Origin: Clostridia bacterium
GTDB lineage: Bacteria > Bacillota > Sulfobacillia > SLMV01
Direction of reading: 5' to 3'
DNA length: 38,888 bases
Assembly (NCBI GenBank): GCA_003551365.1
Contig: PUMM01000031.1
Coordinates: 1 to 38,888, forward strand
The notes under the pieces were generated by a model. It saw nothing but the letters and a program-made list of their open reading frames with translations. It had not been told where the DNA came from and did not search any database. Made by a program: the position numbers and the translations under genes. Below are positions 1-38,888 of the stretch, piece after piece. The stretch's first letter is position 1; each line of letters opens with the position of its first letter.

Positions 1-200
1 CGAATGTGGGGTGCCGCGCGAGGCCATCCTCCCCCATCCGCGCGGAACCTATTTCAGTGGGGGGGAGTTTCATTCTCATCGGCGGACGGGAAAAGGCGCG
101 GGACGGTGTGCGGCACTTCTGTGGGTGGACGGCTAAGCAGGAGGAAGTGACGAGAGAGTTCTAGAATTCTGATTCAGGAGTACCCGGTGGTGAGTGATCC
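1..200. other. Window edge, possible end of an upstream reading frame
   Basis: A plus-strand frame is open from base 2 to a TAA at 134-136 (about 44 codons). I do not recognise the peptide, so it may be the 3' end of an upstream gene or chance. Two purine-rich, ribosome-site-like stretches lie at 139-146 and 175-180. No clear promoter hexamer pair was found before the first gene. Confidence 0.15.
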
Positions 201-1418
201 GTGCGGAGTCGGCGAAGGGATAGCGGCAGTGAAAGCGTCTGGCAGTTTCCCGTTCGACTCTCATGTGCCTTAGTACTGGTTTTTGTTGTCCTGTGGTGCA
301 GGGGAGTACTCCTGCGGCCTCTGGTGGTCACCTCGCCGCCTGAGCCGACCACTTTTCCAGTTGAGACGGGGGCAGAGGGGTTCAGTGTTTACGACGAAGT
401 CGTTCTGCTGTCTCCGCTCAGTGGCGAGATCACTCCACTGGTTGCCGAGGGTGAGGTGGTATCCAGGGGGACACCGGTGGTGCGACTAGAAGACCCGCGC
501 CGGGAGGCATATGAGGAGAGATTGCAGGAGGTGCGGGAGGCAGCGAGAACATGGAAAGACAAGCATGAGTCCGACTTGCATGCGCTGAGCCGGAGGGTGC
601 ATAAGTCTGCGGGGGATGTTACCAGGGCGGCAGTTGCTACCAGGGATGGGGAGGATCCTGCCGGCGTGGTCCAGGCCCTGCAGGACCTGCGGTTGGCGCG
701 TGATTCCCTGCAGGATCTTCGGGATGAGTGGCTGGCCTGGCAGGACCAGGTGGAGGAGCTGGCAGAGCTGCGCGACTCCGCGGCAGAGGAGATACGTGCT
801 CCCCGTCCGGGAGTGATACGGACCGAATTCGATGGCCTGGAAACAGTACTGACGCCCGATGTGCAGCTGAGCGAGGATCTGGCGCGCGCGCTGGAGGCCT
901 TCGAAGCCGCGCCCGGTGTGGGTCCCGGGATGCTGAAGCGAGAGGAAGTGTTGGCTGGATCGCCGCTAGTGCGCATACAGGACCATCTCCGGCTGGAGGC
1001 CGTGCTGCTTCTATCGGATGAGGTGCCGATCCTTCCGGAGCAAGGGGCACGGGTCACTGTGCACCCCGAGGGTTCCGGACGCTCCGTGCCTGCCCGGATC
1101 CTCGATGTGCTGCACCGGACAGAAGAGCGGGACATGCTCCTGGTCTCAGTGTTCTATGAAATGCCCTATTTTTATGAACGGAGGCTATGGGAGGCAAATC
1201 TGGAGATGACGGAGATCGACGCCCATCGAGTTCCGCAGGATGCGCTGGTTTCCCGCGGTGCGGCTGCGGGTGCATTTGTCTCGGACGGCAACGAGATCAC
1301 CTGGCATGAGGTGGACGTGATCTGCCGCGCGCAGGACAGTGTGATTGTGACGGGGCTGCCGGATGGAGTGGATGTGGTACAGAATCCGCGCCTGCTGCAG
1401 GTGGCGCGGCTGGAATAG
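201..1418 (+). CDS. HlyD-family-like membrane fusion/adaptor protein
   Basis: A 405-residue protein with a basic N terminus and a single hydrophobic segment at about residues 18-38, then an extracytoplasmic region. A biotinyl-lipoyl-like half motif lies at about 66-97 (LLSPLSGEITPLVAEGEVV), an Arg/Glu-rich stretch likely to form a coiled coil at about 95-195, and the second lipoyl-like half follows (IRAPRPGVIR). This domain order is that of HlyD/AcrA-type adaptor proteins. The start is GTG; an in-frame TGA at 195-197 excludes any earlier start. It lies 17 bases before yggS, so it probably heads the cell-division operon, as similar proteins do in other Bacillota. No transporter partner is encoded here, so its function is unknown and export is only a family-based suggestion. 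Confidence 0.7.
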   Translation: MRSRRRDSGSESVWQFPVRLSCALVLVFVVLWCRGVLLRPLVVTSPPEPTTFPVETGAEGFSVYDEVVLLSPLSGEITPLVAEGEVVSRGTPVVRLEDPRREAYEERLQEVREAARTWKDKHESDLHALSRRVHKSAGDVTRAAVATRDGEDPAGVVQALQDLRLARDSLQDLRDEWLAWQDQVEELAELRDSAAEEIRAPRPGVIRTEFDGLETVLTPDVQLSEDLARALEAFEAAPGVGPGMLKREEVLAGSPLVRIQDHLRLEAVLLLSDEVPILPEQGARVTVHPEGSGRSVPARILDVLHRTEERDMLLVSVFYEMPYFYERRLWEANLEMTEIDAHRVPQDALVSRGAAAGAFVSDGNEITWHEVDVICRAQDSVIVTGLPDGVDVVQNPRLLQVARLE

Positions 1419-1435
1419 GTGGGAGGTTCGAACAG

Positions 1436-2152
1436 GTGTCGGAAGAGAAACGGTCGGAGACAGAGACAATAGCGGGGCGTCTCGCCCGGGTCCGCCGCCA
1501 GATCGATGCGGCATGCGAGCGGGCCGGTAGAGATCCCCGCCGGGTGGAGATAGTCACAGTGAGTAAGGGCCAGTCGGTGATGAGGATTTCCCGTGCCCTC
1601 GAGGCGGGTATTCGGGTGTTGGGCGAGAGCCGCCCGAAAGAGTTCACTGATAAGTGGAGCCTGTTGTCTGATGTGGCGGATGTACAGTGGCATTTTGTCG
1701 GCCCGCTGCAGCGCGGCAACGTCAAGTACGTGGCGGGTCGTTGTGCTCTGATTCACTCGGTGGATGATGCGAAGCTGGCAGAGGAGATTTCGCGGCGGGC
1801 TCTGCATGCAGGTACGATTTCGGACATTCTCCTGCAGGTCAACGTCTCCGGCGAGAAGAGCAAACGGGGACTGGCCCCGGAGGGGCTGGATGAGACTGCG
1901 GCAGAGATCGCCGACCTGCAGGGGGTGCGGGTGCGTGGTCTGATGACCATGGCACCACACTATGAGGATCCGGAGGAGACACGTCCGGTTTTCCGGGAAC
2001 TGGCTCGTCTCGGGGGAGACTTGCAGGAGACTGTCTCTGGACTGCAGGACTGCGAACTGTCCATGGGTATGACCAATGACTACCAGGTAGCGGTGGAAGA
2101 GGGCGCAACGCTGGTGCGGATTGGACGAGCCATACTGGGAGAGAGGCAATGA
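1436..2152 (+). CDS. yggS: YggS/PLPBP family pyridoxal phosphate homeostasis protein
   Basis: This 238-residue protein has the single TIM-barrel domain of the YggS (YlmE) family, which binds pyridoxal 5'-phosphate and helps control vitamin B6 and amino acid pools without a known catalytic reaction. The cofactor lysine is Lys44 in VTVSKGQ. The GLGE-like region reads VLGESRPKE, the WHF(I/V)GPLQ motif is present, and the C-terminal phosphate-binding part reads ELSMGMTNDY and LVRIGRAILG. Usual consensus residues differ at two points (GEN to GES, WHFIGHLQ to WHFVGPLQ). The start is GTG. It stands directly before sepF, the usual position of ylmE in Bacillota. Confidence 0.92.
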   Translation: MSEEKRSETETIAGRLARVRRQIDAACERAGRDPRRVEIVTVSKGQSVMRISRALEAGIRVLGESRPKEFTDKWSLLSDVADVQWHFVGPLQRGNVKYVAGRCALIHSVDDAKLAEEISRRALHAGTISDILLQVNVSGEKSKRGLAPEGLDETAAEIADLQGVRVRGLMTMAPHYEDPEETRPVFRELARLGGDLQETVSGLQDCELSMGMTNDYQVAVEEGATLVRIGRAILGERQ

Positions 2153-2196
2153 AGGCGGGCAATGCGGAAGCCTGAATGGGAAAGAGAGGGATGCAC

Positions 2197-2739
2197 ATGG
2201 CGGGTCTATGGGATCGCTTGACCGACATCCTCGGCTGGACGCCAGTGGAAGAAGAGGAACAGTGGATGGAAGAAGAGGAAGATGAAGACGCAGATTTCTG
2301 GGCGGGTTCTGCACGGTTGCGCGCTGAGGATCACGAAACGCGCCGGCACGTCCGCACCGGGAGAGATGCGGGGAGCGAAAGTCGGATCGTGAGTCTGCCC
2401 GGACGCTCCTCCCAGGGGCGCGAGGTTGAACTGGCCGTTGCCGAGCCCGGCGGATTTGATGAGGTGCAGGATATCGCCAACCGCCTGAAAAAGAACATCG
2501 GTGTGGTGGTAAATGTCGAGCGTATGGACCGGGGAGAGGCGCGAAGAGTGATTGATTTCCTCAGCGGCACGGTCTATGCTCTGGACGGCGAAATGCAGCA
2601 GGTGAGTGGGCAGGTGGTCATGTTCGTTCCGCGCGAGACGCGGATTCAGGTCATGGGAGAGGCAGACAGAGCGAGAAAATCGCCTTCGCGCGCCCGAGAG
2701 TCCGGGCTGTTTGATGATGAGGAGTATCAGTGGCAATGA
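2197..2739 (+). CDS. sepF: Cell division protein SepF
   Basis: SepF anchors the FtsZ ring to the membrane and forms polymers at the septum. The protein (180 residues from this start) begins with a short amphipathic helix, MAGLWDRLTDILGW, the membrane-targeting segment of the family. A very acidic linker follows, then the globular SepF domain, with the typical stretch DEVQDIANRLKKNIGVVVN and IDFLSGTVYALDG near the end. ATG codons also exist at 2176 and 2191, but the GAGAGG ribosome site at 2183-2188 suits the ATG at 2197, which also gives the normal SepF N terminus. The last bases overlap the start of yggT. Confidence 0.95.
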   Translation: MAGLWDRLTDILGWTPVEEEEQWMEEEEDEDADFWAGSARLRAEDHETRRHVRTGRDAGSESRIVSLPGRSSQGREVELAVAEPGGFDEVQDIANRLKKNIGVVVNVERMDRGEARRVIDFLSGTVYALDGEMQQVSGQVVMFVPRETRIQVMGEADRARKSPSRARESGLFDDEEYQWQ

Positions 2740-3017
2740 TGTCGGCTATCATCGCGCAGAGCCTGCACACACTGGTCAATATACTGGTCTGGCTGATTCT
2801 GATCCGCGTCATAATGTCCTGGATCAGGCCGGACCCGAGTGGACCTGCGGGGGAGACCTTCTACCGCATTTTTGCCGTGGTGTTTGAACTCACGGAACCC
2901 TTGATCAACCCGATCAGGCAGCTCATGCCGGGCGGGGGCACCGGAATTGACTTTTCGCCCCTGATCCTCTTATTTCTTCTCCGTGCCGTGCAGCGGATGA
3001 TACTTCAACTGTTGTGA
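2730..3017 (+). CDS. yggT: YggT family membrane protein
   Basis: A 95-residue protein with two hydrophobic segments (about residues 4-26 and 72-93) around a short loop containing the family pattern IRPDPSGPAGE and LTEPLINPIRQLMP. YggT (YlmG) proteins are small integral membrane proteins linked to division and membrane or chloroplast nucleoid organisation; the molecular role is unsettled. The start is GTG, overlapping the sepF stop by ten bases, and the stop overlaps the divIVA start, which suggests translational coupling through the cluster. The RNA-binding gene ylmH, often found between yggT and divIVA, is missing. Confidence 0.9.
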   Translation: MAMMSAIIAQSLHTLVNILVWLILIRVIMSWIRPDPSGPAGETFYRIFAVVFELTEPLINPIRQLMPGGGTGIDFSPLILLFLLRAVQRMILQLL

Positions 3018-3550
3018 GAGAGGAGGTCGACAGCCGGGTGTCATTGTCGCCGTTAGATATACAGAAGAAGGAGTTTGCGCGCGCTGTCCGTGGATACAGC
3101 CCCGCGGAGGTGGACGAGTTTTTGGATGAGGTGGTAGAGGCCCTGCATGATGCACAGCAGGAGAACGAGGTGTTGCGGGAGGAAGTTGAGGAATTGCGCT
3201 CGCGCGTGGACCACTACCGCCAGCTGGAGGATACCCTGCAGCACACGCTGGTCGTGGCGCAGGAGACCGCGGAGGAAGTACGCAAGAACGCCCGACAGGA
3301 GGCCAAAGTGATAGTAGGTGAGGCCCGGGCGGACATCCAGCGCATGCGCGATGAGGCGAGTGAGTACGTGGAAAATATTCAACGACAGGGCGAGCAGGCC
3401 CGATCCAAGATTCTCGAGTATATGGCGCGGGCCAAGTCGCACCTCCGCACCGAACTGGAGTTTGTGGAAAAGGCGGATGAGGACCTGCGACAGACCCGTA
3501 TTGAGGATCTGGATTCCATCCCGGAGGAGGATAGTGCCGATGAGCAATGA
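3014..3550 (+). CDS. divIVA: DivIVA domain-containing protein
   Basis: DivIVA proteins sense negative membrane curvature and recruit division or sporulation partners to septum and poles. The conserved N-terminal motif (SPLDIQKKEFARAVRGYSP, then EVDEFLDEVVEAL) lies at about residues 13-45, and the rest (about 46-165) is rich in Glu, Gln and Arg with heptad-like spacing, expected to form a long coiled coil. The length, 178 residues, is usual. The start is GTG and overlaps the yggT stop by four bases. Its own end overlaps the downstream racemase gene by eleven bases, an unusual neighbour where ileS is often found. Confidence 0.93.
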   Translation: MREEVDSRVSLSPLDIQKKEFARAVRGYSPAEVDEFLDEVVEALHDAQQENEVLREEVEELRSRVDHYRQLEDTLQHTLVVAQETAEEVRKNARQEAKVIVGEARADIQRMRDEASEYVENIQRQGEQARSKILEYMARAKSHLRTELEFVEKADEDLRQTRIEDLDSIPEEDSADEQ

Positions 3551-4292
3551 TGAGCCTGTGGTGGGTATAGTGGGCGGTATGGGCCCCGAGGCGACGGCCG
3601 ACCTGTACGGGAAAATTATTGCGGGTACTCCGGCAGCCACTGACCAACTGCACGTTCCGGTGGTAATGGTGGCGGACCCCCGCATACCCGATCGATCCGA
3701 AGCCATCCTGGCTGATGGTGAGGACCCGCTTCCATACCTGGTCCGGGCAGCACAGAGATGTGTCGCGGCGGGAGCGGATTTCATCATAATGCCGTGCAAC
3801 TCTGCTCACTACTTCCTGGAGCGCATGCAGGAGGAAGTTGAGGTACCCATCATCGACATGGTAGAGGAGCTGGCCCGCCACCTGCACGATGAGCATCCCG
3901 AGGTGCGGGCTGCCGGCCTCATGGCCACCACCGGCACGGTCAGGAGCGGTCTGTACGAGCGAAGATTGCATGAGGTGGGCATCGATCTCGTTCTTCCCGA
4001 TGAACGGGACCAGGACGAGATCATGCAGTGCATATACGAGATCAAATCCGGTTCCCGCGAACGGGCGCGAAAGGGTTTCGACGCCGTGGCGCGCCGCCTG
4101 ATCCAGCGTGGCGCACAGGTGATAATTGCCGGGTGTACGGAGATACCCCTGGGGCTGCAGGCAGGTGATGTTGCCCCCGTGCCGTACCTGGATGCGACAC
4201 TGGTGCTGTCGAGGGTGGCGGTGGGACTTGCCCGCGGTGAGCGTCCCGTTCCGGATCTGCATACTAAGGAGTCGATGAACCGTGAGCAGTGA
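3540..4292 (+). CDS. Aspartate/glutamate racemase family protein
   Basis: A 250-residue member of the cofactor-independent Asp/Glu racemase superfamily, which also includes hydantoin and maleate enzymes. It opens with VGIVGGMGPEAT, as in aspartate racemases, and carries both catalytic cysteines, Cys86 (IIMPCNSAHYF) and Cys199 (VIIAGCTEIPLGL). The frame is open further upstream inside divIVA, but the ATG at 3540 has a good GGAGGAGG ribosome site at 3523-3530 and gives the family N terminus. It overlaps divIVA by 11 bases and the next gene by 11, so it is co-translated with both. The substrate cannot be read from sequence; aspartate is the best guess. Confidence 0.88.
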   Translation: MSNDEPVVGIVGGMGPEATADLYGKIIAGTPAATDQLHVPVVMVADPRIPDRSEAILADGEDPLPYLVRAAQRCVAAGADFIIMPCNSAHYFLERMQEEVEVPIIDMVEELARHLHDEHPEVRAAGLMATTGTVRSGLYERRLHEVGIDLVLPDERDQDEIMQCIYEIKSGSRERARKGFDAVARRLIQRGAQVIIAGCTEIPLGLQAGDVAPVPYLDATLVLSRVAVGLARGERPVPDLHTKESMNREQ

Positions 4293-5898
4293 AGAGAAGC
4301 GAAGAACAATTCTGCATGGGGGGAAATTCTTTTCGCCCGGGGTGACGGCGTCAGAGTACGGGGCCGTTGGCATGACGGGCGGACGCATCGCGGCTGTCGG
4401 AACGCCTGACGAGGTTCGCTCGGTGATGGGTAGCGGGGCAGAGGAGATCGACATGGAGGGTGCATTCGTCCTGCCTGGATTCGTGGACGGCCACTGCCAC
4501 CTGCTCAGCTACGGCGCACATCTTCGTTCTGTTCAGCTGGCGGATTGTCGCAGCATAGAGGAGATGAAGCAGAGGGTCGCCGAGCGAGCGGAAAGGGAAG
4601 AGAAAGGCACGTGGATTCTGGGCAGGGGATGGGATCAGGACTACTTCCAGGAGCGCCGGTATCCCCGTCGCGAGGATCTGGATGCAGCGGCGCCCGATCA
4701 CCCCGTGTACCTGCAGCGCGCCTGCGGTCATGCCGCGGTGGCAAATTCACTCGCCCTGCAGCGGGCGGGAATAACCGCGGATTATCCGGACAGTGAATCC
4801 GGATACCTGGAAAGGGATGCAGAAGGACAACCCATCGGCGTGCTGCACGAGGAGGCACAGGGTCCCGTCGAGACGGCCGTGCCCGACCCCGATGATGCGG
4901 AGATTATCGGTATGCTGCGGGCCGGGATTGAACGCGCGCACCGGTCTGGCCTGACTTCTGTTCAGACCAACGATGCGGAGCGCCCGCCCACTGAGCTCAT
5001 GGAGCTGTATCGAAGAGTCTGCTCGCCCGGTTCCCTGCCGTTTCGCGTGTATCTGGATCCCGCGCAGCGGGACCTGGAGGACCTGGCTTCTGCCGGTCTG
5101 GTCACCGGTTCGGGGAATGAATGGGTGCGGGTGGGAGGCGCGAAGATTTTCGCCGACGGCTCACTGGGGGCGCGGAGCGCCGCACTGTCCAGGGAATATG
5201 CAGATGACCCCGGAAACCGGGGTGTGATGGTAACTGCTCCCGATCTTCTGCGGGAACAGGTCAGATGTGCCCACGAGATGGGTATGCAGGTGGCCATTCA
5301 CGCCATCGGAGATCGTGCCCTGGATGCGAGCCTGGATGCTCTGCGCAGGGCCCTGCGGGAGTGTCCCCGCCCCGATCACCGCCACCGCCTCATACACTGT
5401 CAGATAACCCGCCCGGAGCAGATTGCGGCCATGGTTGATATGGAATGCATCGCCGCCATCCAGCCCAAGTTTGTGACCACAGACCTTCGTTGGACCGAGC
5501 AGCGGGTGGGCGAAGAACTGACGAGTACGAGCTACGCGTGGCGGCGGATGCTGGATGCCGGACTTTGGTGCGCCGGAGGATCGGACGCTCCGGTGGAACC
5601 CATTGAACCTCTGCTCGGAGTGTGGGCGGCAGTCTGCCGCACCGATTCCGCGGGAGATCCTCCCGGGGGTTGGCTCCCGCGCGAAAAGATCTCCGTAGAG
5701 GATGCGCTCTGGGTGTTCACCGGTGGTGCAGCTCGGGCCGAGTTTTCTGATCGGGAGAAGGGACGACTTGCACCCGGTGCCCTGGCCGATCTGGCTGCAC
5801 TGTCTCGCGACCCGCGGGAGGTACCCCCGGAGGAGATTCGCGATCTGGAGATCGTGGAGACATGGGTGGGTGGCTCTGTTGTGCACAGCAGCCGCTGA
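4282..5898 (+). CDS. YtcJ-type metal-dependent amidohydrolase
   Basis: A 538-residue protein of the amidohydrolase superfamily, YtcJ/LAF3 group. The metal-binding HxH pair is His71/His73 in LPGFVDGHCHLLSYG, and a further barrel motif reads VAIHAIGDRALDASLDAL. A late Asp is present in CAGGSDAPVEP, where YtcJ proteins have their metal Asp. The N- and C-terminal segments form the usual small beta-sandwich (GGRIAAVGTPDEV; GALADLAALSRDP). The start is GTG, inside the end of the racemase gene. The pairing with an Asp/Glu-type racemase suggests use of a racemic N-acyl, amide or hydantoin-like compound, but this is inference; YtcJ substrates are mostly unknown. Confidence 0.88.
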   Translation: MSSEEKRRTILHGGKFFSPGVTASEYGAVGMTGGRIAAVGTPDEVRSVMGSGAEEIDMEGAFVLPGFVDGHCHLLSYGAHLRSVQLADCRSIEEMKQRVAERAEREEKGTWILGRGWDQDYFQERRYPRREDLDAAAPDHPVYLQRACGHAAVANSLALQRAGITADYPDSESGYLERDAEGQPIGVLHEEAQGPVETAVPDPDDAEIIGMLRAGIERAHRSGLTSVQTNDAERPPTELMELYRRVCSPGSLPFRVYLDPAQRDLEDLASAGLVTGSGNEWVRVGGAKIFADGSLGARSAALSREYADDPGNRGVMVTAPDLLREQVRCAHEMGMQVAIHAIGDRALDASLDALRRALRECPRPDHRHRLIHCQITRPEQIAAMVDMECIAAIQPKFVTTDLRWTEQRVGEELTSTSYAWRRMLDAGLWCAGGSDAPVEPIEPLLGVWAAVCRTDSAGDPPGGWLPREKISVEDALWVFTGGAARAEFSDREKGRLAPGALADLAALSRDPREVPPEEIRDLEIVETWVGGSVVHSSR

Positions 5899-6218
5899 GC
5901 CAGGGATCATCCTACAGGATTATGCGGCGCACGTGGTCGGATGACCGATCCGCGGTAGTCGCACGCATCAGCATCCCCTGCACAGTATGCGGTCAAAGCG
6001 CTCACCGGAAAAGGCCGAACGCCGGGCCTGAAAGCGGGGCGGACTCGGGGGAGACTACCAGCGGTTGGGCTGCACGCGTCGGTCCCCCCTGTGCGGGTGA
6101 CCCGGGATTGCTCCGGAACCTGTGCAGTTCTTCCTGCCGGATTATCGGGAGCATTGGCATGCACCGGATTCTACCTGCGCCAGGTGCAGTGGCTTTCCGA
6201 TCGTCTGACACTGCCCCA
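5899..6218. other. Convergent intergenic region without a gene
   Basis: These 320 bases separate the amidohydrolase gene (plus) from the ABC permease gene (minus). The reading frames across it lack recognisable protein features. It contains several inverted repeats: AGGCC/GGCCT at 6012-6016 and 6025-6029, TGCACC/GGTGCA at 6160-6165 and 6183-6188, and ACCTG/CAGGT at 6173-6177 and 6181-6185. These could end transcription from either side. I looked for riboswitch-like motifs and found none I could support. Confidence 0.5.
6009..6029 (-). terminator. Candidate terminator for the ABC transporter operon
   Basis: Read on the minus strand, a five-base-pair stem AGGCC/GGCCT with an eight-base loop is followed by TTTT. 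It lies about 190 bases beyond the permease stop codon. The stem is short, so the call is weak. Confidence 0.3.
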
Positions 6219-7016
6219 TCATTTTTCGCTGTCTGCAAACTTCTGCCTTATCTGCGCGCGGTCATTGAAGAACGCTTTGTGGCCCAGCTCCAGGAGCACA
6301 AAAACGGTGAGAGCCACGCTGCCCACGATTCCGAGCATTATGGCAATCTGATATTCTATAGCAGTCAGCGGCGATACTCCGGACAGGATTTGCCCGGTCA
6401 TCATACCTGGCAGGAAAACAATTCCCATCCCGACCATGGAGTTAATGGTGGGAAGGATGGCCGCCGCGAATGCGTCGGAGACAACCGATCTCATGGCCAT
6501 CGAGGGAGTGGCTCCGAGCATGAGGGCTCCTTCCACCTGCGACTTTCTGGCCTTCACACCGTCAATTAGCCGCTCGGCGCCGAGGGAAGCTCCCGTCATA
6601 CTGTTCCCTATCAACATGCCGGCGATGGGTACGAAGTACTGCGTTTCGTACCAGGGTTGAACGCCCACCACGATCACCAGGAAGTAGAGCAGGGTGATAG
6701 TGGTTCCGGCGAGAACTGATATCGCTATGGCGCGCACCAGAACATGGCCGAGCGGAATGTTCACCCTTCGCAGTACGTTGTGCACGGCGAAGGTTTGCAT
6801 GAGAAGGAGTAGGGCGATGGCAAGCAGTGCGTGATTGACCTCCAGTATGTAGGCCAGGACATATCCCATGATTACCAGCTGCAGGGACATCCGCACGGTC
6901 GATATCACGATTTCTCTCTCGCGGCCTATCCTCAGCCGCTGCACTATGAGGAGCAGGACCAGCAGAAACACATATGCGGCTATCATGCGCGTGGGGCCAA
7001 TCGTTATGATGTCCAT
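6219..7016 (-). CDS. FetB/YbbM-type ABC transporter permease
   Basis: A 265-residue membrane protein with about seven hydrophobic segments, of the UPF0014/FetB family. Family signatures are seen in PIAGMLIGNSMTGASLG, in the cytoplasmic stretch ALMLGATPSMAMRSVV and in FLPGMMTGQILSG near the C terminus. In E. coli, FetAB is reported to export iron and to help resist oxidative stress; the substrate here is not shown by sequence. The gene follows its ATPase with a 13-base overlap. The operon order padR, ATPase, permease suggests drug- or metal-responsive control by the local repressor. Confidence 0.88.
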   Translation of the reverse strand: MDIITIGPTRMIAAYVFLLVLLLIVQRLRIGREREIVISTVRMSLQLVIMGYVLAYILEVNHALLAIALLLLMQTFAVHNVLRRVNIPLGHVLVRAIAISVLAGTTITLLYFLVIVVGVQPWYETQYFVPIAGMLIGNSMTGASLGAERLIDGVKARKSQVEGALMLGATPSMAMRSVVSDAFAAAILPTINSMVGMGIVFLPGMMTGQILSGVSPLTAIEYQIAIMLGIVGSVALTVFVLLELGHKAFFNDRAQIRQKFADSEK

Positions 7017-7681
7017 GATGTACCTGCGGCCACCTCCTCGACCCTGCGTATCCGTCCGTCACTGACCAAGACCATAACATCTGCTACTTCTCGCGCTATC
7101 CCCTGGGAGTGCGTAACCATCACCATGGTTATGTCACGCCTGCGACATTCTTCGCTCAGCTGCTCCACCACGTAGTGTTCGGTAGAATCGTCCAGGGCGG
7201 AGGTGGGCTCGTCCAGGAGCAGGGCCTCTGGCTGCATGAGGATCACTCTGCACAGAGCCACCCGCTGCCTCTCACCACCGGAGAGGTCCTCGACGCCATC
7301 TGACAGGTCCTGGTTCAGCCTCATCTGTTTGACAAGCCTTTTCATATCCCTGTCCTCCGCTTCCGGCAGCTGTGCATAGTGATGCCCGGCCAGCAGGTTA
7401 TCCCGGATGCTGCCCGGAAACATGACGGGTGATTGAGGTGCCAGAATGACCCGCCGCCGTAGCTGCACGGGATCCCACTCCTCGAGAGGCCTATTGCGAT
7501 ACTGGATAGTCCCCTCGTCTGCACTGATGAGGTGGTTGAGGAGACGCAGCAGGGTGGTCTTACCGCCCCCGCTTTCCCCGACGATGCAGGTGATAGCTCG
7601 GTCGGCAATGGTCAGATTGTCGACGGTCAGGATGTCACGATACTTCACGCTGTGCAGGACGAATCCTCTCTGGTCGCTCAT
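7004..7681 (-). CDS. ABC transporter ATP-binding protein, FetA/YbbL type
   Basis: A 225-residue ABC ATPase with all motors: Walker A GESGGGKT at residues 35-42, Q-loop Gln83 (APQSP), signature LSGGE at 133-137, Walker B LLLDEP at 154-159 and the switch His191. The partner is the permease encoded directly downstream, which makes FetA-type transport the best call. Its ATG overlaps the padR stop by four bases and its own 3' end overlaps the permease start, so the three genes form one coupled transcript. Confidence 0.9.
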   Translation of the reverse strand: MSDQRGFVLHSVKYRDILTVDNLTIADRAITCIVGESGGGKTTLLRLLNHLISADEGTIQYRNRPLEEWDPVQLRRRVILAPQSPVMFPGSIRDNLLAGHHYAQLPEAEDRDMKRLVKQMRLNQDLSDGVEDLSGGERQRVALCRVILMQPEALLLDEPTSALDDSTEHYVVEQLSEECRRRDITMVMVTHSQGIAREVADVMVLVSDGRIRRVEEVAAGTSWTS

Positions 7682-8004
7682 ACTGTGTCATCACCCTCCG
7701 TCAGAATCTCGCCCGCCAGTTCCCGCACCTTCTCCCGGCCGCTGGCGAGAATCTCATCTCCCAGCCTGGTGGTTTCGTAATATTTCCGCACCTTGCCCTC
7801 CTCTGTCCTGTCGTGTCGGGTGAGCAGTCCCCACTGTTCGAGCCGGTGCAGCATGGGATATACCACGCCGGCGCCGACGTCGTATCCGTGTCTGCGGAGC
7901 TCCTGTATAATCCAGACGCCGTAGATGGGCTCCTCACTGGCGTGGTGCAGGATGTGCAGGGATAAAAACCCGGAATACAGCCGGCGGAGCACCTTTTCCC
8001 TCAA
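7678..8004 (-). CDS. PadR family transcriptional regulator
   Basis: A 108-residue protein with the PadR winged-helix domain: SGFLSLHILHHASEEPIYG, then IIQELRRHGYDVGAGVVYPM and LHRLEQWGLLTRH (recognition helix and wing). A C-terminal helix of about 20 residues would form the dimer. PadR proteins usually repress their own operon until a ligand binds. The start is TTG with an AGGGGGG ribosome site seven bases away. The strong promoter upstream is overlapped by repeated ATATCGT half-sites (8021-8049), which fits autorepression of the regulator and the transporter it precedes. Confidence 0.9.
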   Translation of the reverse strand: MREKVLRRLYSGFLSLHILHHASEEPIYGVWIIQELRRHGYDVGAGVVYPMLHRLEQWGLLTRHDRTEEGKVRKYYETTRLGDEILASGREKVRELAGEILTEGDDTV

Positions 8005-8020
8005 GGCTCTGACCCCCCTG

Positions 8021-8076
8021 TATCGTGTTACGATATCGACTGACGATATTATACGCCGTCTGACCGATCATGTGAA
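8021..8076 (-). promoter_or_regulatory. padR promoter with overlapping operator repeats
   Basis: On the minus strand a -35 box TTCACA (8071-8076) and a -10 box TATAAT (8048-8053) are separated by exactly 17 bases, close to the vegetative consensus. Just downstream and over the -10 box are two interleaved inverted repeats: TATCGT-N3-ACGATA (8021-8035) and ATATCG-N5-CGATAT (8033-8049). A dimeric repressor bound there would block the promoter. PadR autoregulation is the obvious reading, but the protein-DNA pairing is inferred. Confidence 0.75.
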
Positions 8077-8437
8077 GTGTATGACGATGCACGCGTGCCG
8101 GAGTTTTCAGTCATGCGATCATATCCTGCCGCGATATGGGAATGCGGTATCGTACAGAAAAATGTATTGTGCCACCGTGATCCCCAAACCGTTCCGTGCG
8201 GTGGGGCGGAGGATGCGGAGGGGATGTGATCCACTTACCGTGCAGTGGTCCGGATATCTGATGCACCTCCGGGGCTGAGAGCGGACGCCGGGCGCGGTTT
8301 GCCGGTGGTGGGGAAGCGGCGAGCGTGGGCATGGCTGGTGTGATTGTGGAGCCGTTGTGACCGGGGTTGTGCCGGTTTGCGCTGCTCGGATGAGTTGTCC
8401 GGTGTGCAGCGGGTAACCTAGGCCTCGGGGTGTCTTT
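8077..8437. other. Intergenic region between divergent padR and dksA-like genes
   Basis: About 360 bases without a supported gene. Further ATATCG-like half-sites occur near 8132-8137 and 8149-8155, which might extend the PadR operator. No convincing promoter for the plus-strand dksA-like gene was found; its ribosome site is also weak (GGGGTG before the ATG at 8438). Confidence 0.4.
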
Positions 8438-8803
8438 ATGTGTGACGAAGGATACGAAAGAATTCTGCGCCGCCGGCTAAAAGAGGCGCGGCGGGTCTGT
8501 CGCCGCCGGATCAAGCACCTGCACCAGTATACATTCAGTCTGACACTACGTCAGGGTGCGGGGGAGTTGAGCTCCTATGACAATCATCCGGCCGACCTGG
8601 GCACCGAAACATATGAGCGTTCGCGGGATGTGGGCCTGCTGGCCGCCGCTGCACGGCAGCTGCGGGAGATCGACGCAGCGCTGGACCGGATGCGCAATGG
8701 CGAGTACGGCCGGTGTCAGGCATGTGGTGGCTCCATTTCCTCTGCGAGGTTGATGGCGAAACCGACTGCCCGAACCTGTGTGCGGTGTATGCAGCAGCGT
8801 TGA
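8438..8803 (+). CDS. TraR/DksA-type C4 zinc finger protein (YteA/YlyA-like)
   Basis: A 121-residue protein with a basic helical N terminus, the segment ELSSYDNHPADLGTETYERS typical of Bacillota YteA/YlyA proteins, and a C-terminal four-cysteine zinc finger (CQACGG ... CVRCMQQR). DksA-fold proteins act in the secondary channel of RNA polymerase; YteA-like proteins are small relatives whose targets are poorly known. It lies just before lspA and rluD, the position of ylyA in Bacillus subtilis, where it follows ileS. The ileS gene is not present here. Confidence 0.85.
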   Translation: MCDEGYERILRRRLKEARRVCRRRIKHLHQYTFSLTLRQGAGELSSYDNHPADLGTETYERSRDVGLLAAAARQLREIDAALDRMRNGEYGRCQACGGSISSARLMAKPTARTCVRCMQQR

Positions 8804-8855
8804 TTCGACTTCACTTCGCTGACCGGACCCGAAAGTGGCGGCGATGTCTCACCTG

Positions 8856-8864
8856 TGCTACAAT
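8856..8864 (+). promoter_or_regulatory. Extended -10 promoter for lspA-rluD
   Basis: TGC directly followed by TACAAT (8859-8864) forms an extended -10 element. No good -35 hexamer is present at 17 bases, as is common for extended -10 promoters. Transcription would begin near 8871, which supports the lspA start at 8900 rather than an earlier GTG in the same frame at 8855. Confidence 0.5.
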
Positions 8865-8899
8865 GGCGAAGGATTCCAAGGATAGGTGGGACCGAAGCG

Positions 8900-9379
8900 A
8901 TGATGCTTTACATCTGGTTGCTTGCGGTGTTTGTACTCGATCGAATCAGCAAATTTCTGGTCACAGAGGCTCTGTCGCCGGGCCAGTCCGTTGCGGTTCT
9001 GGGTGGTCCCGTACAGCTTACGTATGTGCGCAATACGGGAGCCGCGTTCGGCATACTGGCCGATCGCACCAGCTTCTTCATTGTCATTACATTGCTGCTG
9101 GTGGGGGCTATCCTGTGGTTTTATCACTGCTCATCGCTCAGGCGACTGCTCAATGACATCGGAGCCGGTCTGGTCGTCGGCGGTGCGTTGGGCAACCTCA
9201 CTGATCGCCTCCTGTGGGGGTTCGTGGTCGATTTCGTTGATCTGCGCGTGTGGCCGGTGTTCAACGTCGCCGACGCTGCCATTGTGCTCGGGGGAGTAGT
9301 CCTTATCGTGCACTATCACCGCCGGGTTCCGACTGAGGCGGAGGGAGTCGACCGGGATGCGGGGGAGGTGTCCGGATGA
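8900..9379 (+). CDS. lspA: Lipoprotein signal peptidase (signal peptidase II)
   Basis: LspA cleaves the signal peptide of lipid-modified prolipoproteins in the cytoplasmic membrane. From the ATG at 8900 the protein has 159 residues and four membrane segments. Family motifs are DRISKFLV near residue 14, RNTGAAFG at 44-51, GNLTDR with catalytic Asp102, and FNVADAAIVLG with catalytic Asp125. The frame is open from a GTG at 8855, but that start lies inside the predicted promoter and would add a polar extension; AGGTGGG at 8883-8889 serves the later start. Its stop overlaps the rluD start in ATGA. Confidence 0.95.
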   Translation: MMLYIWLLAVFVLDRISKFLVTEALSPGQSVAVLGGPVQLTYVRNTGAAFGILADRTSFFIVITLLLVGAILWFYHCSSLRRLLNDIGAGLVVGGALGNLTDRLLWGFVVDFVDLRVWPVFNVADAAIVLGGVVLIVHYHRRVPTEAEGVDRDAGEVSG

Positions 9380-10338
9380 CCGGCAATGACGATGACATTG
9401 CACCCGGGTCCCAGGTATTGAACTGGACCGTTTCCGCAGAGGATGAGGGGCTGCGGCTGGACGTGTTCCTGGCACAGAACACTCCCCAGGCCTATTCCAG
9501 AACGTACATCCAGAATCTGATCCGCGAGGGCAATGTTACGGCCGATGGCGAACTCGTCACGGTGCCCAGTAATCTGGTGAGCGGGGGTGAGTTTGTCGAA
9601 CTGGTGGTTCCTCCACCGCGCGAGAGTACCCTGGAGCCGGAACCCATACCTCTGGATGTCCTGTTTGAGGATGACGATATCCTGGTCATCAACAAGCAGC
9701 GGGATTTGGTAGTGCATCCCGCCCCCGGTCACTATTCGGGTACGCTGGTGCACGGTTTGCTGCATCACTGCTCGGAGCTTTCCGGCATAAACAACATCAT
9801 GCGTCCGGGCATCGTGCATCGTCTGGACAAGGATACTACCGGCGCCATGGTGGTCGCCAAGACCGACCGGGCTCACCTGCATGTTTCGCAGCAGATAAAG
9901 AAGCGTCTGATGAAGCGCATCTACCTGGCACTCACCCATGGGGTGCCGGAGGTGGAGTCGGGCAAGATCGAGACCCGCATTGCCCGCGATCCCGATACCC
10001 GCTTCAAGATGAAGGCAGTGGCGCGCGGCGGAAAGGACGCAGTGACCTGGTTCCGGGTGCAGGAAGTGCCCGACGACGGCCACGCTCTACTTCGCTGTGA
10101 ACTGGACACCGGGCGGACTCATCAGATCAGGGTTCACTTGGAGTACATAGGACATCCGGTGGTCGGTGATCCGATGTATGGGGGAGAATACCCCGCATAC
10201 GGGCTGCAGGGACAGGCACTGCACGCTCGTGAACTCTCCTTCGAGCATCCCGCCACCGGGGAGAGAATGACCTTCACGGCTCCGCTGCCGGAAGACTTCA
10301 CCGCAGTCCTGGATCGGATGCGCCACGACAGTCTGTGA
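9376..10338 (+). CDS. rluD: RluA/RluD family 23S rRNA pseudouridine synthase
   Basis: A 320-residue enzyme that isomerises uridine to pseudouridine in RNA. An S4 RNA-binding domain occupies about residues 20-80, and the synthase domain carries the catalytic motif HRLDKD at 148-153 with Asp151 as nucleophile, followed by TGRTHQIRVH in the C-terminal part. It is the homologue of B. subtilis ylyB, which lies between lspA and pyrR. Here pyrR is 22 kb away, so the cluster has been split. Substrate positions in rRNA are assumed from the family. Confidence 0.92.
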   Translation: MTGNDDDIAPGSQVLNWTVSAEDEGLRLDVFLAQNTPQAYSRTYIQNLIREGNVTADGELVTVPSNLVSGGEFVELVVPPPRESTLEPEPIPLDVLFEDDDILVINKQRDLVVHPAPGHYSGTLVHGLLHHCSELSGINNIMRPGIVHRLDKDTTGAMVVAKTDRAHLHVSQQIKKRLMKRIYLALTHGVPEVESGKIETRIARDPDTRFKMKAVARGGKDAVTWFRVQEVPDDGHALLRCELDTGRTHQIRVHLEYIGHPVVGDPMYGGEYPAYGLQGQALHARELSFEHPATGERMTFTAPLPEDFTAVLDRMRHDSL

Positions 10339-10368
10339 GGTTGCAGCGTATTGCCCGTCAGGACATCT

Positions 10369-10424
10369 CCCGGGTGTTTACCCGCCCTTCCCCGGTGTTT
10401 ACCCGGGGTGCAGACCGGGTTTTT
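10369..10424 (+). terminator. Terminator after rluD with a duplicated hairpin motif
   Basis: The best terminator is ACCCGG (10401-10406), an eight-base loop and CCGGGT (10415-10420) followed by a run of five T residues ending at 10424. Upstream, the sequence GGTGTTTACCCG occurs twice, each copy forming a hairpin: CGGGT-GTTT-ACCCG at 10371-10384 and CCCCGG-N7-CCGGGG at 10390-10408. The second hairpin overlaps and would compete with the terminator stem. Confidence 0.7.
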
Positions 10425-10474
10425 GCTCACGGCAGCACCACCCATCATACCGATCAGAGAAGGGGAATACCTTC

Positions 10475-10503
10475 TTACCTGTCTATCCCATGCGCCCTAC
10501 AAT
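10475..10503 (+). promoter_or_regulatory. Promoter of the dual-receiver/oxidoreductase operon
   Basis: A -10 box TACAAT at 10498-10503 is preceded at 17 bases by a weak -35 box TTACCT at 10475-10480. Transcription would start near 10510. The AGGAGGG ribosome site at 10526-10532 of the dual-receiver gene follows at proper distance. No other promoter was seen before the molybdopterin subunit gene, so the whole run to metF may start here. Confidence 0.5.
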
Positions 10504-10537
10504 GATAACAACAGATCATTGATAGGAGGGCGTAAAC

Positions 10538-11293
10538 ATGACCGAACGACAGACAGTTCTTATCATAGATGAGGAACGGCAGTTCACCGAAGATCTGAGT
10601 CATCATCTCGCGGAGCAGAGCTATGACACGGTTGTAGCGGTTGATGATGAGGAGGCGCGCAAACTGGCCGATGTGTGCGATCCAGATGCGGTGATCGTTG
10701 GCACCATCCGGCCCAGGGGAGCGGCCTTTCATCTGCATCGTTGGTTCCGAGGGGATCCCACGTTCCGGGACATTCCGTTGATCGTTGTCGATGTTCCTCC
10801 GGAGAAGCAGTTGACGCGCGGCTGGAGACGCGACGAGGGCATGCAGATGGAGGCTTATGAGTACTTTCAGAAACCAGTACGGATAGAGGCAGTAGCAGAT
10901 GCAGTCCGCAGGTCGCTCAGTGTTCGCAGAAAGCGCATACGGGTACTCGTCGCCGACGACCATGCCATGGTACGCGAGGGAATCCGCGCATTGCTGAGCC
11001 TGCACGAGGATATTGTGATCGTGGGTGAGGCCGTGGATGGAGCCGAAGCAGTGGAGAAGGCCAGGGATCTCTCACCGGATGTAGTGCTCATGGACATAGT
11101 GATGCCGCACATGAACGGTCTGGAGGCAACGCGCCAGATTAGAGGACGCAGTGCAACTGCACAGATTGTCATGCTGACCCAGTACGACGATGACGAGTAT
11201 GTTGCCGAAAGCACCAGAGCTGGCGCCCGGGACTTCATCTCCAAGCGAGATGCCAGTTCCCGGCTGGTAGAGACCATTCGCGCGACAGAGTGA
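10538..11293 (+). CDS. Dual-receiver response regulator without output domain
   Basis: A 251-residue protein made of two receiver domains and nothing else. The first (about 5-125) keeps the acidic pair Asp11/Glu12 and Lys112 but has Gly55 at the usual phosphorylation site (AVIVGTIRP), so it is likely a pseudo-receiver. The second (about 133-250) is complete: Asp140, Asp141, phosphoacceptor Asp186 (VVLMDIVMP), Thr214 and Lys236. The second domain closely resembles the receiver of the NarL-type regulator at 17792-18448 (shared LTQYD, EYV), but the chain ends where that protein continues into its DNA-binding domain. It sits 57 bases before the molybdopterin subunit gene and probably belongs to that operon. 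A phosphate sink or a protein-protein regulator is likely; direct DNA binding is unlikely. Confidence 0.85.
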   Translation: MTERQTVLIIDEERQFTEDLSHHLAEQSYDTVVAVDDEEARKLADVCDPDAVIVGTIRPRGAAFHLHRWFRGDPTFRDIPLIVVDVPPEKQLTRGWRRDEGMQMEAYEYFQKPVRIEAVADAVRRSLSVRRKRIRVLVADDHAMVREGIRALLSLHEDIVIVGEAVDGAEAVEKARDLSPDVVLMDIVMPHMNGLEATRQIRGRSATAQIVMLTQYDDDEYVAESTRAGARDFISKRDASSRLVETIRATE

Positions 11294-11350
11294 GGGTGAC
11301 GTCATGCGCGTGAGGCAGGAAGTTCGAGGTACCCGAGAGGGGGACCGCCA

Positions 11351-14008
11351 TTGTCACGGGTTCCGGTAAGATTGGACGGCCGAGACGTGAGGGGAACACC
11401 GGACATGACCATACTGGATCTGGCGCGGCAGGAAGGGGTGGAGATCCCGACGCTGTGTGAGCACAGCGCGCTCTCCCCCTACGGTTCCTGCCGCGTGTGT
11501 TTGGTGGAGGAGGAGAAGAGTGGGGCAATGCTGGCGGCCTGTGTGACGGGCCTCGCCCCGGACATGGTGATCAACACGCAGTCGGAGCGCACGCTGAAAC
11601 ACCGAAAGATGATCGTTCGCATGATGCTGGCCAGTCATCCGAGTTCCTGCACGGTATGTGACAAGGGCAATCGGTGTGAGCTGCGCCGCGTAGCCGGAGA
11701 TCTGGGCATAGCATCTCCCGGCATGGATCGGGTCGCCCAGCCCACCCAAATAGTGGACCTCAATCCATTCATAGAGCGAGATATGAGCAAGTGCATTCTG
11801 TGTGGCAAATGCATCCGCATATGCCATGAGTTGGTGGTTGAGGGCGCCCTGAGTTATCGCGACCGGGGATTTGCTGCTCATGCTGCCACCTTCGGGGACG
11901 GCGTACTGGAGGGTTCGGAGTGTACCTTCTGTGGAGCCTGTGTTTCCGCCTGCCCGACCGGAGCCCTCATGGAGAGGCGGCGGGGCTACACGGGCAGCGG
12001 GGATCGCACCGTACAGACCGTGTGTCCCTTCTGCGGGTGTGCCTGTCCCATATCGGTAACGGTCAAGGGCAACAGGTTGGTCAGGGTAGAACCCGCCGAC
12101 CCCGAACAGCCGCTGTGCGTGCGCGGTAGTTACGGGCTGGATTTTGTGCACAGCCCGGACAGATTGCGAAAACCACAGATCAGAAAAAACGGTGAGCTCG
12201 TCCCGGTGGAGTGGGATGAGGCCCTCACCTACGCCGGGGAGAGGATGCAGGAGATTATCTCTGATAGAGGATCCGACTCCGCGGCGGTGTTGGGGTCATC
12301 GAAGGGGACGAATGAGGAGAACTACCTGCTGCAGCGGTTTGCCCGGGCAGTACTGGGGACCAATAACGTGGACAACGGCGGACGACTGTATAACGCGGCG
12401 GTCCGCGTGGGGTTGAGCGAGACGATTGGCGTGCCCGAGACCACCGACCGCATCACTGCACTGGCAGACGCTGATGTCATACTGGTGGTGGGAGCAGACC
12501 TGGCCAACTCGGCTCCCCAGCTGGCCTATGCAGTCCGCAGGGCGGTGAGGCTGGGTGATGCACAGCTGATACTGATTGACCCCAGTCGCACCAGAGTGGG
12601 CAGCATGGCAGATATGTGGCTGCAGCCGCGCCTCGGCACGGATACGGCATTTCTCGCCGCAGTTACCCATGTGATCTGCCACGAAGACCTGGTAGACCAG
12701 GAGTTTGTCGCGCGCAAGACGGAGGGATTTGAGGCCCTGTGCGATGCCGCGGCCGAGTGGACGCCCGAGTGGGCTGAAGAGGTGACCGGGATCCCGGCTC
12801 GCGAGGTACGCCGGGTGGCTCGTACCTTCGCTGGTGCGTCACAGGCGGCAATCATCTACGGAACCGGCATCACCCAGCAATCCAGACCGGCCGAGGGAGT
12901 GAAGCATCTGGCCAATCTCACCATGTTAACCGGCAATCTCTGGCGGGCCGGAGGCGGACTGTATGCGGTGCAGAAGGAGAATAACGGCCGCGGTGCATGC
13001 GAGATGGGGGCGCTGCCCGAGTTTCTGCCCGGATATCACCGCGTGGACCATCGCGGTATGCGCCGGGGTTACGAGGAGAGCTGGAATGTGCAGGTGCCCG
13101 ACACGCCCGGGCTGAGCGTTCTGGAGATGATGCTCGCCGCGGAGCGCGGAGAGATCGGCGCACTGTACGTGGTGGGTGAGAATCCGCTGAAAAACTATCC
13201 AAATCCCCGCAAGATGAGACGGGCACTGGAGTCCGTTGATTTTCTGATGGTACAGGATTTGTTCATGAGTGAGACAGCGGAACTGGCCGACGTCGTGCTT
13301 CCTGCCGCCAGCTTTTGTGAGAAGCGTGGCACCTTCATCAATTTTGAGGGTCAGATCCGCACCCTCAACCAGGTATTCGAACCGGAGGAGGGTGCCCTCA
13401 CAGATTGGGAGATAATCCTGCGCCTGGCGGAGAACATGGGTGTCCACCTGCCCTTCGCCTCTGTGGAGGACATTCAGGAGGAAATATCCGACCTTCTGCC
13501 GGAGATCGGGCCGCTGGATGCTGCCACGCACGTCCGTGATGCAAATGACGAGGCTGGATCTGCTGCGCGGCGCTGGCCGGTGTCCAGAGGTATTGCACGT
13601 TTCTGCCCGCCGGAACTCACGTTGCCGGAAGAACCGCCGGCCGAATATCCGTTCACCCTGGTGGCCAGCAATACCCTGTGGGGACAGGGTGGGGGTGGAC
13701 GCACGGGTCGTTCGAGTCGACTCAGTGAGTTCGCCGGCGAGAGTTTCGTCGAGGTTTCCTGCGTGGATGCTTCCCGCCTGGGACTGCAGTCCGGAGATAG
13801 GGTTCGCCTCGTATCTCCGGTCGGTGCGGTTGCGGTGCGGGCGAGCCTGTCGGAGGAACTGCCGGCTGGGGTGCTGACACTTCCGGCCCATTTCCCCGAT
13901 GCTCCGGCCACCGCCCTGTTTGACGTGTCACTGGATCCTGATACCGAGACGCCGATCATGAAATCCTGCCACGTTCGCATGGAAAGGAGAGGGTCGGATG
14001 AGAACTGA
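11351..14008 (+). CDS. Formate-dehydrogenase-like molybdopterin/iron-sulphur subunit with altered active site
   Basis: This 885-residue protein has the domain order of NAD-dependent formate dehydrogenase alpha subunits and NuoG. A [2Fe-2S] domain has Cys36, 47, 50 and 64; a His/Cys3 cluster uses His96, Cys100, 103 and 109; two [4Fe-4S] clusters use Cys148/151/154/158 and 191/194/197/201. The catalytic-domain cluster uses Cys225, 228, 232 and 256. The molybdopterin domains then run to about 740, and the dinucleotide-binding C-terminal domain follows. By alignment from memory with E. coli FdhF, the active-site Sec140-His141-Arg333 positions are Tyr347, Asn348 and Gln541, and Lys44 is Arg258. 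Tyr347 is encoded by TAT, so this is not a misread Sec codon. Formate oxidation therefore seems unlikely. Start TTG, with AGAGGGGGA at the ribosome site. The gene overlaps NuoE and belongs with MetVF. Confidence 0.85.
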   Translation: MSRVPVRLDGRDVRGTPDMTILDLARQEGVEIPTLCEHSALSPYGSCRVCLVEEEKSGAMLAACVTGLAPDMVINTQSERTLKHRKMIVRMMLASHPSSCTVCDKGNRCELRRVAGDLGIASPGMDRVAQPTQIVDLNPFIERDMSKCILCGKCIRICHELVVEGALSYRDRGFAAHAATFGDGVLEGSECTFCGACVSACPTGALMERRRGYTGSGDRTVQTVCPFCGCACPISVTVKGNRLVRVEPADPEQPLCVRGSYGLDFVHSPDRLRKPQIRKNGELVPVEWDEALTYAGERMQEIISDRGSDSAAVLGSSKGTNEENYLLQRFARAVLGTNNVDNGGRLYNAAVRVGLSETIGVPETTDRITALADADVILVVGADLANSAPQLAYAVRRAVRLGDAQLILIDPSRTRVGSMADMWLQPRLGTDTAFLAAVTHVICHEDLVDQEFVARKTEGFEALCDAAAEWTPEWAEEVTGIPAREVRRVARTFAGASQAAIIYGTGITQQSRPAEGVKHLANLTMLTGNLWRAGGGLYAVQKENNGRGACEMGALPEFLPGYHRVDHRGMRRGYEESWNVQVPDTPGLSVLEMMLAAERGEIGALYVVGENPLKNYPNPRKMRRALESVDFLMVQDLFMSETAELADVVLPAASFCEKRGTFINFEGQIRTLNQVFEPEEGALTDWEIILRLAENMGVHLPFASVEDIQEEISDLLPEIGPLDAATHVRDANDEAGSAARRWPVSRGIARFCPPELTLPEEPPAEYPFTLVASNTLWGQGGGGRTGRSSRLSEFAGESFVEVSCVDASRLGLQSGDRVRLVSPVGAVAVRASLSEELPAGVLTLPAHFPDAPATALFDVSLDPDTETPIMKSCHVRMERRGSDEN

Positions 14009-14489
14009 CACCGGAACTCGCACGGAAGTGTTTCGAACCGTGGTGCAGGACATACTGGACGAACATGCCGCGGAATCGTGGCCACTGATCGCTGTACTGC
14101 AGGAAATACAGCATCGCATCGGCTACATTCCGCCCGAGGCCGTTCCCCTGGTGGCCAGCCGGCTGCGGTTGTTCCCCGGAGAGGTCGAGGGAGTTATAAC
14201 GTTTTACTCGCAGCTGCGGGATCGGCCGCAGGGTCGTACAGTGGTGCGCGCCTGCCGGGGAACGGCCTGTCACGTCAGTGGCGGTACGGCGGTACTCAGG
14301 GCCCTGGAGGATGAGCTGGGCATTCGGGAAGGCGAAGCCACCCCCGATCGCGAGTACAGTCTGGAAACTGTGGCGTGCGTGGGAGCGTGTGGACTGGCCC
14401 CCAACGTCATCGTTGATGACGATGTGTACGGAAGTATGACTGCCAGGAAGGCGCGTCAGCTTCTGCAGAAGGACGGGGATGAGTCATGA
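13998..14489 (+). CDS. nuoE: NuoE-like [2Fe-2S] subunit
   Basis: A 163-residue thioredoxin-fold ferredoxin of the NuoE/HydC (complex I 24 kDa) family. The cluster ligands are Cys86, Cys91, Cys127 and Cys131 (CRGTACHV and CVGACGLAP), the normal spacing. The helical N-terminal domain includes LQEIQHRIGYIPPEAV and FPGEVEGVITFYSQL. Such subunits pass electrons between the NuoF flavin site and the other iron-sulphur clusters. It overlaps the large subunit gene by 11 bases and nuoF by four, indicating coupled translation and a stoichiometric complex. Confidence 0.93.
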   Translation: MRTDTGTRTEVFRTVVQDILDEHAAESWPLIAVLQEIQHRIGYIPPEAVPLVASRLRLFPGEVEGVITFYSQLRDRPQGRTVVRACRGTACHVSGGTAVLRALEDELGIREGEATPDREYSLETVACVGACGLAPNVIVDDDVYGSMTARKARQLLQKDGDES

Positions 14490-16135
14490 CCACACCACAT
14501 CGAGTATTCGTCTGCCATGAGACTCCCTGCGTTTCGCTCGGGGCCGAGGCGGTGTACGACGCATTTCGCAGAGAGATCGACCGGTTGGGCCTGGACCATG
14601 TGTCGCTGGAAATGAGCGGCTGTCACGGCCATGGACTCTGCTCCGGCGGACCCAGTGTGGTGGTGGAGCCTTCCCGCTTTCTGTACAACGGGCTGAAGCC
14701 GGAGGATGCTTCGGTAATCGTGCGCGAACACCTCAACCGGGGCCGACCTGTGCAGCACCTGTTTCACCGCGATCCCGGCACGGGCCGGTATATAGCCCGC
14801 TACGTCGATGTACCGTTTTTCGCCGGGCAGGAACGAGTTGCCCTGCGTAACTGCGGCAGGATCAATCCCGAGAGGATCGAGCACTATGTGGACAGGGGAG
14901 GCTACGGAGCTCTACAGCTGGCGCTGTCCACCATGACTCCGGAGGAAACCATTGACCTCATCGAAGAGTCCGGATTGCGCGGCCGGGGTGGGGCGGGCTT
15001 CCCCACTGGTCGCAAATGGCGCTTCTGTCGTCAGGCGCGCGCCGAGCAGAAGTACGTGGTGTGCAATGCGGACGAGGGCAACCCCGGTGCCTTCACGGAT
15101 CGCTCCGTGCTGGAGGGTGATCCCCACTCGGTGGTGGAGGGTATGATCATAGCCGGGTACGCTACCGGTGCCAGTCAGGGATACGTGTATGTTCGAGCCG
15201 AATACCCTCTGGCGGTGCGCAGGATCCACAAGGCCATTGACGATGCACGGCGGCGGGGATTTTTGGGAGAAGAGATACTGGGCGTTGACTTCGATTTCGA
15301 TCTCCGGGTGAAGGAGGGAGCCGGGGCCTTTGTCTGTGGTGAGGAGACCGCTCTGCTGCAGTCGATTGAGAGCGAACGCGGCATGCCGCGACCCCGACCA
15401 CCCTTCCCCACCGACATCGGTCTAAATGGAAAGCCGACGGTCATCAACAATGTCAAGACTCTCTCATATGTTCCGATAGTCATCGACCGTGGACCGGAGT
15501 GGTTCCGCGGTCTCGGAACCGAACAGAGCTCGGGCACAGCCGTATTCGCGCTGTCCGGAGACATTCGTTACAGCGGTCTCATTGAGGTCCCCATGGGCAC
15601 CTCGCTCAGGGACATAATCGAGCTGGGCGGCGGAATACCGGAGGGTAAGAGTGTGAAAGCAGTGCACACTGGAGGCCCCGCCGGAGGCTCCGTTCCGGCT
15701 CATGCGCTGGATATCGCGGTGGATTACGAATCCCTGCAGTCCCTCGGTTCCACCATGGGTTCCGGCGGCATGCTGATTCTGGACGAAGAGGCCTGCATGG
15801 TGGACATAGCGCGGTTCTTCATGGATTTTGCCCGTTCAGAATCCTGCGGCAAGTGTGTCCCCTGCCGCCTGGGTACCAAACAGATGGTCACCATTCTGAC
15901 CCGCATTGCCGGGTGCCGCGGTGTCGAGAACGATCTGACACTAATGCGGAACATAGCCGAGACCATGCGCGTTGGCTCACTGTGCGGTCTGGGGCAGACC
16001 TGCACCAACCCAGTCATGGCCACGCTCGAGCACTTCGAGGAGGATTACCGGGCGCACATTCAGGATGGGGCGTGTCCCACCGGGGTGTGCGATGTTGAAT
16101 TGGACGGCACGCGGGTGCGTGCGGCACATGATTGA
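14486..16135 (+). CDS. nuoF: NuoF/HydB-like NAD(H)- and FMN-binding subunit
   Basis: A 549-residue NADH-oxidising subunit. An N-terminal thioredoxin-like segment has Cys10, 15, 46 and 52 (spacing CX4C and CX5C, the second two positions wider than the usual GCxGxC motif), so a [2Fe-2S] cluster there is likely but unproved. The NAD/FMN domain has RGRGGAGFPTGRKW at about 164-177 and GEETALLQSIES. An SLBB domain follows, then the [4Fe-4S] domain with Cys454, 457, 460 and 500 (SCGKCVPCR; LCGLGQT). Bifurcating HydB subunits usually carry an extra C-terminal two-cluster ferredoxin; here the chain stops at PTGVCDVELDGTRV without it. The gene is 51 bases before metV. Confidence 0.92.
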   Translation: MTTPHRVFVCHETPCVSLGAEAVYDAFRREIDRLGLDHVSLEMSGCHGHGLCSGGPSVVVEPSRFLYNGLKPEDASVIVREHLNRGRPVQHLFHRDPGTGRYIARYVDVPFFAGQERVALRNCGRINPERIEHYVDRGGYGALQLALSTMTPEETIDLIEESGLRGRGGAGFPTGRKWRFCRQARAEQKYVVCNADEGNPGAFTDRSVLEGDPHSVVEGMIIAGYATGASQGYVYVRAEYPLAVRRIHKAIDDARRRGFLGEEILGVDFDFDLRVKEGAGAFVCGEETALLQSIESERGMPRPRPPFPTDIGLNGKPTVINNVKTLSYVPIVIDRGPEWFRGLGTEQSSGTAVFALSGDIRYSGLIEVPMGTSLRDIIELGGGIPEGKSVKAVHTGGPAGGSVPAHALDIAVDYESLQSLGSTMGSGGMLILDEEACMVDIARFFMDFARSESCGKCVPCRLGTKQMVTILTRIAGCRGVENDLTLMRNIAETMRVGSLCGLGQTCTNPVMATLEHFEEDYRAHIQDGACPTGVCDVELDGTRVRAAHD

Positions 16136-16186
16136 CCGACGTATCCGGGATCGTGCCGGGGCAGCTCATCCGAGGGAGGGAGAAGC

Positions 16187-16849
16187 TTGAAATCCATAAC
16201 CAGAGCAAAACCCATGGAGGAGATCGCCGAATATCTGCAGCCGTTCAACCGGATATATATTCTGGGCTGCGGCACCTGTGCCACCATGACCCGCACCGGT
16301 GGTGTGGACCAGGTGGTACAGATGAAGGAGCGTGTACAGGAGATAGACAAGTGGGTGACGGGCTGGCTGGTGATGCCCACAGCCTGCGATGAAATGGCTG
16401 AAGCGGACATGGAACGTGCGGCAGGAAACCTCGACTATGCCGACTGTGCCCTGGTAATGTCCTGCGCCATGGGCGTACATCGCGTGAGTGAATCTCTGCA
16501 GAAGCCGGTCATACCGGCCCTGGATACCCTGTTCATCGGTCTGGAAGAAGAGCCCGGACATTTCCGGGAGGTCTGCGATCAGTGTGGGCAGTGCATCCTG
16601 GGTGAGACTGCGGGAATATGCCCTCTGACTGCCTGTCACAAGGGACTGTTAAACGGTCCGTGTGGGGGTACTGATGGAGGCAAATGCGAGGTGGACTCGG
16701 ACCGGGATTGTGCCTTCACACAGATATATGACCGCCTGAAGGCGCAGGGCCGACTGGACCTGATGCGTCGGGCGCGTCCGGCCCGGGACTACCACGTGGA
16801 GCTGACACCCAAGCGCGCGATTTTCAGCGACAACGAAGAGGGAGGATGA
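16187..16849 (+). CDS. metV: MetV-type zinc/iron-sulphur subunit of methylene-tetrahydrofolate reductase
   Basis: A 220-residue, cysteine-rich protein of the family called methylene-tetrahydrofolate reductase C-terminal domain protein (MetV). It carries Cys28 and Cys31 (GCGTCATMTRTGG), Cys67, Cys87 and Cys93, and a C-terminal group Cys130, 133, 136, 145, 150, 159, 167 and 175 (CDQCGQC; NGPCGG). In acetogens MetV binds iron-sulphur clusters and feeds electrons to the flavin of MetF. The start is TTG with a GAGGGAGGGAG ribosome site. Its stop overlaps a possible ATG of metF. The position after nuoF suggests that NADH electrons reach MetF through this subunit. Confidence 0.92.
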   Translation: MKSITRAKPMEEIAEYLQPFNRIYILGCGTCATMTRTGGVDQVVQMKERVQEIDKWVTGWLVMPTACDEMAEADMERAAGNLDYADCALVMSCAMGVHRVSESLQKPVIPALDTLFIGLEEEPGHFREVCDQCGQCILGETAGICPLTACHKGLLNGPCGGTDGGKCEVDSDRDCAFTQIYDRLKAQGRLDLMRRARPARDYHVELTPKRAIFSDNEEGG

Positions 16850-16851
16850 CC

Positions 16852-17736
16852 ATGACTTCGCAATTCGGACGATATCTGGACTCGGGCGAATTCATCGTTA
16901 CCTGCGAAATTGGTCCGCCAAAGGGCAGCAATATCGAGGCCATGGAGCATCACATAGATCTTCTGAAGGATCGGGTACATGCTATCAATGTCACCGATCA
17001 TCAGGGATCGGTCATGCGGCTCTCCTCGCTCGCGGGATCCCTGGCGGTCAAGGAACATGGAGCTGAACCCATTCTGCAGATGACCTGTCGTGACCGCAAC
17101 CGACTGGCCCTGCAGGCGGATCTATTATTTGCCCACACCCGCGGCCTGAACAATATCCTTTGCCTGACCGGAGATGCTGTGGTGGTGGGAGATCACCCTG
17201 AGGCCAAGGGCGTTTTTGACCTCGACTCCGTGCAGCTCCTCGAGCTCATCCAGACCATGGAGGGTGGTCGCGATGCTGCCGGGAAGAAACTGGTTGGAGG
17301 CGTGGACTTCCGCCGCGGCGCGGTGGTTACCCCCGGAGCTGACCCGCTGGAGCCGCAGCTCATCAAGTTTGAGATGAAGGTGGAGGCGGGCGCCGAGTTC
17401 TTCCAGACTCAGGCAGTGTTCGATCTGGAAACCTTCGCATCATTCATGGACCAGGTACGCGGGTACGGGGTGAAAGTCTTTGCCGGAATTCTCGTACTTA
17501 CTTCGTACCGGATGGCCCGCTTTGTGCATGAGAATTTGCCCGGCATCCGGGTACCGGACTCCCTGCTGCAGGAGTTGAAGGACGCTCCCAAGGGCGAGGG
17601 ACTGGCCACGGGAATTGATATTGCCGCCCGCACCATTTCCGCGCTGCATGAGGACGGCATGTGCGATGGGGTGCACGTCATGGCGATAAATGCGGAGGAG
17701 TCCGTCCCCGAGATTCTGGATAAGGCGGGACTGTGA
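16852..17736 (+). CDS. metF: Methylene-tetrahydrofolate reductase, MetF
   Basis: MetF reduces 5,10-methylene-tetrahydrofolate to 5-methyl-tetrahydrofolate with a bound flavin, the last step of the methyl branch of the Wood-Ljungdahl pathway. The 294-residue TIM barrel shows the active-site Glu19 (TCEIGPPKGSN), QMTCRDRN at 76-83 and LCLTGD at 103-108, with a C-terminal region that fits the family. An ATG at 16846 directly abuts the GGAGG ribosome site, so the ATG at 16852, six bases after it, is the better start. It is the last gene of the run and ends at a strong hairpin facing the convergent regulator. Confidence 0.95.
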   Translation: MTSQFGRYLDSGEFIVTCEIGPPKGSNIEAMEHHIDLLKDRVHAINVTDHQGSVMRLSSLAGSLAVKEHGAEPILQMTCRDRNRLALQADLLFAHTRGLNNILCLTGDAVVVGDHPEAKGVFDLDSVQLLELIQTMEGGRDAAGKKLVGGVDFRRGAVVTPGADPLEPQLIKFEMKVEAGAEFFQTQAVFDLETFASFMDQVRGYGVKVFAGILVLTSYRMARFVHENLPGIRVPDSLLQELKDAPKGEGLATGIDIAARTISALHEDGMCDGVHVMAINAEESVPEILDKAGL

Positions 17737-17743
17737 GAGTGGG

Positions 17744-17790
17744 GCGGGGCTGCTGCACTACAGTGGCCGGAGGAGTGTCTGCGGCCCCGC
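17744..17790. terminator. Hairpin between convergent metF and response regulator genes
   Basis: GCGGGGC (17744-17750) pairs with GCCCCGC (17784-17790), and inside it CACT/AGTG form a second stem. No T run follows on either side, so it may be a two-way terminator of the non-classical type or simply stabilise the transcript ends. Confidence 0.5.
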
Positions 17791-17791
17791 T

Positions 17792-18448
17792 TCAATCCAG
17801 GGCGATTATTCTGCGTCGGAGGGCGTATTTCACCAGTTCAACCCGGTTGTGCAGATCCAGCTTGCGCATCAGATTAGTGCGGTAGCCATCAATTGTCTTA
17901 ATGCTGAGATCCAGCATCTCGGCTATCTCCCGGGCAGTGTATCCCTCTGCCAGTAGCTTGAGCACCTGGCGCTCCCGGCCCGTAAGGCTGCTGTAGGGAT
18001 CCCGTCCCGCCGCCACCTCTCCGTCGGAGCGGTACGCGTCAACGAAAAACCGTGCGATGGAAGGGGACAGGAAGGAGTTGCCCTGATGCACCGAACGGAT
18101 GGCTGTCACCAGTTCGGAAGAGGCGGTGGTCTTGCTGAGGAATCCATGGGCTCCGGCTTCGATTATGGGGAACACGTATTCCTTGTTGTCGTACTGAGTC
18201 AAAACCAGAATCTTGACATTTGAGTTTCTCTCCACGAGACGCCGCGTGCACTCCAGGCCATCCATGACGGGCATCATTATGTCAATGAGCACTACGTCGG
18301 GTTTCAGCTCCTCGACCTTTTGCAGCGCCTCGCGACCGTCTCGCGCTTCGCCCACCACATCGACTTCGGGGGACAGATCCAGGAGTGCGCACATGCCCTC
18401 CCGCACGATGGCGTGATCGTCGACCAGCAGCACCTTTATCGTATCCAT
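17792..18448 (-). CDS. NarL/LuxR-type response regulator
   Basis: A 218-residue regulator: receiver domain at about 4-120 with Asp10/Asp11, phosphoacceptor Asp56 (VVLIDIMMP), Thr84 and Lys106, and a C-terminal LuxR-type helix-turn-helix (SLTGRERQVLKLLAEGYT ... IAEMLDLSIKTIDGYRTNL). The GTG nine bases upstream overlaps the ribosome site, so the ATG at 18448 is preferred. It is downstream of the histidine kinase gene by 26 bases and surely its partner. Its receiver is the close relative of the second receiver of the 10538-11293 protein. The target genes are not shown; the converging MetVF operon is a good candidate. Confidence 0.92.
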   Translation of the reverse strand: MDTIKVLLVDDHAIVREGMCALLDLSPEVDVVGEARDGREALQKVEELKPDVVLIDIMMPVMDGLECTRRLVERNSNVKILVLTQYDNKEYVFPIIEAGAHGFLSKTTASSELVTAIRSVHQGNSFLSPSIARFFVDAYRSDGEVAAGRDPYSSLTGRERQVLKLLAEGYTAREIAEMLDLSIKTIDGYRTNLMRKLDLHNRVELVKYALRRRIIALD

Positions 18449-18474
18449 GCATTCCACCTCTCCGGGGACGGCCC

Positions 18475-19698
18475 TTACTGCAACGGGAATCGTGCGGTGG
18501 CGGTCGTACCCTCACCAGGCTTCGAGCTGATGTGGCATCCGCCTTCCACCAGTTCCAGGCGCTCCTTCATAATGAACAATCCAGTTCCCTGACCCTCGTC
18601 ACCTTCCCTCAGATTAAGGTCATCCACGTTGAACCCCCGGCCATCGTCCGACACTTGTAGGCGGAGCTCGCTATTGTTGCGCCGGAGCGATACGTGGACG
18701 TGGTTGGCGTCGGCATGCTTGATGATGTTCCCAACCGCTCCCTGCACCCAGCGGAACAGACTGATCTCTGCTTCCGGTGGTGGAGGTGGATGGATCTCGT
18801 GCAGGTCAAAAGTAACCTCTATCCCCAGCGGAGTTAGAGCAGACTCCACGTGTTCGCGCACGGCGGGAACGAGGCCCATGGTACTCAGGAGGGTGGGGCG
18901 CAGATCGCTGATGACGCGGCTTACCTCGCGATTGATCTGCTTGGCTGAGGCGTGAGCTTCGTCCAGCACCTCCCGAAATCTTTCATTCTGGATGTCCAGC
19001 ATATTACACATCTCGGTGAGCACCTGCAGTTTGAGAGCCAATCCGGTAAGAACCTGACTGGTTTCGTCGTGCAGGTCGCGGGCTATCCGTTCCCTTTCCT
19101 CTTCCTGGGCCACTATCAGGCGGCGCGCGATGCGCCAGTATCGGCGTTGACTCCGATTGAGCTTCTCGTACATCTTCGCACTGTCCACGGCCGTTCCCAG
19201 CTGGTCACCTATAGAGTGCAGAAGCAGCATATCCCGGCGGGCAAAATGTCGTGGAATCCGGCTGGCACAGTTCATGACTCCGAGTATCCGCTCGCGGGAT
19301 CGCAATGGTACGCTCACGAATGCGCGCAATCCCTCCATGTCGATGAGGTGCGGGCGGGCAGCCCCCGGTTCCTCCGAGATATCGTCGACCAGCATGGCGC
19401 GCCCGGTCTGTGCCACCCTGCCGGCGAGACCTTCGCCCACCTCCAGGCGCATCTTTTCAACGTACTCCTCGGAGAGACCGCGATAGACCCGATACTTGAG
19501 CTCCTGACTGTCCTCCTGTAGCAGCATGATTCCGCCCTGTATGCCGTCCATGTATTCCAGCGTCTTGTCCAGACCTACCTTCAAAACGGCATCGAGATCA
19601 CCGAGTCCGCTGACCGCCGCCGACACTCGGCTGAGAATGAGAAGGTCATTCCGGTTTTCCTCCGCCGGCATCGAATCATCTGAAGTGAAGGGAGTCAT
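18475..19698 (-). CDS. GAF-domain NarL-type sensor histidine kinase
   Basis: A 407-residue soluble histidine kinase. A GAF domain covers about residues 25-175 and likely binds a small ligand or cofactor (VGEGLAGRVAQTGRAMLVDD is typical). A short helix leads to the HisKA_3 dimerisation domain with phosphoacceptor His210 (ERERIARDLHDETSQVL), and the ATPase domain has an N box GNIIKHA, G1 DDGRGF at 351-356 and G2 GTGLFIMKER. No membrane segment is seen, so it senses a cytoplasmic signal. The ATG at 19698 follows AGGAGG at a good distance; an earlier in-frame codon at 19728 lacks one. It forms a two-component pair with the next gene. Confidence 0.9.
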   Translation of the reverse strand: MTPFTSDDSMPAEENRNDLLILSRVSAAVSGLGDLDAVLKVGLDKTLEYMDGIQGGIMLLQEDSQELKYRVYRGLSEEYVEKMRLEVGEGLAGRVAQTGRAMLVDDISEEPGAARPHLIDMEGLRAFVSVPLRSRERILGVMNCASRIPRHFARRDMLLLHSIGDQLGTAVDSAKMYEKLNRSQRRYWRIARRLIVAQEEERERIARDLHDETSQVLTGLALKLQVLTEMCNMLDIQNERFREVLDEAHASAKQINREVSRVISDLRPTLLSTMGLVPAVREHVESALTPLGIEVTFDLHEIHPPPPPEAEISLFRWVQGAVGNIIKHADANHVHVSLRRNNSELRLQVSDDGRGFNVDDLNLREGDEGQGTGLFIMKERLELVEGGCHISSKPGEGTTATARFPLQ

Positions 19699-19757
19699 AT
19701 GTGTACCTCCTAAGTACGGGGTGTGCATCTACGATACCGGCACCTACTTTGCAGTCG

Positions 19758-19786
19758 ATGTTATGCCAGTATTTCGTTCGGGTCAA
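19758..19786 (-). promoter_or_regulatory. Promoter of the histidine kinase/regulator operon
   Basis: On the minus strand -35 TTGACC (19781-19786) and -10 TAACAT (19758-19763) are exactly 17 bases apart. The kinase ATG lies about 60 bases downstream. The surrounding 19729-19936 segment is AT-rich for this window and carries an inverted repeat CACTTGA-N18-TCAAGTG at 19894-19925. Confidence 0.65.
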
Positions 19787-19936
19787 TGTATGTGCTGACG
19801 CATTGCATTAACTGTACGGGAATTGATGCGCGATTACCCGCTGTTGTCCAGTTATTGTATAACCTATTTTAGCAGTTGTGTCTCTCTTTTGCACACTTGA
19901 ACTGCGATGGACGCCACCTCAAGTGGGTAATTCGTC

Positions 19937-20296
19937 TTACCCTGCAGAATCGAGCAGTCGTCCCACCAGTTTAACGGGGAAGAAACTCATGAGGGTGGTG
20001 ATGAATACGGCCAGGGCGGCGTAGGAGAAGCCCTTATCATACTTTCGGGCGATTATGGGGGTGGCGGCCATGCTGGGCATGGCGTTCTGCATTGTCACGA
20101 ATCTTTGCACGGTGTTCGGACCATGCAGGAGCCGGAGCGGGAGACCGATGACAAGCGGCGCGACCAGCAGGTGCCCCGCGCAGACGACGACCAGACTGTA
20201 GTGCAGAGCCCCGCGCGCGGACACATGGATAGATCCCACCCCCATTCCCACCGCCAGGGTGGCGGGCGGCTCAGTGGGCGTGAGGATGGGCGAATT
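19937..20296 (-). pseudogene. Remnant of an AEC (auxin efflux carrier) family transporter
   Basis: The translated segment resembles only the C-terminal three or four membrane helices of an AEC-family permease (LAVGMGVGSIHV ... LLVAPLVIGLPLRLL ... VTMQNAMPSMAATPIIAR), about 115 residues against roughly 300 for a whole carrier. The frame is the same as that of the cooT-like gene and stays open from its stop codon, but it contains no ATG in the region between, and the stretch between the two is a biased His/Phe/Arg-rich peptide rather than a transporter. The N-terminal two thirds are missing. I read it as a broken leftover gene; a GTG at 20251 could start a short peptide, but function is unlikely. 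Confidence 0.6.
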
Positions 20297-20422
20297 GAGG
20301 TCGAGGTGGGGGAGTCGGTGGAAGTAGCGGAACCGGTGGAAGTGAAACGGCTCCGCTGCATGAGCCCCGGTTGCGCAAGGGGCCGGGGCTCGTGGTGCGT
20401 TCGTTCGGAAAGGGAGATGGAT

Positions 20423-20611
20423 TCAGATGACGAGAGTGTCGTCCCTCGAGCTCCATCTGACATTATTTTCGATTTCGAATTCCCTTTCCTCACCCATCAT
20501 CTGCCAGGCCCGTATCCGGTTTGTGTCCAGAAGGATTTCGTAGCCGGAAACCTCTTCCATCAGCTTGGTGTCCTCCTTCTGTTCTCCCCGATAGATAGTC
20601 ACCATGCACAT
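20423..20611 (-). CDS. cooT: CooT family nickel-binding protein
   Basis: A 62-residue protein that starts Met-Cys-Met and continues VTIYRGEQKEDTKLMEEVSG, ending with a beta-rich segment (YEILLDTNRIRAW ... FEIENNVRWSSRDDTLVI). This matches the small CooT family, first known as a nickel protein in maturation of carbon monoxide dehydrogenase in Rhodospirillum rubrum; Cys2 is the key nickel ligand. The ATG at 20611 lies nine bases after AAAGGAG, better than the ATG at 20617, and gives the conserved Met-Cys start. A NikR-like operator lies about 60 bases upstream. A nickel enzyme such as CO dehydrogenase is the likely client but is not encoded here. Confidence 0.82.
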   Translation of the reverse strand: MCMVTIYRGEQKEDTKLMEEVSGYEILLDTNRIRAWQMMGEEREFEIENNVRWSSRDDTLVI

Positions 20612-20669
20612 GACCATCAGCTCCTTTCCGTATCGCATTCTGCCGGGTGCAGGGTGTCGCGAACAAGTC

Positions 20670-20697
20670 GTGTTACTTAGAAAGCGCATAGTAACAC
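20670..20697. promoter_or_regulatory. NikR-like operator upstream of cooT
   Basis: A perfect dyad GTGTTAC-N14-GTAACAC. This agrees, from memory, with the recognition pattern GTGTTAC-N13/14-GTAACAC described for NikR of Geobacter-type bacteria. It overlaps the predicted cooT -10 box, so a bound repressor would block it. The regulator gene itself is not in the window. Confidence 0.7.
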
Positions 20698-20716
20698 TAT
20701 ATGTGAGTCAAGTCTA
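20688..20716 (-). promoter_or_regulatory. Candidate cooT promoter
   Basis: On the minus strand -35 TAGACT (20711-20716) and -10 TACTAT (20688-20693) are 17 bases apart. The -10 box lies within the first half of the GTGTTAC/GTAACAC dyad, consistent with repression by nickel-loaded NikR. Confidence 0.5.
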
Positions 20717-20749
20717 GCAGAGTGATTTCACGGGGTCAATGATGCCGCG

Positions 20750-20777
20750 CTCACTCCGGTGCTGCGCACCCGGTGAG
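20750..20777 (-). terminator. Hairpin after the QueG-like gene
   Basis: CTCAC-T-CCGG (20750-20759) pairs with CCGGTGAG (20770-20777), leaving one bulged base. It lies about 35 bases beyond the stop of the minus-strand QueG-like gene. No T run is seen, so termination is only suggested. Confidence 0.35.
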
Positions 20778-20810
20778 GTCTTCGTGCAGCTCGGGGGGGG
20801 AGTGTTCTAC

Positions 20811-21593
20811 TCAACTGCCCCCGGGCTCCTTCTTTCCGACCAGACACTCATATTCGCACTGCCGGCAGTACTTGATCACGCGAACCTTCTTTCCGTCCTC
20901 CGTCTCCTGCAGCTCGGCGCACTCCTCGTCCGCCGCCATCTGCCCCGCGCACCGCTTGCGACTGTAGCTGCCGTCTCTTGCGGGAAGCCTGGTTACACCC
21001 GTCTGTCCGGGAGTATGAACGATGTCGTCAAAGGCGTTCGCCGGGCAGCTCTGCAGGCAGGGTGCATCGCAGGAGGAACATGGATCGAATGCTGACGGTC
21101 CGGTGGACAAGAGCGCCTGGTTGATCACCAGTGCGCGGAGGCGCACTCTCGGACCGTACTCCGGGGCGATGAACAGGTTATTTCGGCCCACGCAGCCCAG
21201 CCCGGCCTGGGTTGCCGCGTCCTTCAGGAAGAGCCCTCCTTTTTTCGCGTGATAGGGCATGTGGTGTACTCTTACCCTGGCATGGTATGTCTCTGCCCAG
21301 CGCTGGAGCTGGTTGATGACAGAAGCCAACTGACTATTCCCGCGTGGCGGTGTGTCCCCGAACCACCAGTCCAGCTCGGGAGTGTCCTTCGGATGAGCAA
21401 TCCCCACCACTACGACGCTCCGCCCGCCCTCGGGCCAGTCCACGGCTTCCTCCTCATTCAGCTGTGGGGCGAGGAGGTGCGAGGGCGATTCGTGCAGATC
21501 CCGTACGTGGGCGATGCCGGCGATGTCAGCGCCGAGCTCCCGGGCCCTGTAGAGCAGGCTGGAGGACATTGTGATCAGCTCGGTATTATTCAT
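20811..21593 (-). CDS. QueG-like double [4Fe-4S] cluster protein
   Basis: A 260-residue protein resembling the catalytic and ferredoxin parts of epoxyqueuosine reductase (QueG). It has GLGCVGRNNLFIAPEYG, the family motif GK/RNxLxI, then a first [4Fe-4S] motif with Cys172, 175, 179 and 183 (CSSCDAPCLQSC). A second, less regular one uses Cys215 and Cys243, 246 and 250. It lacks the C-terminal HEAT repeats of true QueG (usually about 350 residues). Many such short relatives exist in anaerobes and their substrate is not known. The ATG is preceded by GGAGAGG. No queuosine gene is nearby, so tRNA modification should not be assumed. Confidence 0.75.
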   Translation of the reverse strand: MNNTELITMSSSLLYRARELGADIAGIAHVRDLHESPSHLLAPQLNEEEAVDWPEGGRSVVVVGIAHPKDTPELDWWFGDTPPRGNSQLASVINQLQRWAETYHARVRVHHMPYHAKKGGLFLKDAATQAGLGCVGRNNLFIAPEYGPRVRLRALVINQALLSTGPSAFDPCSSCDAPCLQSCPANAFDDIVHTPGQTGVTRLPARDGSYSRKRCAGQMAADEECAELQETEDGKKVRVIKYCRQCEYECLVGKKEPGGS

Positions 21594-22045
21594 GTTTTCC
21601 TCTCCTCAGTAACATGGGTGTGCTGGTTGATGTATAGGTTGACCATCTCGTTTGCCGCTGTGTGCCTCTGTCTCAGACAGCGGGGACGTCAGGAATGCTG
21701 CTCTGGCGTGCCAGTATGCGCCGGTCCCGTACCTGACGGATATCTACCGGCGATCATCCTCCACAATATCTTCAATGTCAGATGAGGACTTCCCTTCGTG
21801 CAGGGATGAATCCCGCGCCGATGCATCGGAATTCACGGTGACGCATCGGGCGGCTCAGTAGAATGAGCCGGATAATGTGCAGAACTGATGCAGAAGAAGG
21901 ATGCAGGATCTCCATGCGCAAATGTGGGATGGGGAGGACAGAACAGTACGGCCCGGATGGCTTCGTGCAAGACCCTGCACCCGCTTCGCCCCCCGGGCCA
22001 ATGGATGCAGGCAATGCCAGATCATCGAGAGGGAGGAACTGTCTC
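21594..22045. other. Divergent intergenic region
   Basis: About 450 bases between the QueG-like gene (minus) and the isocitrate-lyase family gene (plus). It has a hairpin CCGCTGT/ACAGCGG (21655-21661 and 21677-21683) enclosing an odd palindrome CTGTCTCAGACAG (21668-21680), and a second dyad CGGCTCA-N6-TGAGCCG (21851-21870) followed by GATAAT. These are plausible operator or promoter elements. The frame of the downstream gene is open from 21863, but the part before 22046 lacks any family similarity. Confidence 0.4.
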
Positions 22046-22939
22046 ATGAGTGAAAGTCATGCCCAGAGACTCCGGGAGATGCTGCAGGGAGAGGGCACCC
22101 TGCTCCGACCCTGTGCCTACGATGCCCTGTCGGCAGTTTTGATCGAACGAGCAGGATTTTCCGTGATTGGAACCACGGGGTACGGAATATCCGCTTCCCT
22201 GCTCGGGCAGCCAGACATGGGTTTCGTCGATTTTTCCACCATGCTCGAGCGGACCAGAACCATCATCAATGCGGTATCCGCACCCGTAGATGTGGATATT
22301 GACACCGGGTACGGCAATGAACTGAATGTGCACTGGACGGTGACCAATTTTATCCGCATCGGGGCGGCTTCTGTGCGTCTGGAGGATCAGGTCTGGCCGA
22401 AGCGGTGCGGTCACATGGAGGGTAAGTCGGTCATATCCTGCAGCGACATGGTCAGAAAGATAGCTGCCGCCGTGCAGGCCAGAGAGAAGGAGAACTCCTC
22501 GCTGGTATTGGGCGCCCGGACCGATGCCCGTGCGCTGGAGGGCGAGGGGGCCGCCGCAGAGAGGGGTAAGGCGTATGCAGCGGCGGGTGCAGACTATATA
22601 TACGTGGAGGCACCCCAGAGCCTGGATGAGGTGAGGAAGCTCAAGGAGGTGATCCCGGTTCCGCTGGCCTTCAACATAATCCCGGGTGGTGCGACTCCCC
22701 CCTTCACCATACCTCAGCTGGAGGAGGTTGGAGTTGACATGCTGTCCATTCCCATGGTGGCGCTCTATCCGGCCGCCCGGGCCATGCGAGATGCTCTGGA
22801 GCTTCTGCACCGGGAGCGGGATCTGGACCGGGTGTCTGACATGGGTACATCCTGGTCGGAGTTCAACGATATGGTCGGGCTGGCCGAATGGGAGGATTTG
22901 GAGGCGCGCATCGCCGGCGAGGATTCCCGGGACGGATAG
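22046..22939 (+). CDS. Isocitrate lyase/phosphoenolpyruvate mutase family enzyme
   Basis: A 297-residue TIM-barrel enzyme of the isocitrate lyase/PEP mutase superfamily, which cleaves or forms C-C and C-P bonds next to a carboxylate with Mg2+. It shows DIDTGYG at 84-90 (metal-binding Asp), LEDQVWPKRCGH with the catalytic Cys121 in KRCGH, and ARTDAR after residue 150. The KRCGH loop favours lyases (2-methylisocitrate or dimethylmalate lyase, or oxaloacetate decarboxylase) over phosphonate mutases. The ATG at 22046 has the GGGAGGA site at 22031-22037. No methylcitrate genes are adjacent, so the substrate stays open. Confidence 0.85.
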   Translation: MSESHAQRLREMLQGEGTLLRPCAYDALSAVLIERAGFSVIGTTGYGISASLLGQPDMGFVDFSTMLERTRTIINAVSAPVDVDIDTGYGNELNVHWTVTNFIRIGAASVRLEDQVWPKRCGHMEGKSVISCSDMVRKIAAAVQAREKENSSLVLGARTDARALEGEGAAAERGKAYAAAGADYIYVEAPQSLDEVRKLKEVIPVPLAFNIIPGGATPPFTIPQLEEVGVDMLSIPMVALYPAARAMRDALELLHRERDLDRVSDMGTSWSEFNDMVGLAEWEDLEARIAGEDSRDG

Positions 22940-22999
22940 CTGCAGCGGGGGAGTGCTCGGCAGGTTGAGATATGCGGCAGGGTGATGGGTAGTGGCCTC

Positions 23000-23051
23000 A
23001 GCTATCGTCGACCGATAAGCTTTCATGCATGGCGGGTTGAGGTGGCATGCA
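23000..23051. terminator. Tandem hairpins between convergent genes
   Basis: AGCTATCG (23000-23007) pairs with CGAT-A-AGCT (23013-23021, one bulge) and is followed by TTTC, so it may end the lyase gene. A second stem TGCATG (23026-23031)/CATGCA (23046-23051) follows before the ERCC4 gene stop. Confidence 0.45.
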
Positions 23052-23067
23052 GGAGAGAGTTTTCGGG

Positions 23068-24156
23068 CTATTTGTCATCGCCAGGTTGGGCGATGTAGTG
23101 ACGGTTGCGGTTGCTTCCCCGCGCTTCGAGGGCGCCCATTTCCACCAGTTTCTTCAGGTCGGAGTTGGCCGTTCCCCGGCTGACGTCGAAGCGGTCGGCG
23201 TACTCACGACTGGTCCATACCTTCCCCAACTGCGCCTCCGCGGCAGCCGTGGATCGTCTGCCGTAAGCATCCAGGATGGGTATCCCCCGGGTGAGCTGCA
23301 GCGGGTCATCGTCCGGTGCAGCCGGCTGCGTGCCGGCCGCATGGTGTTCGTGGTAGGCCTTGTATGCGGCTGATAGCCATCTGTAGGCATAATCCTCCGC
23401 TATGCTGCGCGTTTCCGCAAACATCCACGTCACCTGGTGGAACTGGATCTGCAGTGCTGCAATGAGGTTCATCAGCCAGCCGCTCTGCACATTTTCATTT
23501 TTGAGCAAATCGGACAGACGTCCCTCCACGATGACGGCGGCGTAGGGCAGGACGGTCAGCTCCTGCAGGGTGAACGTCAGGCGTCCCGACACTGTTGCGG
23601 TGGCCAGATCATCGATCTTCTTTCTCTCTATGGCGGCAATCATCCGATTGTCGTGAAATAGACCGTAGTCGCCCGCGGGGAGCTCCCGATCCACCAGCTG
23701 TACGTGGTGGTCGGAAAACTTCCACGCGTATCGTTCATTGCTGTCCACGGCAATGCGCAGTTTGTGGCGCAGTGCCCGGGCCTGCGGCACTCTTATTCCG
23801 GGTCTGGCACCCTTCATGCTCCCGGCGGATCGCCAGAATATGAGGGTGCGCCCCTTTCGGTTCCTGGTCCATACGAACAGGGATCTTCTTCTCTGCCTCC
23901 GGTTCAGGATCAGGTCCACAGCCCCGCCTCTTCTTCTGCAGACGTTGACCTCGCACTCTTCGACCACCTGGGGTTGCGTCGGCCACTCGCTGACCGGGTG
24001 GCAGTACAGATCCCTGTCGGCCGGCCATGTGTCCCGGGTTGCCAGCACTATGGGGTCGGCATCTTCCACGGGCAGAGATAACAGGTAGGGGAGGCTGCTG
24101 TCGGTCCGCGGGTTGGTGGCGATGATGAAGCTGCTTTTGCCCTGCGCGTCGGTCAT
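23068..24156 (-). CDS. Stand-alone ERCC4-domain (XPF-type nuclease) protein with winged-helix tail
   Basis: A 362-residue protein. The region about 134-230 matches the ERCC4 nuclease fold: Asp138 and Glu141 (VDSNERY), Gly-Asp-Tyr at 162-164 and Glu177-Arg-Lys-Lys (AAIERKKIDDL), the GDx(n)ERKxxxD catalytic signature of XPF/Mus81 enzymes, which cut branched DNA near strand junctions. The N-terminal part (1-133) is basic and unrecognised; the C-terminal part (about 310-357) looks like a winged helix (REYADRFDVSRGTANSDLKKL). No helicase domain or partner is present. Comparable bacterial ERCC4 proteins are rare and of uncertain role. The ATG is preceded by GGAGG. Confidence 0.8.
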   Translation of the reverse strand: MTDAQGKSSFIIATNPRTDSSLPYLLSLPVEDADPIVLATRDTWPADRDLYCHPVSEWPTQPQVVEECEVNVCRRRGGAVDLILNRRQRRRSLFVWTRNRKGRTLIFWRSAGSMKGARPGIRVPQARALRHKLRIAVDSNERYAWKFSDHHVQLVDRELPAGDYGLFHDNRMIAAIERKKIDDLATATVSGRLTFTLQELTVLPYAAVIVEGRLSDLLKNENVQSGWLMNLIAALQIQFHQVTWMFAETRSIAEDYAYRWLSAAYKAYHEHHAAGTQPAAPDDDPLQLTRGIPILDAYGRRSTAAAEAQLGKVWTSREYADRFDVSRGTANSDLKKLVEMGALEARGSNRNRHYIAQPGDDK

Positions 24157-24439
24157 TCTGTTTTCCCTCCTCGCACGTTATCCTGTCAGTCGCCAGCGCA
24201 GCCGCTGTTGACCGCATTCTCGACCGCCAACTGCTTTCCTCTACAGACGCGAGGATGGTCAATCGTTGGCGGGAGTGCATCTTATTGCGCTTCCTGCTCT
24301 CCGGAAGCGACAGAGCGGGCTACCGTCTGTCCAGCAGCTGCGGAAACTGGATGACTGCCGTGGCCCTGCGCAGGTACCGTGGCAGCGGGAGCCTCTTCGA
24401 TAATGGACGATCGTCTGCCCGACCCGTACAGTGCTGAAC
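24157..24439. other. Spacer between two minus-strand genes
   Basis: No gene is supported in these 283 bases. CCGTGG occurs twice around the palindrome CCTGCGCAGG near 24357-24385; its purpose is unclear. The ribosome site of the ERCC4 gene lies at the left edge. Confidence 0.35.
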
Positions 24440-26032
24440 TCAGGAGACATAATCGGGCAGCAGACGGGGGGAGATCCCGCTGTCCAGATCGCGCTCCCGC
24501 AGCTGCTGGTTGTAATCGCAGGCATGCTCCAGATGCAGCTGCCCGGGCGAGTACTGATCACTGCGTATGGCAGCCTCTGTGCCCGCGCGGCGGCCGAATA
24601 CCAGTGTATCCAGAAGACTGTTGCCTCCCAGCCGGTTGCGTCCGTGGATTCCACCCGCCGCCTCTCCCGCGACGAACAGGTTGGGCACCTGCAGGCTCTC
24701 GCCCCTTTCGTCTATCTCGATGCCCCCGTTTTGGTAGTGGAGTGTTGGGTAGACGAGAATGGGGTACTCCGACATATCGATTCCGAAGCGTCGGTACTGC
24801 CGGTACATTGCCGGCAGCTCCCGCTCTATGGTACCCGATCCATGTAGCTGTTCGATCATGGGGGAGTCGAGCCACACCCCGGCCTGACCCGTCTCTGTGC
24901 GAAAGCCGCCCTCTCGTTCGGTACATTCCCGAATTATGGCCGATGATACCGCATCGCGCGTCTCCAGTGAGTAGACGAACTGTTCACCATGGGCGTTCAC
25001 CAGCTGGGCGCCGAGCCCCCGCATCTTCTCCGTCACCAGCTGTCCCACCATCTGCTCTGGGTATGCCACCCCGGTCGGATGATACTGTGTAGAATCGAGA
25101 AATATGAGTGTGCATCCGGCCCTGTACGCCAAAGCCAGCCCGTCTGCTGTAGCGCCGTAGTGGTTGGTGGTGGGAAAGCCGGAAACGTGTAGGCGGCCGA
25201 ATCCTCCAGTGGCTACGATGGTAGATGCGGCACGTGCGACCAGGGTCTGTCCTGTCTCCATGTTCTGCATGATGGCGCCGGCGCACCTGCCTTCCCCGTC
25301 CAGCAGCAGCTCTACAGCTGGAGAGAATTCAACTACAGGAATGGCATGGTTGAGCAGCTCATCACGCAGCGTTCGCATGATTTCCGCGCCGGTGTAATCG
25401 CCGGCGAAGAGAGTGCGCCGGCGGGAGGTTCCCCCGCCGTGAATGGTGTGCAGCGTACCGTCCTCATCCCTGGAGAACATGCAGCCCAGATCCTGCAGCC
25501 ACTTGACTATGTGCGGTCCATCCATGGTCAGGGCGCGAACCAGCTCTCGTCGATTGGTGAAGCCGCCTCCTCCGAGAATATCGAGGAAGTGGATGGCGGG
25601 AGAATCCCCCTGCTTGGTGGATGCCTGCATCCCGCCCTGCGCCATCATGGTGTTGGCATCGCCCAGGCGCAGCTTGGTAGCCAAAAGCACATCTGCTCCC
25701 CGGGCGTGTGCCGTCAGGGCAGCGGCCGCGCCCGCCCCGCCCCCGCCGATTATCAGGACATCGGCCTCATAGTCAGGATTCTGCAGGCAGATGCTTCCGG
25801 GATCAATCCGGGTGTATCCCTCCAGTACATCGGCGAGTTCCACTGGCACCCGGTTGCCCTCATTGGGGCCGGCCCGCAGCCTGCGCTGTGTGTCCTGTCG
25901 ATAGTCAGGATGGAATTGCTGCAGCAGTTCCTGCTTGTCCGCTGGCTCCAGCGGTGCGAGACTATCGTTCAGTCGCCGTGCTCGCGTTTCCTCTACTTTC
26001 CGCATGCAAGCACGCATTTCGTCAGTAAACAA
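24440..26032 (-). CDS. FrdA/SdhA-like flavoprotein with N-terminal extension
   Basis: A 530-residue FAD enzyme of the fumarate reductase/succinate dehydrogenase/L-aspartate oxidase family. The nucleotide-binding motif is IIGGGGAG at 94-101. Family catalytic segments are YHPTG, TEKMRGLGA, VYPTLHYQNGGI and NRLGGNSLLDTLVFG. At the site where membrane FrdA binds FAD covalently through His, the sequence is DANTMMAQGG, so the flavin is probably non-covalent, as in aspartate oxidase. About 90 residues precede the FAD domain, acidic and Arg-rich and unrecognised. No iron-sulphur or membrane-anchor subunit gene is adjacent. The start is TTG with GAGG nearby. L-Aspartate oxidase, fumarate reductase or another 2-enoate reductase are all possible. 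Confidence 0.82.
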   Translation of the reverse strand: MFTDEMRACMRKVEETRARRLNDSLAPLEPADKQELLQQFHPDYRQDTQRRLRAGPNEGNRVPVELADVLEGYTRIDPGSICLQNPDYEADVLIIGGGGAGAAAALTAHARGADVLLATKLRLGDANTMMAQGGMQASTKQGDSPAIHFLDILGGGGFTNRRELVRALTMDGPHIVKWLQDLGCMFSRDEDGTLHTIHGGGTSRRRTLFAGDYTGAEIMRTLRDELLNHAIPVVEFSPAVELLLDGEGRCAGAIMQNMETGQTLVARAASTIVATGGFGRLHVSGFPTTNHYGATADGLALAYRAGCTLIFLDSTQYHPTGVAYPEQMVGQLVTEKMRGLGAQLVNAHGEQFVYSLETRDAVSSAIIRECTEREGGFRTETGQAGVWLDSPMIEQLHGSGTIERELPAMYRQYRRFGIDMSEYPILVYPTLHYQNGGIEIDERGESLQVPNLFVAGEAAGGIHGRNRLGGNSLLDTLVFGRRAGTEAAIRSDQYSPGQLHLEHACDYNQQLRERDLDSGISPRLLPDYVS

Positions 26033-26767
26033 GGGACCTCACCCTCCTCACTGTCGTCCAGTGCCCACATCAGAACCAAATGTTGACGCGGACGTTTGGT
26101 GATACATATTTCCTGCTGGCCCGCGGACAATTCCCGGATTGAGGACTTTGCTGCCGGAGACCCATACCCGGCTGTGCACCTCCGCGGGATCGCGTGTCCG
26201 ATACGTTGTGACGTCTCCCGCTATGTCCGCCGGACACACTTTCCGGTGATGATATATCCTGCCATCGCCTGGGCACATATTCTACGTCCGACCGCGCTGC
26301 CCCTCCCTGGCCGCTGCGGGACGGGGATGCGTCGCCCTGGCAGCTGGTGCGGCGTGTATTGTCCATTGCACGCTTTGCCCGGACTCTCTGCCCGGCGATT
26401 GGCTGCCGTCAGGGCGAGTTTGCTGTGCACGGCCGTGCAGAGGACTGGCATCGTCGGGAGGGTGAGGCGGGACTGCAGATAGCGACCCGGCGGGCACAGC
26501 GATGCACTGCATACTCCCCTCCCGCCATCAGCCGCGTCGAATAAATGCAGAAAGCAGGGCAATATCTCAGTTGAGATCGGAAGGAGACGCGGGGATTGAT
26601 GTGGTATCTATACATCGGGAGCACATAGTCTCCCGCAAAGCTAAATATGCACGGAAATCCGTACGAGGAGAGGAGGTGGGGCGAGTACTTCACCGGGGTA
26701 TAACCACAGATTCTCCCCAGTGGCGCAGATAACAGGTATTCATGGTTCCAATTGGAGGGATGTCAGA
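26033..26767. other. Long divergent intergenic region with palindromes
   Basis: About 735 bases between the divergent flavoprotein and DcuC-like genes, with no supported gene. Near the dcuC side are three dyads: ATCTCA-GT-TGAGAT (26564-26577), CGGGAG-N8-CTCCCG (26616-26635) and ACGGA-AA-TCCGT (26651-26662). The first and last look like operators, the middle one like an RNA hairpin. I found no clean -35/-10 pair, and the reading frames here have no recognisable protein features. Confidence 0.45.
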
Positions 26768-28033
26768 ATGGAAACGTTACTCATTATCATCGGCCTCGCA
26801 GTCGTGGCAGCAACCGTCTACTTTGTCATCAGGCGGTACGACGTACGGATGGTCTTGTTTGCATCCGGACTACTTATGGCTCTCATATCTCTCGAACCGC
26901 TCGCGGCGCTTGAGGCCTTCTCCGATCGGATGGTCTCAGCTGGTCTTCTTCGTGCCATTCTTACGGTGATGGCCTTCGCGTCGGTAATGAAGGCTACCCA
27001 GTGTGACCTGCACCTGATACATCTCATCGTCAATGGTCTCAAGAAGGTGAGGCCCATTCTGGTACCCGCCGCTGCGCTCGCCACCTTTGGCATTAATATC
27101 GCTCTTCCGAGTGCGGCCGGGACCAGCGCTGCGGTCGGTGCGGTGTTCATCCCCGTGCTCATGGCTGCCGGGATTCATCCAGCTGCTGCCGCGTGCTCAG
27201 TTTTTGCCGGCACCTTTGGTAGCATGCTCAATCCGGGGCTGGCGCACAACCCGTTCGTTGCCGATCTGGCCGACGTGGGTGTGATGGAAGTCATAGCTAC
27301 CCACATGCCGGCGTCCATCGCCTCTGGTGTCATCGGCGCGATTGCGCTGGCATTTGTGGTCTGGCTGCGCAAGGAGGACCGCGGATATGCCTACGACGTG
27401 GAAACTCCTGAGGAGTTTGAGGTAAAGATACTGAACGCAATTGTTCCCGTTGTACCACTGGCGATTCTGGTTCTGGGCGCTACGGAGATCATTCCCGCCC
27501 TGGATGTGATTGACATACCGGGAGCGATGATCATAGGTGCTATTCTCGGTCTCGTCGTCAGCAGAACCGACCCGGCAGAGGTCACGAAGAGCTGGTTCGA
27601 CGGCATGGGCAACGCTTTCAGCAATGTAATGGGGATCATCATTGCCGCTGCGGTGTTCGTGGCCGGGCTCGAAACCATCGGTCTGGTCGATGCTCTCATC
27701 AACCTGATGCTTCAGTTCGAGGCCATTGTTCTGTTGGCCGGAACATTTGGCCCCTTCCTGCTCGCGGTCATCTCAGGTTCGGGCGATGCTGCGGCCTTTG
27801 CCTTCAATGAAGCCATCACGCCGGAGGCCGCCATGTTTGGTCTCGGGATCATTGATCTGGGCGCACTCGCGGCCCTGGCGGGGGCTCTGGGAAGGACCAT
27901 GTCCCCGGTGGCGGCGGCAGCCATCGTCTGCGCGGGCTACGCCAATGTCAACCCCATAGAACTGACCAAGCGGATGTGGCCCGGAATGATCATCGCCGCT
28001 GTAGTGTCCATGCTCATACTGGGTTACATGTAA
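26768..28033 (+). CDS. DcuC-type C4-dicarboxylate carrier
   Basis: A 421-residue integral membrane protein of about 12 helices in the DcuC family, which exchanges or takes up C4-dicarboxylates such as fumarate, succinate and aspartate. Loop motifs include ALPSAAGTSAAVGAVFIPV, SVFAGTFGSMLNPG and ISGSGDAAAFAFNEA, each typical of the family (the SGD/SGT segments are near the transport site). The frame is open from 26720, but METLLIIIGL at 26768 follows GGAGGGA and starts the first helix. The neighbouring hydrolases may handle its substrate, possibly a carbamoyl or ureido dicarboxylate, but that is inference. Confidence 0.85.
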   Translation: METLLIIIGLAVVAATVYFVIRRYDVRMVLFASGLLMALISLEPLAALEAFSDRMVSAGLLRAILTVMAFASVMKATQCDLHLIHLIVNGLKKVRPILVPAAALATFGINIALPSAAGTSAAVGAVFIPVLMAAGIHPAAAACSVFAGTFGSMLNPGLAHNPFVADLADVGVMEVIATHMPASIASGVIGAIALAFVVWLRKEDRGYAYDVETPEEFEVKILNAIVPVVPLAILVLGATEIIPALDVIDIPGAMIIGAILGLVVSRTDPAEVTKSWFDGMGNAFSNVMGIIIAAAVFVAGLETIGLVDALINLMLQFEAIVLLAGTFGPFLLAVISGSGDAAAFAFNEAITPEAAMFGLGIIDLGALAALAGALGRTMSPVAAAAIVCAGYANVNPIELTKRMWPGMIIAAVVSMLILGYM

Positions 28034-28065
28034 GCTGAAAAGGCTGGGAGACACACACTGTGGAG

Positions 28066-28129
28066 TCTGTGGTGGGGAGTATCCTCGGTTTCACCGATCG
28101 CGCCGGGGATACTCTCTTGTCACCACAGA
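28066..28129 (+). ncRNA. Structured intergenic RNA element
   Basis: A nested stem: TCTGTGGTG (28066-28074) pairs with CACCACAGA (28121-28129), GAGTATCC (28077-28084) with GGATACTC (28107-28114), and TCGGT (28085-28089) with ACCGA (28093-28097) inside the loop. All pairs are exact. It lies between the DcuC-like gene and the carbamoylase-like gene. No T run follows, so a simple terminator is unlikely; an attenuator or mRNA processing structure is possible. Classing it as ncRNA is provisional. Confidence 0.45.
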
Positions 28130-28194
28130 TGGTCGTGCAGGTGCGGCTGGTCTCCCGGTGATTCAGGCCCTCAAACTCGAAGGGAGGCAGTGTT

Positions 28195-29442
28195 GTGAGT
28201 CACCGTCTCAGAGTTCAGACGGACCGAATTCGGCGGGACCTGGAGAATCTGTCCGAGTTCACCGCAACATCCGAAGGAATTACGCGGCTGTCCATGGGAC
28301 CGGAAGAGGAGCGTGCCGTGGAGTACGTCAGCGAATGCCTGGCAGAAGCCGGGCTGCAGGTCTCCACCGATGGCATCGGGAATCTATTCGGACTGCGGCC
28401 GGGACGTGATCCTACAGCCCCCGCTCTGATGATTGCCTCGCACGTGGATAGCGTGGTCCGCGGGGGAAACTATGATGGCAGTGCCGGGGTTGTTGCCGGG
28501 CTGGAGATAGTGCGCACGCTCAATGATCTGGATGTGCAGCTGGATATCCCACTGGAGATTGGCGTCTTCCGGATGGAGGAATCAGCTGCCTTCGGCAAGA
28601 GTTGTCTCGGCAGCCGGGCATTCGTCGGTCAGCTGCATGCCGACGAGTTGGACCGCCTGACCAATAGAGAAGGAGTGACCCTGCGGCAGGTACTGGAGGA
28701 TAGGGGGGTCGACCCGGAGAGCGCGCTGCGGGAAGCTGTGCGTGATCCAGACAGTCTGAGCGGATATATCGAGCTGCACATCGAACAGGCGGACAATCTG
28801 GCCTCCCTCGACGTTCCCGTCGGCGTAGTGACCGCTATCGCTGCTGCCACCCGGTTCAAGGTGGAGTTCACCGGCCGGGCCCGGCATTCGGGGGCCACGC
28901 CAATGGCGGAGAGAGAGGACGCGCTGTGTGCGGCATCGGAGGCGGTTCTGGCCGTCGAACGCATTGCCTCCCAGCAGCCGGACGCGGCCACGGTGGGGAC
29001 GGTCGGAGTTCTGAATGTACAGCCGGGAACGATGACGACAATCCCAGGCTATGCCGAGATACAGATCGATTTGCGTGACATCGATGGCGAGCGGAAAGAC
29101 GCTCGGGCTTCCGAGATTGTGCAGACGATAGAAGAGATCGCGGACCGCAGGGGAGTGGGGTGCAGTATAACCCGGACGGCTCAGGATGAACCGGTGACCA
29201 CTTCGGAACGGCTCGTCGAAACACTGTGTCAGGCCGCCGATGGCCGCAACATTGAATATGAGCGGATGCACAGCGCCGCAGCGCACGATGCCGCCCACGT
29301 GGCGGAGATCACCGATGCTTCCATGGTGTTTATCCGCAGCTACGGGGGCAGTCATAACCCGGAAGAGTGGGCCGATTATGACGATATTGCGCTCGGCACA
29401 GAAGTGATGCTGGAGGCGGTGCTGCAGCTGGAACACAGATGA
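28195..29442 (+). CDS. Zn-dependent hydantoinase/carbamoylase family (M20) amidohydrolase
   Basis: A 415-residue di-zinc hydrolase of the family that includes allantoate amidohydrolase and N-carbamoyl-L-amino acid hydrolase (beta-ureidopropionase type). Metal ligands appear as His83 and Asp94 (SHVDSVVRGGNYDGSAG), Glu128/129 (FRMEESAAFG) and the later His in IELHIEQ and YGGSHNPEEW. It thus probably removes a ureido or carbamoyl group. The start is GTG with GAAGGGAGG upstream. It is the first of three hydrolase genes and lies 30 bases before the next one. Which carbamoyl compound is used cannot be told. Confidence 0.9.
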   Translation: MSHRLRVQTDRIRRDLENLSEFTATSEGITRLSMGPEEERAVEYVSECLAEAGLQVSTDGIGNLFGLRPGRDPTAPALMIASHVDSVVRGGNYDGSAGVVAGLEIVRTLNDLDVQLDIPLEIGVFRMEESAAFGKSCLGSRAFVGQLHADELDRLTNREGVTLRQVLEDRGVDPESALREAVRDPDSLSGYIELHIEQADNLASLDVPVGVVTAIAAATRFKVEFTGRARHSGATPMAEREDALCAASEAVLAVERIASQQPDAATVGTVGVLNVQPGTMTTIPGYAEIQIDLRDIDGERKDARASEIVQTIEEIADRRGVGCSITRTAQDEPVTTSERLVETLCQAADGRNIEYERMHSAAAHDAAHVAEITDASMVFIRSYGGSHNPEEWADYDDIALGTEVMLEAVLQLEHR

Positions 29443-29472
29443 CCGGGCAGCAGTGGGAGGGAGTGTTCAGCA

Positions 29473-30876
29473 GTGAAGTACGATATCATATTGCACAATG
29501 GGCGCGTGATTGACCCGGTAAATGACGTGGATGGTTATGTGGATATAGGCATCAGGGATGGAAAGGTCGTCGAGGTGCGGGAGGGTTTGGACGCCACCGA
29601 GGCTTCCGACAGCTTCGATGTATGCGGCATGCTGGTCGTTCCCGGGCTGGTGGACATGCATGTGCACGCCTCCAGTTGGATCGGGGGGCATCTGGGGCAC
29701 AAGATGATGGCTCTCGCGGGAGTTACCACCGCTCTGGATATGGCCGGACCCACGGAGAGCGTCCTGCAATTGGCCCGGGATCACGGTGTCGGGCTGAACC
29801 TGGCGTGTCTGCATTATGTGCGTCCGGGACACACCATCGAGGATGAGGATCCCGGGGAAGATGAACTGCAGCAGCTGGTGAAAAGCTGTCAGTCAGAAGG
29901 AGCTCTCGGCATCAAGCTCCTGGGAGGGCACTATCCCATAACACCGGAAGCTACGGAAAGAGCGGTACGGGTGGCCAATGCGATGGGAGCGTACGTGGCC
30001 TTTCACGCCGGCACATCTGAAGAGGGATCCGATATCAGGGGGTTCAGGGAAGCCGTGCAGATCATCGGCACTGGCAGGGCCCACCTGGCGCACATAAATA
30101 GCTATTGCCGCGGGCACGTCAATGGCACGATCGAGGAGACGCAGGAGGCCATTGATATTCTCACCCGCAATCCGCACATCAGTTCTGAGTCATATCTCTC
30201 CGGGGTCAACGGCACCAGCTCCAAGTGTTCGGACGGCGTTCCCGAGAGCAAGATCACGCGAGATTGCCTGTCGCTCGGCGGATTTGCACCCACCGAGGAG
30301 GGCTTTGCCGAGGCCATAGAGGCCGGCTGGGCGCAGATAAATGTGCAGGCCGGAGGCGTCAATAAGTTGGCCGTGGGGCAGGAGGGCCTCAACTACTGGC
30401 GGGAACGGGGTACGGACGGAACCGTGAGCTTTCTGGTGAATCCAGGAGAGAGTCGCTACCTCCTCGCGACGGCCAGGCGCGACGACGGGGATTTCGTCGT
30501 CGATGCCATAAGCACAGACGGTGGCGGCATTCCGCGCAACTGCACCTTGGAGCTTGGCCTCGGCCTGGTCAGGTTCGGTGCACTGAGTATGGATGACTTC
30601 GTAATCAAGACCTCGAGCAATCCTGCCGGAGTGCTGGGCCTCAGGGATAAGGGGCATCTGGGTCCGGGTGCCGATGGTGACGTGACTGTGATCGATTATG
30701 ACACCAGTTCCCCCTATATGACCATATCCAACGGCCAGCTGATAATGTTCAGAGGGGCCGTGGTGGGCAGCGGAACCCGCCTCGTCACCACGGAGGCCGG
30801 CCGGGAGAATGTGGAGAAATACGGTCTGCAGCCTCTGGTCGTCGACCTGCAGAAGGACAGCAGTTTCTATGCCTGA
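29473..30876 (+). CDS. Dihydroorotase/hydantoinase-like amidohydrolase
   Basis: A 467-residue amidohydrolase-superfamily protein with a two-metal centre. The HxH motif is His63/His65 (VVPGLVDMHVHASSW). A candidate carboxylated lysine lies in EGALGIKLLGGHYP, with later His residues in VAFHAGTSEEGS and AHLAHINSY. The flanking small beta domain is normal (YDIILHNGRVIDPVND). It is distant from dihydroorotase and differs from PyrC in this window, so a cyclic ureide such as a hydantoin or an N-acyl amino acid is the more likely substrate. The start is GTG, and the gene is flanked by two M20-type peptidase-fold hydrolases. The combination resembles ureide degradation. Confidence 0.82.
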   Translation: MKYDIILHNGRVIDPVNDVDGYVDIGIRDGKVVEVREGLDATEASDSFDVCGMLVVPGLVDMHVHASSWIGGHLGHKMMALAGVTTALDMAGPTESVLQLARDHGVGLNLACLHYVRPGHTIEDEDPGEDELQQLVKSCQSEGALGIKLLGGHYPITPEATERAVRVANAMGAYVAFHAGTSEEGSDIRGFREAVQIIGTGRAHLAHINSYCRGHVNGTIEETQEAIDILTRNPHISSESYLSGVNGTSSKCSDGVPESKITRDCLSLGGFAPTEEGFAEAIEAGWAQINVQAGGVNKLAVGQEGLNYWRERGTDGTVSFLVNPGESRYLLATARRDDGDFVVDAISTDGGGIPRNCTLELGLGLVRFGALSMDDFVIKTSSNPAGVLGLRDKGHLGPGADGDVTVIDYDTSSPYMTISNGQLIMFRGAVVGSGTRLVTTEAGRENVEKYGLQPLVVDLQKDSSFYA

Positions 30877-30928
30877 TGCGATGTAACCGGTCCGTCGGAT
30901 GAACCACTCGTGCGAAAGGAGCGGGACT

Positions 30929-32233
30929 ATGAATACTGCCGATACCTGTGTTTCCGATGATCTGCAACAACGATTAGTTGAGATGCGGCGGGACTTCCAT
31001 CGGTACCCCGAGTCCGGTTGGACAGAGTTCCGAACCGCCTCCATTGTGGTTGAGAAGCTGACCGGGATGGGTTATGAGATCAGTTACGGCTCCGAGGTGC
31101 TGGCGCAGGATTCTGTGATGGGCGCTCCCACGGCAGAGGAGATTGAGCGGGCTGCCGCCCGGGCCATCGAGGCCGGCGCAGATGAAGAGATTGTGGCGAA
31201 CATGGAGGGTGGTCTGACGGGAGTGGTGGCCACTCTGGATACGGGACGCGATGGGCCCACCGTTGCCTTTCGTTTTGACATGGACGCCAATGACATAGGT
31301 GAGGCACAGGATGATGATCACCGCCCGTACCGGGAGGGCTTCGCCTCAGAGCATGACGGAATAATGCACGCCTGTGGACACGATGCCCACACCGCCATGG
31401 GATTGGGTTTGGCTGAGGTTCTCGCGGGATGCCAGGATGAGCTGCGGGGCAAACTCAAGCTGATCTTCCAGCCGGCAGAAGAGGGAGTGCGGGGCGCCAA
31501 GGCAATGGCCGATGCCGGCGTTGTCGATGACGTTGATTATCTCATTGGTCTGCACGTGGGGCTCAAGTGCGGTCCGGGGGAGATGATCGCCGGAGCGAGA
31601 GATTTTCTGGCGACCTCCAAGGCGAATGTGACCTTCACCGGCGTGCCGGCTCATGCCGGGGTAGAGCCGGAGAGCGGCAGAAACGCCCTGCTGGCCGCGG
31701 CCAATGCGGCGATCAACCTGCACGCCATATCGCGGCACAGCGATGGCGCCACCCGGATCAACGTGGGTACTCTCAATGCGGGTAGCGGCAGAAATGTAAT
31801 TCCGGCGCAGGCCAGGATGATCCTGGAGACCCGGGGAGCTGACACCACTCTGAATGAGTTCATGTGGGAGCGCGCAGAGGAAGTGCTGCAGGGGTGTGCG
31901 CTGACTAACGGTGTGGATCTGGAAGTGGACATGGTGGGCGCTGCCGTGGGAGGTGAATCTGACGCCCGTCTGGCGGAGGAAATCTCCCGCATCGCCGCCG
32001 ACATGACGGAGATATCGGATGTTCAGAAGGAGGCGGCGTTCGGTGGCAGCGAGGACTACACGTATTTCATGGAGCGCGTGCAGGAAATGGGCGGTCGGGC
32101 TTCCTTCATCGTGTTGGGCACCGAGCTCGCTGCGGGCCATCACCAGTCGTACTTCGATATTGATGAAGAGGTAATGACCACTGGAGTGAAGCTGCTGGGG
32201 GCGCTGGCCGGGAAGCTGACTTCGATGGAATGA
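30929..32233 (+). CDS. M20D amidohydrolase (aminoacylase/carboxypeptidase type)
   Basis: A 434-residue member of the M20D family, which hydrolyses N-acyl amino acids and small amides. The metal motif MHACGHDAHTA lies at 147-157 (Cys149 and His151), with an acidic region PAEEGVRGAKAM later. The dimerisation insert is present (AHAGVEPESGRNALLAAANA). An acidic insert of about 50 residues lies between residues 54 and 105, longer than in most relatives. The frame is open from 30899, but AAAGGAG at 30916-30922 fits the ATG at 30929. It closes the hydrolase cluster and may take over the N-acyl product of its neighbours. Confidence 0.88.
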   Translation: MNTADTCVSDDLQQRLVEMRRDFHRYPESGWTEFRTASIVVEKLTGMGYEISYGSEVLAQDSVMGAPTAEEIERAAARAIEAGADEEIVANMEGGLTGVVATLDTGRDGPTVAFRFDMDANDIGEAQDDDHRPYREGFASEHDGIMHACGHDAHTAMGLGLAEVLAGCQDELRGKLKLIFQPAEEGVRGAKAMADAGVVDDVDYLIGLHVGLKCGPGEMIAGARDFLATSKANVTFTGVPAHAGVEPESGRNALLAAANAAINLHAISRHSDGATRINVGTLNAGSGRNVIPAQARMILETRGADTTLNEFMWERAEEVLQGCALTNGVDLEVDMVGAAVGGESDARLAEEISRIAADMTEISDVQKEAAFGGSEDYTYFMERVQEMGGRASFIVLGTELAAGHHQSYFDIDEEVMTTGVKLLGALAGKLTSME

Positions 32234-32548
32234 GCCCGCCCTGGCGTATGTTTGCCGCAGCACTCCGCGGTGCACGTACAGGTGATGCATCACGAGGTGC
32301 GCAGTACTGAGCCCGCCGCTCTGCGGGGCAGAAGGGCTGCGCACTGCGCATTGCCCGGCGGCGCGGGTTGCAGATGACCGGGTTTGCCCCGCGGCGAAGT
32401 AAGTCTTGTAGGTAAGCCGGGGCGTAGGCGGTGAGTGCGTCCCGGCTCTCCTCAACCGGGGAGGCTGTATGCCTTCCCGGCAGGTAGGTGAGCGCGATCA
32501 GTTATCCGGCAGTTTCCAATGATGATTGGGACATGGTTGCCGCAACAT
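32234..32548. other. Intergenic region before the pyr promoter
   Basis: About 315 GC-rich bases between the M20D gene and the pyr promoter. Several short GC-rich repeats are present, but no single long hairpin with a T run, and no reading frame of interest. The last third becomes less GC-rich toward the promoter. Confidence 0.4.
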
Positions 32549-32577
32549 TTGACATTGCTGACCCCCTGTGCTAATCT
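32549..32577 (+). promoter_or_regulatory. pyr operon promoter
   Basis: A consensus -35 TTGACA (32549-32554) and -10 TAATCT (32572-32577) are 17 bases apart, with TGC directly before the -10 box as in extended promoters. Transcription should begin near 32584, giving about 50 untranslated bases before the leader ATG. Confidence 0.75.
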
Positions 32578-32596
32578 TAGGCGGAACTGAGAGGAG

Positions 32597-32630
32597 CCTT
32601 TAAATCGGTCCGGTGAGACCGATAAGGAGG
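32597..32630 (+). promoter_or_regulatory. PyrR-binding RNA hairpin over the leader ribosome site
   Basis: ATCGGTC (32604-32610) pairs with GACCGAT (32617-32623) around the hexaloop CGGTGA, which fits the PyrR loop consensus CNGNGA. Below it CCTT (32597-32600) pairs with AAGG (32624-32627), leaving a TAA bulge on the 5' side, as in known PyrR boxes. AAGGAGG (32624-32630) is the ribosome site of the leader frame at 32637, so PyrR binding would hide it. No terminator with a T run follows, unlike the Bacillus attenuators. Translational repression of the mycobacterial kind is therefore my inference. Confidence 0.8.
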
Positions 32631-32636
32631 TGAAAG

Positions 32637-33402
<766 letters not shown>

Positions 33403-33403
33403 A

Positions 33404-34330
33404 TTGCCCGAACTAACCAGCAAGCATATTCTTGACCTGGAGTCCATGCCTACGGAGGATATCGAGCTCATCCTGGACACGGCAGAGTCCATGCATGATG
33501 TTCTGGATAGAACCATTAAGAGGGTTCCCGCCCTGCGCGGCCGCACGGCTGTCAATTTGTTTTATGAGCCGAGCACCCGGACGCAGACTTCCTTCTATCT
33601 GGCCTGCAAGTATCTCAGTGGCGATATCGTCAACGTTTCGAAGAGCTCCAGCAGCCTGGAAAAGGGAGAGTCACTGCGGGACATGGTGCTCAATATCGAG
33701 GCAATGGGTCCGGAGATCGTGATCATACGCCATCCCTCCGGGGGCGCCCCACACTATCTGGCCCGCAATGTCAGCTGTTCGATAGTGAACGCCGGGGACG
33801 GTCAGCACGAACACCCCTCGCAGGGTCTTCTGGACCTTTTCACCATAAGGCAGCACAAGGAATGCCTGCAGGACGTCAGGGTGGCCATTGTCGGAGACGT
33901 GCTGCACAGTCGAGTAGCTCGCTCCAATATCTGGGGCATGAGCAAGATGGGAGCGGACGTTACGGTGGCTGCCCCCTCCACCCTGATACCGCCCTTCGTA
34001 ACTGAACTGGGGTGTGCGGCAACGAGCGATGTGGATGAGGCCGTCGATGGGGCCGACGTGGTATATGTGCTGCGGATCCAACGTGAGCGCCAGGAAGGGG
34101 ATGCTTTCCCCGGAGTCAGGGAATATCACGAGATGTTTGGCATCAATGCGGAAAGACTCAGTCTGGCCAGTCCGGATGCCATACTAATGCATCCCGGCCC
34201 GATGAACCGGGGCGTCGAGATCAGCAGCGAGGTGGCCGATGGCCCACAATCGGTCATACTCGAACAGGTGAGAAACGGAGTTGCAGTACGCATGGCTCTC
34301 TTTTATCTGCTGCTTGGAGGAGGAGAATAA
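33404..34330 (+). CDS. pyrB: Aspartate carbamoyltransferase catalytic subunit
   Basis: PyrB joins carbamoyl phosphate and aspartate to carbamoyl aspartate, the first committed step. The 308-residue protein shows the carbamoyl phosphate motif STRT at 57-60 ([12 protein letters not shown]), Lys87 in [20 protein letters not shown] and the late HPGPMNRG. The start is TTG, two bases after the pyrR stop, with GGAAGGAG upstream. A regulatory PyrI subunit is not encoded, as usual in Bacillota. The stop TAA is directly followed by the ATG of pyrC. Confidence 0.95.
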
Positions 34331-35629
34331 ATGGAACGGGTACTGATCAAAAATGGACACATAGTTGACCCGAAGAATTCCGTAGATGCGCCGGCTGATC
34401 TTCTCATTGAGGACGGTGCCGTGGCGGCGATTGGCGATAATCTGACGATAGAGGGAGCCGAGATCATAGATGCTGACGGCTGCACGGTCACCCCTGGCTT
34501 CGTCGACATCCACACCCACCTGCGTCAGCCGGGAGAGGAGTATAAAGAGGACATTGCCAGCGGTACCAGGGCTGCCGCCCGTGGGGGATACACGGCGCTG
34601 GTGACGATGGCCAATACCCGACCCGTCATAGATGATGACGTCGGCATCCGCTTCATCCGGGACCTGGCCGACCGGGAGGGTGTCGTCAGGGTTTACCCCA
34701 TGGGTTCCGTCAGTCGGGGACTCAAGGGTAAAGATCTGACCGAGATGGGGCTAATGGCCAGAGCCGGAGCGCGGGGCTTCTCTGATGATGGCATGCCCAT
34801 AAAATCGGGCAGGATGATGCAGATGGCCCTGCAGTATAGCGACATGCTGGGTCTTCCCATCTGTGTCCACGCGGAGGATCTGGCGCTCACCGCCGATGGG
34901 GTTGTCAACTGGGGAAGGATATCTACTTCTCTGGGTCTGCCCGGGATTCCCGATTCGGCAGAGAGTTCCATGATCGCCCGCGATCTGGAGATATGTCGGG
35001 AGTTTGGCGGTCACCTGCACATCGATCACGTGAGTACTGCACGATCCGTACAGCTCATCCGTGCAGCCAAAGAAGAGGGGCTGCACGTGACCGCCGAGGT
35101 CACACCGCACCACCTCACCCTCACGGAGGATCTGATAAAGGAGAGCGGATTTGACACCAATACCAAGGTGAATCCGCCCCTGCGCTCCGAGGAAGACCGC
35201 AGAGTTCTGGTCGATGCTCTGAAGGATGGTGTGCTGGATGCCATTGCCACAGACCACGCGCCTCACCATTTCGATGATAAGGACAAGGAATACATTTTTG
35301 CCGAATTCGGCATCTCGGGACTGGAAACGGCCTTTTCCCTCCTGCATGATCGACTCGTTCTGACTGGCGAGCTGACCATGCAGCGTCTCATTGAGGCGCT
35401 CACCGCTTCGCCTGCAGCCATTTTTGATCTCGCCGGCGGCGAGCTGGGGGAGGGGCAGCCGGCAGATATGACCATAATCCGGACGGATTCCGAATGGGCG
35501 GTCAACCCCAGGCGATTTGCATCAAAGGGGCGTAACACCCCGCTGGCCGGCTGGAGCCTGACCGGCCGGGTGGATACGGTGTTGGTCGGGGGGCAGATCG
35601 TTGTGCGCGATGGTGAGCTGCAGTGCTGA
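34331..35629 (+). CDS. pyrC: Dihydroorotase
   Basis: PyrC closes carbamoyl aspartate to dihydroorotate. The 432-residue type I enzyme has the metal pair His61/His63 in VDIHTHLRQPG, the barrel His residues in ICVHAED and HLHIDHVST, and DHAPHH near residue 310. The ribosome site GGAGGAG lies inside the end of pyrB, and there is no gap between the two. In Bacillus carA and carB follow, but here the end overlaps pyrK directly. Confidence 0.96.
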   Translation: MERVLIKNGHIVDPKNSVDAPADLLIEDGAVAAIGDNLTIEGAEIIDADGCTVTPGFVDIHTHLRQPGEEYKEDIASGTRAAARGGYTALVTMANTRPVIDDDVGIRFIRDLADREGVVRVYPMGSVSRGLKGKDLTEMGLMARAGARGFSDDGMPIKSGRMMQMALQYSDMLGLPICVHAEDLALTADGVVNWGRISTSLGLPGIPDSAESSMIARDLEICREFGGHLHIDHVSTARSVQLIRAAKEEGLHVTAEVTPHHLTLTEDLIKESGFDTNTKVNPPLRSEEDRRVLVDALKDGVLDAIATDHAPHHFDDKDKEYIFAEFGISGLETAFSLLHDRLVLTGELTMQRLIEALTASPAAIFDLAGGELGEGQPADMTIIRTDSEWAVNPRRFASKGRNTPLAGWSLTGRVDTVLVGGQIVVRDGELQC

Positions 35630-36453
35630 GGGATGCCCCGGCCCGGGAGTCGCACTACACTGCTGAAGTGGTGGAGAACATCCCGGATGGTTCTGCCGTA
35701 CATCTGGTGTTGCGCGCTGAGACCAGCCCACCTCCTGAACCCGGGCAATTTCTGCACGTCACTCCCCGGAGACGAATCGGATCGGATCCGCTGCTTCGCC
35801 GCCCCTTCAGCGTAAGTGACTGGGATGCCGACCGGGGATACCTGCGACTGCTAATTGCCCCGGTCGGAAGGGTCTCTCGTCTGCTGTCCGGGATGGAGCC
35901 CGGGGACGAGCTGGACATCCTCGGTCCCCTGGGGACCCCCTTTCCTTCTGAAGCTGCGGAGGGGAAGAATGCGGTGCTGATTGCCGGGGGCATAGGTGTG
36001 GCTCCCCTGCTTTTTCTCACCCGTACCCTGCTGCAGAGGGAAATCGACACAACAGTGTTTGTTGGCGGTGCGGGGAGCGAGGATTTGCTGGCGCGGCCTG
36101 TCTTCGAGCAGCTGGGCGCATCGATCCACCTCTGCACGGAGGACGGTTCGGTGGGACATGAGGGTCTGGTTACCGACATGGTTGACAGGTTCCTGCAGCA
36201 GACACAAAGAGTGGACAACACCGTGATATTCTGCTGTGGACCGGACGGCATGCTATATGCCGTGACCCGATTGTCGAGGAGGTACGACATCCCGGCGTAT
36301 GGCTCCTTTGAGGCTCACATGGCCTGCGGCGTGGGGGCGTGCATGGGATGTTCAATTGCCCGTGCCCATCCGCAGGGGAAAGAGGATTGCTACCTGCGAG
36401 TCTGCCGTGAGGGACCGGTTTTTGCGCTGAAAGAGGTGATCCAGCATGGTTGA
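35623..36453 (+). CDS. pyrK: Dihydroorotate dehydrogenase electron-transfer subunit PyrK
   Basis: PyrK carries FAD and a [2Fe-2S] cluster and links dihydroorotate oxidation to NAD+. The 276-residue protein has the FAD-binding RPFSVSD and the NAD-binding GGIGVAPLLFLTR segments. The cluster ligands are Cys235, Cys240 and Cys243 (CGVGACMGC) and Cys261 (VCREGPVF). The start is GTG, overlapping pyrC by seven bases; the end overlaps pyrD by eight. This marks the type IB enzyme, which needs no quinone. Confidence 0.95.
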   Translation: MLRDAPARESHYTAEVVENIPDGSAVHLVLRAETSPPPEPGQFLHVTPRRRIGSDPLLRRPFSVSDWDADRGYLRLLIAPVGRVSRLLSGMEPGDELDILGPLGTPFPSEAAEGKNAVLIAGGIGVAPLLFLTRTLLQREIDTTVFVGGAGSEDLLARPVFEQLGASIHLCTEDGSVGHEGLVTDMVDRFLQQTQRVDNTVIFCCGPDGMLYAVTRLSRRYDIPAYGSFEAHMACGVGACMGCSIARAHPQGKEDCYLRVCREGPVFALKEVIQHG

Positions 36454-37363
36454 TATGTCGACCGAGCTGGGACCGCTTCGATTGAAGAATCCTCTCGTCG
36501 CAGTATCGGGCACCTTCGGTTACGGTGAGGATTACGGTGAGATGCTGCCCCCCGATACCTTTGGCGCCGTGGTGGTAAAGGGTACTGCGCCCGAACCCTG
36601 GTGCGGCAACCCGCCCCCCAGAATCTGCGAGACCCCCTCGGGCATGCTCAACGCCATAGGTCTGCAAAACCCGGGTGTGAAGCGGGTGATCGCCGAGTAC
36701 CTGCCCGTCCTGGAGGAACTCGACACCACTGTGGTGGTAAACGTCGTTGGACGAACAGTGGAGGATTACGTGCGGGTGGCCGAAGAGTTGACGGGTGTGG
36801 GCGGTGTGGACGCGTTGGAGCTGAACATCAGCTGTCCCAATGTGGAGGCCGGGGGCATGGCCTTCGGCACGTCACCGGCCGCTGTCGAATCCCTGGTTGC
36901 CGAGGTTAGACGGGTCACTGACCTTCCGCTGCTGGTAAAACTCTCTCCGAATGTCACAGACATTGGCCAAATTGCCAGAGCAGCCGAGCGGGGAGGAGCT
37001 GACATTGTCAGCCTGATCAATACGCTGCTCGGAATGGAAATAGATGTGCAGAGCGCCCGCCCTGTGCTCGGGAACACCGTCGGCGGACTGTCCGGCCCCG
37101 CCATCCGACCGGTGGCGCTGCGCTGCGTATGGCAGGTGCGGGAGGCCACCGATCTCCCGATACTCGGAATGGGGGGTGTCGCCTGTGCCCGCGACGTGAT
37201 CGCCTTCATGCTGGCCGGTGCGTCGGCCGTCGGCATGGGTACCATGATCTTCTCTGATCCCTCACTGCCGGGTACAGTGCTGCGGGATCTGCAGCAGTGG
37301 TACGAAAGGGAGGGGCGCCCGACGGTGGGCGCTGCTCATGCGGAGAGGAGTGAGGGAATGTGA
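36446..37363 (+). CDS. pyrD: Dihydroorotate dehydrogenase B catalytic subunit
   Basis: PyrD oxidises dihydroorotate to orotate on FMN and passes electrons to PyrK. The 305-residue TIM barrel has the catalytic Cys130 in LNISCPNVEAGG, the FMN-binding NPLVAVSGTFGYGEDY at the start and LGMGGVACARDVIAFMLAGA near the end. A cysteine base rather than serine agrees with class 1B. It overlaps pyrK by eight bases and pyrF by four. Confidence 0.96.
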   Translation: MVDMSTELGPLRLKNPLVAVSGTFGYGEDYGEMLPPDTFGAVVVKGTAPEPWCGNPPPRICETPSGMLNAIGLQNPGVKRVIAEYLPVLEELDTTVVVNVVGRTVEDYVRVAEELTGVGGVDALELNISCPNVEAGGMAFGTSPAAVESLVAEVRRVTDLPLLVKLSPNVTDIGQIARAAERGGADIVSLINTLLGMEIDVQSARPVLGNTVGGLSGPAIRPVALRCVWQVREATDLPILGMGGVACARDVIAFMLAGASAVGMGTMIFSDPSLPGTVLRDLQQWYEREGRPTVGAAHAERSEGM

Positions 37364-38061
37364 AGCCGCAGGATCGCCTCATAGTTGCCCTTGATGTGGA
37401 TGAAGGGGATGTAGCATTGAAATATGTGGATACCCTGCTGCCGGAGGTGCAGCAGTTCAAGGTTGGTCTGGAGCTGTTCTGTGCCGAGGGTGCATCACTT
37501 CTGGACGAGATTCGTGCGCGCGGTGGGCGGGTGTTTCTAGATTTGAAGCTGCACGACATACCGAACACCGTTGCGTCGGCTGCGCGGGTGCTGCGGCGCT
37601 CGGGAGTATGGATGACCAACGTTCATGCATCCGGTGGGACAGAGATGATGCGGGCGGCCCGCGAGGCATTGCCGGAGGCCCATCTTGTGGCCGTGACAGT
37701 TCTCACCAGTCTGGATCGAAAAACCGCACAGAGTCTCTGGGGCACCGGGGATGATATTGAAGAGATTGTGCAGAGGTGGGCGGCTGCTGCCCGTGACGAG
37801 AACTTGGATGGGGTGGTGTGTTCGCCCAGAGAGATTGCGGCCGTCCGCAGAGTTACTCCCGCCGATTTTTCGATGGTCACTCCCGGCATTCGTCCTCGCT
37901 GGGCGGCGGGGGCTGACGATCAGAAGCGGGTTACCACTCCGGCTGAGGCAGTGGAAATGGGAGCGGATTATCTGGTCATAGGCCGTCCCATCACCGCGGC
38001 AGATGACCCACGAGAGGCCGTGCAGCGCATCATGCAGGAGATACGGGATGAGGTGGGTTGA
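37360..38061 (+). CDS. pyrF: Orotidine 5'-phosphate decarboxylase
   Basis: PyrF makes UMP from orotidine 5'-phosphate. The 233-residue TIM barrel carries the catalytic tetrad region FLDLKLHDIPNTV (Asp61, Lys63, Asp66), LDVDEGD at the N terminus, and VTPGIRP and YLVIGRPIT as phosphate-binding loops. The start is GTG overlapping the pyrD stop. A cluster of pyrF before pyrE is the normal Bacillus order. Confidence 0.96.
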   Translation: MKPQDRLIVALDVDEGDVALKYVDTLLPEVQQFKVGLELFCAEGASLLDEIRARGGRVFLDLKLHDIPNTVASAARVLRRSGVWMTNVHASGGTEMMRAAREALPEAHLVAVTVLTSLDRKTAQSLWGTGDDIEEIVQRWAAAARDENLDGVVCSPREIAAVRRVTPADFSMVTPGIRPRWAAGADDQKRVTTPAEAVEMGADYLVIGRPITAADDPREAVQRIMQEIRDEVG

Positions 38062-38062
38062 G

Positions 38063-38650
38063 ATGACCAACAATAGACGAAGTGAGGAAGAGGTGCTGCA
38101 GTTATTCCGGGACACTGGCGTTCTGCTGGATGGCCACTTTCGCCTGACATCCGGAAAACACAGCCCGCAGTTTCTGCAGTGCGCCCAGGTGCTGCGTTTT
38201 CCCCAGTACACCGAAGAACTGGCGGCCATGATGGCGGATCCCTTCCGCAACGCAGAGGTAGACAAGGTGGTGGGACCGGCCATGGGTGGGATAATTCTGT
38301 CCTACGAGGTGGCCCGGCAACTGGGCACTGAATCCATATATACGGAGAAGTCAGATGGCGGCTCGCAGTTTCGCCGCGGATTCTCAGTCGAGCCCGGAGA
38401 ACGAGTTCTGGTGGTAGAGGATGCCATCACCACTGGCGGCACCGTCAACTCAACCATTGAGATCTGTGCGCAGACCGGTGCCGAGCTGGTCGGAGTTAGT
38501 GTCCTGGTGGATCGTTCCGGACGGGCGGTTGATTTTGCAGTCCCCTACCGCGCGGTAGTTACCGTAGAAATCCCGGCCTACTCCCCGGCCGAATGTCCGC
38601 TGTGTCGCGACGGGGTCGAGTTGGTGAGTCCCAAGGATCTGGGCATGTAG
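38063..38650 (+). CDS. pyrE: Orotate phosphoribosyltransferase
   Basis: PyrE transfers the phosphoribosyl group of PRPP to orotate. The 195-residue protein has the family start FRDTGVLLDGHFRLTSGKHS, the loop TEKSDGGSQFRRGF and the PRPP motif VLVVEDAITTGGT. The extra cysteines in ECPLCRDGVEL belong to a known branch of the family. The frame is open from 38003 within pyrF, but GAGGTGGG at 38050-38057 fits the ATG at 38063, one base after the pyrF stop. An ATG at 38048 is less likely. Confidence 0.95.
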   Translation: MTNNRRSEEEVLQLFRDTGVLLDGHFRLTSGKHSPQFLQCAQVLRFPQYTEELAAMMADPFRNAEVDKVVGPAMGGIILSYEVARQLGTESIYTEKSDGGSQFRRGFSVEPGERVLVVEDAITTGGTVNSTIEICAQTGAELVGVSVLVDRSGRAVDFAVPYRAVVTVEIPAYSPAECPLCRDGVELVSPKDLGM

Positions 38651-38680
38651 TCGGTGTTGCGGCAATATTGCGGTCGCGTG

Positions 38681-38713
38681 GCGGGTTCCCTCACCCCGGG
38701 TGACGGAACCCGC
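38681..38713. terminator. Strong hairpin after pyrE
   Basis: GCGGGTTCC (38681-38689) pairs exactly with GGAACCCGC (38705-38713), and TCACC/GGTGA (38691-38695 and 38699-38703) extend the stem after a single C-C mismatch, leaving a three-base loop. No T run follows. It probably ends or protects the pyr transcript. The last 175 bases of the window hold no supported gene. Confidence 0.6.
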
Positions 38714-38888
38714 TCGTTGAGCTCGTCGATGTCCCTGGGACACTCAGCAAAATCGCCGGGTCGGTTCGCCCCGCATGACGATCTCGACCGGCGGGTTTGA
38801 TCCGGATTTTCTGCGCGTCGCTACCCTGGTGTACGCGGGGGCAATGCGGGGCGAGCCGGCACCCCTGACGCGGCACGGGCCTCTGTCG

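Follow-up and report, generated by a model that had tools for sequence, protein, structure and literature searches.

A perfect inverted repeat, GTGTTAC-N14-GTAACAC, lies at the promoter of a small cooT-like gene in a 38,888-nucleotide stretch of DNA from a Clostridia bacterium (hereafter the window). We consider it likely that NikR uses this dyad as an operator and so controls a CooT-like, putatively nickel-binding protein of enzyme maturation, which would be repressed when nickel is sufficient and would serve delivery of the metal to CODH/ACS when nickel is scarce. The initial annotation of the window had proposed a link of this kind between nickel supply and the maturation of a nickel enzyme, and the proposal is supported by nikR and its nickel ligands, by a sister operator, by the occurrence of the motif at nickel genes across the class, by the predicted CooT fold and by CODH/ACS, with the binding of NikR, the direction of control, nickel binding by the CooT-like protein and delivery to CODH being the parts that we infer. 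The result does not amount to a new kind of system: the switch would be of a known type, for which the cooT-like gene is a plausible additional target.

These observations should be read in light of the quality of the genome, a draft (86% complete, 5.9% contamination) in which the cooT-like gene (contig C179), nikR (C56) and the CODH/ACS-cooC cluster (C146) lie on separate contigs. Contamination is argued against by the fact that nikR, the ECF-S gene and the cooT-like gene each have close relatives within the genus. The named relatives are metagenome-assembled genomes (MAGs) labelled "Clostridia bacterium", whose isolate codes we take to denote soda-lake sediment.

The dyad and the cooT-like gene

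The dyad (GTGTTACTTAGAAAGCGCATAGTAACAC) occupies positions 20670–20697 and is read on the minus strand, exactly as first described, with an upstream half-site GTGTTAC at 20691–20697 and a downstream half-site GTAACAC at 20670–20676 (both in gene-strand reading, minus strand) arranged head-to-head; each arm reaches 8 bp once the inner T/A pair is counted. The likeness to a Geobacter-type NikR motif, pointed out in the initial annotation, proves to be an identity, in that the dyad equals the published consensus GTGTTAC-[N13/14]-GTAACAC for NikR in Geobacter, Desulfovibrio and their relatives among the deltaproteobacteria (PMC545781). The half-sites, the 13/14-bp spacer and the inverted repeat are thus alike, but for those bacteria the list of targets comprises genes of nickel transporters, an Fe-only hydrogenase and a hypothetical cluster (PMC545781), whereas the gene here is cooT-like and the lineage is one whose named relatives are "Clostridia bacterium" genomes of presumed soda-lake origin. 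The two GTnnnAC half-sites are 21 bp apart from centre to centre, which would place them on the same face of the DNA. As an anonymous dyad, a perfect inverted repeat is common; for this particular one, the 2.78-Mb draft genome holds no other match with fewer than three mismatches, all the others having three, and 0.005 exact copies would be expected by chance at the composition of the window. No Rfam element was found in the window.

The gene itself (20423–20611 including the stop, minus strand; coding sequence 20426–20611, stop 20423–20425) encodes 62 amino acids beginning MCMVTIYRG. Its best start is the ATG at 20611, followed by TGC, and a Shine-Dalgarno sequence AAGGAG (20621–20626, minus strand) stands 9 nt upstream, a spacing that fits. 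The protein has three homologues that are 63–65% identical to it, the four coming from three genomes of one family; all four members open with Met-Cys (one from a GTG start), and 25 columns of their alignment are invariant, Met1-Cys2 included. We take the gene to be real because the homologues all begin with Met-Cys and because AAGGAG lies 9 nt before the start. Cys2, part of the Met-Cys-Met opening that had been likened to CooT, is conserved in the homologues; in CooT this residue belongs to the nickel site, and one Ni(II) is bound by each dimer.

Assignment of the protein to CooT stands at the level of predicted fold and falls short at the level of the family model. Specifically, the score against Pfam CooT (PF10133) is 20.4 bits, below the curated cut-off of 27, so we call the protein CooT-like only, and a profile search against the solved CooT structures gave no match, the likeness being visible by fold comparison only. 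The AlphaFold2 model (pLDDT 88.7) has seven strands and is predicted to hold the CooT fold; its top Foldseek matches are the CooT structures 6FAN, 6Y8V and 5N76 (probability 0.99–1.00, TM 0.67, over the whole length), a match that we count as support and not as proof, given that AlphaFold2 training possibly included CooT. The CooT proteins of Rhodospirillum rubrum and Carboxydothermus hydrogenoformans (5N76, 6Y8V, 6FAN) are alike in having about 62 amino acids, seven strands, Cys2 and this fold, but their identity to the window protein is only 11–19%. Furthermore, R. rubrum cooT lies inside the coo operon, whereas the cooT-like gene lies outside the CODH operon.

NikR and a sister dyad in the same genome

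A search of the draft genome for nikR found one copy (C56:15723–15950, E 9.2e-28, above the cut-off of the NikR equivalog model), and alignment with solved NikR structures shows that all four nickel ligands established for E. coli NikR (His, His-x-His, Cys) are kept. Absence of nikR, the first of the grounds on which the initial annotation would have been refuted, is thereby excluded. Directly after nikR, and before the gene for an ECF transporter S-component (ECF-S) that is followed by a methyltransferase gene, lies a sister dyad, GTAGCAC-N14-GTGCTAC. Its half-site GTAGCAC is GTGCTAC on the other strand, one base from GTGTTAC, and the two dyads have equal 14-bp spacers and half-sites of like type but of opposite polarity. 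As to other copies of the motif in the genome, a relaxed search (GTRTTAC-N12-16-GTAAYAC) gave no second head-to-head copy in the draft genome, but the reversed form, differing by one base per half-site, stands beside nikR and the ECF-S gene.

The sister dyad is shared by relatives. GTAGCAC-N14-GTGCTAC, exact or one base off, separates nikR from the ECF-S gene in this genome (G000) and in G005, G002 and G004, and in G006 a sister-type dyad is found 5′ of an ECF-S gene and 5′ of a cooT-like gene. The cooT-like gene is carried by only three genomes of the family, and two of its four copies have a dyad; none was found 5′ of the cooT-like gene of G005 or of the second one of G006. Nor did the suggestion that the dyad might precede CODH/ACS genes find support, as a scan of the CODH/ACS genes of G000, G004, G005 and G006 showed none nearby.

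Position of the dyad in the promoter

The top promoter of the scan is TTGACC-N17-TAGACT (20739–20711), with a −35 element TTGACC at 20734–20739 (minus strand; 9 of 12 with a spacer of 17, a consensus match only) and an extended −10 element TGCTAGACT at 20711–20719 (minus strand) that is common to the window and the cooT-like orthologue of G006. If this is the promoter, the dyad lies just 3′ of the start point. The distance from TGCTAGACT to the 28-bp dyad is exactly 13 bp in both promoters, and the dyads come out in register when the promoters are aligned by MAFFT. In shuffled sequences, an ungapped stretch of 9 common to both promoters and in register with the dyads arose in 0.035% of cases (P 0.00035). 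Because the spacing is the same, the two dyads hold an equivalent place despite their opposite polarity, and we regard this fixed spacing in orthologous promoters as the strongest single item of evidence. We favour TTGACC-N17-TAGACT because its TGCTAGACT recurs in the G006 promoter, which probably places the operator a short way 3′ of the −10 element, at about +8 to +35, and not over it. An alternative obtained by reading the sequence, TAGACT-N17-TACTAT, is weak, has its −10 element inside the dyad and is not kept in G006; it is probably the promoter behind the earlier statement that the dyad overlaps the −10 box, a statement that is correct for this weak promoter only and not for the best-scanned one, where the dyad is downstream of the start.

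NikR-type sites across the class

It is informative to examine the dyad in light of a motif survey that covered 154 genomes of the class. Tail-to-tail sites, GTARCAC-N13/14-GTGYTAC, were found at nikR in three genomes (G044, G047 and G150), at cbiM/nikM in G044, at cbiQ in G037 and G148, at ECF-S genes in G038, G039, G140 and G147, and also at other likely metal genes, together with some evident chance matches in coding sequences. A degenerate head-to-head pattern had three matches among the 154 genomes: the window, the cbiM/nikM gene of G143, and one inside a coding sequence that is evidently due to chance. In reversed orientation, the GTGTTAC half-site is part of the sites at nikR of G047 and G150 and of that at an ECF-S gene of G147. 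A backward control pattern was about as frequent as the motif; site counts alone are thus no proof and the argument rests on gene context. The NikR regulon inferred across the class (nikR, ECF-S, cbiM/nikM, cbiQ) shares with the window dyad its 7-N13/14-7 architecture of GTGYTAC half-sites, although its sites are mostly tail-to-tail and the window dyad is head-to-head, like the G143 cbiM site. Both orientations have been reported for deltaproteobacterial NikR sites, and both within Desulfovibrio vulgaris (PMC545781, Rodionov et al. 2004). In many genomes of the class, ECF-S genes are preceded by NikR-type dyads, which suggests that these genes belong to a nickel-related uptake system.

CODH/ACS and C1 genes

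The genes acsA, acsB, acsC, one for a CooC-like ATPase, acsD and acsE form one cluster on C146; acsA was named by family model and the others by sequence features and gene order. In the window, C1 genes identified by Pfam span 11351–17736 (plus strand) and comprise a molybdopterin oxidoreductase with NADH dehydrogenase-G/F/E-like subunits (formate dehydrogenase type), metV (DUF5981) and metF (MTHFR). The initial annotation had judged its proposal to fit the C1 genes nearby. A nickel enzyme that a CooT-like protein could serve, CODH/ACS, is present in the genome but on another contig; the nearby formate dehydrogenase-type genes and metV/metF do not encode nickel enzymes.

Alternative explanations

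Could the dyad be a functionless chance repeat? We think this highly improbable. Although the window holds six perfect 7-N13/14-7 inverted repeats and the G005 cooT-like gene does without any dyad, GTnnnAC arms are found in only one of the six, that of the cooT-like gene; the low number of exact copies expected per genome and the promoter-anchored position common to the G006 orthologue (with the P value given above) likewise speak against chance. It is also worth considering that the dyad may serve some other regulator, of the ribbon-helix-helix or dimeric helix-turn-helix kind, the sequence being shared with NikR operators by chance and cooT being free of nickel control. The draft genome has only one known nikR, and the half-sites linked to it differ from those of the window in one base and in orientation; indeed, the single head-to-head copy and the use of GTGTTAC as against a reversed GTGCTAC at nikR are features that we count against the NikR reading. 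Nonetheless, the dyad is exact to the published NikR consensus (PMC545781), the G006 orthologue has a dyad of the nikR type in the corresponding place of its promoter, and the reversed GTGTTAC half-site is found at nikR itself in two genomes of the class and at an ECF-S gene in a third, so that another regulator appears improbable, if less so than chance.

A weightier alternative, which we still think unlikely, is that NikR binds the dyad but that the gene encodes a small protein for storing, buffering or sensing nickel and not a CODH maturation factor. The gene lies outside the CODH/ACS operon and on another contig, its Pfam CooT score is below the cut-off, and G004 has CODH and lacks a cooT-like gene. 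Set against this are the predicted CooT fold with Cys2 and the distribution of the gene, which within the order is confined to genomes with a full CODH (three of four, as opposed to none of the four without a full CODH, small numbers in both cases); moreover, a store would be expected at high nickel and not at low.

Proposed switch and its implications

In the reading that we favour, in which NikR controls a CooT-like maturation protein, nickel-loaded NikR would sit on both GTnnnAC half-sites just 3′ of the promoter when nickel is sufficient and would block transcription. As nickel falls, NikR would leave the DNA, and CooT would be made together with the product of the NikR-linked ECF uptake gene and would help to bring scarce nickel to the CODH/ACS enzyme. 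Since nickel-loaded NikR would repress cooT along with nickel uptake, CooT would rise at nickel scarcity. By analogy this would fit the behaviour of R. rubrum cooT mutants, whose growth on CO needs added nickel (PMC6006190), when that dependence is set beside a derepression of cooT and uptake at low nickel.

A broader proposal, which we offer tentatively and rate as somewhat less than even, is that one NikR in this lineage reads both half-site orientations, that in orthologous cooT promoters the half-sites have turned round while keeping their place, and that uptake is coupled to a CODH metallochaperone, a member of the NikR regulon not reported before. Drift of polarity without loss of control would be possible because GTnnnAC is nearly palindromic and the NikR ribbon is two-fold symmetric. 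A search of the open literature found no published link between NikR and cooT. Most of the control by NikR that is known or predicted bears on nickel uptake, and some of it on nickel or alternative enzymes. If true, the link would place a CODH metallochaperone under nickel control, consistent with a need for CooT when nickel is scarce (PMC6006190), and would give a simple, testable nickel-sparing circuit for acetogen-like bacteria of presumed soda-lake origin. Furthermore, the orthologous promoters with swapped half-site orientation amount to a natural experiment in operator recognition by a ribbon-helix-helix repressor.

Additional sites and flanking features

Several further observations concern NikR-type sites elsewhere. 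The order nikR, NikR-type dyad, ECF-S gene and SAM methyltransferase gene is seen in G000 (L016 1774–2957, contig C56) and G004 (L079 16382–17611), and the ECF-S proteins (ECF_trnsprt) of these loci are weakly FolT-like. G004 has a second NikR-type dyad, with one mismatch, 5′ of a gene for a TrmO-like protein (L079 4995–5523, contig C163), a possible and unexpected NikR target; likewise, a GTAGCAC-N14-GTGTTAC dyad 5′ of an FmdE/zinc-finger protein gene in G142 (L059 1501–2184) marks another possible target. Two GCAGCAC-N14-GTGCTGC dyads of G007 (L029 1501–1528, L036 871–898) are similar to the motif but were set aside, no nikR having been found in that genome, and may be a dispersed repeat.

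Within the window, a perfect 8-bp GC-rich inverted repeat, AGCCCCGG-N12-CCGGGGCT, lies at 20363–20390, just 3′ of the cooT-like gene, and is possibly a transcription end that does without a run of T. Also 3′ of this gene and on the same strand, 19937–20410 encodes the C-terminal part of a membrane transporter (PF03547, profile positions 269–340, just below the cut-off), apparently the remnant of a decayed gene. On the 5′ side, an open reading frame on the same strand (20811–21593) is weakly similar to parts of QueG and reductive dehalogenases.
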